Source: Rhodocyclales bacterium
Lineage (GTDB): Bacteria; Pseudomonadota; Gammaproteobacteria; Burkholderiales; Rhodocyclaceae
Assembly (NCBI GenBank): GCA_016183655.1
Contig: JACPEH010000008.1
Location: 310,001-374,000, forward strand
Direction: 5' to 3'
Length of the DNA: 64,000 nucleotides
This document shows positions 1 through 64,000 of this stretch, in pieces (within the stretch, counting starts at the first letter, position 1; each line of letters opens with the position of its first letter). The notes beneath the pieces were generated by a model that worked only from the letters and a program-made list of their open reading frames with translations, was not told where the DNA came from and made no database searches. The position numbers and the translations under genes were made by a program.

Positions 1-1
1 C

Positions 2-151
2 CTCGCCGAGCCGCCGCTGACCCGGCCGGAATGGCTGAACGTCGACGTCGCCAAAGCCTCGGTCACCGTCACCCGCCTGCCGCAGGCCGACGAGGTGCCG
101 TTCCCGATCGAGGTGCAGCACGTCGTCGAGTATTACGCGGTGCGGCTGTAA
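2..151 (+). CDS. 3' end of an unidentified CDS, truncated by window start (...PEWLNVDVAKASVTVTRLPQADEVPFPIEVQHVVEYYAVRL*)
   Basis: Open frame from base 2 to a TAA at 149-151, convergent with selD; family not recognised. Confidence 0.5.
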   Translation, partial: LAEPPLTRPEWLNVDVAKASVTVTRLPQADEVPFPIEVQHVVEYYAVRL

Positions 152-295
152 ACCAAGGTCGATCGTCGCCGCGGCTGGTATCGGGCAGGCGCCGGCGGCG
201 CGCAGACGGGGCAGCGAACGCCGCTGGATGGCGGTCGCGCGGGCAGTCACCCGGTACGCATCCGGTGCGCGCCGGGCTGGAAAGGCCGACCGGCT

Positions 296-1360
296 TCAGC
301 CGACGACGACGCGCGGCAGGCCGTCGATGATCTCGCCGACCACCGTCGCGTGGTCGAAGCCCTGCTGCAGGAAAGTCGCCAGCACTTCGGTGGCCACCTC
401 CGGCGCGCAGGAAACGAGCAGGCCGCCGCTGGTCTGCGGGTCGGCGAGCAGCATCTTCTCCGCCTCGCCGAGGCGGTCGGCGAGGGTCAGCTGCGCGCCG
501 TAGCTCTGCAGGTTGCGCGTCGAGGCGCCGGTGACGTAACCGGCGCGGGCGTAGTCGAGCACGTTCGGCAACAGCGGCAGCGCGTCGAAGCGGAGGTTTG
601 CCGCGACCTGCGAGGCGCGGCAAATTTCGAGCAGATGGCCGGCGAGCCCGAAGCCGGTGACGTCGGTCATCGCATGCACGCCCGCCAGGCAGGCGAGCGC
701 CGGCCCCGGCGTGTTGAGCTGGGTGGTCGAGGCGATCATCGTCGCGTAGTCGTGCTCGTGCAGCGCGTCCTTCTTGAACGCGGCGGAATAGATGCCGACG
801 CCGAGCCCCTTGCCGAGGATCAGCTTGTCGCCCGGCTTGGCGCCGGCGTTGCGCTTGACCTGGTCGGGCCGCACCAGGCCGATCGCGACCAGGCCGTAGA
901 TCGGCTCCAGCGAATCGATGGTGTGGCCGCCGGCGATCGGGATGCGCGCCCGGGCGCAGACCGCTTCGCCGCCTTCGAGGATGCGCCGGATGGTCGCCGT
1001 GTCGAGCTTGTTCACCGGCATGCCGACGATCGCCAGCGCGAACAGCGGCGTGCCGCCCATCGCGTAGATGTCGGAGATGGCGTTGGTCGCGGCGATCTGG
1101 CCGAAATGGTAGGGGTCGTCGACCACCGGCATGAAGAAGTCGGTGGTGGCGACGATCGCCTGCGCGTCGTTGAGTTTCCAGACGGCGGCGTCGTCGGCGG
1201 TTTCGATGCCGACCAGCAACTGCGGCGGCATCAGCGCCGGCGCCGTCTTGGCGAGGATCTGTTCGAGTACGCCGGGAGCGATCTTGCAGCCGCAGCCGCC
1301 GCCGTGGGCAAGCTGCGTCAGGCGGACGGGGGAAGCGGGAGACGCCGTGGTGTCGGACAT
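296..1360 (-). CDS. selD: Selenide, water dikinase (Cys form)
   Basis: MSDTT...LAHGGGCGCKIAPGVLEQIL... typical SelD N-terminal motif, full-length similarity to the family; start taken at MSDTT. Confidence 0.93.
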   Translation of the reverse strand: MSDTTASPASPVRLTQLAHGGGCGCKIAPGVLEQILAKTAPALMPPQLLVGIETADDAAVWKLNDAQAIVATTDFFMPVVDDPYHFGQIAATNAISDIYAMGGTPLFALAIVGMPVNKLDTATIRRILEGGEAVCARARIPIAGGHTIDSLEPIYGLVAIGLVRPDQVKRNAGAKPGDKLILGKGLGVGIYSAAFKKDALHEHDYATMIASTTQLNTPGPALACLAGVHAMTDVTGFGLAGHLLEICRASQVAANLRFDALPLLPNVLDYARAGYVTGASTRNLQSYGAQLTLADRLGEAEKMLLADPQTSGGLLVSCAPEVATEVLATFLQQGFDHATVVGEIIDGLPRVVVG

Positions 1361-1428
1361 GGTCAGGGGGCCAGGATGCAAAGGCGTGATGTTAGCAGAG
1401 CCCGGCTGAGCAGCCGGTCGGCGGCCGT

Positions 1429-1635
1429 TCAGCCGGCGTCGAAGCCGGCATCCTCGATCGCCGCCCGCAGCCGGGCGACGGAGACCTGCGCCGGATCGAA
1501 GCGCACGCGCGCCTCGCCGGCGCCCAGCGTCACCGCCACGTCGGCGACCCCGGGCAGCGCCTGCAAGGCACCGCCGACGCCCTTGACGCACCCCTGGCAG
1601 CTCATGCCGCCGACCTTGATGACGATCTCTTCCAT
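1429..1635 (-). CDS. Heavy-metal-associated (HMA/CopZ-like) domain protein
   Basis: MEEIVIKVGGMSCQGCVKGVGGALQALPGV...; GMSCQGC metal-binding motif. Confidence 0.88.
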   Translation of the reverse strand: MEEIVIKVGGMSCQGCVKGVGGALQALPGVADVAVTLGAGEARVRFDPAQVSVARLRAAIEDAGFDAG

Positions 1636-1638
1636 GAT

Positions 1639-1871
1639 CCTAGAAACCGCAGTTGAACGCGCCCGCCGGTGCGCCCAGGCTGGTGTCTGGCACGAAGCGA
1701 CGACGCGGCAGGCTCCCGCCTGCAAGGAGGAGCGACAAAGCCAGGCGCCGGCCTGGGTGTGCCGGCGGGCGCGTAGCGGACTCACCCAGCGGGTGATCCT
1801 GGTCGAAGGCGGTAAACTCAATGTCCATGCGGCGTTCCCAATGCAATCAGCGGTCAACTGCGGTTTCTAGG
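1639..1871. mobile_element. MITE-like non-autonomous element A (233 bp, 18-bp perfect TIR, 5-bp TSD ATGAT)
   Basis: CCTAGAAACCGCAGTTGA at 1639-1656, exact reverse complement at 1854-1871; direct repeat ATGAT at 1634-1638 and 1872-1876; internal imperfect inverted repeat 1657-1680/1751-1774 (21/24). Confidence 0.85.
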
Positions 1872-1881
1872 ATGATGTTCC

Positions 1882-4800
1882 TCACTGCGTGACGACGAAT
1901 GGCTGGCGCGCCAGCAGCCCGGCGAAATCCGCGGCCGGCACCGGCTTGCTGAAATGATAGCCCTGCACCGCGTGGCACCCCTGGCGGCGCAGCATGTCGA
2001 GCTGCTCGGCGGTCTCCACGCCCTCGGCGATGACCTGCAGGCGCAGGCTCTGCCCCATCGAGATGACAGTGCTGGCGATCGCCCAGTCGTCGGCGTCGGT
2101 GACGATGTCGCGGACGAAGCTCTGGTCGATCTTCAGCTTGTCGATCGGGAAGCGCTTCAGGTAGGAGAGGCTGGAGTAGCCGGTGCCGAAATCGTCGATC
2201 GCCAACTGCACGCCCATCGCCGACAGCTGGCGCAGCGTCTGCACCGTCGCCTCGGCATCCTCCATGACGATGCTCTCGGTCAGCTCCAGCTCCAGATGCT
2301 CGGCCGGCAGCCCGGTCAGCTGCAGGATGCCGGCAATCGCCTCGTCGAAGCGCTTCTGGCGGAACTGCGCCGACGAGATGTTCACCGCGACGCTGATCGG
2401 CGGCAGGCCGCCGGCCCGCCATTCGGCGGCCTGCCGGCAGGCTTCCTTGAGCACCCAGGCGCCGATCGGCACGATCAGGCCGCTGGCCTCGGCGATCGGC
2501 ACGAAACGGGCGGGCGAGATCATCCCCAGCTGCGGGTGCTGCCAGCGGATCAGCGCCTCGGCGCCGATGATGCGGCCGCTGCCGAGGTCGATCTGCGGCT
2601 GGTAGTGCAGCACCAGCTCATGCCGTTCGAGGGCGACGCGTAGGCTGTTCTCCAGCATCAGCCGCTCCAGCGCCGCCTCGTTCATCTCGCGGGCGAAGAA
2701 CTGGTAGGCGTTGCGACCGCTTTCCTTGGCCCGGTACATCGCCGTGTCGGCGTGCTTCAGCAGCGTCTCGAAGTCCTCGCCGTCCTGCGGGAACAGGCTG
2801 ATGCCGATCGACGGCGTCACCGTCAGCAGGTGGCCGTCGGTCATGAACGACTGCGACACCGCCTTGAGGATCTTGCGCGCGACGCTGGCGGTGCCCTCGA
2901 TGCTGGTCTCGGCGCAGACGACGACGAACTCGTCGCCGCCCAGCCGCGCCAGCGTGTCGATCTTGCGCACGCAGCCGGTCATCCGCTGCGCCACCTCGCA
3001 CAGCAGCTGGTCGCCGGTGAAGTGGCCGAGCGAATCGTTGATCGTCTTGAAGTGGTCGAGGTCGATGAACAGCAGCGAGGCCAGCGTGCCTTCGCGCCGG
3101 GCCAGCGCCAGCACCTGGTCGACGCGGTCCTGCAGCAGCGTGCGGTTGGGCAGCCGGGTCAGCGGGTCGTAGTAGGCCAGCTGGCGGATGCGCGCCTCGG
3201 CGGCATGGCGCTCGGAGATGTCCGACGAGATGCCGATGTAGTTGATGATGCGGCCTTCGACATCGCGGTAGGCGCTGATCGTCAGCCAGGCGGGGAACAC
3301 CTCGCCGTTCTTGCGCCGGTTCCACAGCTCGCCCTGCCAGACGCCGTCGCGGTCGATCGCTTCCCACATCGCGGCGTAGAACTCTGGCGGCTGCCGCCCG
3401 GAGCTGAGGAAGTTCGGCTTCTGGCCGACCGCTTCCTCGCGGCTGAAGCCGGTGACGCGGGTGAACGCCGGGTTGACGGTGATGATGCGGCGCTCGGCGT
3501 CGGTGATCAGGATCACTTCCTCGCCGACGTCGAACACCCGCTGCGCCAGGCGCAGCCCCTCCTCCGCCCGCCGCCGCGCGGAGATGTCGCGGAAGATCGC
3601 CTGCAGCTGCTTGCGGCCGGCGTTCTCGATGACGCTGGTGCTGACCTCGACCGGCACGTCCTCGCCGTCGGCGTTGCGGATGCGCATCTCCTCGGGCGCG
3701 CCGCCGCCGCTGATGATGTGCCGGCGCAGCTCGGCCTCGTGCCGCGCGCGCCGGTCGGGCGGGAAGATGTCCACCGACGGCAGCCGCAACAGCTTCTCGC
3801 GCGGCCGCCGGAACAGTATTTCGGCGGCGATGTTGGCCTCGACGATGGTTCCCGTCTCGCCGTCGATGACGATGATCGCGTCCTGCGCCGACTCGAACAG
3901 CCCGCGGTAGCGGTTACGCGACTCGACGATCTGGTCCTCGACCAGGCGCTGCGCGGTCAGGTCGAAGACCGTGCCGACCGAGGCCGGCGCGCCGCTGAAG
4001 GTCGCCGGCATGCCCATGATGGCGATCGGGAACTGGCTGCCGTCCTTGCGCACGCCGGTCAGCTCGTAGGGAAAACCCGGTTCGCCGGCAGCCCGCCGCC
4101 GCATCTGCTCGCGCAGCCAGTCGTGCTGCTCGGGCGCGACGATATCGAGCGGCCCAATCGCCAGCAGCTCCTCCTCGCTGTAGCCGAAGTAGTTGGCCAG
4201 CCGCGGGTTCACATAGACGAAGCGCATGTCCTGCAGCATGAAGATGCCCACCTGCGCCGCCCGCATGATGCCGCTGTACTTCGCCTCGCTCTCGCGCAGC
4301 GCGCTTTCCTGCGCGATGCGTTGCGAGATGTCGCGCTGGATGCCGAAGATGCCGAGCACGCGCCCGGCTTCGTCGAGATCCGCCAGCAGCTGCATCTCGA
4401 CCGCGCAGACGACGCCGGGACACGGCACCAGCTCGATCGTGGCGAGGCTACTTTTCGCCAGCAGGCAGTCGGCGAGCGCCTGCCGCCAGGCTTCCGGCGC
4501 CCGCGCCGGCACGGCGTCGAGCGTGGCGCCGGAAAACGCCGCCGCCGTCCGCCCGCATTGCGCGGCGAACGCTTCGTTGACGCGCAGGAAGTGCAGGCTG
4601 TCGAGCCAGGCCGTGGCGCCGTCGCACGGCAGCGGCGCGGCGAAACGCAGCACGAAGCAGCCATCGAGCGACTGCGCGAAGAAGTCGCCGAGCAGGCGCG
4701 CACTTTCCTGCAGCGACTCCTCGGCCCGCCTGCGCTCGGTGATGTCGGTGGTGATACCGAAGACGGCGACCGGCCGGCCGTCGGCGTCGGCTTCGACGGT

Positions 4801-5151
4801 CACCGCGTTGCTGAACCAGGCCAGTTTCCCGTCCGCCAGGCGGAGCGGAAATTCGACGTGCGTCGGCGTCTGCCGCCCCGGCGCAGCCGCCGCGACGACG
4901 CGGAAGTGATCTATGCAGCGCGCATAGTCGTCGGCCGGCATGCGTTCGCGGAGCACCGCCAGGCCGCGCTGGCGCAGCTCGGCCAGCGGCGCGCCGAGCA
5001 GTTGCTCGGCGTTGGCGCTGACGTAGTCGTAGGCGTCGGTGAGCAGGTTGGCGCGATAGACGATGTGCTCGGCGCAGCCGAGGATTTCGCGCAGCATGTC
5101 GCCGCCGTCGGCCGACGGCGGGACCTCCTGTGCGCGACGAGCTTCGTTCAT
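1882..5151 (-). CDS. Multi-PAS GGDEF-EAL protein (diguanylate cyclase/phosphodiesterase)
   Basis: Several PAS/PAC segments, [31 protein letters not shown]; start MNEARRAQ with ATGA overlap to the upstream ATPase stop. Confidence 0.9.
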
Positions 5152-7613
5152 GACGCCCTTTCTCCGTGCGTTCCCTGCGGCTGCCAGCGTTTCAGCAGCA
5201 GCGAATTGGAGACCACCGATACCGAACTCAGCGCCATCGCCGCCCCGGCGACGACCGGGTTGAGCAGGCCGAGCGCCGCCAGCGGAATGCCAAGGACATT
5301 GTAGATGAAGGCGAAGAACAGGTTCTGCCGGATTTTGCCGAGCGTCGCCCGCGACAGCAGGATGGCGTCGGCGACGCCCTTCAGGTCGCTGCCGATCAGC
5401 GTCAGGTCGGCGGCCTCGATCGCCGCGTCGGAGCCGGCGCCGATGGCGAAGCCGACGTCGGCGGCGGCCAGCGCCGGCGCGTCGTTGATGCCGTCGCCGA
5501 CCATCGCCACGCAGCGGCCGGCGCCCTTCAGCGCGTTGACCTCGGCGGCCTTGTCGCCGGGCAGGATGCCGGCGCGGAAGTCGTCGATGCCGGCGGCGCG
5601 CGCCACCGCCGCGGCGGTGACCGCGTTGTCGCCGGTGAGCATGACGACCTGCAGGCCCATCGCCCGCAGCCGCGCCACCGCCGCCACCGACCCCGGCCGC
5701 AGCGGGTCGGCGATGGCCAGCAAGGCCAGCAGGCGGCCGCCCTCGGCCAGCGCGACGACGGTCTTGCCCTCGCCCTGCAGGCGCTGCAGCTCGTCGCGCC
5801 GCGTCACCGCGTCGGCGGCCCACGCCGCCGCGCCGAGACGCAGGCTGCGGCCGTCGACGACGCCTTCCACCCCCTTGCCGGGAATCGCCTGGAAACCGCT
5901 TACCGCGGGCAGGGTGATGCCGGCCGCGGCGGCCCGTTCGAGCACCGCACGCGCCAGCGGATGTTCGGAGCCCTGCTCCAGCGCCGCGGCCAGGCGCAGC
6001 GCGGTCGCCTCGTCGATGCCGTCGACGATCAGGTCGGTGACCTCCGGTTCGCCGCGCGTCAGCGTGCCGGTCTTGTCGACGGCGAGCACGCCGATCCGTT
6101 CGGCGCGTTCGAGGGCCTCGGCATTCTTCACCAGGATGCCGGCGGCGGCGCCGCGGCCGGTGCCGACCATGATCGCCGTCGGCGTCGCCAGCCCGAGCGC
6201 GCAGGGACAGGCGATGACGAGCACGGCGACGGCGTCGATCAGCGCCTCGGCGAGATCGCCGGCGAACAGCCACCAGCCGGCGAAGGTCAGGAGCGCGACG
6301 AAGCAGACGACGGGAACGAAGATCGCCGAGATGCGGTCGGCGAGCCGCTGCACCGGCGCCTTCGAACCCTGTGCCTCGGCCACCAGCCGGATGATGCCGG
6401 CCAGCAGCGTGTGCTCGCCGACGCCGGTGGCGCGGCAGCGCAGCTGGCCGAGCGCGTTCTGCGTCGCGGCGAAGACGCGGCTGCCGGCGGCCTTCGCCAC
6501 CGGCATGCTCTCGCCGGTAAGCATCGCCTCGTTGACGCTGGAAGCGCCGTCGAGGACCAGGCCGTCGACCGGCACGCTCTCGCCGGGGCGGACGATGAAG
6601 ACGTCGCCGGGCAGCAGCGAATCGGCCGCCACCTCGACCAGCTGGCCGTCGCGCTCGATGCGCGCGGTGCGCGGCTGCAGCCGGATCAGCGCCTCGATCG
6701 CCGCCGTGGTGCCGGCCTTGGCGCGCGCTTCGAGCAGCTTGCCCATCAGCACCAGCGTGATCACCGCCGCCGAGGCCTCGAAATAGACGTGGCGATGCTC
6801 GAAGCCGAGGACCGTGACCACCGCCGAAAAGGCCCAGGCCATGCTGGTGCCGAGCGCGACCAGCACGTCCATGTTGGCGCCGCTCCAGCCGCCGCCGCGC
6901 AGCGCCTTCCAGCCGCCCTCATAGAAACGCCAGCCGATCCAGAACTGCACCGGCGTCGCCAGCGCGAGCTGCAGCCAGCGCGGGATCGGGTCGGCCGCAT
7001 GGCCGCCGGCATCGCTGCCGAACATCCACAGCATCTGCAGCAGCAGCGGCAAGGTCAGTGCCGCCGCAACGTAGAAGCGGCGAAGCTCGGCGCGATAGGC
7101 GGCGATGCGGCGCGCCTTCTCCTCGGCACGCGAACGGTCGTCGGCGACGCGTGCCGAGAAGCCGGCTTTTTCCACGGCAGCGATCAGCTCGGCCGGCGCC
7201 GCCCGGCCGGGAACGTAGCGGATGCGCGCGCGCTCGGCGGCGAGGTTGACGCTGGCCTCGACGCCGTCGATCCGGCGCAGCACCTTCTCGATGCGCGCGG
7301 CGCAGGCGGCGCAGGTCATGCCGCCGATCGCCAGTTCGACGGTCTGCGGCGGCACGGAAAAGCCGGCGCGTTCGATCGCCGCGACCACCTGCGCCGGCGC
7401 GGTTGCATCGCCGGCGACGCGGACGCGCGCCCGTTCGGCCGCCAGATTGACGTCGGCCTCGACACCGGGCAGGCGCTTGAGCACCTTCTCGATGCGCGCC
7501 GCGCAGGCGGCACAGGTCATGCCGCCGATCGGCAGGTCGAGCTGGCGGGACAGCCCCGGGTTGGTCGGATCGTTCATGGATTGGGTGATGGGCTCGTGGA
7601 TCGACTCGCTCAT
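5148..7613 (-). CDS. copA: Copper-translocating P-type ATPase (CopA/CcoI-like) with two N-terminal HMA domains
   Basis: Two [15 protein letters not shown] motifs, [30 protein letters not shown]. Confidence 0.93.
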
Positions 7614-8287
7614 GCGCCGCCGGCTCCGGCAGCGAGACGCCAGGCGCCAAGCAACCCCCACAGCCCGAAGCCGGCGACCACCGCGCCGGCGACGCCGCGC
7701 AGCCATGCCTGCCGGACGAAGCGGCGCAGGCGGGCGAGCAGCAGGCCGGCGAGCAGCAGGTTGGGTAGCGTCCCGGCGCCGAAGGCGAGCATCAGCAAGG
7801 CGCCCTGCACCGGCGAGCCGGCGGTCAGTGCGGTGGCCAGCGCGCTATAGACCAGGCCGCAGGGCAGCCAGCCCCAGAGCAGGCCGAGCGGAAAGGCGCG
7901 GGCCGCGGTGGTGGCCGGCAGGAAGCGGCGGGTCAGCGGCTGGATGCGCCGCCACAGGCGCTGGCCGAGGCGCTCGGTGAAGGCCAGCGCGCGCGTGACG
8001 CCGACCAGATAGAGACCGAGCGCGATCAACATCAGGCTGGCGACGACCTGCAGCGCGAGACGCAGCGGCAGCTGGCCGGAGAGCGCCAGCGCGCCGCCGA
8101 CAGCGCCGACCAGTGCGCCGGCCAGCCCGTAGGAAACGATCCGCCCGAGATTGTAGGCGAGGTGCAGCGACAGCCGCGGCGGACCGCCCATCGACAGCGC
8201 ACCGACGATGCCGCCGCACATGCCGACGCAGTGCGTGCCGCCGAGCAGACCGACGAGGAACAGCGCGAAATAACCGGAATCGGGCAT
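7610..8287 (-). CDS. Sulfite exporter TauE/SafE-type membrane protein
   Basis: [20 protein letters not shown]..., [13 protein letters not shown]; adjacent to Cu-ATPase and hemN as in cbb3-maturation neighbourhoods. Confidence 0.8.
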
Positions 8288-8297
8288 CAAGAGGGGC

Positions 8298-8554
8298 TGG
8301 GGACTAGGGGCTAGAGACTAGAGAAACCATGCAGATTCTACCCTAGCCCCTAACCTCTAGCCCCTAGTAGCCAGTCATATTGGAACGGATGGATAGGTTC
8401 GTCATTCCGGCGAACGCCGGAATCCAGGAAAAACCCGCAAAAACTCGCCCCGCCAACGTACGAGCCTACCACCTGGATTCCGGGTCAAGCCCGGAATGAC
8501 GGGGGTCACATCAACCGGATTCGAGTTGACTGACTACTAGCCTCTAGCCCCTAA
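8298..8554. repeat. Composite intergenic repeat built of CTAGCCCC-type repeats in both orientations
   Basis: ggggactaggggctagagactagag (~8299-8323), ctagcccctaacctctagcccctag (~8343-8368), ctactagcctctagcccctaa (~8534-8554). Confidence 0.75.
8401..8500. repeat. 100-bp inverted-repeat element of the GTCATTCCGG...GGAATCCAGG type (dRS3/REP-like)
   Basis: gtcattccggcgaacgccggaatccagg (8401-8428) facing cctggattccgggtcaagcccggaatgac (8472-8500). Confidence 0.8.
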
Positions 8555-9945
8555 ATCACTTTCGAGTAGCGCGTGCGCTGCCGGTCGGCGCGCAGGTAGC
8601 GGTCGAAGATCATCGAGATCGCGCGCACCAGCATGCGGCCGGCGGGGAGCACGGTGATCCACTTGTCGTCGACCTTGACCAGGCCGGCCGCCTGGAATTC
8701 CTTGAGATCCTCAAGCTCGGCGGCGAAGTACTTGCGGAAGTCGATCAGGTGGGCGATCTCGATCGATTCCAGCGACAGCTCGAAGTGGCACATCAGCGCC
8801 TGGATGATCGAGCGGCGCAGGATGTCGTCGGCCGACAGCTCGATGCCGCGATAGACCGGCAGGATGCCGGCGTCGAGGCGGTCGTAGTACTCGTCGAGCG
8901 TCTTCACGTTCTGTTCGTAGGTCGGTCCGACCTTGCCGATCGCCGAGATGCCGAAGGCCAGCAGGTCGCAGTCGGCATAGGTCGAATAGCCCTGGAAGTT
9001 GCGGTGCAGGCGCCCCTGGCGCTGGGCCACGGCGAGTTCGTCCTCGGGCTTGGCGAAGTGGTCCATGCCGATGTAGACGTAGCCGGCCTCGGTCAGCTTG
9101 CGGATCGCCAGCGACAGGATCTGCATGCGGGCGTCCGGCGTCGGCAGGTCGGCGTCGGCGATGCGCCGCTGCGGCTTGAACAGGCTCGGCAGGTGCGCGT
9201 AGTTGTAGATCGACAGGCGGTCCGGGTCCATCGCCAGCACGCGTTCGAGCGAGCGGTTGAAGCCCATCACCGTCTGGAACGGCAGGCCGTAGATGAGGTC
9301 GATCGACACCGACTTGAAACCGTTGGCACGTGCGGCCTTGATCACGGTTTCGGTCTCTTCCTCGGTCTGGATGCGGTTGACCGCCTGCTGCACGCGCTCG
9401 TCGAAGTCCTGGACGCCGACGCTCATGCGGTTGAAGCCGAGTTCGCCGAGCAGTTGCACGGTCGGCACATCGACCTTGCGCGGGTCGACCTCGATCGAAT
9501 ATTCGCCGCCGTCGAGCAGGCGGAAATGCTTCCGCGTCGCGCCCATCAGCTGCCGCATCTCGTCGTGCGAGAGGAAGGTCGGCGTGCCGCCGCCCCAGTG
9601 CAGCTGGATCACGTCGTGGTTGCCATCCAGGCACTGGCTCTGCAGATCGAGCTCTTTTGCCAGGTATTTCAGGTACTTGGCCGAGCGCCCGTGATCCTTG
9701 GTGATGATCTTGTTGCAGGCGCAGTAGTAGCAGATGGTGTTACAGAAGGGGATGTGAAAGTATAATGACAGCGGACGGCTGATGCCGCCGATGTTGCGCT
9801 TTCCCAGCCACAATTTGTAGGCTTCCGCGTCGAAGGCCTCGACGAAGCGGTCCGCCGTCGGATACGACGTGTAGCGAGGACCGTTGATGTCGAAGCGGCG
9901 AATGATCTGCGGATCAAAGACAAGGTTGGGCGCGGCGAAGTTCAT
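8551..9945 (-). CDS. hemN: Oxygen-independent coproporphyrinogen III oxidase
   Basis: GPRYTSYPTADRF, LYFHIPFCNTICYYCACNKI radical-SAM motif. Confidence 0.95.
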   Translation of the reverse strand: MNFAAPNLVFDPQIIRRFDINGPRYTSYPTADRFVEAFDAEAYKLWLGKRNIGGISRPLSLYFHIPFCNTICYYCACNKIITKDHGRSAKYLKYLAKELDLQSQCLDGNHDVIQLHWGGGTPTFLSHDEMRQLMGATRKHFRLLDGGEYSIEVDPRKVDVPTVQLLGELGFNRMSVGVQDFDERVQQAVNRIQTEEETETVIKAARANGFKSVSIDLIYGLPFQTVMGFNRSLERVLAMDPDRLSIYNYAHLPSLFKPQRRIADADLPTPDARMQILSLAIRKLTEAGYVYIGMDHFAKPEDELAVAQRQGRLHRNFQGYSTYADCDLLAFGISAIGKVGPTYEQNVKTLDEYYDRLDAGILPVYRGIELSADDILRRSIIQALMCHFELSLESIEIAHLIDFRKYFAAELEDLKEFQAAGLVKVDDKWITVLPAGRMLVRAISMIFDRYLRADRQRTRYSKVI

Positions 9946-10000
9946 TGGTTTAAAGTGGTACGTGTGCTGCGGATTATCGGTTGCCCCGTAAACACGCACG

Positions 10001-10014
10001 TTGACTTGGATCAA
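10001..10014. promoter_or_regulatory. FNR box in hemN-fnr intergenic region (TTGACTTGGATCAA)
   Basis: 9/10 match to TTGAT-N4-ATCAA; minus-strand GATAAT at 9978-9973 fits a class II FNR promoter for hemN. Confidence 0.8.
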
Positions 10015-10047
10015 AGAGGCTTCAGACCTCTCAAAACCGGAGCGAGC

Positions 10048-10797
10048 ATGCCCAACAGAAAAGCCGCAACCCCCATTTCGCTGGTCGAAGTCAAGACCGC
10101 GTGTTCCAACTGCAACCTGCACGAACTCTGCCTGCCGATGGGACTCTCCCATGACGAGGTGGAGAAGCTCGACGAGCTGGTTGCCAACCGTCGACGACTG
10201 AAGCGCGGCGAGCACCTGTACCGCGCCGGCCAGCCGTTCGACGCCATTTTCGCGGTGCGCAGCGGTTTCTTCAAGACCGACGTGCTGCTCGAAGACGGCC
10301 GCGAGCAGGTCACCGGCTTCCAGATGACCGGCGAGCTGCTCGGCCTGGACGGGATCAGCACCGAGATCCACTCGTGCAACGCCGTCGCGCTGGAAGACAG
10401 CGAGGTGTGCACGATCCCCTTCTCGCACCTGGAGGGCCTCTCGCGCGAGATCCAGACGCTGCAACACCACTTCCACAAGGTGATGAGCCGCGAGATCGTC
10501 CGCGACCACGGCGTGATGATGCTGCTCGGCACGATGCGCGCCGAGGAGCGACTGGCCGCCTTCCTGCTCAACCTGTCGCAGCGCTTCACCGCGCGCGGCT
10601 ACTCGCCGGCCGAGTTCTACCTGCGCATGACGCGCGAGGAGATCGGCAGCTACCTCGGGCTGAAGCTGGAAACCGTCAGCCGCGCCTTCTCGCGCTTCCA
10701 GGAGGAAGGCCTGATCGCCGTGCAGCAGAAGCACGTGCGCATCCTCAACATCCCCGGCCTGAAGCAGCTAATGAACCACCAGCAGGGCCGCGGCTGA
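10048..10797 (+). CDS. fnr: FNR-type transcriptional regulator
   Basis: MPNRKAATPISLVEVKTACSNCNLHELCLP (N-terminal Cys cluster), cNMP domain, C-terminal HTH TREEIGSYLGLKLETVSRAFSRFQEEGLI. Confidence 0.93.
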   Translation: MPNRKAATPISLVEVKTACSNCNLHELCLPMGLSHDEVEKLDELVANRRRLKRGEHLYRAGQPFDAIFAVRSGFFKTDVLLEDGREQVTGFQMTGELLGLDGISTEIHSCNAVALEDSEVCTIPFSHLEGLSREIQTLQHHFHKVMSREIVRDHGVMMLLGTMRAEERLAAFLLNLSQRFTARGYSPAEFYLRMTREEIGSYLGLKLETVSRAFSRFQEEGLIAVQQKHVRILNIPGLKQLMNHQQGRG

Positions 10798-10813
10798 CCC
10801 GCCGCCGGCTGCC

Positions 10814-11209
10814 CTACCCGGCGACGACCGCGAGCAGGCCGCGCGGATCGCGCGTCAGCGCCACCGAGACGATGTAGCCGAACGCCGCCAGCGCGGCGAC
10901 GAACCACGCCGCGCGCTGCGCCTTGGTGCGCCCGCGCTTCAGCGCCATCATGCCGAAGACTATATAGGCGAGCAGGCCGAAGAATTTTGCGGTCAACCAC
11001 GGCAGCACGAAGGGATACTGCGCGCTGATCACCGCCATCGCCAGCGCGCTGCCGAGCAGCACCGTGTCGACGACATGCGGCAACACCTTCAGCAGGCGCT
11101 TCCCGAGCAGCGGCGAATCGTTGAGCATGAGCAGGCCGCGCAGGAAGAAGCCGGTGCCCGACAGCAGCACGGCGGTGACGTGGATGTGCTTGAGGATCAG
11201 ATAGCTCAT
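10814..11209 (-). CDS. SirB family membrane protein
   Basis: MSYLILKHIHVTAVLLSGTGFFLRG... matches SirB-type small membrane protein. Confidence 0.75.
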   Translation of the reverse strand: MSYLILKHIHVTAVLLSGTGFFLRGLLMLNDSPLLGKRLLKVLPHVVDTVLLGSALAMAVISAQYPFVLPWLTAKFFGLLAYIVFGMMALKRGRTKAQRAAWFVAALAAFGYIVSVALTRDPRGLLAVVAG

Positions 11210-11213
11210 TGAC

Positions 11214-12422
11214 CTACCCCGGCCGCCCATCCGGGCGCGGCTTCAGGAACATCGACAGGTGCACGCGGCCCCACATGCCGAATACCGCCAGCCAGCCGAG
11301 CGCGCTCAGCCAGACCGGGCTGAAGGCGCCGAGTTCCGTGAACCACTCGCCGCCGAGGCGCAGCAGCACCACCCCCTGGAACAGCCAGAACAGACGCCAA
11401 GCCCAGACGTCGGAGGAAATCAGCCGCCCGGAATGGCCGAGCGTCACCCGCGTCGCCATGCCGATCAGGATCGAGCCGAAATAACCAACGGTCAGCGCGT
11501 GCAGCGGCGCGCGGCCGCCCCAGCCGTTTCCGCTCAGCAGGAACAGGCTCTGCACGGCGAACAGCAGCAGCGCGATGCCGAGCCAGACGCTGGCCAGGTG
11601 GTGCATCGCCAGCAGGTGCGAGACGAAGGCCTTGCGCAGCTGCCAGCGCCACGACAGCCAGAGCACGGTGGCGCCGCCAAGCAGGTCGGGCGGCCACAGC
11701 CAGGCACGCAGCTCGGCCACCGCCAGCGCGGCATGCGCGGCGCAGCAGCCGAGGACGATCCAGTACGTGGCGCGGCCACGGTATTCGTCGTAACCGCGGA
11801 TGACGCTGCCGGAGAAGAACGGCAGCATGCGGTAGGTGACGGTGAAGAACACCGGCACCAGGAACAGCCACAGCCCGGCCTCGATCGCCGCCGCGACCAG
11901 TCCCGGGTGCGTGAGGGCGATGCCAGCGGCGAAGGCGAGCAGGCCGACGATGCCGCACGCCAGTGCGACAAGGACGACCCAGGCGTGCGTCTTGTGCTCG
12001 CTGATCGAGCTGCGCACGGCGGCAAAGAGCGCGTACCAGCCGAGCCCCCAGCCGGCGGCGACGACGACCATGCCGAGCGGAATCAGCGGCGCCGCGAAGA
12101 GGCCGGCGTAGAAGAGCAGCCAGCCGGCGACGAGCAGGAAAAAGGCCGGCACGTATTGCCGCTGTTCGAGCGGCCCCTGCGCCACCCACTTCGGCAGCGC
12201 CGTCATCAGGAAGCCGAAGATGAAGAAGGTGAACAGCCCGTACAGCATCAGCGCCGCGTGCAGCCAGGTCGCCGGCACCGGCCACGATAGCGGCGTGTAC
12301 AGGCCGGCGTAGCGGGCGCCGAGATCGAACGCCCAGAAGGCCATGCCGAGCAGTGCCTGCAGCGCGCCGGCGAAGAACATCACGCGGTGCGGGGCGGCGA
12401 AGAAGACCGGGCGCAGGTTCAT
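11214..12422 (-). CDS. nnrS: NnrS family membrane protein
   Basis: MNLRPVFFAAPHRVMFFAGALQALLGMAFWAFD... polytopic, HALTVGYFGSILIGMATRVTLGHSGR. Confidence 0.88.
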   Translation of the reverse strand: MNLRPVFFAAPHRVMFFAGALQALLGMAFWAFDLGARYAGLYTPLSWPVPATWLHAALMLYGLFTFFIFGFLMTALPKWVAQGPLEQRQYVPAFFLLVAGWLLFYAGLFAAPLIPLGMVVVAAGWGLGWYALFAAVRSSISEHKTHAWVVLVALACGIVGLLAFAAGIALTHPGLVAAAIEAGLWLFLVPVFFTVTYRMLPFFSGSVIRGYDEYRGRATYWIVLGCCAAHAALAVAELRAWLWPPDLLGGATVLWLSWRWQLRKAFVSHLLAMHHLASVWLGIALLLFAVQSLFLLSGNGWGGRAPLHALTVGYFGSILIGMATRVTLGHSGRLISSDVWAWRLFWLFQGVVLLRLGGEWFTELGAFSPVWLSALGWLAVFGMWGRVHLSMFLKPRPDGRPG

Positions 12423-13747
12423 GCCCGCCTCCCGACGCCGGCTTCTGCCAGCCCGAGCTCCGCCAGCCGGGCGTCGACCAGCGCCGCATGCCGGCGATAG
12501 ACGCCGAGCGCGGACAACAGGTTGATCGCCAGCAGTACCGCCGACGCGACCATCGCCAGCCCCGCCGGGCGGGCCAGCCCGGCGGGCCACAGCACGCCGC
12601 CGGCGAGCAGCGCGCAGGCGGCGAAATGCACCCGCATCTGGCGCTGCATCGGCGCTTCCGCCAGCACCGCCTTCATGTTCGGGGCCACCACCTTGCCCCG
12701 TCCGCGATTCTGCAGATGCAGCCAGACCAGGAAGGGCACGACCTTGTAGAGCATGCCGATGATCACCGACATGTAGCCGCCGGCCAGCACGAGCACGCCG
12801 AACAGCAGCGGCCATTCGTCGCGCTCGCCGAGCGCCGGCACCAGCGCCACCAGTGCCCACAGCGCGCAGGCCGCCAACCCGCTCTGCATCGCCCCGCGCC
12901 ACAGGCGCTGTGTCGTATCCGGCCGGGCGCGCTTGCTGCGCGCCTGCAGCCACAAGGTCATCGCGCAGAAGACGGCGGCGATCCACACCAGCAGCGCCTG
13001 CAGCAGGCCGGCGAGTACGTCATGGCCGAACAGCACCGCCGGCGTCGCCAGCACTGCCACGGCGAGCAGCGACCCGCCGAAAAAGCGGCTGAACCAGTGC
13101 GGATAGAGCGGCGTCAGCTGGAACATCGGCACGACGACGTAGGCCACCGCCGAGAGCAGGCCGAGCCCCCAGCCGGCAAGCCCCCAGCCGGCGTGCGCGT
13201 GGATCGTCTCGACCATCGGCAGCGACCAGCTGCCGCCCATGCCGCCGGCCAGTGCGATGCCCAGGGCGAGGACTGCGGCCAGCGACAGCAGCGCGACCTT
13301 CAGCCCGGTGATCGTGGCGCTGGTCGGCGGCACCCCGCGCAGCGACAGCGCCGCCATCAGGATGAAGCAACCGACGCCGGCGCCGAGCAAGGCGGCGGCC
13401 GGCACGAAGCCGGAGAACCAGCCGAGGAAGCTGCCGGCGAGGCACAGCACCCCGGCCAGCAGCAGCGCATGGACGATACGCGCGACCCACAGCGGATGGC
13501 TCAGGTTGGCGCCGGCAACCACCGGCAGGATCTGGATCATCGCGCCGAGCATCACCTGCAGCACGAAGCCGAGGGCCACCAGGTGGGTCAGCGCCAGGGC
13601 GCCCGGCGTCCAGCGCGAGAGCAGCGCCTCCGGCCCCGCCACCAGCAGCAGGAGACCGGCGAGCAGCGCGAACAGCGGTGCCGTGAGGAAGAAGCGAAAA
13701 GGCGCCGCCATCGGCGGCGCCTGCTCGAACGACAGGATGGCCTGCAT
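12419..13747 (-). CDS. Polytopic membrane protein of uncharacterised function, NnrS-associated
   Basis: Full-length hydrophobic ORF, many TM segments and conserved-looking His residues; ATGA overlap with nnrS. Confidence 0.75.
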   Translation of the reverse strand: MQAILSFEQAPPMAAPFRFFLTAPLFALLAGLLLLVAGPEALLSRWTPGALALTHLVALGFVLQVMLGAMIQILPVVAGANLSHPLWVARIVHALLLAGVLCLAGSFLGWFSGFVPAAALLGAGVGCFILMAALSLRGVPPTSATITGLKVALLSLAAVLALGIALAGGMGGSWSLPMVETIHAHAGWGLAGWGLGLLSAVAYVVVPMFQLTPLYPHWFSRFFGGSLLAVAVLATPAVLFGHDVLAGLLQALLVWIAAVFCAMTLWLQARSKRARPDTTQRLWRGAMQSGLAACALWALVALVPALGERDEWPLLFGVLVLAGGYMSVIIGMLYKVVPFLVWLHLQNRGRGKVVAPNMKAVLAEAPMQRQMRVHFAACALLAGGVLWPAGLARPAGLAMVASAVLLAINLLSALGVYRRHAALVDARLAELGLAEAGVGRRA

Positions 13748-13760
13748 GGGCGTTAACCCG

Positions 13761-13997
13761 TCACGCGTCGGCGTGCCAGATCAGGATCTCGACGGTCCCG
13801 TCAACCAGCTGCTCGGCCTCGTGCGCAAAGCCGTTGTTGGCCAGCGCCTTGTACAGCGGATACGGCTCGCGATAGAGCAGCAGCAGCAGCTTCTCGCCCT
13901 TGGGCAGGCGGTCGAGCGCATCCATCGTCAGCACGAACGGTTCCGGCGGCTCCAGTCCGCGCGCGTCGATCACCCGGTCGCTTTTCGGGTGCTTCAT
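13761..13997 (-). CDS. DUF2249 domain protein
   Basis: VIDARGLEPPEPFVLTMDALDRLPKGEKLLLLLYREPYPLY... typical DUF2249. Confidence 0.8.
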   Translation of the reverse strand: MKHPKSDRVIDARGLEPPEPFVLTMDALDRLPKGEKLLLLLYREPYPLYKALANNGFAHEAEQLVDGTVEILIWHADA

Positions 13998-14446
13998 GCG
14001 CCGGCTCCGGGCATCTCGGCGCGCAGCTGCGGCACCAGGGTTTCCGCTTCGTAGGCCAGATGCTGGTCGCACATCGGATAGAGGATGTTCTCCTCCTTCA
14101 TGTTGTGCTGCTGCATCATGATCAGCAACGTCTCGGCGTTGCCGGCATAGTCGTCGGCATTCTTCGCCGCCAGCGCGTCGGCTGCGGCCTGCATCAGTTC
14201 GCGCATCTGCACGTGCTCGCTGCGCATCACCTGCGTCGGCCCCATGCTCATGCCGGTCTTGCGCTCGAAGGCGGGAAACAGCAGCGACTCCTCGGCCGCG
14301 AAATGCTGCAGGACGCTTTCGTGGAAACGGGTAAAGCAGGCGCCGGCGGCCGTCCAGTCGCCGTCGGCGACGGCCTGCTCGACCTCGGCGAAGACGTCAT
14401 CGCAGCGGCGATGGTCGTCGGTCATGAAATCTCTGATGGTGGTCAT
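13994..14446 (-). CDS. Hemerythrin HHE domain protein
   Basis: MTTIRDFMTDDHRRCDDVF...HFAAEESLLFPAFE...HNMKEENILYPMCD. Confidence 0.87.
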   Translation of the reverse strand: MTTIRDFMTDDHRRCDDVFAEVEQAVADGDWTAAGACFTRFHESVLQHFAAEESLLFPAFERKTGMSMGPTQVMRSEHVQMRELMQAAADALAAKNADDYAGNAETLLIMMQQHNMKEENILYPMCDQHLAYEAETLVPQLRAEMPGAGA

Positions 14447-14502
14447 CTCGGGGAGCCCTGTTGTTGGTCGGGCCATTGTCAGATTCCCCTGCTCCGGGGG
14501 CA

Positions 14503-14516
14503 TTGACTGAGATCAA
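14503..14516. promoter_or_regulatory. FNR box upstream of hemerythrin-nnrS operon (TTGACTGAGATCAA)
   Basis: 9/10 match to TTGAT-N4-ATCAA; minus-strand GACAAT about 35 bp from the box centre. Confidence 0.75.
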
Positions 14517-14545
14517 AAAGGGCCGCCGCCCCCTGGGGGGGCGCC

Positions 14546-16297
14546 TCACTTTTCGAGGACGTAGGTGCCGGGTGCCGCGCCGAGGTCGGGGTAGCCGCGC
14601 GCCGTCGGCGACAGCGGCGCGACCAAGGGCCCGCACTGCGGACGCAGCCAGGCGGCCCAGTCCTCCCACCACGACCCCGGCTTTTTCTCCGCCCGCTCGA
14701 ACCAGTGCTCGAAGTGCTCGTTGCGCTCGGGCGCGCCGACCCAGTAGCTGCGCTTGGGCGGATGCACCGGCGGATTGACGATGCCGAGGATGTGCCCCGA
14801 GGTGGACAGCACGAAGCGCACCGGCGCCTTGACGTTCACGTACTTGCGGACGCGGTAGCACTGACGCCACGGGGCGATGTGGTCGTCCTCGGCGGTCACC
14901 GCGTAGAGCGGCTGCGTGATGCGGTCGAGGTCGATCGGCTCGCCGGCCAGCGTCAGCGCATCGCGCTTCATCAGGTTGTTGTTGAGGTACATCTCGCGCA
15001 GGTAGAAGGAATGCATCGCCTGCGGCATGCGCGTCGTATCCATGTTCCAGAACAGCACGTCGAACGGCGGCAGCGGCTCGCCGTACAGGTAGCTGTTCAC
15101 GAAATAGTGCCAGATCAGGCTGTTCGAGCGCAGCATGCGGAAGCTGGAGGCCATCTCGCTGCCGTCGAGGTAGCCCTTCTTGGCCATCGACTGTTCGAGC
15201 CAGCGGACGCTGCCTTCGTCGATGAAGACCTCGATGTCGCCCGGCTTCGAGAAATCGGTCAGCGTCGTAAACAGCGTCCAGCAGGCGACCGGCACCTTGT
15301 CCTTGCCGTAGTGCCGGTTGGCCCAGGCCATGTAGGCGGCGACCAGCGTGCCGCCGATGCAATAGGCGGCCAGCGCCACCCGCGGCACCTTGTGCAGCTT
15401 GCAGACGAAGCGGACCACCTCGTCGGCGCCTTCGCGCAGATAATCGTCGAAGCTGACGTTGGCCATCTCCGGCGGCGGATTCTTCCAGCTGGTGATGAAG
15501 ACCGAGAAGCCCTGCGCGGTCAGCCAGCGGACCAGGCTCCTCTTCGGCGTCAGGTCAAGAATGTAGTACTTGTTGATCCACGGCGTGACGATCACCAGCG
15601 GCGTCTGGTGCACCTGCTCGGTGCTCGGCGCGTAGTGGATCAGTTCGAGCAGCCGATTGCGGAAGACCACGCGCCCCGGCGTCGTCGCCAGGTCGGTGCC
15701 GACCTTGAAGGCGTCCTCCTCGACCATGCGCACGTTCTTCGCCTGCACGTCGCGCATGAAGTACTTCAGCCCCTGGCGCAGGCTGTCGCCCTTGCTGTCG
15801 ACGAACTTCTTCATCGCCACCGGGTTGGTCCAGAAGAAATTGGTCGGCGCCATCGCGTTCAGCCACTTGCGGAACCAGAAGGCGGCGCGCCGGCGCTCCT
15901 TGTCGGACAGCCCCGGCGTCTCGTAGCACATGTCCTCGAGGCGGTGCGTGAAGGCCAGGTAGGATTCCTTGACGATGTCCCAGGTCGCCGATTCCTTCCA
16001 GACCGGGTCGGCGAAGCGCGTGTCGTCCTCGTTCGGCGACACCACGTCATCGCTCTCGAACCCCATCGCGCGCCGCATGACGTGCGTCTGCAGCGCGAGG
16101 ACATCCTCGGACAGCGAGGTCAGCGCCCGCGCCAGCTCCTGCGGGTGCATCAGCCAAGCCATCTGGGCATTGAGCATCGAGGTGGTGACACCGAAGGGAT
16201 CAACCTGCTTTTCGATCGCGTTGGTCACTTCCTCGACCGGGCAACTGTCGTTCAGATTCACCCCGCGACGGCTGCGCGAACCGTTTGCGTTACTCAT
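14546..16297 (-). CDS. phaC: Class I poly(R)-hydroxyalkanoate synthase
   Basis: Lipase-like box AAYCIGGT, TPWINKYYILDLTP, SGHILGIVNPP. Confidence 0.93.
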   Translation of the reverse strand: MSNANGSRSRRGVNLNDSCPVEEVTNAIEKQVDPFGVTTSMLNAQMAWLMHPQELARALTSLSEDVLALQTHVMRRAMGFESDDVVSPNEDDTRFADPVWKESATWDIVKESYLAFTHRLEDMCYETPGLSDKERRRAAFWFRKWLNAMAPTNFFWTNPVAMKKFVDSKGDSLRQGLKYFMRDVQAKNVRMVEEDAFKVGTDLATTPGRVVFRNRLLELIHYAPSTEQVHQTPLVIVTPWINKYYILDLTPKRSLVRWLTAQGFSVFITSWKNPPPEMANVSFDDYLREGADEVVRFVCKLHKVPRVALAAYCIGGTLVAAYMAWANRHYGKDKVPVACWTLFTTLTDFSKPGDIEVFIDEGSVRWLEQSMAKKGYLDGSEMASSFRMLRSNSLIWHYFVNSYLYGEPLPPFDVLFWNMDTTRMPQAMHSFYLREMYLNNNLMKRDALTLAGEPIDLDRITQPLYAVTAEDDHIAPWRQCYRVRKYVNVKAPVRFVLSTSGHILGIVNPPVHPPKRSYWVGAPERNEHFEHWFERAEKKPGSWWEDWAAWLRPQCGPLVAPLSPTARGYPDLGAAPGTYVLEK

Positions 16298-16332
16298 CAC
16301 ACACCTTTGGGATCATTGTCGTTGGCGCTTCA

Positions 16333-17727
16333 TCATAGGACTGTTTCCGACCGGTAGCCGGGAATTTCGACGTGCTGCCAGCCCAGCCGGGAACGGATCA
16401 TCTCGGCGAAAGCCTCGGCGGCCGAAGGTTCGCCATGGACCACGAAGGTGCGTTGCGGCGGCTGCCGGAAATTCCGCAGCCAGCCCAGCAGCGCCGCCTG
16501 GTCGGCGTGTGCGGACAGGCCGCCGATGGTATGGACCGCCGCCCGCACCGGCACCTGCTGGCCGAAGATGCGCACCGTCTTCGCGCCATCGACGAGGCGG
16601 CGCCCGAGCGTTCCGGCCGCCTGGAAGCCGGTGATCAACACCGCGCACTCCGCGCGCGGCAGGTTGTTGAGCAGGTGGTACTTGACCCGGCCGGCCTCGC
16701 ACATGCCGCTCGCCGAGAGGATCACCGCCCCTTCGCGGACGTCGTTCAACGCCATCGATTCGAGCACGTCGGCGACAAAGTGCACGTCGAGCTGGTGCAC
16801 GTGGCGACGCTGCCAGTCGATCAGCTCCCGCGTTTCCGCATCGAGCAGCGCCGCGTGATGCAGCGTGATCTGCGTCGCCGCCTTGGCCATCGGCGAGTCG
16901 ACGTAGAGGCGCATCGGCGCCAGCCGGCCGGCCCGGATCAGCCCGGCGAGGACATAGATCAGTTCCTGCGTGCGGCCGACGGCAAAGGCCGGGATGATGA
17001 TGTTGCCGCGCCTCTCCTTCAGCGTACGCCCGAGGACCTCGACCAGCTCGTTCTCGGTCTCCTGCAGCGAGCGGTGCAGGCGATTGCCGTAGGTCGATTC
17101 GACCACCAGCACGTCTGCTTCGCGCAGCGGCGTCGGGTCGTTGATCACCGGCCGCCCGGGCTGGCCGATGTCGCCGGAGAACACCAGCTTGCGGCCGCCG
17201 ACGCGGATTTCGATCATCGCCGAACCGAGAATGTGGCCAGCGTCGAAGAAGCGCACCTGCACGTCAGGGTGCGGGAAAAACGCCTCCTGGTAAGCCACCG
17301 GGCGCAGGTGCTTGAGCGCATCCATCGCCTGCGTCACCGAGTACAGCGGCTGCGGCGTACCGCGCAAGGACGCGTTGCGCCGATGGCGATGGCGCAGCTC
17401 CCACTCCGCTTCCTTTTCCTGGATATGGGCGCTGTCGAGCAGCATCACCTTGAGCAGGTCGATGGTCGCCGCCGTCGTGTATACCGGCCCCTTGTAGCCG
17501 AGCATCGTCAGCCGCGGCAGCAAGCCGGAGTGGTCGATGTGGGCATGCGTCAGCAGCACGAAATCGAGCTGGCGCACGTCGAAGGGCAGCGCATGCAGGT
17601 TCTTCTGGCGGGCATCGGCGCCGCCCTGGAACATGCCGCAGTCGACGAGAAAGCGAAGCCCCGGCCCGCTGACCAGGTAGCAGGAACCGGTCACCTCGCC
17701 GGCGGCACCGAAGAACTGGATATTCAT
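16333..17727 (-). CDS. MBL-fold (beta-CASP/RMMBL) RNA endonuclease-like protein
   Basis: LTHAHIDHSGLLPRL, FDAGHILGSAMIEI, GLSAHADQAALLGWL, VHGEPSAAEAFAEMI. Confidence 0.88.
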   Translation of the reverse strand: MNIQFFGAAGEVTGSCYLVSGPGLRFLVDCGMFQGGADARQKNLHALPFDVRQLDFVLLTHAHIDHSGLLPRLTMLGYKGPVYTTAATIDLLKVMLLDSAHIQEKEAEWELRHRHRRNASLRGTPQPLYSVTQAMDALKHLRPVAYQEAFFPHPDVQVRFFDAGHILGSAMIEIRVGGRKLVFSGDIGQPGRPVINDPTPLREADVLVVESTYGNRLHRSLQETENELVEVLGRTLKERRGNIIIPAFAVGRTQELIYVLAGLIRAGRLAPMRLYVDSPMAKAATQITLHHAALLDAETRELIDWQRRHVHQLDVHFVADVLESMALNDVREGAVILSASGMCEAGRVKYHLLNNLPRAECAVLITGFQAAGTLGRRLVDGAKTVRIFGQQVPVRAAVHTIGGLSAHADQAALLGWLRNFRQPPQRTFVVHGEPSAAEAFAEMIRSRLGWQHVEIPGYRSETVL

Positions 17728-17763
17728 GGTGCACAGATTGTTGCACCAAACGCCGGCGCCTGT

Positions 17764-17777
17764 TTGATTTCAGTCAA
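17764..17777. promoter_or_regulatory. FNR box upstream of universal stress protein gene (TTGATTTCAGTCAA)
   Basis: 9/10 match to TTGAT-N4-ATCAA, 68 bp upstream of the usp ATG. Confidence 0.72.
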
Positions 17778-17844
17778 TTCCGGGCTACGATGCAGGCATG
17801 TAGTGCAATCTGCAGAATTCAGGAAATCCCGAGGGAGAAACGCG

Positions 17845-18288
17845 ATGTTCAAGCATATTCTGGTACCGACCGACGGCTCCGAACTGTCGCAGGAAACGGC
17901 CCGCCGTGCCGTCGCCTTCGCCAAGGAAGCCGGGGCGCGCGTCACCGCCTTCTACGCCAAGCCGGAGTATCCGGTGACCTATTACGGGGAAGGCGCGCTG
18001 ATCGACCCGACCACGCCGGAAAAATTCGCCGAACTGGCCGAGCAACAGGCGCAGCAGGTGCTCGGCTTCGTCGAGCAGGCCTGCGCCGACGCCGGCGTCG
18101 CCTGCAGCAAGCTGGCGCTGACCAGCGACATTCCCTACGAGGCGATCATCCAGGCCGCCGACCAGTCGGGTTGCGACCTGATCTTCATGGCGTCGCACGG
18201 TCGCCGCGGCTTCAGCGGACTGTTGCTCGGCAGCGAGACCAACAAGGTGCTGACACACTCGAAGATCCCGGTCCTCGTCTACCGCTGA
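17845..18288 (+). CDS. Universal stress protein (UspA family)
   Basis: MFKHILVPTDGSELSQETARRAV..., MASHGRRGFSGLLLGSETNKVLTHSKIPVLV. Confidence 0.93.
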   Translation: MFKHILVPTDGSELSQETARRAVAFAKEAGARVTAFYAKPEYPVTYYGEGALIDPTTPEKFAELAEQQAQQVLGFVEQACADAGVACSKLALTSDIPYEAIIQAADQSGCDLIFMASHGRRGFSGLLLGSETNKVLTHSKIPVLVYR

Positions 18289-19013
18289 GACGCCCCCGCC
18301 GGCACGATCCGGGCGAGTTCCCGGGCGCTGCCGGCGTCGCAAACGACCAGCGCCTCCAGCTGCCCGATCAGGTAGTACTTCTTCAGCAGGAAATCGACCG
18401 GGCGGGCGTGCGTCGCCTTCCAGAACGTCGAGCTCTCGGCATGCGCCGGCGCCGCCAGCCGGGCGATCGCCACCAGGCGCAGCGCCGTATCGCCGGCCGC
18501 CGGCACGGCCGGGCGGACGACGAACTCCGGCGTGTCGCGCCGATAAAACGCCTGCGGGTTGTCGAAGGCGAGGAAATAGTCGTGGCGCCGTTCGACGCGC
18601 GTACGCTGCGGCACGCCGATCTTCTCTTCCTGCACGTAGGCTGCGCCCTCCTCGCTGAACGACTGCAGCGGCAGGAACTTCCACCGGTAGTAGTCCTCGG
18701 CCTCGGGGCGGGCCTGCGGCTGCCAGCTCCAGCCTTCGGCGATATCGTTGAAGGCCATGCCGTAGCGCAGGCTGCCGTCGGCCTCGCGGGAAAATTCGGC
18801 GCTGGCGGCCAGGTCGACCTCGACCGCGACACGCTGCCCGGCATGCAGCGCCGGCGACGGCGCGCGCAAGCGGGCGTACCACTCCGCCGCCGCCGGCAGC
18901 GGCGCGCACGGTGCGTCCACGGGCTCGGCCGCGCCCGCAGGCGCGACAGGGAGCAGCGACAAAAAAAGAACGGCGACCGAAGTCGCCGAAAACGAATGAA
19001 GAAGGAGACGCAT
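18279..19013 (-). CDS. Secreted/periplasmic protein of unknown function
   Basis: Signal-peptide-like N-terminus MRLLLHSFSATSVAVLFLSLLPVAPAGAAE; no family recognised; 3' end overlaps usp convergently. Confidence 0.65.
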   Translation of the reverse strand: MRLLLHSFSATSVAVLFLSLLPVAPAGAAEPVDAPCAPLPAAAEWYARLRAPSPALHAGQRVAVEVDLAASAEFSREADGSLRYGMAFNDIAEGWSWQPQARPEAEDYYRWKFLPLQSFSEEGAAYVQEEKIGVPQRTRVERRHDYFLAFDNPQAFYRRDTPEFVVRPAVPAAGDTALRLVAIARLAAPAHAESSTFWKATHARPVDFLLKKYYLIGQLEALVVCDAGSARELARIVPAGASQR

Positions 19014-19079
19014 CGCCAAATGACGTCAACACCGCACATGCGGCAAGACACATCCTAGGCGACCGGGGGCGGCACCAAT

Positions 19080-19093
19080 ATGATCTGGATCAA
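19080..19093. promoter_or_regulatory. FNR box for the secreted unknown (minus strand TTGATCCAGATCAT)
   Basis: 9/10 match; minus-strand TAGGAT at 19057-19052 at class II spacing. Confidence 0.65.
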
Positions 19094-19578
19094 CGTTTTT
19101 CGCTTGCCGCCGGGGATTGCAGCAGCTCGTGACAAAACTCCTGCAGTTTTTCCCAGGCCGCTTCCAGATTGGCGCCGGCGGCGGCGCTGAGCGCCTCGCC
19201 CAGTTCGAAATGCTCGCCGCGCACGCACAACACGTGCGCCGGTGGCGCCTCCTCGCCGACGACGCGGCGGTAGACGGCAAGCACCGCCACCGGGGTAATC
19301 GCGTGCGTGCTGTGCCCCGGCGTATCGTCGGCGGCCAGCGGCAGCAGCGTGTACGGCCCCGGCGTCTCCGTTCCGGCATCGATGAACAACGCGGCGCGGC
19401 GCCCCTGCAGGTCGAGCGCGTGTTCGACCTGGAACTGGAAATCCTCGATCAGCTCGAAGCGCTCGGCCAGCCCCTCCGCCGCCAGCCAGGCGTCGAGCCG
19501 GGCCAGCAGCAGCGGCCCGAGCGCGTCGTCGCCGCGGCTCGGATTGCCGCAGGCCAGGATGACGAACGGCGCCGTCAC
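19090..19578 (-). CDS. hoxW: Hydrogenase maturation protease
   Basis: VTAPFVILACGNPSRGDDALGPLL...; GTG start overlapping hoxH stop. Confidence 0.87.
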   Translation of the reverse strand: MTAPFVILACGNPSRGDDALGPLLLARLDAWLAAEGLAERFELIEDFQFQVEHALDLQGRRAALFIDAGTETPGPYTLLPLAADDTPGHSTHAITPVAVLAVYRRVVGEEAPPAHVLCVRGEHFELGEALSAAAGANLEAAWEKLQEFCHELLQSPAASEKR

Positions 19579-21041
19579 GCGTTGCGGCTCAGCTGGTGCA
19601 CCAGCTCGCCCCCGGCATCGCGCAGCTCGACGACGAGCGGCATCTTGCCGAGCGCGTGCGTGGCGCAGGACAGGCACGGGTCGAAGGCGCGGATCGCCAC
19701 CTCGATGTGGTTCAAGAGCCCTTCGGTGATTTCGCGGCCGTGCAGGTAGCGCCGCGCGACGTGGCGGATCGCCTCGTTCATCGCCTGGTTGTTGTGCGTC
19801 GTCGACACGATCAGGTTGCACATGCTGACCAGGTCGTTCTCGTCGACGCGGTAGTGGTGGATCAGCGTGCCGCGCGGCGCCTCGATCATGCCGAAGCCCT
19901 CGAAGCCGCGCTCGCCGCTCGCCATCAGCTCGCTGCCGAGGAGGTCGGGGTCGTGCAGCAGGTCCTTGATCGTTTCCGCCGCATGCAGCATCTCGATCAT
20001 GCGCGCCCAGTGGTAGCCGAGCGCGGCGTGCATCGGCGAGCCGCCGGCGTAGTCGATGAACTCGCGGCGCTCGGCGTCGGCCAGCGGCGTTGGCATCGAA
20101 TCGCAGTTCTGCACCCGCGCCAGTGGCCCGACCTTGTACCAGCCATGCTCGTTGCCGAGCGTCCGGAAATACGGGAACTTCATGTAGCTCCAGGGCTTCA
20201 CTTCCTCCTGGATGTACTTCTCGTAGTCGGACTGCGCGACGTCGTCGAAGTAGATCGCCCCCTGGTCGTCGCGCGCGCGCAGCTTGCCGTCGTAGAGGTC
20301 GAGCGCGCCGTTGGCGCCGATCAGCGACATGAAGTGCGAGCGGAAGATGCCGAAGCTGTTGTACAGCGCTGGATCGGTTTCGTGCAGTTCGCGCGCCAGG
20401 CGCACCGCGTCGCGGCACCAGGCGACGATCTGGTAGGCATCCTTGAGCAGGAAATCGCGCTCCTCGACCGATAGCGACTTGTTCACGCCGCCGGGAATCG
20501 CTCCGGTGCCATGGATGCGCTTGCCGGCGGTGATGCGGATCGCCTCCTGGCCGAACTTGCGGATCAGCACGCCGCGCCGCGCCGTTTCCGGATGCCTGGC
20601 GGCGACACCGACGATGTTGCGCTGGCCGACGTCGCTGCCGAAGCCGAACAGCAGGTCCGGCGAACAGAGGTGGAAGAAGTGCAGCGCATGCGACTGCAGG
20701 ATCTGACCGTAATGCATCAGCCGGCGGACCTTCTCGGCGGTCGGCGTCAGCCGCTTGGCGCCGACGATCGCGTCCATCGCCTTCGCCGCGGCCAGATGGT
20801 GCGACACCGGACAGATGCCGCACAGGCGCTGCACCATCACCGGCACCTCCCAGTACGGGCGGCCCTGGATGAATTTCTCGAAGCCGCGGAACTCGACGAT
20901 GTGCAGGCGCACCTGCTGCACCTTGTTGGCCTCGTCGAGCAGCAGCGTGACCTTGCCGTGGCCTTCGACGCGCGACACCGGGTCGATCGCGACGCGGCGC
21001 AGTGTTTCCGGATGTTCGGCGGTTTCCAGGTGGTAGCTCAT
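19575..21041 (-). CDS. hoxH: NAD-reducing [NiFe] hydrogenase large subunit
   Basis: RLCGICPVSHH and C-terminal DPCLSCATHALGKMPL. Confidence 0.95.
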   Translation of the reverse strand: MSYHLETAEHPETLRRVAIDPVSRVEGHGKVTLLLDEANKVQQVRLHIVEFRGFEKFIQGRPYWEVPVMVQRLCGICPVSHHLAAAKAMDAIVGAKRLTPTAEKVRRLMHYGQILQSHALHFFHLCSPDLLFGFGSDVGQRNIVGVAARHPETARRGVLIRKFGQEAIRITAGKRIHGTGAIPGGVNKSLSVEERDFLLKDAYQIVAWCRDAVRLARELHETDPALYNSFGIFRSHFMSLIGANGALDLYDGKLRARDDQGAIYFDDVAQSDYEKYIQEEVKPWSYMKFPYFRTLGNEHGWYKVGPLARVQNCDSMPTPLADAERREFIDYAGGSPMHAALGYHWARMIEMLHAAETIKDLLHDPDLLGSELMASGERGFEGFGMIEAPRGTLIHHYRVDENDLVSMCNLIVSTTHNNQAMNEAIRHVARRYLHGREITEGLLNHIEVAIRAFDPCLSCATHALGKMPLVVELRDAGGELVHQLSRNA

Positions 21042-21048
21042 AGTGTTC

Positions 21049-21600
21049 TCAGTCGTAGTGCAGCAGGCCAAAGCCCAGTTCGGGGTCGCGGCCGGCGACG
21101 ATGTCGGTCAGCGCCTTCCAGATGGCGTCGCCGGAGGGCGGGCAGCCGGGGATGAACCAGTCGATCTTCACCACCTCGTGCAGCGGGTGCACCTTGTTCA
21201 GCGGCAGCGGCAGCTCGGGGTCGTTGGGGATCAGGCCCTGCGCGATGCCCGGGCTCGTGTGGTAGACCTCTTCGAGGATCTCGGCGAGCTTGAGGTGGTT
21301 GCGCTGCGCCGGCAGCCCGCCGTTGACCGCGCAGGCGCCGATCGCCACCAGTTTTTTGCAGCGGGCGCGGAACTCGCGCAGGATGTGCACGTTCTCGGCG
21401 TTGCACAGCCCGCCCTCGATGATGCCCAGGTCGCACTCACCGACCTCCTTGATATCGGTCAGCGGCGAGCGGTCGAACTCGATCAGCTCGACCAGATCGA
21501 ACAGGCGCTCGTCGATGTCGAGGAAGGACATGTGGCAGCCGAAGCAGCCGGCCAGCGAGGTGGTCGCGACGCGCAGCTTTTTCTTCGCAGGTGCACTCAT
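21049..21600 (-). CDS. hoxY: NAD-reducing [NiFe] hydrogenase small subunit
   Basis: TTSLAGCFGCHMSFLDID..., IPGCPPSGDAIWKAL. Confidence 0.94.
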   Translation of the reverse strand: MSAPAKKKLRVATTSLAGCFGCHMSFLDIDERLFDLVELIEFDRSPLTDIKEVGECDLGIIEGGLCNAENVHILREFRARCKKLVAIGACAVNGGLPAQRNHLKLAEILEEVYHTSPGIAQGLIPNDPELPLPLNKVHPLHEVVKIDWFIPGCPPSGDAIWKALTDIVAGRDPELGFGLLHYD

Positions 21601-21611
21601 CCCATTCTTCC

Positions 21612-22304
21612 TCATTCCTTCACTTCCGAGATCGGCGCCTGGTCGTAGGTGCGCTCGCCGATCGGCACCGCAAAGCCGCGGCGCTTCTTCAGGATGACGC
21701 CGACCGGACAAACGGAGAGCGCCTTGTCGTCCATCGCCACGTCGGTATCGACCAGCCGGCCGGAGGCGGCATTGACCACCAGCCGGGTGCCGATGCCGCG
21801 CCCCGACAGCGCGAACACGCACTTGCCGTCGACGTCGCGGCTGGCGCGCACGCACAACGAGCAGAGGATGCAGCGGTTGAAGTCGAGCAACACCTCGGGG
21901 TGCGAGGCATCGACCGGCCGGCTCGGATAGAAGTGGTCGAAGTGCGGCGTCATCATGCCCAGCTCGTAAGCGGTGGCCTGCAGCTTGCAGTCGCCGCTCT
22001 TCTCGCACGACGGGCAGAAATGGTTGCCTTCGACGAAGAGCATCTGCAACAAGGTGCGCCGCTCGCCGTTGAGCGCTTCCGTATTGCTCTCGACCACCTG
22101 CCCGGCCGCCGCCTGCGTCGTGCACGACGCCATGTGCCGGCCATTGACCGTCACCGTGCATAGCTTGCACGAGCCGTGCGGCTTGAACTCGGGGTGGTAA
22201 CACAGATGCGGAATCCAGGCACCGGCGTCCTGCGCCGCCTGGATGATGGTCTGCCCGGCGCGGAAAAGGATTTCCTGGCCGTCCAGTGTGAATTTTTCGC
22301 TCAT
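21612..22304 (-). CDS. hoxU: NAD-reducing hydrogenase diaphorase subunit HoxU
   Basis: CYHPEFKPHGSCKLCTV, HFCPSCEKSGDCKLQ, FNRCILCSLCVRAS. Confidence 0.94.
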   Translation of the reverse strand: MSEKFTLDGQEILFRAGQTIIQAAQDAGAWIPHLCYHPEFKPHGSCKLCTVTVNGRHMASCTTQAAAGQVVESNTEALNGERRTLLQMLFVEGNHFCPSCEKSGDCKLQATAYELGMMTPHFDHFYPSRPVDASHPEVLLDFNRCILCSLCVRASRDVDGKCVFALSGRGIGTRLVVNAASGRLVDTDVAMDDKALSVCPVGVILKKRRGFAVPIGERTYDQAPISEVKE

Positions 22305-24145
22305 TGGTCTTCCTCGCAATGAATCGACAGGTGGGCGCCTTCGTCGTCGCGGCCGGTCATCTGGCGTGCCGGCGCCAGCGCCCGGTCGAGATCGAAGGCC
22401 GGCTCGAAGGACTGGTTCGACAGCCGCCGCTCGTAGGCCGGGCGGAAGCGGGCGATGGTGTCGAGCACCGGGTTGCAGGCGGAATGGCCGAGGCCGCAGT
22501 GGCTCATCTGTCGCAGGAGGTGGTTCATGTTCTCGATCTCGGCGAAGTCGTACGGCGAGCCGTGGCCGTTGGCCAGCTTGTCCATCAGGTTCTTCAGCAG
22601 CGGCGTGCCGACCCGGCACGGCGTGCAGAAGCCGCAGCTCTCGTGGGCGAAGAAGTGGGTGAAGTTGCGCGCCACCTCAAACATGTCGCGGCGCGAATCG
22701 AAGACCATGAAGGCGCCGGCCGAGGGCACATCCTCGAAGGCGATGCGGCGGCCGAACTCGGCGACGCCGAGGCAGGTGCCGGACGGCCCGCCGACCTGCA
22801 CCGCCTGCGTATCGACCGCACCGCAAGCAGCCAGCACCTCGCCGACGGTGACACCGAACGGAAACTCGTAGATGCCGGGGCGGGCGACGTCCCCGGAGAT
22901 CGACAAGAGCTTCGTGCCGGTGGACTCGGCGGTGCCGATGCCGGCGAAGCACTCGCCGCCGTGCTGCGCGATCAGCGCGGCGCAGGCGAAGGTCTCGACG
23001 TTGTCGACCACCGTCGGCTGGTCGAGGTAGCCGTTGGTCACCGGGAACGGCGGCCGGTTGCGCGGCGTGCCGCGCTTGCCTTCGAGCGATTCGATCAGCG
23101 CCGATTCCTCGCCGCAGACGTAGGCGCCGGCACCGAGGTGGATCTCGATGTCGAAGTCGGCGCCGGCGACGCCGAGGATGGCCCGGCCGAGCAGTCCGGC
23201 CGCGCGGCGGCGGTCAAGCACCGCCTGCAGCGGTTCGAGCAGGTAGCGGTATTCGCCGCGCAGGTAGAGGAAGCCGCGTTTCGCGCCGAGCGCGTGCGCG
23301 GCAACGGTCATGCCCTCGAAAACGAGGTCGGCCTGCGTATTGAGCAGCACGCGGTCCTTGAAGGTGCCGGGCTCGCCCTCGTCGGCATTGCAGACGACGA
23401 TGCGCTCCTTGCCGGCGGCGAGTGGCGCGTTGCGGCACGACTCCCATTTCAGCGCGGTCGGATAGCCGGCGCCGCCGCGCCCGCGCAGCCTGGCCTGGCG
23501 CAGCGCCTCGACCAGCGCGTTCGGTCCGCTGCCCGCCCCGCCCCAGGCGCAGCGGGCCTGCGCCGCACGCAGGGCGTCGCCCGGCGCCAGCGCATGATCG
23601 AGCAGGAGGCCGCGCTGGTGGATGTTGTCGTCGACGGCGAACAGTTCGGCCGGCCAGGCGGCGAGCGGAACCTTGCCGCGGATCAGCTCGCACAACTGGT
23701 CGATGCGCGCTTCGGTCAGCTTTGGCACGGCCAGGTTGTTCACCAGCAGCGCCGGCCCCTGGTCGCCCATGCCGATGCACGAGGTGGTATCGACGCTGAG
23801 CAGCCCGTCTTCCGAGACCTTGCCCTTTTCCACCCAGAGGTTGCGGCACATGCGCTCGATCAGCGCCGCGCTGCCGGCCATGCGCTCGACGATGTTGTCG
23901 GCGAAGAGGACGCGGTAGTGGCCGCGCGGCCGGGTGTAGAAGAAGCTGTAGAAGCCGGCGACGCCTTCGATCTTGGAATAAGGCAGCTTCAGCGCCCGGG
24001 TCAGCGCATCGATCACCGGGGGCGAGATCCAGTCCAGCGACTCCTGCACTTCCCGCAGTATCTGCACCAGGGCGCTCGGATCGTTCCGCCAGCGTTTCAG
24101 GATCGGCGACAGCACCTCGACAGGCACGGCATTTTTCTCACTCAT
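22301..24145 (-). CDS. hoxF: NAD-reducing hydrogenase diaphorase subunit HoxF with fused NuoE/HoxE-like N-terminus
   Basis: [58 protein letters not shown]; start at MSEKNAVP (alternative upstream Met possible). Confidence 0.93.
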   Translation of the reverse strand: MSEKNAVPVEVLSPILKRWRNDPSALVQILREVQESLDWISPPVIDALTRALKLPYSKIEGVAGFYSFFYTRPRGHYRVLFADNIVERMAGSAALIERMCRNLWVEKGKVSEDGLLSVDTTSCIGMGDQGPALLVNNLAVPKLTEARIDQLCELIRGKVPLAAWPAELFAVDDNIHQRGLLLDHALAPGDALRAAQARCAWGGAGSGPNALVEALRQARLRGRGGAGYPTALKWESCRNAPLAAGKERIVVCNADEGEPGTFKDRVLLNTQADLVFEGMTVAAHALGAKRGFLYLRGEYRYLLEPLQAVLDRRRAAGLLGRAILGVAGADFDIEIHLGAGAYVCGEESALIESLEGKRGTPRNRPPFPVTNGYLDQPTVVDNVETFACAALIAQHGGECFAGIGTAESTGTKLLSISGDVARPGIYEFPFGVTVGEVLAACGAVDTQAVQVGGPSGTCLGVAEFGRRIAFEDVPSAGAFMVFDSRRDMFEVARNFTHFFAHESCGFCTPCRVGTPLLKNLMDKLANGHGSPYDFAEIENMNHLLRQMSHCGLGHSACNPVLDTIARFRPAYERRLSNQSFEPAFDLDRALAPARQMTGRDDEGAHLSIHCEEDQ

Positions 24146-24256
24146 GAGAGGCTCCGGCAAGAATTTCTTGTCCATTGGAATCACTGTCCGATTTCGATAC
24201 TACCCGCATGCCGGGAACGATGCCCGTTTCATGTGCATCCGCATCATTCTCACCGA

Positions 24257-24273
24257 CTGGCAGCAAAATTGCT
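24257..24273 (+). promoter_or_regulatory. Putative sigma54 (-24/-12) promoter upstream of the MaoC-Pta fusion
   Basis: cTGGCAgcaaaaTTGCt matches YTGGCACGRNNNTTGCW with 2 mismatches, GG/GC spacing correct. Confidence 0.6.
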
Positions 24274-24357
24274 TGCCACGGCAAGAGCAAGTTGTATGCC
24301 GCACCGCAGCAACCTATACTCGTCGAATCCAAAAATCCACAGACTACGGAGTCCCGC

Positions 24358-25782
24358 ATGTCCAGCGCCCTCAGCGCCCCGCACGGCGAACAGTATTTGG
24401 AAAACCGCATCTTCAGCGAAATCAAGGTCGGCGACAGCGCGTCGCTGATCCGCACGCTGCGCCCGGAGGACATCCAGCTGTTCGCGGTGATGACCGGCGA
24501 CATCAACCCGGCCGTCGTCGACCAGGAATTCGCCAACAACGGCATCTTCCGCGAGGTCATCGCGCACGGCATGTGGTCGGCCTCATTGATCTCGACGGTG
24601 CTCGGCACGCAGTATCCCGGCGCCGGCACCATCCTCGTCGACCAGTCGCTGCATTTCATGCGGCCGGTGACGATCGGCGACACCATCACCATCACCATCA
24701 CCGTCAAGCAGAAGTTCGAACACAACCGCCATGTGCTGTTCGACTGCAATTGCACCAACCAGGAAGGGGTGCCGGTCATCCAGGGATCGGTCGAGGCGCT
24801 GGCGCCGCAGGAGAAGATCAAGCGCCAGAAAATCACCCTGCCCGACGTGCTGATCTCCGACAAGCACGGCCGCTACCAGCAGCTGCTGGCCAAGGTGCAC
24901 GGCCTGCCGCCGATCGACATGGCGGTCGCCCATCCCTGCGACTTCGAATCGCTGAAGGGGCCGCTGGTCGCCGCCGAGGCCGGGCTGATCGAGCCGATCC
25001 TGGTCGGCCCGGAGAGCAAGATCCGCGCAGTCGCCGAAGAACACGGCTTTGACATCCGCCCGTTCCGCATCGTCAACGTCAAGCACAGCCACGAAGCGGC
25101 GGCGATGGCGGTGACGCTGGTCAGGAACGGCGACGCCGAAGCGCTGATGAAGGGCAGCCTGCATACCGACGAACTGATGGGCGAGATCGTCTCGCGCGCC
25201 GCCGGCCTGCGCACCGGCCGCCGCCTGAGCCACGTCTTCGTGATGGACGTGCCGACCTACCCGAAGCCGCTGCTGATCACCGACGCCGCGATCAACATCG
25301 CGCCGACGCTGGAGGAGAAGGTCGACATCATCCAGAACGCGATCGACCTCGCGCACATCCTCGGCTGTCCGGAACCGAAGGTGGCGATCCTCTCGGCCGT
25401 GGAAACGGTCAACCCGAAGATCCAGTCCACGCTCGACGCCGCGGCGCTGTGCAAGATGGCCGATCGCGGGCAGATCAAGGGCGGCATCCTCGACGGCCCG
25501 CTCGCCTTCGACAACGCCGTGTCGATCATCGCCGCCAAGACCAAGGGCATCAAGTCGGCGGTCGCCGGCCACGCCGACATCCTGGTCGTGCCCGACCTCG
25601 AATCCGGCAACATGCTGGCCAAGCAGCTCGAATACCTGGCCAACGCGCTGACCGCCGGCGTCGTCCTCGGCGCCAAGGTGCCGATCGTGCTCACCAGCCG
25701 CGCCGATACCGCCGAAACGCGTACCGCCTCGTGCGCCGTCGCCGCGCTGATCGCCCACGCCAAGCGCAAGGCGGGTGCATGA
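24358..25782 (+). CDS. Bifunctional enoyl-CoA hydratase (MaoC-like)/phosphate acetyltransferase
   Basis: N-terminal MaoC hot-dog (FAVMTGDINPAVVD...), C-terminal PTA domain (LKGSLHTDELM-like, KGGILDGPLAFDNAVS). Confidence 0.93.
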   Translation: MSSALSAPHGEQYLENRIFSEIKVGDSASLIRTLRPEDIQLFAVMTGDINPAVVDQEFANNGIFREVIAHGMWSASLISTVLGTQYPGAGTILVDQSLHFMRPVTIGDTITITITVKQKFEHNRHVLFDCNCTNQEGVPVIQGSVEALAPQEKIKRQKITLPDVLISDKHGRYQQLLAKVHGLPPIDMAVAHPCDFESLKGPLVAAEAGLIEPILVGPESKIRAVAEEHGFDIRPFRIVNVKHSHEAAAMAVTLVRNGDAEALMKGSLHTDELMGEIVSRAAGLRTGRRLSHVFVMDVPTYPKPLLITDAAINIAPTLEEKVDIIQNAIDLAHILGCPEPKVAILSAVETVNPKIQSTLDAAALCKMADRGQIKGGILDGPLAFDNAVSIIAAKTKGIKSAVAGHADILVVPDLESGNMLAKQLEYLANALTAGVVLGAKVPIVLTSRADTAETRTASCAVAALIAHAKRKAGA

Positions 25783-26951
25783 GCCGCGCCATCCTGACGA
25801 TCAACGCCGGCTCGTCGTCGATCAAGTTCGCGCTCTATGCGCTGAACGGCGAGCTGGCCCGCCATCCCTACCTGAGCGGCCAGATCGACGGCATCGGCGC
25901 CGAGGCGTGCCTGCTGGCGAAGAACGCCGACGGCGAACGCATCGCCAACGAGGCGCTGCCGCCGGGCGTCCGGCACCACGAGGCGTTCGCAGCGCTGCTC
26001 GCCTGGCTGGGTTCGCACCAGCAAAACTCGCGGCACATCGTCGCCGTCGGCCACCGCGTCGTGCACGGCGGCGAGCTGCTCTCGCAGCCGCTGCGGCTCG
26101 ACGACGTCGCCGTGCAGACGCTGGAGCGCTTCGTGACGCTGGCGCCGCTGCACCAGCCGCACAACCTGAACGGGATCAAGGCTCTGTCGGCCAGCCTCCC
26201 CGGCGTGCCGCAGATCGCCTGCTTCGACACCGCCTTCCACCGCACGCAGCCGCCGCTGGCGCAGCTCTTCGCCATCCCGCGCGCGCTCACCGCCGAAGGC
26301 GTGCGCCGCTACGGCTTCCACGGCCTCTCCTACGAGTACATCGCCCGCGTGCTGCCGGAGCACAGCAGCCGCGCCGGCGGCCGCGTGATCGTCGCCCACC
26401 TCGGCAACGGCGCCAGCATGTGCGCGATGGTGGACCGGCGCAGCCAAGCCACTTCGATGGGCTTCACCGCGATCGACGGGCTGATGATGGGCACCCGCAC
26501 CGGCGCGCTCGATCCGGGCGTCATCCTCTACCTGCTGCAGGTCAAGGGAATGGATGCCAAGGCGGTGGAAAAGCTGCTCTACAAGGAATCCGGCCTGCTC
26601 GGCGTCTCCGGCCTGTCGCAGGACATGCGCACGCTGCTCGCCAGCGACGACGTGCGCGCCGCCGAGGCCGTCGACCTCTTCTGCTACCGCATCGTGCGCG
26701 AGATCGGCGCCCTCGCCGCCTGCATCGGCGGCATCGACGCGCTGGTATTTACCGGCGGCATCGGCGAACACGCCGCCGAAGTGCGCCACCGGGTCTGCGC
26801 GGCGCTCGGCTGGATGGGCATCGACCTCGACCCGGCGGCCAACGCCGCCGGCCAGACGCGCATCAGCACCCCTGGCAGCCGCAGCGAAGCCCTGGTCATC
26901 CCGACCGACGAGGAATGGATGATCGCGCAGCACACGCGCGACCTCCTTTAG
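25779..26951 (+). CDS. ackA: Acetate kinase
   Basis: ILTINAGSSSIKFALY, GHRVVHGG, FDTAFH, GFHGLSYEYI, GGIGEHAAEVR; ATGA overlap with preceding gene. Confidence 0.95.
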   Translation: MSRAILTINAGSSSIKFALYALNGELARHPYLSGQIDGIGAEACLLAKNADGERIANEALPPGVRHHEAFAALLAWLGSHQQNSRHIVAVGHRVVHGGELLSQPLRLDDVAVQTLERFVTLAPLHQPHNLNGIKALSASLPGVPQIACFDTAFHRTQPPLAQLFAIPRALTAEGVRRYGFHGLSYEYIARVLPEHSSRAGGRVIVAHLGNGASMCAMVDRRSQATSMGFTAIDGLMMGTRTGALDPGVILYLLQVKGMDAKAVEKLLYKESGLLGVSGLSQDMRTLLASDDVRAAEAVDLFCYRIVREIGALAACIGGIDALVFTGGIGEHAAEVRHRVCAALGWMGIDLDPAANAAGQTRISTPGSRSEALVIPTDEEWMIAQHTRDLL

Positions 26952-27244
26952 GGCGTGTTCACAGTAGATTCATGGGCGCGACGATGTCTGCGTGGGATGT
27001 CCCCCAAGGGGATTTCCTGCGGGGCACAGCGCAAGGCGCGGTGGCGCCGCTTGGCTGGTGCCAGGCAAGCCGCCGCAACGCCGCGATGCGCCCACGCAGA
27101 CATCGTCCCGGAGGGTTGCTGGGCAAAGGCGGCGTCTGCTTCGTTGCACGGCTTGCCCGCACATCAGTGCGGGCGGTGCCGCGCGCCTCGCATCCACCGC
27201 CTTTGCGCAGCAACGCGCTCCACGAATCTGCTGTGAACACGCCC
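26951..27244. mobile_element. MITE-like non-autonomous element B (294 bp, 21-bp TIR 20/21, TA target duplication)
   Basis: gggcgtgttcacagtagattc (26951-26971) vs gaatctgctgtgaacacgccc (27224-27244); TA at 26949-26950 and 27245-27246; two internal stem-loops. Confidence 0.87.
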
Positions 27245-27464
27245 TAAGCACAAACCGCTACGGCCACCCGGAGACGTCCGGGCGGCATTCCCGACACCCG
27301 CCGATTAGCTCACGGCGGGATGCAAAATGCGCCCGGCCGATGCCGAGCCGGCACCGGCGAAGTTCGTTTGTGCGCCGCACAAAAATCCGTCGAAAATCGA
27401 CCGGCAACTTCGCTAAGCCAGCGATTTCAAAGCTTTTGCAGCGCCACTCCGGCCGCAATACACA

Positions 27465-27511
27465 AAACTATATATAGTCAAGTTCTTGCCTTCACCTACT
27501 AGATATAGTAG
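27465..27511. promoter_or_regulatory. Tandem NrdR-like boxes upstream of nrdJ
   Basis: aaaCtAtATaTaGtca (27465-27480) and ctaCtAgATaTaGtag (27496-27511), centre-to-centre 31 bp. Confidence 0.82.
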
Positions 27512-27598
27512 TTTTCAGGTCATCCGCTCCGCCGCACACAACAAGTTATTACCTTTTGCATACCCCACAGTTTTCAATAATTCGAACAGGATGAGACC

Positions 27599-30490
27599 AT
27601 GACTACTGCCGCCAAACAGCTATCGCTGTCGAACGTCCCAGACGCGCCGGAAATCGGACCGCTGCCGGAACAGGAAATCTCCGTTGAAGTGCTCGTCGAG
27701 AAGTACGCCAAGGGCAAGGAAACGAATGTCCACGACGTGCGCCGTCGCGTCGCCGCCGCCCTCGCCGCCAATGAAGAGGAAAAGAACCGCGCGCACTGGG
27801 AAGCGAAATTCCTGTGGGCGCAGGAAAACGGTTTCGTCCCGGCCGGCCGCATCAACTCCGCCGCCGGCACCGACCTCGCGGCGACGCTGATCAACTGCTT
27901 CGTGCAGCCGGTCGGCGACTCGATCGTCGAAACCGTCGACGGCAAGCCCGGCATCTACACGGCGCTGGCGCAAGCGGCCGAGACGATGCGTCGCGGCGGC
28001 GGCGTCGGCTACGACTTCTCGTCGATCCGCCCGGTCGGCGCGCTGGTCAAGGGCACGCACTCGCGCGCCTCCGGCCCGGTGTCGTACATGCGCGTTTTCG
28101 ACCGCTCGTGCGAGACCGTCGAATCCGCCGGCGCCCGCCGCGGCGCGCAGATGGGCGTGCTGCGCTGCGACCATCCGGACATCGAGGACTTCATCCACGC
28201 CAAGGATCACGGCGACCTGACCAACTTCAACATCTCGATCGGCGTCAGCGATGCCTTCATGCAGGCCGTCGAGGCCGATGCCGACGTCGAGCTGACGCAC
28301 CGCGCCGAACCGAACGTCGACATGAAGTCCGCCGGCGCCTACCAGCGCGAGGACGGCCTGTGGGTCTACCGCAAGGTGCGCGCGCGCGACCTGTGGGATC
28401 AGGTGATGAAGTCCACCTACGACCATGCCGAGCCGGGGATCCTGTTCCTCGACCGCATGAACAAGGACAACAACCTCAACTACTGCGAGCTGATCGAGGC
28501 CACCAACCCCTGCGCCGAGCAGCCGCTGCCGCCCTACGGCTGCTGCTGCCTCGGTTCGATCAACCTGACGCTGTTCGTCAAGCACGCCTTCACCGACCTC
28601 GCCGAGTTCGACTTCGACGCCTTCGGCGAAGTGGTCAAGGTCTCGGTGCGCATGCTCGACAACGTGCTCGACGTCACCGCCTGGCCGCTTGAGCGGCAGA
28701 AGGAAGAAGCCGCCAACAAGCGCCGCGTCGGCCTCGGTTTCACCGGTCTCGGCGACGCGCTGGCGATGCTGCGCCTGCGCTACGACCGTACCGAAGCGCG
28801 CGCGATGGCCGCACGCATCTCCGAGTACATGCGCGACATCGCCTACCTGGCGTCGGTCGACCTGGCCAAGGAGCGCGGCGCCTTCCCGCTGTTCAACGCC
28901 GAGCTGTATCTCTCCGGCGGCAACTTCGCCTCGCGCCTGCCGGCCGACGTCAAGAACGACATCCGCAAGCACGGCCTCAGGAACTCGCACCTGCTGTCGA
29001 TCGCCCCCACCGGCACGATCTCGCTGGCCTTCGCCGACAACGCCTCGAACGGCATCGAACCGCCCTTCTCGTGGACCTACAACCGCAAGAAGCGCATGCA
29101 GGACGGCACGCTCAAGGAGTACTCGGTCGAGGACTACGCGTGGCGCCTGTACAAGCACCTCGGCGGCGACGTCGAGAAGCTGCCCGACTACTTCGTCACC
29201 GCGCTGGAGATCTCGGCGCAGGCGCACGAGGAGATGGTCGCTGCGGTCGCCCCGTACATCGACACCTCGATCTCGAAGACGGTGAACGTTCCCGCCGACT
29301 ACCCCTACGAGGACTTCCAGGACCTCTACATGGCCGCGTGGAAATCCGGCCTCAAGGGGCTCGCCACCTACCGCCCGAACAGCGTGCTCGGCGCCGTGCT
29401 CTCGGTCGAGCCGGCCAAGACCGAACAGGCGGACGTCAAGGCGCCGCAGGACTTCGTCACCGGCGACGCCAACCGCCGCCTGACGATCAAGAACCTGCCG
29501 GCGCCGGTGCTCTCGTCGCTGCGCTGGCCGGGCCGCCCGAACCTGCCGGAAGGCAACCTGGCGTGGACCTACATGATCGACCACCCGCAGGGCAAGTTCG
29601 CGCTGTTCGTCGGCCACGTCGAGCAGGAAGGCGCCAACTGGCCGTTCGAGGTCTGGGTCAACGGCCCGGCGCAACCGCGCGGGCTGGGCGCCGTCGCCAA
29701 GACGCTGTCGATGGACATGCGCGCCAACGACCGTGCCTGGCTCGAACTGAAGCTCGAATCGCTGGCCAAGACGCCCGAGGGCGAGGGTTTCATCATGCCC
29801 TTCCCGCCGCATGGCGAGCACAAGCAGATGCCGGGCGCCGTCGCCGCCATGGCGCAGCTGATCCACTACCGCGTCGAGCAGATCGGCGGCTTCAAGCAGG
29901 AAGGCCCGACGCCGGTGCTCGATGCGCTGTTCAGCCTGAAGGAGCCGAAGACCGGCACCGACGGCACGCTGTCGTGGACCGTCGACGTCTTCAACCCGGC
30001 CACCGGCGAAGACTTCGTGCTCGGCCTGAAGGAGATCATGCTGCCGGACGGCGTCACCCGCCCCTACTCGGTATGGCTGTCGGGCAACTACCCGCGCGCG
30101 CTGGACGGCCTGACCAAGCTGCTGTCGCTCGACATGCGCGTCGTCGACCCGGCCTGGATCGGCATGAAGCTCCGGAAGCTGCTCGACTACCCGGAGCCGC
30201 TCGGTGACTTCATGGCCTTCGTGCCGGGCACGCGCAAGCAGGCCAACTACCCGTCGACGGTGGCCTACCTGGCGCACCTGATCATCCACCGCTACGCGAT
30301 GCTCGGCCTGCTCGACGAGAACGGCTTCCCGGTGCAGCAGATGGGCATCCTGCAGACGCCCGAGGAACCGTCGAACAGCGTCCGCCCGACCCAGGGCAAG
30401 CTGTGCAGCGAATGCGGCAACACCACCGTGATCCGCAAGGACGGCTGCGATTTCTGCACCGCCTGCGGCGCCGTCGGCACCTGCGGCTAA
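27599..30490 (+). CDS. nrdJ: Adenosylcobalamin-dependent (class II) ribonucleoside-diphosphate reductase
   Basis: [41 protein letters not shown]-terminal Cys-rich [29 protein letters not shown]. Confidence 0.94.
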
Positions 30491-30518
30491 TCCATAGACA
30501 TAATAGGGTTATACTGGC

Positions 30519-30548
30519 GGGGTACCCGGAAGGGTGCCCCGTTTTCCT
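30519..30548 (+). terminator. Rho-independent-type terminator after nrdJ
   Basis: GGGGTACCC-ggaa-GGGTGCCCC followed by gttttcct. Confidence 0.7.
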
Positions 30549-30617
30549 TTGCAGGTTCGGCGCCTGACGGAAACGCGGCCAACAACAAGAAACGACATCA
30601 CCCAGGGGAGGTTTCCG

Positions 30618-31799
30618 ATGAGCCATCTTGCCCATATCGTCTGGACACGGCTGACGGGCCTGATGCCCGGCGAGCTGAATCGCTCCGAACTGGTCTGGCT
30701 GCTCTCGCCGCACGCCCATTTTTCGCTGCTGGCCCGGCGCCGGGCAACGATGATCGTCAACCGGGTGCGCCTGTTCGCCTTCCTGTTCGCGGTGCTGACG
30801 CCGCTGTGGGCGCTCATCGACTACTTCGTCTTTCCCTACCCGCTGTGGTTTTCGCTGGCAGCGCTGCGCATCGCCGCCAGCTTCGCCTTCGCGCTGGTCG
30901 TCGTCGGCTATCGCCCTTCGGGCAGCCTGCCCGACGCCTACCGGGCGATGGCCCTGCTCTTCGCCATCCCGACGGTGTTCTACGTCGCCTCGCACCAGTT
31001 GCTCGCCGGGCACCACCTCGCCGGCCTGTCGGCGGCGATCGCCACCGGCTATGCCTTCCTGCCGTTCGTGCTGCTCGCCGGACTGGCGATCTTCCCGCTG
31101 ACCTTTCTCGAAAACGTGCTGGTCGCCAGCCCGATCCTCTTCGCGCAAGCGCTGTCCGGCTACATGCGCTGGTCGACGCTGGACTGGCCGTCGTTCGCCG
31201 GCGCCTTCTGGCTGCTGACGCTGATCACCGGCGTCTCCAACCTCGCCGGCATGAGCCAGCTGGCGTTCATGATCGCGCTGGTGCGGCAGGCCATCCGCGA
31301 CCCGCTGACCGGCTGCTTCTCGCGGCGCAGCGGCGAGGAGACCATGGAAATGCAGTTCACGCTGGCCCGGCGCAGCAACACGCCGCTGGCGGTCGCCTTC
31401 ATCGACCTCGACCATTTCAAGAGCATTAATGACGGATTCGGCCACGAGGCGGGCGACCGCGTGCTGACAGAAGCGGCGACGCGGATCGGCAACAACCTGC
31501 GCCGCGGCGACATGCTGGTGCGCTGGGGCGGCGAGGAGTTCGTGCTGGTGCTGCCGAACACCGACCTGCACCGGGCACGCGACGTCCTCGCCCGCCTGCG
31601 CCACCGCGGGTTCGGCAAGCGACCGGACGGCAACCCGGTCACCGCCAGCATCGGCATCGCCGAACGCCGTCAGGAAGGTGCAGAGGACTGGCAACAGCTG
31701 GTGGAGACGGCCGACAAGCGCATGTACTACGCAAAGACCGGCGGCCGCGACCGGATCGTCCATTGCTGCCCCGACGAGGGCTGCGCCGAAGCTGCCTGA
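30618..31799 (+). CDS. Membrane-anchored GGDEF diguanylate cyclase
   Basis: N-terminal TM segments, DPLTGCFSRRSGEE, RWGGEEFVLVLP. Confidence 0.92.
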   Translation: MSHLAHIVWTRLTGLMPGELNRSELVWLLSPHAHFSLLARRRATMIVNRVRLFAFLFAVLTPLWALIDYFVFPYPLWFSLAALRIAASFAFALVVVGYRPSGSLPDAYRAMALLFAIPTVFYVASHQLLAGHHLAGLSAAIATGYAFLPFVLLAGLAIFPLTFLENVLVASPILFAQALSGYMRWSTLDWPSFAGAFWLLTLITGVSNLAGMSQLAFMIALVRQAIRDPLTGCFSRRSGEETMEMQFTLARRSNTPLAVAFIDLDHFKSINDGFGHEAGDRVLTEAATRIGNNLRRGDMLVRWGGEEFVLVLPNTDLHRARDVLARLRHRGFGKRPDGNPVTASIGIAERRQEGAEDWQQLVETADKRMYYAKTGGRDRIVHCCPDEGCAEAA

Positions 31800-31818
31800 G
31801 CCCCGGCGGCCGCACCGA

Positions 31819-32370
31819 TCAGGACCAGTCGCCCGAAATCAGCTTCTCTGCCCAGAACAGCGCGGTAATCGTCTTGGCGTCGGTGATGCGGCCGTCGCGG
31901 ACCGCCGCGGTGGCATCAGCCAGCGACAGCGTGAGGACGTCGAGGAACTCGTTGTGGTCGAGTGCCGGCTCGGCGACCTTGCGCAGGCCGCGCGCCAGGA
32001 AGATCTCGATGCGCTCGTCGGAATAGCCGATGCACGGATGCATGACGCCGAGGTGGCGCCACTCGGCGGCCTCGTAGCCGGTTTCCTCGAGCAGCTCGCG
32101 GCGCGCCGTCGCCAGGATTTCCTCGTCGGCATCGATCTTCCCTGCCGGCAATTCCAGGAAATCCCGTTGCAGCGGATAGCGGAACTGGTTCTCGAACAGC
32201 AGGCTGCCGTCGTCGAGGACGCCGATGACGACGACGGCGCCTGGATGGACGATGTATTCGCGCACGCTTTCGCCGCCGTTCGGCAGGCGCACGCGGTCCT
32301 TGCGGACATCAAGAAGGACGCCGTCGAAGACCTGCGTGCTCTCGATCTTCTCTTCATGCAGATGCGACAT
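31819..32370 (-). CDS. NUDIX hydrolase, ADP-ribose pyrophosphatase type
   Basis: ELPAGKIDADEEILATARRELLEETGY Nudix box. Confidence 0.9.
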   Translation of the reverse strand: MSHLHEEKIESTQVFDGVLLDVRKDRVRLPNGGESVREYIVHPGAVVVIGVLDDGSLLFENQFRYPLQRDFLELPAGKIDADEEILATARRELLEETGYEAAEWRHLGVMHPCIGYSDERIEIFLARGLRKVAEPALDHNEFLDVLTLSLADATAAVRDGRITDAKTITALFWAEKLISGDWS

Positions 32371-32391
32371 CGGGGCAGCTCCTGAAACAAA

Positions 32392-32414
32392 GAGGCCCGC
32401 ATAATGCGGGCCTC
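32392..32414. terminator. Hairpin between nuoN and the nudix gene
   Basis: GAGGCCCGCataatGCGGGCCTC-type palindrome. Confidence 0.55.
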
Positions 32415-32442
32415 GGCTACTGCGAAAAACGCTCTCCTGCGC

Positions 32443-33930
32443 TTACAGCGAGCGCAGCAGCGTGTAGGCGCACAGCGACATCAGCGCCTGCGGGAAGATG
32501 CCGAGGACGGCGACCGCCAGGCCGTTGGCGGACATCAGCACCTTGACGTCGAACGCCGCCTCGATCGGCGACGGATCGCTCGGCTGGTCGAAATACATCA
32601 GCTTGACGACGCGCAGGTAGTAGAAGGCGCCGATCAGCGAGAAGATCACGGCGACGATGGCCAGCCAGATCTGGCCGGAGGCGACCACCGCCTGCAGCAC
32701 CGAGAACTTGGCGAAGAAGCCGACGAAGAAGGGAACGCCCGCCATCGAGAACATCAGCATCATCATGATGCCGGCGAACCACGGGCTGCGCTTGTTCAGG
32801 CCCTTGAAGTCGTCGAGCTGGTCGGCTTCGAAGCCGGAGCGCGCCATCAGCAGGATCATGCCGAAGGTGCCGGCGCTGGTGAGCACGTAGGTGACCACGT
32901 AGAACATCGACGAGCTGTAGGCATTCAGCGCGTAGCGGGCATCGCCGCCGACGACGCCGGTGACCAGGCCGAGGAGCATGAAGCCCATGTGCGAGATCGT
33001 CGAATAGGCCAGCATGCGCTTGAGGTTGGTCTGCGCGATCGCCGCCAGGTTGCCGATACCCATCGACAGCACCGAGAGCAGGATCAGCATCTGCTGCCAG
33101 TCCTGTGCCAGCACGATCAGGCCGTTGACCAGCATGCGAATGACGATGGCGAAGGCAGCGAGCTTCGGCGCCGAGCCGATGAACAGCGTGACCGCCGTCG
33201 GCGCGCCGTGGTAGACGTCCGGGATCCACATGTGGAACGGCACGACGCCGAGCTTGAAGGCGATGCCGGCGACCAGGAAGACAAGGCCGAGCGAGAGCAC
33301 GGTCTTGTTCGCGGCGCCCAGCTGCAGGCGCTCGGCGACGCCGGTGATCTCCAGCGTGCCGGTGGCACCGTAGATCATCGACATGCCGTAGAGCAGCAGG
33401 CCCGAGGCCAGGGCGCCGAGGACGAAGTACTTCATCGCCGCCTCGGTCGCCTGCACCGAGTCGCGGTTGAGCGCGACCATCGCGTAGAGCGACAGCGACA
33501 GCAGTTCGAGGCCGAGATAGACGGTCAGGAAGTGGTTCGCCGAGATCATCACCATCATGCCCAGCGTCGCGAACAGCGTCAGCGTGTAGAACTCGCCCTT
33601 GGCCTGCGGCGCGCGCTCCAGCATGTAGCCGCGGGCATACATGATGACGACGAAGACGGTCGCGTAAAGCAGCAGCTTCAGGAAATCGCCCATCAGGTCG
33701 TCCACGAACATGTTGCTGAACGTGTAGGTGATCTCTGCCGAGCTGCCGACGAAGGTGATGAAGAAGGAGCCGGCCAGCGTCAGCATCGTCAGCACGAAGG
33801 TGACGGTGCGCCGCGCGTCCTTGAGGAAGACATCGAGGACGAGGATGGCGCAGGCCATCGTCAGCAGGAAGATCTCCGCGGCCGCCGGCGCCAGGTCCGG
33901 CAGTGCGAAATTCATTTCGGAAAGCGTCAT
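32443..33930 (-). CDS. nuoN: NADH-quinone oxidoreductase subunit N
   Basis: Position and [27 protein letters not shown]..., typical NuoN. Confidence 0.95.
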
Positions 33931-33943
33931 GTCGATATCCGGA

Positions 33944-35425
33944 TTATTGAATCTTGGTCACCGCCACGTGGCGCAGCAGTTCGTTGACCGAGGCGTGCAT
34001 CACCTCGGAGAAGGGCAGCGGGTGGACACCCATGTACAGCGTGCCGGCGGCGAGCAGCGCGAGGATCAGGAACTCGCGGGAGTTGATGTCCTCCATCTCC
34101 TCCACATGATGGTTGCTGATCTTGCCGAAGATCACGCGCTTGTACATCCACAGCGTGTAGGCGGCGCCGACGACCATCGTCGAGGCGGCGAAGAAGGCCA
34201 CCCAGAAGTTGTACTTGACGGCGCCGAGGATGACCATGAATTCGCCGACGAAGCCGGAAGTCGCCGGCAGGCCGGCGTTGGCCATGGCGAACAGCATGAA
34301 GAAGGCGGCGAACTTCGGCATCTTGTCCACGACGCCGCCGTAGTCGGCGATCTGGCGCGAATGGACGCGGTCGTACATGACGCCGATGCAGAAGAACATG
34401 GCGCCCGAGACGAAGCCGTGCGAGATCATCTGCACCAGCGCGCCCTCGACGCCCATGGCGTTGAACATGAAGAAGCCGAGCGTGACGAAGCCCATGTGCG
34501 CCACCGACGAGTAGGCGACCAGCTTCTTCATGTCGGTCTGGACCAGCGCGACGAAGCCGATATAGACGACGGCGATCAGCGACAGCGCGATGACCAGGCC
34601 GGCCAGCTGGTGCGAGGCGTCCGGGGTGATCGGCAGCGAGAAGCGGAGGAAACCGTAGGCACCGAGCTTCAGCGCGATGGCGGCCAGCACGATCGAGCCG
34701 CCGGTCGGCGCCTCGACGTGGGCGTCCGGCAACCAGGTATGCACCGGCCACATCGGCACCTTGACCGCGAAGGCGACCAGGAAGGCGAGGAAGATCCAGA
34801 TCTGCGCACCCATCGGAATCGGCAGCTGGTGCCAGTCGAGGATGGCGAAGCTGCCGCCGGAATTGATGAACAGGTAAAGCTGGGCGATCAGGAACAGCAG
34901 CGAGCCGGCCAGCGTGTAGAGGAAGAACTTGAACGCCGCATAGACGCGGTTGGGACCGCCCCAGATGCCGATGATCAGGTACAGCGGAATCAGCGAGGCT
35001 TCGAAGAAGACGTAGAACAGCATGCCGTCGAGCGAGGTGAAGATGCCGTTCATCAGGCCCGACATGATCAGGAAGCCGGCGTTGTACTGCGCCACCTTCT
35101 GCTCGATCACCTGCCAGCCGGCGAGCACGACGACGACGGTGATGAACGCGTTCAGGATCACGAACAGCATCGAGATGCCGTCAACGCCGAGGTGGTAGTT
35201 GATGTTGAAGCGCGGAATCCACGGCTTCAGCTCGACGAACTGCATGGCGCTGGTGGCGTAGTCGAAGCCGGTCCACAGCGGTATCGTCACCAGCAGGCCG
35301 AGCACGGCGCCGGCCAGCGAGAGCATGCGCGCCAGCGGAGCGTTGCGGTCCGAGCCGGTCGCCAGGACGATCAGGCCGGCAAGGATCGGGATCCAGATCG
35401 CGAGGGAAAGAAGGTAGCCAGACAT
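33944..35425 (-). CDS. nuoM: NADH-quinone oxidoreductase subunit M
   Basis: [42 protein letters not shown]. Confidence 0.96.
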
Positions 35426-35447
35426 AGTGTTCCCAGATTCGTTCTTG

Positions 35448-37511
35448 TTAGGCGCGGACGACCCAGAAGGTCAGCAGCATGACCAGGCCGATGATCATGG
35501 TGAAGGCGTAGCTGTAGATGTGGCCGGTCTGGAAGAAGCGGACGATGGAAGCGATCCAGCCAACCATCTTTGCCGAACCATTCACCATCACACCGTCGAT
35601 CACGGCGACATCGCCTCCCTTCCACAGGCCGGTACCGAGCTTGCGCGCGCCGCCGGCGAAGAAGGCTTCGTTGAACTTGTCGAAGTAATACTTGTTGTCG
35701 AGCACCGTGTACAGCCACTCGAAGCGCGCCTTGATCGCCGCCGGGATGTCCGGGCGCTTCATGTAGAAGAACCAGGACAGCGCGACGCCGGCAAAGGCCA
35801 GCCAGAACGGCGCGGTCGACAGGGCATGCACGGCCATCGCAGTGGCGCCGTGGAAGTGCTCGGCCAGCGTCGCCATTGCCGGATGCGCCTCGGCATTGAC
35901 GGCGATCACGCCCTTGAAATAGTCGCCGAAGAGCATCGGGCCGATGCCGATGAAACCAACGATCACCGACGGAATCGCCAGCATGACCAGCGGCAGGGTC
36001 ACCACCCAAGGCGACTCGTGCGGTTTCTGGCCCGGCGCGAGACCATGGTGGTGGTCGGGCGAGACCTCTTCGTCGTCATGATCGCCTTCGTGGGCATCCG
36101 CACCATGATCGTCGTGCGCACCATGGCCATGGCCGTCATGCGCCTTGCCGAAGCGCTCCTCGCCGTGGAAAACCAGGAAATACATGCGGAACGAGTAGAA
36201 GGCGGTGACGAAGACACCGGCGAGCACGGCGGCGTAGGCGAAGCCGGAACCCGGGATGTTCGAGAACTTGACCGCCTCGATGATCGAATCCTTCGAGTAG
36301 AAGCCGGCGAAGAACGGCGTGCCGATCAGCGCGAGCGAACCGACCAGCGACGTGATCCAGGTGATCGGCATGTACTTGCGCAGGCCGCCCATGTTGCGGA
36401 TGTCCTGGTCGTGGTGCATGCCGATGATCACCGAGCCGGCGCCGAGGAACAGCAGCGCCTTGAAGAAGGCGTGCGTCATCAGGTGGAAGATGGCGACGCC
36501 GTAGGCCGAGGCGCCGAGCGCAACGGTCATGTAGCCGAGCTGGGACAGGGTCGAGTAGGCGACGACGCGCTTGATGTCGTTCTGGATGATGCCGAGGAAG
36601 CCCATGAACAGCGCGGTGATCGCGCCGATGACGATGACGAAGGAGAGCGCCGTGTCGGACAGCTCGAACAGCGGCGACATGCGGGCGACCATGAAGATGC
36701 CGGCGGTCACCATCGTCGCCGCGTGGATCAGCGCCGAGATCGGGGTCGGGCCTTCCATCGAGTCGGGCAGCCACACGTGCAGCGGCACCTGCGCCGACTT
36801 GCCCATGGCGCCGATGAACAGCAGGATGCAGGTGACGGTCATCAGCGACCACTCGGCGGCGCCCCAGAGGTTGACCGTGGTCTTGGCGAATTCCGGCGCA
36901 TGCTCGAAAACGGTCTTGTAGTCGAGGGTGCCGAAGTAGGCCAGGATGAAGCCGATGCCGAGGATGAAGCCGAAGTCGCCGACGCGGTTGACCAGGAAGG
37001 CCTTCATGTTGGCGAAGATCGCCGTCGGCCGCGTGTACCAGAAGCCGATCAGCAGGTAGGAGACGAGGCCGACCGCTTCCCAGCCGAAGAACAGCTGCAT
37101 GAAGTTGTTGCTCATCACCAGCATCAGCATCGAGAAGGTGAACAGCGAGATGTAGCTGAAGAAGCGGTTGTAGCCCGGGTCTTCCTGCATGTAGCCGATG
37201 GTATAGACGTGCACCATCAGCGACACCGAGGTGACGACGATCATCATCGTCGCCGTTAGTGCGTCGATCAGGAAGCCGACTTCGAACTTGTAGTCGCCGG
37301 AGGTCAGCCACTGGTAAACCGGACCGTTGAAGGTGTTGCCGGCCAGCACGTCCTTGAAGATGATGCAGGAGGCGACGAAGGCGATGGCGACGCCGGCGAT
37401 GGTCGCCGTATGTGCCACCCAGCGCGGGATGATGCGGCAGAACAGACCGGCGATGATCGCGCCGACGAGGGGCGCCAGCGGCACCAGCAGATAGAGGCTC
37501 TTCATTTCCAT
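35448..37511 (-). CDS. nuoL: NADH-quinone oxidoreductase subunit L
   Basis: FFGWEAVGLVSYLLIGFW, SAQVPLHVWLPDSMEGPTPISALIHAATMV. Confidence 0.96.
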   Translation of the reverse strand: MEMKSLYLLVPLAPLVGAIIAGLFCRIIPRWVAHTATIAGVAIAFVASCIIFKDVLAGNTFNGPVYQWLTSGDYKFEVGFLIDALTATMMIVVTSVSLMVHVYTIGYMQEDPGYNRFFSYISLFTFSMLMLVMSNNFMQLFFGWEAVGLVSYLLIGFWYTRPTAIFANMKAFLVNRVGDFGFILGIGFILAYFGTLDYKTVFEHAPEFAKTTVNLWGAAEWSLMTVTCILLFIGAMGKSAQVPLHVWLPDSMEGPTPISALIHAATMVTAGIFMVARMSPLFELSDTALSFVIVIGAITALFMGFLGIIQNDIKRVVAYSTLSQLGYMTVALGASAYGVAIFHLMTHAFFKALLFLGAGSVIIGMHHDQDIRNMGGLRKYMPITWITSLVGSLALIGTPFFAGFYSKDSIIEAVKFSNIPGSGFAYAAVLAGVFVTAFYSFRMYFLVFHGEERFGKAHDGHGHGAHDDHGADAHEGDHDDEEVSPDHHHGLAPGQKPHESPWVVTLPLVMLAIPSVIVGFIGIGPMLFGDYFKGVIAVNAEAHPAMATLAEHFHGATAMAVHALSTAPFWLAFAGVALSWFFYMKRPDIPAAIKARFEWLYTVLDNKYYFDKFNEAFFAGGARKLGTGLWKGGDVAVIDGVMVNGSAKMVGWIASIVRFFQTGHIYSYAFTMIIGLVMLLTFWVVRA

Positions 37512-37513
37512 GC

Positions 37514-37831
37514 TTAACCCTTCAGGCTGTCCAGATCATCCACGTGGATCGTCTGCAGGTTGCGGAACAGGACGACCAGGATGGCGAGGCCGATCGCCGA
37601 TTCGGCGGCGGCCACGGTGAGGATGAAGAAGACGAATACCTGACCGGCGAGGTCGCCGAGGTAATGCGAGAAGGCGACGAAGTTCATGTTCACCGCCAGC
37701 AGCATCAGCTCGATCGCCATCATCAGGACAATCAGGTTCTTCCGGTTGAGGAAGATGCCCACGACGCCGATCGAAAACAGGATCGCGCCTAGGGTCAGGA
37801 AATGCGAGAGTGTCAGCAAGTTGCCTCCCAA
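37514..37831 (-). CDS. nuoK: NADH-quinone oxidoreductase subunit K
   Basis: [32 protein letters not shown]. Confidence 0.95.
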
Positions 37832-37898
37832 TGTTCGTCGTTCAGGGCCGCGCGCCGCTCAGGCGTCACGACCCGGCTCGGATTCTTGTCTATCGAAT

Positions 37899-38501
37899 TC
37901 AGTCTTGTTTTTCGGACGGCATCTGCAGCACGCGCACCCGATCCTTGGCCTGGACGCGGATCTGCTTCGCCGGGTCGGTACTCTTCGTCGGCTTCCGGCC
38001 GCGATAGGTGATCGCGATGGCGGCGACGATCGCCACCAGCAGCACCACCGAGGCGAGCTCGAACGGATAGACGAAATCGGTGTAGATCAGGCGGCCGAGG
38101 GCCTTGGTGTTGGAGACGCCGGCCGGCACCTGCGGCGCATCCGACTCCATCACGCCCAGGTAGTTGGCGCTGAGCACGGCGCCGAGCTCGAAGAGCATCA
38201 CCAGGCCGACGATCAGGCCGAGCGGCAGGTAGCTCCAGAACTTCTCGCGCAGGCGGTCGATGTTGATGTCGAGCATCATCACCACGAACAGGAACAGCAC
38301 CATCACCGCGCCGACGTAGATGAGGACGATGCCGATCGCCAGGAACTCGGCCTGCAGCAGCGCCCAGACGCCGCCGGCGGAGAAGAAGGCGAGGATCAGG
38401 TGCAGCACCGCGACGACGGCATTGCGTGCGGTGATCACGCGCAGGCTGGCGAAGACCAGGATCGCGGAGAGGAAGTAGAAAACGGCTGTCTTGAATTCCA
38501 T
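37899..38501 (-). CDS. nuoJ: NADH-quinone oxidoreductase subunit J
   Basis: AVLHLILAFFSAGGVWALLQAEFLAIGIVLIYVGAVMVLFLFVVMMLDI. Confidence 0.95.
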   Translation of the reverse strand: MEFKTAVFYFLSAILVFASLRVITARNAVVAVLHLILAFFSAGGVWALLQAEFLAIGIVLIYVGAVMVLFLFVVMMLDINIDRLREKFWSYLPLGLIVGLVMLFELGAVLSANYLGVMESDAPQVPAGVSNTKALGRLIYTDFVYPFELASVVLLVAIVAAIAITYRGRKPTKSTDPAKQIRVQAKDRVRVLQMPSEKQD

Positions 38502-38513
38502 CGTTCTTTCCCG

Positions 38514-39014
38514 TTAGCGATATTTCGCGTCGGCTTCGCGGTCGGCGGCAATCTGCGCCTCGTAGCGGTCGCCGTTGGCGAGCAGCATCGCCTTGGTGTA
38601 GTAGAGGTCGCCGCGCTTCTCGCCGTGGTACTCGAAGATGCGCGTCTCGACGATCGCGTCGACCGGACAGGCTTCCTCGCAGAAACCGCAGAAGATGCAC
38701 TTGGTCAGGTCGATGTCGTAGCGCGTCGTGCGGCGCGATTTCTGCCCGTTCGCATCCTCGCGCTCTTCCGATTCGATGGTGATCGCCAGCGCCGGGCAGA
38801 CGGCTTCGCACAGCTTGCACGCGATGCAGCGCTCTTCGCCGTTCGGATAGCGGCGCAGTGCGTGCAGGCCGCGGAAGCGGAAGCTCTGCGGGGTCTTTTC
38901 TTCCGGATAGAAGACGGTGATCTTGCGGGCAAACATGTAACGCCCGGTCACCGACATGCCCTTGAGGAGCTCCTTGAGGAGCAGGCTGTTGAATACTTCC
39001 TTGATCGCACCCAT
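38514..39014 (-). CDS. nuoI: NADH-quinone oxidoreductase subunit I
   Basis: [15 protein letters not shown] and [18 protein letters not shown] 4Fe-4S motifs. Confidence 0.96.
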
Positions 39015-39024
39015 TATTACGCCC

Positions 39025-40074
39025 TTACTTCCAGATGTTCCACGGCGACATCATCCACACGCCAATCAGCGTCAGCCAGACGAGGCAGACCGGGATGAAG
39101 ACCTTCCAGCCCAGACGCATCAGCTGGTCGTAGCGATAGCGCGGGAACGTGGCGCGGAACCAGAGGAACAGCAGCAGGATGAACGACATCTTGGCGAACA
39201 GCCAGAGCGTGCAATCCGGCAGGAAACCGACGGGCGAAGCCCAGCCGCCGAGGAACATGATCGAAACCAGGGCCGAGATCAGGATCATGTTGGCGTATTC
39301 GGCGAGGAAGAACAGCGCGAAGGCCATGCCCGAGTATTCGGCGTGGAAGCCGGCGACGATTTCCGATTCGCCTTCGGCGAGGTCGAACGGCGCGCGGTTG
39401 GTTTCGGCAACGCCCGAGATCAGATAGACGACGAACATCGGCAGCAGCGGCAGCCAGTTCCACGACAGGAAACCGAGGCCGGCGTCGGCGAAGACGCCCT
39501 TCTGCTGCGCATGCACGATATCGACGAAGTTCAGGCTGTTCGACACCATCAGCACGGTGATCAGCGCGAAGCCCATCGAGATTTCGTACGACACCATCTG
39601 TGCCGAGGCGCGCAGGCCGCCGAGGAAGGCATACTTGGAGTTCGAAGCCCAGCCCGACAGGATGATGCCGTAGACGCCCATCGACGTGATCGCCATCACA
39701 TAGAGCAGGCTGGCGTCGATGTTGGCGAGCACCAGGTTGTCGTTGAACGGGATCACCGCCCAGGCTGCCAGCGCGGGTGCAATCGCCAGTCCCGGCGCCA
39801 TCAGGAAGATCCAGGTATTGGACTTCGTCGGGATGATGATTTCCTTGAGCAGCAGCTTGACGCCGTCGGCGATCGGCTGCAGCAGGCCCCACGGACCGAC
39901 GCGGTTCGGACCGATACGGACCTGCATCCAGCCGATGACCTTGCGCTCCCAGAACGTCAGGTAGGCGACGGCGAGCATCAGCGGCGCGACGATGGCGACG
40001 ATCTTGGCCAGCGACCAGACCAGCGGCCAGGCCGAACCGAACATGCCCGAGAAGTATTGCAGCAGCGCATCCAT
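39025..40074 (-). CDS. nuoH: NADH-quinone oxidoreductase subunit H
   Basis: [29 protein letters not shown]. Confidence 0.96.
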
Positions 40075-42411
40075 TTACGCACGCTCCACGGTAATCGCAC
40101 CGAACAGGTCGCCCAGCCCGGCAGTCGTTGCATGGGCCGCAGCGACGCGCACGCAGCCCGTCGGGACCGTCTCGTCGGCCTTCGCGACCAGCGTTGCCAC
40201 AGCCGCCCCCTGCCTGGCCACGACGCCGGTACCGCAAGTCAGGCCGAGACTGGACAGCGTCGCGGCGTTCATCCGCACGCTCGGCGCCGCGGCGTCGCGC
40301 GTCTGTTGCAGCGCCGGCGCGCGGCGCGCCAGCATGTCGGCGAAATGGATCGGCACGTCGCCGATGCGCTGCAGGCCGGTTGTGCCTTCGCCGGCGACCA
40401 GCGCGACATCCTTGATGCCGTTGTCGAGGCCGGAGACGAACTCGGCGCTGGCGGAAACGACCGTGTCACGCACCGCTTCGCTGGAGGTGAAGTCGAAGCC
40501 GGAGAGGCCGAGCACGTTGCCGAGCACGCGCAGCACCTTCCAGCCCGGGCGTGCTTCGCCCTGCGGCTGGACGACGCCGTTGAAGCGCTGGACGCGGCCT
40601 TCGGTGTTGATGAAGGTGCCCGAGGTCTCGGTGAAGGGGGTGATCGGCAGCAGCGCGTCGGCGTAGTCGGCGACGGCGCCGTCCTTGAACGGCGTCAGCA
40701 CGACGGTCAGCGCCGCCTGCTTGAGTGCCGCCGCCGCCAGTTGCGCATTGTGCGCATCGCGGTCAAGCTCGGCACCGAGAACGACGTAGGCCTGGCGCGG
40801 CTGCGCCAGCATTTCGTAGGCGTTGAGGCCACCGGCGCCCGGCAGCGCGCCGGCGACGTAGCCGCCGACGCTGTTGGCCGCTTCGCCGAGGAAGCCGAAG
40901 CTGGCACCGGTCAGTTTCGCCAGCTCCTGCGCCAGCGCCTGCAACAGGGCTGCCTGCGGGTGCTGTTCGGCGACGTTGCCGAGGAAGATGGCGCACTTCT
41001 CGCCGTCGATCAGGCTGGCGGCAATCGCCTTGCTCCGGTCGCACGGTTCGATCGTCTCGATGCCGGCGGGGACCGCGACGCCCTTGGCCTGGGCGGCCGC
41101 CTTGACGATGGCGCCGACGAAGAGGACCAGGTCGGCCGGAGAAACGACGACGTTCTGCTGCAGCTTGATCAGCTGGTCGTCGCCACCGACGGTGACCAGG
41201 CTGACCTTGGTGTGCTTCTTCGCCGCCTGGCGCAGACGTTGCGCGATCAGCGGCTGTTCCTTGCGCAGGAAGCTGCCGATCACCAGCGCCGCGTCGAGAT
41301 TCTTGATCTCGGCGAGCTTCATGCCCAGCCAGGGCCGGCCGGCGAGCTTGCCGTCGACCGAGAAGTCGCGGCGGCGCAGGCGGAAGTCGATGTTCTTCGA
41401 GCCGAGGCCGGCGACGACCTTCTTCAGCAGCGCCAGCTCTTCCAGCGTCGAATGCGGCGAAGCCAGCGCGCCGAGGGCGGACGGGCCATGTTGCTTGACG
41501 ATGTCGTTGAGGCCGTGCGCGACGTAGTCGAGGGCGACGTTCCATTCGACTTCGCGCAGCTGGCCGTCGACGCGGATCATCGGCTTCTGCAGGCGGGCGT
41601 CGCTGTTCAGGGCTTCGTACGAGAAGCGGTCCTTGTCGGAGATCCAGCACTCGTTGACCTCGTCGTTCTCGCGCGGCAGTACGCGCATGACGCGGTTGTT
41701 CTTGATCTGGACGATCAGGTTGGCGCCGACGCCGTCGTGCGGGCTGACCGACTTGCGGCGCTGCAGCTCCCACGAGCGGGCCGAATAGCGGAACGGCTTC
41801 GAGGTCAGCGCGCCGACCGGGCACAGGTCGATCATGTTGCCCGACAGCTCGGAGTCGACCGAGCGGCCGACGAAGGTCTGGATCTCGGCGTGCATGTTGC
41901 GGTTGGCCATGCCGAGTTCCATGATGCCGGCGATTTCCTGGCCGAAGCGGACGCAGCGCGTGCAGTGGATGCAGCGGCTCATCTCTTCCATCGAGATCAG
42001 CGGGCCGACGTTCTTGTGGAAGACGACGCGCTTCTCTTCCTGGTAGCGCGAACCGCCGGCGCCGTAGCCGACCGCCAGATCCTGCAGCTGGCATTCGCCG
42101 CCCTGGTCGCAGATCGGGCAGTCGAGCGGGTGATTGATCAGCAGGAACTCCATCACGCCCTTCTGCGCCTTGACGGCGAGCTCGGAGTGCGTGAACACCT
42201 TCATGCCGTTGGTCACCGGCGTCGCGCAGGCGGGCAGCGGCTTCGGCGCCTTCTCGACCTGCACCAGGCACATGCGGCAGTTGGCGGCGATCGAGAGTTT
42301 CTTGTGGTAGCAGAAGTGCGGGATGTAGGCCCCGACCTGCTGGGCGGCGTCCATGACGGTGCTGCCGTCCGGAACCTGTACCTGCTTGCCGTCGATTTCG
42401 ATTTCCAGCAT
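40075..42411 (-). CDS. nuoG: NADH-quinone oxidoreductase subunit G
   Basis: CYHKKLSIAANCRMCLV, CPICDQGGECQLQD, CIHCTRCVRF. Confidence 0.95.
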   Translation of the reverse strand: MLEIEIDGKQVQVPDGSTVMDAAQQVGAYIPHFCYHKKLSIAANCRMCLVQVEKAPKPLPACATPVTNGMKVFTHSELAVKAQKGVMEFLLINHPLDCPICDQGGECQLQDLAVGYGAGGSRYQEEKRVVFHKNVGPLISMEEMSRCIHCTRCVRFGQEIAGIMELGMANRNMHAEIQTFVGRSVDSELSGNMIDLCPVGALTSKPFRYSARSWELQRRKSVSPHDGVGANLIVQIKNNRVMRVLPRENDEVNECWISDKDRFSYEALNSDARLQKPMIRVDGQLREVEWNVALDYVAHGLNDIVKQHGPSALGALASPHSTLEELALLKKVVAGLGSKNIDFRLRRRDFSVDGKLAGRPWLGMKLAEIKNLDAALVIGSFLRKEQPLIAQRLRQAAKKHTKVSLVTVGGDDQLIKLQQNVVVSPADLVLFVGAIVKAAAQAKGVAVPAGIETIEPCDRSKAIAASLIDGEKCAIFLGNVAEQHPQAALLQALAQELAKLTGASFGFLGEAANSVGGYVAGALPGAGGLNAYEMLAQPRQAYVVLGAELDRDAHNAQLAAAALKQAALTVVLTPFKDGAVADYADALLPITPFTETSGTFINTEGRVQRFNGVVQPQGEARPGWKVLRVLGNVLGLSGFDFTSSEAVRDTVVSASAEFVSGLDNGIKDVALVAGEGTTGLQRIGDVPIHFADMLARRAPALQQTRDAAAPSVRMNAATLSSLGLTCGTGVVARQGAAVATLVAKADETVPTGCVRVAAAHATTAGLGDLFGAITVERA

Positions 42412-42420
42412 GTCTCTACC

Positions 42421-43749
42421 TTAAGCCTTAGCCGTGAAGAAGCCACTGCCGGCGCGCTGGACGTCGACAGGAACGAGGCACTTCTTGTGTTCGATGTGGT
42501 ATTCGAATTCGCTGCCGAAGTGCTTGGTGAAGCTCTGCACCGGCAGCGAGGCGGCATCGCCGAGCGCGCAGATGGTGCGGCCCATGATGTTGTTGAGCAC
42601 GCCGTTCAGCATGTCCAGGTCTTCCGGACGGCCCTTGCCGTTCTCGATGCGATGCACGATCTTGTACAGCCACGAGGTACCCTCGCGGCAGGGCGTGCAC
42701 TGGCCGCAGGACTCTTCGTAGTAGAAGAAGGACAGACGCTCCAGCGCCTTCACCATGCAGGTCGTCTCGTCCATGACGATCACCGCGCCGGAGCCGAGCA
42801 TCGAGCCGGCCTTGCTGATGGAGTCATAGTCCATCGTGGTGTCCATCATGATGTCGCCCGGAATCACCGGTGCCGACGAACCGCCGGGGATGCAGCCCTT
42901 GAGCTTGCGGCCGCCGCGCATGCCGCCGGCCATTTCCAGCAGCGTCGCGAACGGCGTGCCGAGCGGGATTTCGTAGTTGCCGGGGCGATTGACGTGGCCC
43001 GAGATCGAGAACAGCTTGGTGCCGCCGTTGTTCGGCTTGCCGGCTTCGAGGAAGGCCTGGCCGCCCATGTTCAGGATGAACGGGATGGCGCCGAAGGTCT
43101 CGGTGTTGTTGATCGTCGTCGGCTTGCCGTAGAGGCCGAACGAGGCCGGGAACGGCGGCTTGAAGCGCGGCTGGCCCTTCTTGCCTTCGATCGATTCGAG
43201 CAGCGCGGTCTCTTCGCCGCAAATGTAGGCGCCGTAGCCGTGGTGCGCGAACAGCTCGAAGTTGAAGCCGGAACCGAGCAGGTTCTGGCCGATGAAACCG
43301 GCGGCACGGGCTTCGTCGAGCGCTTCCTCGAAGCGCTTGTAGATTTCCCAGACTTCGCCGTGGATGTAGTTGTAGCCGCGGTTGGCGCCCATCGCGTAGG
43401 CGGCGATGGCCATGCCCTCGATCACCGAGTGCGGGTTGTAGCGCAGGATGTCGCGGTCCTTGAAGGTGCCGGGCTCGCCTTCGTCCGAGTTGCAGACGAC
43501 ATACTTGTCGCCGGGGAACGAACGCGGCATGAACGACCACTTGAGGCCGGTCGGGAAGCCGGCGCCGCCGCGGCCGCGCAGCACCGAGGCCTTCACTTCG
43601 GCGATGACCTGTTCCTGCGGGATCTTTTCTTCGAGGATGCGCTTCAGCGCCTTGTAGCCGCCGCGCTTGACGTAATCGGCCAGATGCCAGGCGTTGTCGC
43701 CGTCGAGGCCGGCGGTCAGGACCGGATTGATTGCACCGAGGATCGCCAT
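42421..43749 (-). CDS. nuoF: NADH-quinone oxidoreductase subunit F
   Basis: [43 protein letters not shown]. Confidence 0.96.
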
Positions 43750-44222
43750 TATTCGAGCTCCGCCAGCAATTTGTCGATCTGCTCCGGATTCATCCAGCTG
43801 CACATCTTGCGGTTGTTGACGATCATCACCGGCGCGTCGCCGCAGGCGCCCATGCACTCGCCCTGCTTCAGCGTGAACTTGCCGTCCGGCGTCGTCTCGT
43901 CGTACCCGATGCCGAGCTTCTTCTGCAGGTACTCGCCGGCATCGACGCCACCGGTCAGCATGCACGGCAGGTTGGTGCACACGGTCAGCTTGTACTTGCC
44001 GACCGGCTTCAGGTCGTACATGTTGTAGAAGGAGGCCACTTCATAGGCGGCGATCGGCTCGATGCCGATGTAACGGGCCACGTATTCGATGGTTTCCGGC
44101 GCCAGCCAGCCCTTTTCTTCCTGGGCAATCTGCAGGCCGGCCATGATCGCCGACTGGAACTGCTCGGCCGGATACTTGGCCAGTTCGCGGTCGATCTTCT
44201 TGAGGGATTCGGGCGTCAGCAT
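43749..44222 (-). CDS. nuoE: NADH-quinone oxidoreductase subunit E
   Basis: [11 protein letters not shown]...[17 protein letters not shown]. Confidence 0.95.
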
Positions 44223-45475
44223 CAGCGGTCGATCTCACCAAAAACAATATCCTGCGAACCGATGATCGTGACGACGTCAGCGATCATGTGGCCACGCGCC
44301 ATTTCGTCCATGGCCGACAGGTGAACGTAGCCAGGAGCGCGAATCTTCATGCGGTACGGCTTGTTGGCGCCGTCGGAGATGAAGTAGATGCCGAACTCGC
44401 CCTTCGGGTGCTCGATTGCGGCGTAGGCCTCGCCTTCCGGTACGTGAATGCCTTCGCTGAAGAGCTTGAAGTGGTGGATCAGCTCTTCCATGTTCGACTT
44501 CATGCTCTCGCGCGGCGGCGGCGCGACCTTGTAGTTGTCGGAGATGACCGGGCCGGGGTTCTCGCGCAGCCAGGCGATGCACTGCTTGATGATGCGGTTC
44601 GACTGGCGCATCTCTTCCATGCGCACCAGATAGCGGTCGTAGGAGTCGCCGGTGACACCGACCGGAATGTCGAAATCGAGGCGGTCATAGACCTCGTACG
44701 GCTGCTTCTTGCGCAGGTCCCAGGCGATCCCCGAACCGCGCAGCATGGCGCCCGAGAAACCGAGTTGCAGCGCGCGCTCCGGCGTGACGATGCCGACGTC
44801 GACCAGGCGCTGCTTCCAGATGCGGTTGTCGGTGAGCAGCGTTTCGTACTCGTCGACCAGCTTCGGGAAGCGGTTGGTAAAGTCTTCGAGGAAGTCGAGC
44901 AACGAACCGGAACGGGCCTCGTTCAGCACTTTCAGGTCGGTCGGCTTCTTCCACTTGTTTTCGGTGTATTGCGGCATGCTGTCCGGCAGGTCGCGGTAGA
45001 CACCGCCCGGCCGGTAGTAGGCCGCGTGCATGCGTGCGCCGGACACCGCCTCGTAGGCGTCGACCAGATCCTCGCGCTCACGGAAGGCGTACAGCACCAT
45101 GGTCATCGCGCCGACGTCGAGCGCGTGGCAGCCAACCCACAGCAGGTGGTTCAGGATGCGCGTGATCTCGTCGAACATGACGCGGATGTACTGCGCACGC
45201 ACCGGCACTTCGAGTTGCAGCAGCTTCTCGACGGCCATGCAGTAGGCGTGCTCGTTGCACATCATCGACACGTAGTCGAGGCGGTCCATGTACGGCACCG
45301 ACTGGATCCAGGTGCGCGTCTCGGCCAGCTTTTCGGTCGCGCGATGCAGCAGGCCGATGTGCGGGTCGGCACGCTGGACGACCTCGCCGTCGAGTTCCAG
45401 CACCAGGCGCAGAACGCCGTGCGCGGCCGGGTGCTGCGGGCCGAAGTTCAGGGTGTAGTTGCGGATCTCGGCCAT
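44222..45475 (-). CDS. nuoD: NADH-quinone oxidoreductase subunit D
   Basis: [22 protein letters not shown]. Confidence 0.96.
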
Positions 45476-45476
45476 C

Positions 45477-46073
45477 TCAGAGATCTCCGTAGGTTTCTTC
45501 GCGCACGATGCGCGGGGTGTTCTCGCGGGGCTCGATCGTCACCGGCTGGTAGATGACGCGGCGCTGGTCCGGGTCGTAACGCATCTCGACGTAGCCCGAG
45601 ACCGGGAAGTCCTTGCGGAACGGATAACCGATGAAGCCGTAATCGGTGAGGATGCGGCGCAGGTCGTTGTGCCCCGGGAAGACGATGCCGTAGAGGTCGA
45701 AGGCTTCGCGCTCGAACCAGTTGGCACTGGCCCACAGCCCGGTGATCGACGGCACCGACGGGAAATCGTCGTTGTCGGCGAAGACGCGCACGCGCACACG
45801 CTGGTTGTTGGCCACCGACAGCAGGTGAACGACGACGGCGAAGCGCGGCCCCTGCCGCGCACCGTTGCCGTAGGCCGAGTAGTCGACGCCACAGAGGTCG
45901 GCGATTTCGTCGAAGCGCAGCTCGGCCTCGTCGCGCAGCGTCTGCATGACGCCGAGGTAGTCGTCGACCGAGACCTCGATGGTGATTTCACCCAGGGCGA
46001 GCTTCTTCGACTTGATGCGCTCGCCGAGATGTTTTTCCAGATTCTGGCTAAGCGTTTCCAGCTTCGCGGACAT
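45477..46073 (-). CDS. nuoC: NADH-quinone oxidoreductase subunit C
   Basis: [40 protein letters not shown]. Confidence 0.96.
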
Positions 46074-46091
46074 GAGGCACTCTCGGTGAAA

Positions 46092-46568
46092 TTAGCGGGC
46101 GATGGTGTTGGTACGGCGGATCTTGTTCTGCAGCTGGATCAGGCCGTAAAGCAGTGCCTCGGCCGTCGGCGGACAGCCGGGAACATAGATATCGACGGGA
46201 ACGATGCGGTCGCAGCCGCGCACCACCGAATAGGAGTAGTGATAGTAGCCGCCGCCGTTGGCGCAGGACCCCATCGAGATCACCCAACGGGGCTCGGCCA
46301 TCTGGTCATAGACCTTGCGCAGCGCGGGGGCCATCTTGTTGGTCAGCGTGCCGGCAACGATCATCACGTCGGACTGGCGCGGGCTCGGGCGGAAGACGAT
46401 GCCGAAACGGTCAAGGTCGTAGCGCGAGCAGCCGGCGTGGATCATCTCGACCGCACAGCAAGCGAGGCCGAAGGTCATCGGCCACAGCGAACCGGTACGG
46501 ACGTAGTTGATCAGCTTGTCGGCCGTGGTGGTGATGAAACCTTCCTGCAGAACACCTTCGATACTCAT
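46092..46568 (-). CDS. nuoB: NADH-quinone oxidoreductase subunit B
   Basis: [14 protein letters not shown]..., [41 protein letters not shown]. Confidence 0.96.
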
Positions 46569-46578
46569 CGCCTACCCC

Positions 46579-46953
46579 TTATTCCCACTCCAGGGCGCCC
46601 TTGGCCCAGGCATACACGTAACCGACGACGAGAATGGCGATGAAGACCATCATCTCGACAAAACCGAAAAGCTTGATTGCCGGCGTTTCGACGATTTCCT
46701 TGAAGATCGTCGCCCACGGGAAGAGGAAGGCGATTTCAAGATCGAACAGGATGAAGATGATCGCGATCAGGTAGTAGCGAACATCGAATTTCATGCGGGC
46801 GTCTTCGAAAGCCTCGAAGCCGCACTCGTAAGGGGAAAGCTTTTCGCTGTCAGGACGGTTGGGAGCAACCAGCCAACCAAGAAGAATGGGAAGAACACCA
46901 ATGGCGACACCCACGAGGATGAACACCAAGATCGGGAAGTAGTTTTCCAGCAT
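46579..46953 (-). CDS. nuoA: NADH-quinone oxidoreductase subunit A
   Basis: [43 protein letters not shown]. Confidence 0.96.
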
Positions 46954-47029
46954 GATCCGCCGCGCTATCGCTGCATTTCAATTCGGAGTCATACACATAC
47001 CTCATACTCCCGCATGACCCCCCGCTTCA

Positions 47030-47114
47030 TGGTGCCGACGATGAGACTCGAACTCATACGGCTTGCGCCACTACCCCCTCAAGATAGCGTGTCTACCAAT
47101 TTCACCACGTCGGC
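47030..47114 (-). tRNA. tRNA-Leu (GAG), CCA encoded
   Basis: Reverse complement GCCGACGTGGTGAAATTGGTAGACACGCTATCTTGAGGGGGTAG...GAGTTCGAGTCTCATCGTCGGCACCA folds as a class II tRNA; anticodon loop TTGAGGG. Confidence 0.93.
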
Positions 47115-47178
47115 ACTACTTTTTCAGACCGCGAAGCCATTCGAGGAATGCTGCCAACCTCGCGTTCTGCAACCCCTG

Positions 47179-47562
47179 TTACTTGGGAATATCTTTCGCC
47201 TTCGAATCCTTGGAATCGGGCGTCGCGGCCTTGTTTTCTGCCGCTTTATCCTCTTTCGAAACCGGCGCCGAAAGAGATTGCGATTGTACCGCGTTTTCGA
47301 TCAGACTGCCAGACGTTTTTGGCTTGTTCGACGCGATGTAGGCGAGCGCCAGACTGGTCACGAAGAAGACAGCAGCGAGCACCGCCGTCGTGCGGCTGAG
47401 GAAGTTGGCCGATCCGGTCGCGCCGAACAGGCTGCCGGAGGCACCGCTGCCGAAAGCCGCTCCCATGTCGGCGCCCTTGCCATGCTGCATCAGGACCAGC
47501 CCGCAAACGGAGACACCCACCAGGATGTGCACCACCAGAATCACCGAGAACATTGCATCCAT
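47179..47562 (-). CDS. secG: Preprotein translocase subunit SecG
   Basis: LMQHGKGADMGAAFGSGASGSLFGATGSANFLSRTTA. Confidence 0.94.
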   Translation of the reverse strand: MDAMFSVILVVHILVGVSVCGLVLMQHGKGADMGAAFGSGASGSLFGATGSANFLSRTTAVLAAVFFVTSLALAYIASNKPKTSGSLIENAVQSQSLSAPVSKEDKAAENKAATPDSKDSKAKDIPK

Positions 47563-47571
47563 TTTTCAACC

Positions 47572-48327
47572 TCAACGATTTGCCGCCTGGCAAATCGCCA
47601 GAAATTCATCCGCCACCAAAGAAGCACCACCGACCAGACCGCCATCGATGTCCGCCTGCGCGAAAATCTCGCCGGCATTTTGCGCCTTGACACTACCGCC
47701 ATACAGCAGCTGCATACCGGCAGCCACCCAGGCATCGCGATCCGCAATCCGCACGCGGATCGCCGCATGCACCTCCTGCGCCTGCACCGGTGACGCCGTG
47801 CGCCCGGTACCGATCGCCCAGACCGGCTCGTAGGCAACCACGGCGCCAGCGAACGCCGCGACACCGGCAAGATCAAGCACCGCATCGAGCTGCCCGGCCA
47901 CGACCCGGGCCGTATCCCCCGACTCGCGCTGCGCCAGCGTCTCGCCGACACAGAGGATGGGCACCAATCCCGCCGCCTTCGCCGCAACGAACTTCGCCGC
48001 GACTAGCCGATCGGTCTCGCCGTACAGCGCGCGACGCTCGGAATGCCCGACGATCACGTAGCGACACCCGAAGTCACCGAGCATTGCCGCCGACACCTCG
48101 CCGGTATAGGCACCCTGCGCATGCTCGCTCAGGTTCTGCGCCCCCCAGGCCACCGGCGTCGCCGCCAGGAGGGACTGCACCTGGGCGAGATAGGGAAACG
48201 GCACGCAGACCGCCACCGACACGTCACCGACACTCGGATAACCGGCAACCAGGGACTGCAGCAACTGCCGGTTGTCGGCAGCGTTGCCATGCATCTTCCA
48301 GTTGCCAACCACCAGTTTCTGTCGCAT
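47572..48327 (-). CDS. tpiA: Triosephosphate isomerase
   Basis: KLVVGNWKMHGN, VGHSERRALYGE, AYEPVWAIGTGRTAS, LYGGSVKAQNA. Confidence 0.96.
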   Translation of the reverse strand: MRQKLVVGNWKMHGNAADNRQLLQSLVAGYPSVGDVSVAVCVPFPYLAQVQSLLAATPVAWGAQNLSEHAQGAYTGEVSAAMLGDFGCRYVIVGHSERRALYGETDRLVAAKFVAAKAAGLVPILCVGETLAQRESGDTARVVAGQLDAVLDLAGVAAFAGAVVAYEPVWAIGTGRTASPVQAQEVHAAIRVRIADRDAWVAAGMQLLYGGSVKAQNAGEIFAQADIDGGLVGGASLVADEFLAICQAANR

Positions 48328-48400
48328 CAGGGCCGCCCGCATAAAACCTTTGGATTATAGCGGCCGGCAGCAAGCCCGGTCAATGCGAGGCAGCGCCGGA

Positions 48401-49756
48401 TCAGCCGGCACAGGCGTTGCGCACCGCCCCCGCGAGCAACTCAGCCGCCGCGGTGACCCGCTCGCCGTCACGCCCTTCGACCATCACCCGCAGCAGAGGC
48501 TCGGTACCCGACGCGCGCAACAGCACCCGCCCCTGGCCGGCCAGCATGCGCTCGACCTCGGCTTCGGCGGAGACGATGGCGGCGTGCCCTTTCCAGGCGA
48601 AGCCCTTGCTCATCGGCACGTTGATCAGGCGCTGCGGATACAGCGCGAGGCCCGCCAGCAGCGACTTGAGGTCGCCTCCCGACTCGCGCAGCGCCGACAG
48701 AACCTGCAGCGCCGAGACGATGCCGTCGCCGGTGCTGTGCCGGTCGAGGCAAAGGATATGCCCCGAGTTCTCGCCGCCGAACAGCCAGCCGTTCTCCTTC
48801 AGCTTCTCCATGACGTAGCGGTCGCCGACCGCGGCGCGCGCGAAGGGCACGCCCAGCGCCGCCAGCGCATGCTCCAGGGCGAGATTGGTCATCAGCGTGC
48901 CGACGACTCCGGCCACCGGCCCCTGCCGCAGACGGCTGCGGACGATCGCATAGAGCAGCTGGTCGCCGTCGTAGACGGTGCCTTCGGCATCCACCATGAT
49001 CAGGCGGTCGCCATCGCCATCGAGCGCGATGCCGAGATCGGCCTTGTGGGCAACGACTTCGCGGGACAAGGCTTTCGGTGCAGTCGCCCCGACTTCGGCA
49101 TTGATGTTCAGGCCGTCGGGCGCAGCACCGATCGCCACCACCTCGGCGCCGAGCTCGTGCAGCACGTGCGGCGCGATGTGGTAGGCGGCGCCATGGGCGC
49201 AATCGACGACGATGCGCAGGCCGCGCAGGTCGCTGTCGTTGGGGAAGGTGCTCTTGCAGAACTCGACGTAGCGTCCGGCCGCATCGGCGATGCGGCGGGC
49301 GCGACCGAGCTCGGCCGACGGCACACAATGGATCGGCGCGTCGATGCCGGCCTCGATCTCGCTTTCGACGGCGTCGGGCAGCTTGGTGCCGTGCGCCGAG
49401 AAGAACTTGATCCCGTTGTCGTAATACGGATTATGCGAGGCGGAAATGACGATCCCGGCCTGCAGGCGCAGCGCGCGGGTGAGGTAGGCGATCGCCGGCG
49501 TCGGCAGCGGCCCGGTCAGGCAGACATCGACGCCGGCCGCCGAAAAGCCGGCCTCCAGCGCCGCTTCCAGCATGTAGCCGGAAATTCGCGTGTCCTTGCC
49601 GATCAGCACCGCCGGACGCTCGCCGCCGGGCAGGTGCTCGCGCGCGACCAGCACGCGCCCGGCCGCATAGCCAAGATGCATCACGAAATCAGGCGTGATC
49701 GGCATTTCGCCGACCTTGCCGCGCACACCGTCGGTGCCGAAATACTTTCTGCTCAT
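48401..49756 (-). CDS. glmM: Phosphoglucosamine mutase
   Basis: [46 protein letters not shown]. Confidence 0.96.
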
Positions 49757-49852
49757 TGCTTACCCCTGCTACGCGCGGAAAGACCCCGCGCAAGGAATGG
49801 AATTCTACTTGCTTCCCCGAACGACGAGCGACCACCCGTCGCAGGTGAAGCT

Positions 49853-49946
49853 CCCCGACCTGAAGGTCCGGGGCCTCCCACGATACAGAGCGGGCGCGCG
49901 CCCCGGTTGTGTCTTCGTCTCGCTCACCCCGGCGTCAATGCCGGGG
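49853..49946. repeat. Two-hairpin palindromic segment between glmM and folP
   Basis: CCCCG-ACCT-ga-AGGT-cCGGGG (49853-49873) and CCCCGGC-gtcaat-GCCGGGG (49927-49946). Confidence 0.5.
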
Positions 49947-49964
49947 CTTGCGCTCGACGCGTGG

Positions 49965-50792
49965 TCACGGCAATCCGCGCACCGCCGACCATACCGCGAC
50001 GGCATCACGCGTCGCCGCGACGTCGTGCACGCGCAGGATGCGCGCGCCGGCCTCCAGCGCCAGCAGCGCCGCCGCCAGGCTCGCCGGCAAACGGTCGGCC
50101 ACCTCGCGCCCGGTGATCTGCCCGAGCATCGATTTTCGCGACAGGCCGGCCAGGATCGGCAGCTCGCCGGCAATCGCCGCCGGCAGGTGTCGCAACAGCG
50201 CGAGGTTGTGTTCAAGCGACTTGCCGAAGCCGAAGCCGGGATCGAGCACGATGCGCTGGCGCGCCACTCCGGCCGCCTCGACGGCCTCGACACGCGCGGC
50301 GAGGAAATGCCGGACTTCGCCGAGCAGGTCGCTGTATTCCGGGTTTTGCTGCATGGTCAGCGGCTCGCCCTGCATGTGCATCAGGCAGACCGCGCAGTCG
50401 GACGCGGCAACGGCGTCGAGCGCGCCCGGCATGCGCAGCGCGTAGATGTCGTTGATCATCGCCGCCCCGGCGCCGAGCGCGGCGCGCATCACCTCGGGCT
50501 TGTACGTATCGACCGAGATCGGCACTCCGCAGCCGTCGAGCGCCGCCAGCACCGGCAGCAGGCGATGCAGCTCGTCGTCGAGCGAAGTCGGAATCGCCCC
50601 TGGCCGCGACGATTCGGCGCCGAGATCGATGATGTCGGCGCCGGCGGCGATCTGTGCGCGGGCATGGTCGACCGCGCGTGCCGTGCTATCGGCCAGCCCG
50701 TCCCCCGAAAACGAATCCGGCGTCAGATTGACGATCCCCATCACCAGCGGGCGGGTAAGGGACAGCGCGAATTTTCCGCAACGCAGCGTCAT
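49965..50792 (-). CDS. folP: Dihydropteroate synthase
   Basis: VMGIVNLTPDSFSGDG, GADIIDLGAESSRPGA, LDPGFGFGKSLEHNLALLR. Confidence 0.96.
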   Translation of the reverse strand: MTLRCGKFALSLTRPLVMGIVNLTPDSFSGDGLADSTARAVDHARAQIAAGADIIDLGAESSRPGAIPTSLDDELHRLLPVLAALDGCGVPISVDTYKPEVMRAALGAGAAMINDIYALRMPGALDAVAASDCAVCLMHMQGEPLTMQQNPEYSDLLGEVRHFLAARVEAVEAAGVARQRIVLDPGFGFGKSLEHNLALLRHLPAAIAGELPILAGLSRKSMLGQITGREVADRLPASLAAALLALEAGARILRVHDVAATRDAVAVWSAVRGLP

Positions 50793-50843
50793 GAAAGAAA
50801 AACGGGAGAGCAGCGCTCTCCCGTCCTCGTGAAAGTGGAAGAA

Positions 50844-52727
<1,884 letters not shown>

Positions 52728-52790
52728 TTCACGTACCTCACTGCCCCGAACGGGGCTTGAACTAGCGATTCTAACCGATTTGCCGCCGAC

Positions 52791-53408
52791 TCAGCGCAGG
52801 CCGCGCCCGAGCAGATAGAGCTCCGCACTGCGATCCCGCGACGCTCCCGGCTTGCGTGTCGCGACGGTCTTGAAGACCTGCTTCATCTGCGCCACGAATT
52901 CGTCATAACCATACCCTTGGAACACTTTGACCAGAAAGGCGCCGTCGGGTTTCAGCCAGTCCCGCGAGAATTCGAGCCCGAGCTCCGCCAGATGCATCAT
53001 CCGCGCCTGATCGGACACGGAGATACCCGATATATTGGGGGCCATGTCGGAAAGGACAAGCCCGACGCGCTCGCCGGCGAGCTTTTCTTCGAGTTGCTGC
53101 AGGATGGCCTCGTCGCGGAAGTCCCCCTGAAAGAAATCGACGCCGGGAATCGCCGCCATCTCCAGCAGATCGAGGGCGATCACCCGCCCCTTCCCCTTCA
53201 TGCGCTCGGCGGCGACCTGCGACCAGCCGCCCGGCGCCGCGCCGAGATCGACGACGACGTCCCCGGGCCGGATCAGCTTGTCGCGATCGTCGATCTCCAT
53301 CAGCTTGAACGAGGCGCGCGAGCGCCAGCCTTCGGCTTTCGCCTTCTGCACGTAGGGATCGTTCACATGCTCGTGCAGCCATGCCTTGCTGGTCTTGGTA
53401 CGGGCCAT
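52791..53408 (-). CDS. rlmE: 23S rRNA (uridine2552-2'-O)-methyltransferase
   Basis: [46 protein letters not shown]. Confidence 0.95.
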
Positions 53409-53454
53409 TGCGGTTACGGGATGATAGAATTCGCGTTTTGATGAAAGTTTTCAG

Positions 53455-53826
53455 ATGCTGCAACTGACCGCCGACGAGCGCCGCGCACTGCGTGCCCGCG
53501 CCCATGGCCTCAACCCCGTCGTCTCGATCAGCCAGAACGGACTCTCCGAAGCCGTGCTGAAGGAAATCGACGCGTCGCTGAAAAGCCACGAGCTGATCAA
53601 GATCCGCGTCTACGGCGACGATCGCGACGCCCGTGAAGCCTACCTGACCGAAATCTGCGAAAAGCTCGAAGCCAGCGCCGTACAGCATATCGGCAAACTG
53701 CTCGTCGTCTACCGCCCGTCCGCCGAACTCGCCGCGAAGAAAGCCGCCGCCGCCCGGCCGATGCGCGCCAAGGCTGCCCCGCGCCGCACCAAGCGCAGCT
53801 TCCAGGGCAGCAACCGCAAGGGCTGA
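53455..53826 (+). CDS. yhbY: YhbY family ribosome-assembly RNA-binding (CRM) protein
   Basis: LTADERRALRARAHGLNPVVSISQNGLSEAVLKEIDASLKSHELIKIRV. Confidence 0.93.
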   Translation: MLQLTADERRALRARAHGLNPVVSISQNGLSEAVLKEIDASLKSHELIKIRVYGDDRDAREAYLTEICEKLEASAVQHIGKLLVVYRPSAELAAKKAAAARPMRAKAAPRRTKRSFQGSNRKG

Positions 53827-53833
53827 CGCGCCG

Positions 53834-54301
53834 CTACTTCTGCCCGCGCGCGGCGCCCAGCGCCGCGAACACCCCGAGCAGGCTCTGCACCAGATAGAGC
53901 ACGCTCGCCACCCCATGCCAGGTAGCGAAACGGCTCTTCGTCGCCGCCTCGGCCAGCTCGCGCGGCACGCTCTCGCTGCGCAGTTGGGCAATCAGCGGCT
54001 GCAAGCCGAACAGCTGCGCCGCCGCCAGCAGCAGCATGAAGAGGACGAGCCAGAAGATCAGCCGCTTCAGCGCCGTACTCCCCAGCCGCAGCAGCATGAA
54101 GAGCAGCAGGTAGGCGCCGCAGCCGAGGCCGAGCCAGCCGACCACCGCAAACATCCGGCCGGCCAGGGTGCCGGCCAGCACGCGGTCGTCAAGGGCGGAA
54201 AACAGCAGCGGCGCCGCGATGTAGCCGATCGCCCAGAGCGCGCCGACCCACAGCGTCAGCGCGAGGGTGTAGGAAGCGTCGGCGAGGCGCCGCATCATCA
54301 C
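53834..54301 (-). CDS. DUF4149 membrane protein
   Basis: Four TM segments, [21 protein letters not shown]; located next to greA. Confidence 0.72.
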
Positions 54302-54774
54302 TCGTAGCGGACGTCGAGAATCTCGAACTCGCGCAGGCCGCCCGGCGCCTGCACCTGGGCGATGTCGCCGGCGAACTTGCCGATCAGCGCACGCGCCATC
54401 GGCGAGGCGAAGGACAGCTTGCCGAGCTTGATGTCGGCCTCATCCTCGCCGACGATCTGGTAAGTCACCGGATCGCCCGAATCCTGGTCCTCAAGATCGA
54501 CGGTCGCGCCGAATACCACCCGCCCGTCGGCGTCGAGCGCCTTCGGGTCGATGATCTGGGCGTTCGACAGCTTGCCTTCGACTTCCTGGATGCGCCCCTC
54601 GATAAAGCCCTGACGTTCCTTGGCCGCATCGTACTCGGCGTTTTCCGACAGGTCGCCGTGCGAGCGCGCTTCGGCGATCGCAGCGACGACGTTCGGACGA
54701 TCGACCGTCTTCAGGCGATGCAGTTCGACACGCAATTTTTCGGCACCGTTCAGGGTCAGCGGAATCTTGCTCAT
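54298..54774 (-). CDS. greA: Transcription elongation factor GreA
   Basis: [52 protein letters not shown]. Confidence 0.96.
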
Positions 54775-54796
54775 TTCGCCCTCTAGCAAAGCAAAA

Positions 54797-54840
54797 CCGC
54801 CGGACCCCGAAGCATGGTGTTTCCTGGGGCTTCCCGGCGG
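54797..54840 (-). terminator. Hairpin terminator between carB and greA
   Basis: Stem CCGCCGG/CCGGCGG with inner GCCCC/GGGGT pairing; minus strand continues TTTTGC. Confidence 0.6.
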
Positions 54841-54856
54841 CTAAAAAAAGAATCGA

Positions 54857-58063
<3,207 letters not shown>

Positions 58064-58066
58064 GTC

Positions 58067-59224
58067 TTACTTTCCGTCGGCCTGCTTGTCTTGCATCGCC
58101 TTGATGAATCGGTCGAACAGGTAGGCCACGTCGTGCGGGCCGGGGCTCGCTTCCGGGTGTCCCTGGAAGGAGAAGGCCGGCACGTCGGTGCGGGCGACGC
58201 CCTGCAGCGAACCGTCGAATAGCGAGACGTGGGTCACGCGTAGGTTGGCCGGCAGCGAGTCGGGATCGACCGCAAAGCCGTGGTTCTGGCTGGTGATCAG
58301 CACCTGATTGGTATCGAGGTCCTTGACCGGGTGGTTGGCGCCGTGGTGGCCGAACTTCATCTTCAACGTCTTCGCGCCGGAGGCGAGCGCCAGCAGCTGG
58401 TGGCCGAGGCAGATGCCGTAGGTCGGCACGCCACGATCGAGAAACTCGCGGATCGCGGCGATGGCATAGTCGCAGGGCTCAGGGTCGCCCGGGCCGTTCG
58501 ACAGAAAGATGCCGTCCGGCTGTAGCGCCAGCGCCTCGGCGGCCGGCGTCTGCGCCGGCACGACGGTGACGCGGCAGCCGCGCTGGGCGAGCATGCGCAG
58601 GATGTTGCGCTTGATGCCGAAATCGTAGGCGATGACGTGGAATTTCGGCTCCGGCGACGGCTGGAAACCCTTCAGCGTCCATTCGCCGTCCTTCCACGCA
58701 TACGGCGAATCGATCGAGACGACCTTCGCCAGATCCATGCCGGAGAGGCCCGGGAAGGCCCTGGCCTCGGCAATCGCCTTTGCCTCATCAACCGTACCGG
58801 CCATGATGCAACCGGCCTGGGCCCCCTTTTCGCGCAACACGCGCGTCAGCTTGCGGGTATCGATGCCGGCAATGGCGACGATGCCGTTCTGCTTCAGGTA
58901 TTCGGGCAGCGTCTGCTGCAGGCGCCAGTTGGAGGCGCGGATCGGCAGGTCGCGGATGACCAGGCCGGCGGCGAAGTTGGCGCGCGACTCCCAGTCTTCG
59001 GCATTGCAGCCGGTATTGCCGATATGCGGGTAGGTCAGCGTGACGATCTGGCGGCAATACGACGGATCGGTCAGGATTTCCTGATAGCCGGTCATGGCGG
59101 TGTTGAACACCACCTCACCGCTGGTGCTCCCTTCGGCGCCGATGGCAAAGCCGCGGAACACGGTACCGTCGGCTAGCGCGAGCAGGGCGGGCAGGAACGG
59201 CGGCAGCAACGCGGATAGCGACAC
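58067..59224 (-). CDS. carA: Carbamoyl-phosphate synthase small subunit
   Basis: [34 protein letters not shown] glutamine amidotransferase motif. Confidence 0.96.
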
Positions 59225-59288
59225 GAAAAACTCCTGTGATGTGGTCGCGCCGAATCCGTGAGGAAATTCAGCGCTTTAGATGCGCAAA

Positions 59289-59315
59289 AGCGGAAGGGCT
59301 CGTGACCCTTCCGCT
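59289..59315 (-). promoter_or_regulatory. carA leader hairpin (terminator/attenuator-like)
   Basis: Perfect 10-bp stem AGCGGAAGGG-N7-CCCTTCCGCT followed by TTTT on the minus strand. Confidence 0.6.
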
Positions 59316-59336
59316 CGTTTGGTATTTAACCGCATC

Positions 59337-59365
59337 ATTATACAGGACGCCCCATTTCAGGGCAA
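59337..59365 (-). promoter_or_regulatory. Putative sigma70 promoter of carAB
   Basis: Minus strand TTGCCC (59365-59360), 17-bp spacer, perfect TATAAT (59342-59337). Confidence 0.6.
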
Positions 59366-59447
59366 ATCGACGAGGTGCCGCCGGACAGCCCGGCAGCGCT
59401 CAGGCGCCCCCCAGGAGGACTTGTTCGCGATGCGCAGCGCGCATCGC

Positions 59448-61994
59448 TCAGGCGCCGACGAACGCCGCCAGTTCGGGCTTGACCCGCGCCAGCTCGACGT
59501 GGAGCCCGGCGACGGCGGCCCTGACACCCTCCCACGCGGCATCGTCGTTGCTTTGTGCAACCTCCTTGGCGGCCTGTTCGACCGCCATCGCCGCCCGACG
59601 CGCGGCGACGGCGTGAAACATGGCGAGCAAGCCTTTCAGCGTATGCGCAGCCCGATTCAGCAGCGCCGCATCCCTGGCGACAATCGCCTTCTCGATCGCG
59701 GCGACGTCCGCATCCCACTGCACCAGCAGCATGCGCGCCATTTCCCGAAGCAGGTCGACATCGCCCAGATCCCGCGTGGCGGCATCGATGTCGATCGCGC
59801 CGCCGCACGTCTCCAGCGGAAGTACCGGCGTTGCCATGCCGCCGGCGAGCCCCCCGTCGTCCCGCCCCGCCGCGCGCGCCAGCGCCTGGTACAGCTCGTT
59901 CTGCCGGATCGGCTTCGCCAGGTAGTCGTTCATCCCCGCCTGCAGGCAGCGCTCGCGATCGCCGGCCATGACGTTGGCCGTCATCGCGATGATCGGCGTC
60001 AGCCGGATATCCGGGCCGGAAGCGACCCAGCTGCGTCGCAGCTCGCGCGCACGGATCGCCTCGGTAGCCTCGATCCCGCCCATCACCGGCATTTGCATGT
60101 CCATCAGGATCACGTCGAAATGCTGCGCCTCGAACTTCTCGACCGCCTCCTGGCCGTTGGCCGCAGTCGTCACGCGATGCCCGCCGCGTTCGAGCAGGCG
60201 CAGCGCCAGCTCCTGGTTAACCGGATTGTCCTCGACCAGCAACACACTCAGACCGCTGCCAGCAGCCTCGACCGCCTGCAGCGACGAATCGACATGGAAA
60301 TCGTCGAGCTGCAAGCCGGCGTCGCCGCCAACGACCAGCGCCACCGCATCGAGCATGTCGTCGGCCGCCACCGGCTTCACGACGTAGGCGGAGAGGCCGA
60401 GTGCCTTCAGTCGCGGCAACTGGTCGCGCTGACCGGCGATGGTCAGCAGCACGATGAACGGTTCGGCGCCGGCCGCCAGCCACCCGGAAATGCCTTGACC
60501 GTCGTCGCCCAGCGCGATCGCCGCATCGCAAACCACCAGCGCAAAGGGGAAGCCCGCGCTTCGCCATTTTTCGGCGGCGGCACGCGCCTCGGCCAGCGTC
60601 GCCACCTGCGCCGGCTGCATGCCCCAGCGCGAGAAATCGGCTTCCAGCAGCTGCAAGGTCGCGGAGGGCTCGCCGACCAGCAAGACCCGCTGCCCGGACA
60701 GGCTCGCCGGCAGGCGACGGGGGTTGGCCGGCTGGCTGACGCCGAAGCTCAGCGCGAAACTGAAGACGCTGCCCTGCTCCGGCTGGCTGCGCACCGACAA
60801 CCGGCCGCCCATCAACTCGACGAGGCGCGCCGAAATGGCGAGGCCGAGGCCGGTGCCGCCGAAGCGCCGGGTCGTCGACACATCGGCCTGCGAGAATGCC
60901 TGGAAGATTTGCTGCTGTTTGTCGGGAGCGATGCCGATGCCGGTATCGCGTACCGACAGCTGCACCGCCACCCGGTCCGGGGCCGCCTGCAGCTGACGCA
61001 GCTCGACGCCGATCTCGCCGGCCTGGGTAAACTTGATCGCATTCCCGACCAGGTTGGTCAGCACCTGGCGCAGCCGGACCGGATCGCCCCAGACGCGAAC
61101 CGGCAACTCCGGAGCGATGTCGACGGTGACATCCAGCCCTTTCTGCTGGGCGCCGATCGCCAGCGAGCGCACCGCCTCGAAGATCACCTCCTGCAGCGAG
61201 AACTCGACCCGCTCGACCTCCAGCTTGCCGGCCTCGATCTTCGAGAAGTCGAGGATGTCGTTGACGATCGTGAGCAAGGCCTCGCACGACGAACGCACGG
61301 TCGCCAGGTAGTGCCGCTGCTCGGCGTCGAGATCGGTGTCGAGCGCCAGCTCGGTCATGCCGAGGATGCCGTTCATCGGCGTCCGTATCTCGTGGCTCAT
61401 GTTGGCGAGGAAGGCGCTGCGCGCACGCCCCGCCGCTTCCGCGGCGTCGCGCGCCGACTGCAGGGAATCCTCCAGCCGGCGCTCGGCGTCGATGTCCTCC
61501 TGCACGACGACCAGGCGCAGCGGCTCGCCGTCGTCGTCGCGCGCCACGACCTTGCCGCTGACCCGGAGCCAGCGCCAGCTCCCATCGCGCATACGGCCAC
61601 GGCACTGGGCGGAAAACTTCGCCGACCCTTCCTGCACATGCGTGCCGATCTCGGCCATCAGACCGGCCAGGTCTTCGGGATGGGTCAAGGAGCGCCAGGC
61701 CGCGAGGGTGTCCGGGACATCGCCGGCGGCATAGCCGAGCAGGCTCTTCCAGGCCTTGCCGGATTCGATCCGGCCGCGCTTCATGTCCCATTCCGAGACG
61801 ACCACGCCGCCGACCTCGGCCGATACCTGCTGCAGCGTCCCGAAGCGGGTGTAGGCCGCGTCGACCTGCTGCATCAGCCTATCCAGCGAATGATCGCTGG
61901 CCGCCAGCTGTTGCAACCGGGCGACGGCCGCTTCCGGCGCGGCTTCGCCGAAAGCCTCCTGGATCTGGTAGCGGAGCAGTGCGGAGCGAATCAT
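59448..61994 (-). CDS. PAS hybrid sensor histidine kinase (HisKA-HATPase-REC-REC-HPt)
   Basis: [67 protein letters not shown]. Confidence 0.92.
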
Positions 61995-62050
61995 GGCAGC
62001 GTCTCCCTGAGTCTCATCCGGAAGCGCCGCCGGGACATCGGAGGCGCTTC

Positions 62051-62866
<816 letters not shown>

Positions 62867-62951
62867 TCACCTCAGAAGAAAACGAAGGGCCGCCCGGAGT
62901 TTTCTCGACTTTCTCAGCCGGCGGAAACGGTGCCGCCGCCTCCCGGCGCCC

Positions 62952-63428
62952 TTAATATCCGACTTTTTCCATCATCCGGCCGAAGAAGCCCTTTTCCTCC
63001 GGCGGCGGAATCGGCGTGTCGGCGGAGATCGAACCGAGATCGATGACCCGCGACTTCTCTTCGGGAACGGCCTCGCTCCCGGCGTTCTGGTCGGCGACGA
63101 CGTCGCCGGCCACCCGGTAGAGCTTGCCGTCGGCGTCGAAGAACACGGTGAAGCGGCGCCGCTCGATTTCTTTGGTACGCCCCTTCTGCAGGCTGTACAC
63201 GTAGTCCCAGCGATCGGCATGGAACATGTCGACGAGGAGCGGCGTACCGAGGACGAAGCGGACCTGGTCGCGCGTCAGCCCGGGCCGCAGCTGCGACACC
63301 ATGTCCTGGGTCAGCACGTTGCCCTGCTGCACGTCGATGCGGTACTCGGTGACGATGCGCGGAACGTTCGAACAGGCACCGAGCAGCAGCATGGCCAGGA
63401 CGGCGACGGAAAATCTCGATGAAATCAT
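62952..63428 (-). CDS. bamE: Outer membrane protein assembly factor BamE
   Basis: Lipobox LLLGACS, YRIDVQQGNVLTQDMVSQLRPGLTRDQVRFVLGTPLLVDMFHADRWDYVY. Confidence 0.94.
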   Translation of the reverse strand: MISSRFSVAVLAMLLLGACSNVPRIVTEYRIDVQQGNVLTQDMVSQLRPGLTRDQVRFVLGTPLLVDMFHADRWDYVYSLQKGRTKEIERRRFTVFFDADGKLYRVAGDVVADQNAGSEAVPEEKSRVIDLGSISADTPIPPPEEKGFFGRMMEKVGY

Positions 63429-63599
63429 GCGTAACGATGCAATCAAAAGGATCAGGGAGAGCACCGGCTGAAAGGGCTACGTCCGGCCTCACCGCCGCCC
63501 GCATCCGCCGTCCACAACGGGCGCTCATTTTTCGCAAAGCCCCGCCAAGCGGTATATCATAACCGAAAACCACCAGCGCTCTGCCGAGCCGAACAAGCG

Positions 63600-64000
63600 A
63601 TGAGCAATCCCGACAGTCTGAAGAGCATCGGCCTCAAGGCCACCTTTCCCCGCCTGAAGATTCTCGAACTGTTCGAGAATACCGACGTACGCCACCTGAC
63701 GGCGGAAGACGTCTACCGCATGCTGATCGCCGAAGGCATGGACATCGGGCTGGCCACCGTCTATCGCGTCCTCACCCAGTTCGAACAGGCCGGCCTGCTT
63801 GAACGCCACCATTTCGAATCGGGCAAGGCCGTCTTCGAGCTGAACGTCGGCCACCATCACGACCATCTGGTCTGTATCAACTGCGGCAAGGTGGAGGAGT
63901 TCTACGATCCGGAGATCGAGCGCCGCCAGGCCAAGATCGCCAAGGAACGCGGCTTCGCGATTCACGAACACGCGCTCTACCTCTACGCCGAATGCACCAA
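63600..64000 (+). CDS. fur: Ferric uptake regulator Fur (truncated by window end)
   Basis: [26 protein letters not shown]...[23 protein letters not shown]; divergent from bamE. Confidence 0.95.

Follow-up and report, generated by a model that had tools for sequence, protein, structure and literature searches.

What is the short sequence that sits exactly at the start of a CopZ-like gene in this bacterial genome, how did it arrive there, and what may it have done to the gene that it abuts? The window analysed here (the whole stretch of DNA, 64,000 nucleotides) had been read, in an original prediction, as holding a MITE-like element of 233 bp with 18-bp perfect terminal inverted repeats (TIRs) and 5-bp ATGAT repeats, and our own reading of the sequence agrees with that description. 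The element, its target site duplication (TSD), and its parts are as follows.

1639–1871, + strand: non-autonomous mobile element (putative IS1380-type MITE), 233 bp, with TIRs, a TSD, three copies in its own genome, and homologues in relatives
1639–1656, + strand: left TIR, CCTAGAAACCGCAGTTGA, 18 bp, whose arms co-vary within copies
1854–1871, − strand: right TIR, the perfect inverse of the left TIR over 18 bp
1634–1638, no strand: TSD copy 1, ATGAT, overlapping the HMA start codon; the family target is WTNAW
1872–1876, no strand: TSD copy 2, ATGAT, read from the sequence
1657–1775, + strand: long imperfect hairpin, conserved, with co-varying stems and sequence-conserved internal loops CGACGAC / GGAGGAG; the hairpin covariance model R1 matches 1657–1796 with 133 bits
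1781–1796, + strand: small hairpin TCACCC...GGGTGA, from alignments A3 and A4
1797–1849, + strand: spacer ahead of the right end, nearly fixed in length (about 53 bp) and variable in sequence, from alignment A3
1640–1846, − strand: internal 68-codon ORF, its frame without conservation, judged non-coding

The ends of the element read CCTAG...CTAGG and are flanked by a WTNAW duplication, and CCTAGAAACCGCAGTTGA-type TIR matches occur twice in the window, compared with 0.06 expected in shuffles (up to 3 mismatches allowed). The internal inverted repeat, previously put at 20 bp or more, spans 35 nt (1657–1691 with 1740–1774; 83% complementary) and is paired almost without break in the predicted + strand RNA fold. 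The ORF of about 68 codons that had been pointed out does exist, but other copies do not preserve its frame: their lengths fall in all three residues modulo 3, the frame is broken in about half of them, and a coding role was rejected. The 233 bp hold no transposase, this unconserved frame being the sole notable ORF.

The genes around the insertion are listed below.

1432–1635, − strand: HMA-domain, CopZ-like gene, its start codon abutting the element (Pfam HMA, 5.3e-17; NCBIfam CopZ models below cut-offs)
1882–5070, − strand: PAS-GGDEF-EAL gene upstream of the insertion (Pfam EAL, 1.5e-78; GGDEF, 1.7e-49); its start is not fixed and the upper bound is approximate
5151–7706, − strand: P-type ATPase with HMA domains, flanking gene
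299–1360, − strand: selD-like AIRS protein, flanking gene

Since the CopZ matches of the HMA protein fall below the NCBIfam cut-offs, “CopZ-like” is a fair name for this small, copper-chaperone-like product and “CopZ” an unproven one. The insertion lies exactly at the start codon of this gene, as had been claimed: the ATGAT repeats flank the element, and the joined flanks restore the gene start, reading CAGTGAGGAACATCATGGAAGAG on the minus strand, where, just as had been reconstructed, the EAL stop codon TGA overlaps the Shine-Dalgarno (SD) sequence GAGGA 5 nt before the ATG. The further idea that the duplication rebuilt the start codon holds for the A and the T, which come from the HMA-proximal TSD copy, but not for the G, which lies just outside the TSD. 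Empty sites, which the original prediction proposed to seek in related genomes, were observed directly: in three genomes of the same genus (G001, G002, and G006), the HMA and EAL genes are neighbours, the element is absent, and an SD-like purine-rich stretch lies a few bases ahead of the HMA ATG. Because these orthologous sites are empty, the insertion is derived and lineage-specific. Several other relatives have the HMA gene adjoining the P-ATPase gene instead of the EAL gene.

Further copies had been expected in the host and in related genomes, and these too were observed directly. Two more full-length copies are present in the own genome, at C15:172287-172520 (97% identity, TSD ATTAT) and C23:120283-120516 (92% identity, TSD TTCAA), and 30 of 200 relatives have matches to the element, with about 22 copies in one complete genome (G025). 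Mechanical delimitation by TIR pair plus TSD gave about 80 distinct elements, with a main class of 231–237 bp, and the target rule can be read directly from their TSDs, which are overwhelmingly WTNAW. The hairpin model R1 found matches in 28 of 151 genomes of the own family (E ≤ 1e-9, up to 21 copies per genome) and in 36 of 369 genomes of the class (E ≤ 1e-6, many of them full length), and elements from outside the family (L259, L263, L264, L265, and L279) measure 235–237 bp and have WTNAW-like duplications next to CCT TIRs. The first reading had supposed a smaller element family than this one, which is scattered through many beta- and gamma-proteobacteria. Plasmids carry it as well (one copy on a Polaromonas plasmid and one on a conjugative Caballeronia plasmid); a search of phage sequences for the element gave zero matches, and TIR matches on viral contigs, considered as possible elements, looked like isolated matches only. 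With its TIRs, TSD, dispersed copies, empty sites, and lack of an own transposase, the feature is supported as a MITE; empty sites, other copies, and matching TIRs elsewhere, whose absence had been named beforehand as speaking against this reading, are all present.

The position on a start codon is explained by target choice, with no special mechanism, because WTNAW shares bases with ATGA/TCAT and with the stop triplets TAA and TGA. The Caballeronia plasmid copy sits at the stop codons of two converging genes, between them, and several other copies are located on stop codons; these sites were surveyed by simple ORF calling, which is rough (overlapping ORFs abound in GC-rich DNA), and only exact stop-codon coincidences were counted.

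Copies of other sizes were also recovered. Four larger ones (L134, L140, L111, and L147; 304–444 bp) carry additional DNA within the hairpin or the spacer and keep both TIRs and matching TSDs, an apparent sign that the element tolerates such additions; two 134-bp copies (L142 and L153) are without most of the hairpin, with TIRs kept and duplications near-perfect or perfect. The own genome (G000) additionally hosts a second MITE family (L038 and L041–L048), mostly 166 bp long and different in its interior, with related TIRs (CCTATTTTCCGCAGTTGG / CCTAAAAACCGCAGTTGG) and WTNAW-type duplications, at sites that include C6:207557, C13:4070, C17:53398, C22:88545, C22:126786, and C27:59065.

Which transposase moves the element? 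The best candidate is one of the IS1380 family, which is probably the mobiliser; we infer this assignment, as no autonomous element with the element’s own ends was found. The transposase family is read from in-register TIRs and a shared target. TIRs of an IS1380 subgroup (such as CCCAGATTCCGCAATAGA) begin with CC, as do those of the element, and align with CCTAGAAACCGCAGTTGA ungapped from the first base and in register, with partial identity (13 of 18 positions at most); in public genomes, all 31 exact 5-bp TSDs of this subgroup read NTNAW, and 28 are strict WTNAW. L081 (NCBIfam transpos_IS1380), a member of IS1380 that stands further off and comes from the same GTDB family, has the TIR CCCAAATTCCGCGATTGA, identical to that of the element at 12 of 18 positions when compared by eye, and TCACCTATCGGGTGA directly ahead of its transposase frame. 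The latter is of the same type as the small hairpin at 1781–1796, and about 0.3 Mb of IS loci contained one such palindrome, which is at most suggestive of kinship with the element. Few relatives were found of L081, the IS1380 element with the closest TIR. Another IS1380 subgroup, common in the own family (L064, L065, L068–L070, and L072), has the TIR CCCGGATATTTCAC / CCCGCATTTCTCAC and duplicates 4 bp (CTAG/CTAA), and IS1380 hence holds at least two target rules.

Instead, some other DDE transposase might move the MITE, its likeness to IS1380 in TIR and target having arisen by convergence, and the TIR match of at most 13/18 would fit such a history, as would the want of an autonomous partner with identical ends. 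The original prediction had suggested a search for a full-length IS with the same TIR, and none was found in the own genome, in the 200 relatives, or in G025. A Pfam PF13701 search of the own genome (88% complete) found no IS1380 transposase; none with matching TIRs was found among the 200 relatives, whose IS1380 elements have other TIRs; and in the complete genome G025, the pairs from the TIR search spanned a MITE length for nearly every copy and an IS length for none. Draft genomes and sampling limit the weight of this absence. Against convergence, the TIRs align ungapped from the first base, the duplication is in both groups one of 5 bp at WTNAW, and the IS1380 subgroup with TSDs of 4 bp departs from this in TIR as well as target; we therefore consider a transposase from outside IS1380 unlikely and retain IS1380 as the preferred source.

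The most interesting trait of the element, absent from the first reading, is a strand-specific hairpin that is conserved class-wide. Across 28 divergent copies that were aligned, the consensus fold comprises a closing stem from both TIRs, the long hairpin (about 1657–1775), and then a small palindrome TCACC...GGTGA. Compensatory double changes were seen in 36 of 59 pairs of this alignment, with a covariation score of 0.427 (0.159 ± 0.008 when shuffled and at most 0.11 when slid) and pairing cells at 97% (83% in shuffles and 27–40% with the partner slid), all counted on the same alignment from which the structure was derived. The inner hairpin is conserved in sequence without co-variation, and CGACGAC lies opposite GGAGGAG, giving, as read from alignment and fold, two tandem G.A/A.G mismatches between C-G pairs. 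On the + strand, the window copy folds with a z of −11.8, compared with −5.9 on the − strand; the + strand is the more stable in 25 of the 28 copies; and among pairs predicted from both strands, G.U (39) outnumbers A.C (8). Given this excess of G.U over A.C and the better folding of the + strand, the constrained molecule would be + strand RNA or single-stranded DNA, and the conserved fold looks like a structured RNA or single-stranded DNA hairpin of that strand. Most likely, the hairpin domain is selected to fold on the + strand and functions in RNA form (or as single-stranded DNA), whether for the element itself or for transcripts of its host. Rfam gave no match at E ≤ 1 for 1300–2300 and none that was convincing in 20 related loci.

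The covariation could also come from quasi-palindrome correction, in which one arm is rewritten from the other by template switching at replication, with no selection on the fold. The TIR arms do co-vary within copies (mismatches 1.0 within versus 2.75 between), as expected from such copying or, equally, from tracking a shared transposase. Template switching would, however, erase both the tandem G.A loops and the G.U pairs, which persist, and G.U is far commoner than A.C; correction of this kind is thus an improbable source of the pattern, and selection on the fold remains the better reading. Whether the selected molecule is RNA is a closer matter. Tandem G.A mismatches are stable in DNA also, the strand asymmetry fits RNA and single-stranded DNA alike, and no promoter-like site was found in 1500–2000, so that a DNA hairpin at a replication fork or in a transposition intermediate deserves some weight. 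Conserved G.U pairs favour RNA, on the other hand, and single-stranded hairpins are not known from IS1380-type DDE transposition, which leaves the DNA version somewhat unlikely and an RNA the favoured molecule.

Does this hairpin belong to the one family only? Since wrong-strand matches of true copies score 33–37 bits, R1 matches below about 40 bits were not taken as evidence. Matches of 50–60 bits occur in repeats with other ends, namely ATACCCGTCACGGACAGG-type repeats (L282 and L283) and GGGCCTGTTAACAC-type double hairpins (L285, L286, and L287), and the strict core motif is present in L286 and L287, compared with 0 occurrences in 3.84 Mb of shuffled sequence. It is possible, and we put it forward tentatively, that several mobile repeat types with unrelated ends, presumably moved by different transposases, have taken up one working module of RNA or single-stranded DNA, namely the hairpin core (CAAGGCGCGACGA ... 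GAGGAGCAACGC) and its tandem G.A pairs, and that this module is spread across the GTDB Gammaproteobacteria. Among the papers found, none prints the core sequences or describes the family. Short palindromic elements with ATACCC-type ends and a MITE-like hairpin inside were also noted (L282, L283, and L288). The window itself contains, just after a stop codon at 26956–27250, a palindromic double hairpin of about 290 bp with ends GGGCGTGTTCACAG...CTGTGAACACGCCC, which resembles the L285–L287 repeats; its match at 27114 was rejected as a family member, as it reaches 33 bits only, no higher than wrong-strand scores, and its kinship is unproven.

What, then, might the insertion mean for the HMA gene? 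With the element in place, TTTCTAGGATC directly precedes the HMA ATG, the native SD and the upstream EAL stop are 238 bp away from the gene, and AGGA now stands before the ATG at an unusually short distance of 2 nt. Altered HMA expression through the insertion is plausible, and the likeliest outcome, judged from these sequence features, would be uncoupled and reduced translation. An insertion neutral for HMA, in which the ATG beside CTAGGATC starts translation equally well or the gene is dispensable, is possible, if less probable to us: the ATG and reading frame are intact, and no stop interrupts the frame within the element as far as 1857, whereas the distant SD, the crowded AGGA, and the very stable hairpin within the message all argue against neutrality. 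The HMA frame is open through much of the element from a TTG at 1857 (1640–1857, − strand), and an amino-terminally extended (fused) product is therefore possible. Neither promoter-like nor terminator-like sites were found near the insertion (the promoter scan covered 1500–2000).

Mechanistically, we propose that an IS1380-family transposase acting in trans cuts and inserts the MITE, recognising TIRs of the CCTRGAAACCKCAGTTGR form and duplicating 5 bp at WTNAW. In this lineage, a copy entered the ATGAT that overlaps the HMA start codon, moving the native SD and EAL stop 238 bp off while the duplication preserved the ATG; translational coupling would be lost, with HMA translation now proceeding from the weak CTAGGATC-ATG context or from a start inside the element. 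The element itself is kept at near-constant length, and its + strand hairpin would work as an RNA or single-stranded DNA module. Taken as a whole, a MITE of a family new to the resources consulted, moved by an IS1380-type transposase, at the HMA start, and with a selected hairpin, is in our view a well-favoured explanation. Elements that are small and lack a transposase tend to be dismissed as passive debris; in this one, the length and the single-strand fold were held class-wide even as sequence identity fell to about 70%. Should the core function as RNA, it would be an unrecognised structured RNA travelling on mobile elements into operons, often at start or stop codons, and the copZ-like insertion, for which empty-site relatives exist, offers a clean natural test of what such a landing does to translation.

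Among known systems, the IS1380 family (NCBIfam NF033539; the subgroup of L078, L226, and L081) has CC-starting TIRs in register and the 5-bp TSD at WTNAW in common with the element; IS1380 elements differ in having a transposase and no long hairpin, with only partial TIR identity, and the long hairpin was absent from the autonomous IS1380 loci tested (202 kb; best R1 match 14.9 bits). The Correia/NEMIS elements of Neisseria are likewise small, TIR-ended, and transposase-free, and their transcripts form a long stem-loop; they are reported to change the fate of mRNA via RNase III (PMC2229807, PMC10969869). Correia elements have TA termini, whereas the present element has CCTAG/CTAGG ends, a WTNAW duplication, and an interior in which a long hairpin, its loops conserved, is joined by a small one. 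Duplications of 5 bp that are AT-rich are known from the bcr1 repeats. These repeats, of the Bacillus cereus group, are short and have a conserved predicted secondary structure (listed in PMC2267715); they resemble the element in both respects, as likened by description only, and their host phylum differs. ERIC, CIR, and QMITE2 are short repeats whose transcripts form long stems (PMC2229807, PMC10969869), a property shared with the element, and they differ from it in termini, duplications, and host taxa. MITEs with structured transcripts are a known kind, and what appear new here are the family, its spread, and the shared core.

Follow-up and report, generated by a model that had tools for sequence, protein, structure and literature searches.

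The acetate kinase gene ackA of a Rhodocyclales bacterium ends in a stop codon which is formed in part by an inserted repeat. This locus raises the question of what the repeat is, how it could have entered a stop codon and whether such a location is common to its relatives. The window, i.e. the whole stretch of DNA analysed, comprises 64,000 nucleotides, and ackA lies at 25779..26951 on the plus strand (390 aa; PF00871, E 1.1e-114). In all likelihood the repeat is a multi-copy, non-autonomous MITE with a conserved core, which is moved in trans by IS5-family transposases and has inserted into the TAA stop of ackA.

The MITE itself occupies positions 26951..27244 on the plus strand. The left terminal inverted repeat, GGGCGTGTTCACAGTAGATTC (26951..26971, plus strand), and the right one (27224..27244, minus strand) match at 20/21 positions, and the inverted repeat reaches 28 nt at 93%. 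An earlier note on this DNA had described a 294-bp element with 21-bp terminal repeats, a TA at both edges (26949..26950 and 27245..27246) and two internal stems; all of these are present in the sequence, the stems extending over 26977-26996/27091-27110 (95%) and 27115-27139/27190-27214 (84%). Between the terminal repeats lie two homologous hairpin modules in inverted orientation, module A (GCG...CCC; 26978..27109, plus strand) and module B (27113..27216, minus strand), and the central linker CCC-GGA-GGG (27107..27115, plus strand) joins the two inverted halves. R1, a covariance model of the module, gives 44.3 bits for module A (E 4e-7), which is also seen in the alignments, and 88.4 bits for module B (E 1.7e-16). 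Module A is enlarged by a 27-bp insert at 27000..27026 (plus strand) reading TCCCCCAAGGGGATTTCCTGCGGGGCA, which is missing in L003 and L051 and because of which the window copy measures 294 bp compared with 271 bp in its relatives. In its RNA form the MITE folds with -211.7 kcal/mol versus -139.9 +/- 5.1 kcal/mol for shuffles (z -14.2). No transposase was found in the internal open frames.

The ackA protein ends ...RDLL and is followed by TAG (26949-26951), which is made up of the TA of the target and the first G of the MITE. We compared the orthologous loci of five congeners and found the element absent in all five. Four of these ackA genes end at the same residue (DLL/DLI), with TGA as stop codon in three cases and TAA in one; the fifth codes for a few extra residues, followed by TGA. 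The silent conversion of TAA to TAG that the earlier note had proposed is thus well supported by the sister proteins, which show that the insertion left the ackA protein unchanged. The ancestral TAA itself we infer from the right flank, CCCTA followed by A, so that the stop before insertion was probably TAA. With an in-frame target NNY-TAR and a G at both ends of the MITE, TAG is rebuilt on either strand and the protein is not altered.

The window element is not a chance structure, since its own genome holds five further copies. Two of them are full-length (271 bp, 88-89% identical to the window MITE) and three are deleted (about 97-98% identical); others were found in relatives. These dispersed copies, the absence of a transposase gene and the IS5-type ends bear out the MITE-like character assigned to the element before any search had been made. 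Convergent pairs of the 12-nt end TAGGGCGTGTTC, 268-272 bp apart, occur in many genera of the family. The exact pattern with both ends was found in 63 stretches in other species of the genome collection, mostly Betaproteobacteria, its hosts being Dechloromonas, Azonexus, Sterolibacterium, Uliginosibacterium, Burkholderia, Ottowia, Comamonas, Variovorax, Methylobacillus and others. It is also present in MAGs of Endomicrobium, Treponema, Opitutaceae and Thermoguttaceae, the last two known by their ends alone; the Treponema match reads like a deletion derivative of an IS. A plasmid search with the window MITE as query gave no match. Several genera contain mini-derivatives of 44-57 bp, barely more than the two ends (L080, L109, L110, L115, L123, L146).

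The TA duplication and the type of the ends had been likened to those of the IS5 group, and autonomous IS5-family elements with near-identical ends indeed exist in the host clade. They measure 793-911 bp and have TA duplications. L134 (793 bp) comes from the own genome, L262-L267 and L280 come from relatives, and the encoded proteins match NF033580, PF13340 and DDE_Tnp_1. The ends flanking the NF033580/DDE_Tnp_1 genes read GAGTGTGTTCACAGTAGCC in the own genome, GAGCGTGTTCACAGTAGCC in L262 and GGGCGTGTTCTCAATC in L280. On the better side, the end of the own-genome IS differs from that of the window MITE at 2 of the first 17 bases, and the IS ends vary (TTCACAGTAG, TTCTCAATC, TTCACACTA) in parallel with the MITE ends. 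When ten MITE-rich genomes were searched with the L134 transposase protein, only one other partner emerged; the further partners came from a family search in 150 relatives. The target is YTAR in 64/72 MITE insertions and in 30/31 IS insertions. The MITE is probably mobilised in trans by an IS5-family transposase. Such a DDE transposase would cut at YTAR and duplicate the TA, and the window MITE would in this way have inserted into the TAA stop of ackA. Its terminal G would turn the TAR target into TAG on either strand, making stop codons silent sites. No R1 module was found in ten IS loci and the interior is therefore, as far as tested, not IS-derived; with this exception the element is a MITE by every defining feature tested.

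In most of the elements CCC-NNN-GGG marks the boundary between two halves, each 133-137 nt long; in the Burkholderia and Comamonas copies the linker is longer. The two halves are homologous in inverted orientation, i.e. the interior is an inverted dimer of hairpin modules of about 104 nt. Each module (101-107 nt) has invariant GCG...CCC ends and consists of an outer stem, an internal loop in which GCAAGGCGC and GCAACGCCG are conserved, a second stem and, at the tip, a hairpin that varies. R1 modules, mostly as inverted pairs, were present in 12/12 genomes first tested. The core was found in about 61/299 sampled Pseudomonadota genomes (E 1e-6; 13 candidates per genome scored), a fraction which is approximate because L355, L361 and L363 are among the few loci without an element in the same orientation. 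This core is a payload carried by many different terminal repeats, the outer end types including GGGCGTGTTC, GGGTCTGTTGACG, GAGTGCCTRACA, GAGCCTGTCTCAT, GGAGCCTGTCGGACTT, GAACGTGTTTACG and more. Elements with other ends show duplications of TA or of 3 bp (TAA, TTA, TGA) and mostly measure 263-268 bp without the duplication. In the own genome, the element L426 has 78% of 222 core bases in common with the window MITE, whereas 68% of the end positions differ. In one 2.7-Mb genome (G398, L367-L379) the same core is combined with five or more end types, and duplications of both 2 bp and 3 bp occur.

The location in stop codons is a property of the whole MITE family, as shown statistically with 72 distinct insertions for which flanking sequence was available, each empty site being reconstructed by fusing the two flanks at a single TA. 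Genes were called with a home-made iterated Markov caller, and the null made use of the same caller and the same flanks; an earlier, non-iterated caller had missed ackA and given 27/72 stops, while the iterated caller recovered ackA. The TA of a TAA or TAG stop codon was used by 39/72 insertions, the remainder being intergenic except at most one. From tetramer-matched YTAR sites in the same flanks 6.6 such insertions are expected, or 11.2 if interior sites are left out, and stop use compared with non-interior YTAR gives an OR of 6.9 (Fisher, p 8e-12). Enrichment depends on the distance from the gene end, with 6.7x at the stop, 3.7x at 0-30 bp, 2.3x at 31-100 bp and 0.56x beyond. Pfam matches (GGDEF, Peripla_BP, NamZ, HDOD, Phos_pyr_kin) confirm that independent copies have used the stops of real genes. 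Of 31 IS copies of the same group, 3 lie in stop codons, 24 are intergenic and 4 interior, and no gene-end gradient was seen among them. The host-adjusted difference in 3'-end placement between MITE and IS amounts to z = 4.0, a contrast that is strong but not final because the two sets come from different hosts. In some insertions (L168, L171, L201:3350-3539, L206, L215) a single TA had been shared by the stops of two convergent genes, and each end of the MITE now supplies one of these stops.

Copies could become concentrated at gene ends either via strong selection or via core-dependent targeting. We lean slightly towards rapid selection for sites at mRNA 3' ends, in which large hairpins would be harmless or mildly helpful. 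Tandem gene contexts are enriched 7.6x and convergent ones 6.1x, and this similarity counts against a simple terminator-avoidance model. The other possibility is that the transposition complex of a hairpin-bearing element prefers gene ends, for instance as transcription-linked or cruciform-prone DNA. Of the 40 copies that share at least 90% identity with another one, and are presumably young, 23 are already at stops, the same fraction as among older copies; this fits a target preference as well as fast selection, since strong selection could work equally fast. A choice of target would also agree with the lack of bias in IS copies which have similar ends and no core, but the YTAR target is common to IS and MITE. 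Likewise, elements with the same core and mostly other ends abut a stop codon in 15/53 cases, although enrichment is lower in this set (about 10% expected from matched YTAR sites). We know of no IS5-family mechanism linking insertion to gene ends, and we regard target choice as rather unlikely.

Alignment of whole halves of the core misplaced the outer stem, and the modules were therefore trimmed and realigned. In 42 diverse modules 86% of the cells pair, with a covariation score of 0.72 versus 0.19, and 425 cells have changed on both sides versus 147 in shuffles and 104-182 in slid controls. Among the stem mismatches of the non-redundant set, G-T and A-C are equally rare (61:49, p 0.29), so that the pairing does not look selected in the RNA of one strand. 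Selection on the stems at the RNA level was rejected on this count; a redundant count of 53:35 was only suggestive. Since the orientation of the MITE relative to the gene is also random (12 vs 10), it looks as if the palindromes are preserved at the DNA level, whether through selection or through correction by template switching, and for the core a role at the DNA level is favoured over one at the RNA level.

It is conceivable, but in our view doubtful, that the stems are non-functional and the core is ordinary MITE filler, replication template switching having perfected quasi-palindromes with covariation as a by-product. This would account for the nearly exclusive Watson-Crick pairing of the stems, in which G-T is not in excess, and also for a Comamonas copy (L186:2320-2423) whose module interior is turned round compared with related copies inside a retained outer stem, the outcome to be expected if a hairpin mediates inversion. 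Stem correction alone, however, accounts neither for the conserved unpaired GCAAGGCGC and GCAACGCCG nor for halves that keep to 133-137 nt in different orders and with different end types. Domestication at mRNA 3' ends, with the hairpins serving as terminator, mRNA stabiliser or RNase III substrate and helpful copies being kept, is improbable, because no intrinsic-terminator tail was found, gene orientation is random, both mismatch types are equally rare and the congener orthologues do without the element, even though the very stable fold, the 3'-end location and the RNase III and mRNA-stability effects reported for Correia and ERIC elements (PMC10969869) would be in line with it.

We tentatively put forward, at somewhat less than even confidence, that the core is the real unit of inheritance. 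It would be an ancient non-coding mobile element of constant structure and length, found across Pseudomonadota and in Endomicrobium MAGs, which swaps its ends to ride many different IS5-family transposases of the 2-bp and 3-bp duplication types, and it would be the core, rather than the transposase, that brings about the concentration at stop codons.

Several known systems resemble the elements described here. MITEPsy1 of Pseudomonas syringae, for which transposition in vivo was shown, is likewise non-coding with IS5-family-like ends and a CTAG or YTAA target; compared by description, it differs in its 100 nt and its 4-nt duplication, and neither a two-module core nor a stop-codon bias was reported (PMC3189936). 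Among the Pseudomonas fluorescens repeats R0, R2, R178 and R200 some are MITE-like with IS ends, as here, and R178, with 101 bp and internal inverted repeats, comes by description near to one module; in the accessible part of that report, stop-codon insertion, an inverted dimer or a core shared under other ends are not described (PMC2718517). TRIP1 of Escherichia coli has GC-rich full forms of 264-273 bp with a double-Y fold and a short form lacking about half, and it sits 38-96 bp after stop codons, not in them (PMC10888264). Size and fold are alike, but TRIP1a of K-12 (aqpZ-lysO locus) gave no R1 match at E 10 and membership was rejected. The Correia/NEMIS elements of Neisseria are also non-autonomous and hairpin-forming with a TA target and reported mRNA effects; by description, they are mostly found upstream of genes (PMC10969869). 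REP/REPIN sequences are palindromes in inverted pairs, many of them at gene ends, and these palindromes have 20-40 bp, are linked to RAYT transposases and carry GTAG or CGTC as a tag (PMC3733652, PMC3116915), whereas the modules here have 101-107 nt, invariant GCG...CCC ends and a position between IS5-type ends, for which reason we do not count them as REP/REPIN. An Rfam scan of seven loci gave nothing above the gathering score and only sub-threshold microRNA matches.

A general 3'-end bias of repeats was known before: in P. fluorescens they are more often located between convergent gene ends, explained there as the least harmful place (PMC2718517). New here, and not remarked on in the earlier note, are the stop-codon bias, unlike the related IS copies, the inverted dimer of two homologous modules with its near-constant length and very strong base-pair covariation, and the occurrence of one core under many terminal repeats, absent from the tested IS copies and from Rfam. 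We found no description of the core, the end exchange or the stop-codon bias in the literature covered, with most subscription journals and ISfinder outside this coverage, and we therefore make no claim of priority.

MITEs are usually regarded as IS leftovers with unimportant interiors. In the present family it is the interior that is conserved, with exchangeable ends, so that a directing influence of a hairpin core on insertion or retention at gene ends can be put to the test. Copies in or beside stop codons can spread without gene damage, and the combination of a TAA- or TAG-containing target with a stop-restoring first base shows in a clear-cut way how a transposon can spread in gene-dense genomes and leave the genes intact. 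For annotators this means that a transposon is the source of some of the gene stops in these genomes.

Two smaller observations concern repeats in the window copy and elsewhere in the window. The 27-bp insert belongs to a unit with the consensus GTCCCCCAAGGGGACTTCCTNCGGGGC that is dispersed across several families of the order, within genes as well as within MITEs, and whose length is a multiple of three. It was found in 7/80 genomes and 0 times in the reversed control, sometimes in tandem runs of 2-5; apart from the window, its loci are L065, L075, L130, L132, L318, G493:C73:3514-3646 and G494:C31:2278-2356. A second MITE-like element lies in the window at 1641..1869 on the plus strand, with CTAG at both edges and the ends AAACCGCAGTTGA and TCAACTGCGGTTT, which are unlike those of the ackA element. 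Its edges lie within an inverted repeat (1633-1660/1850-1877, 93%), and it holds one half-module at 1665-1763 (R1 33.4 bits, E 8.7e-5).
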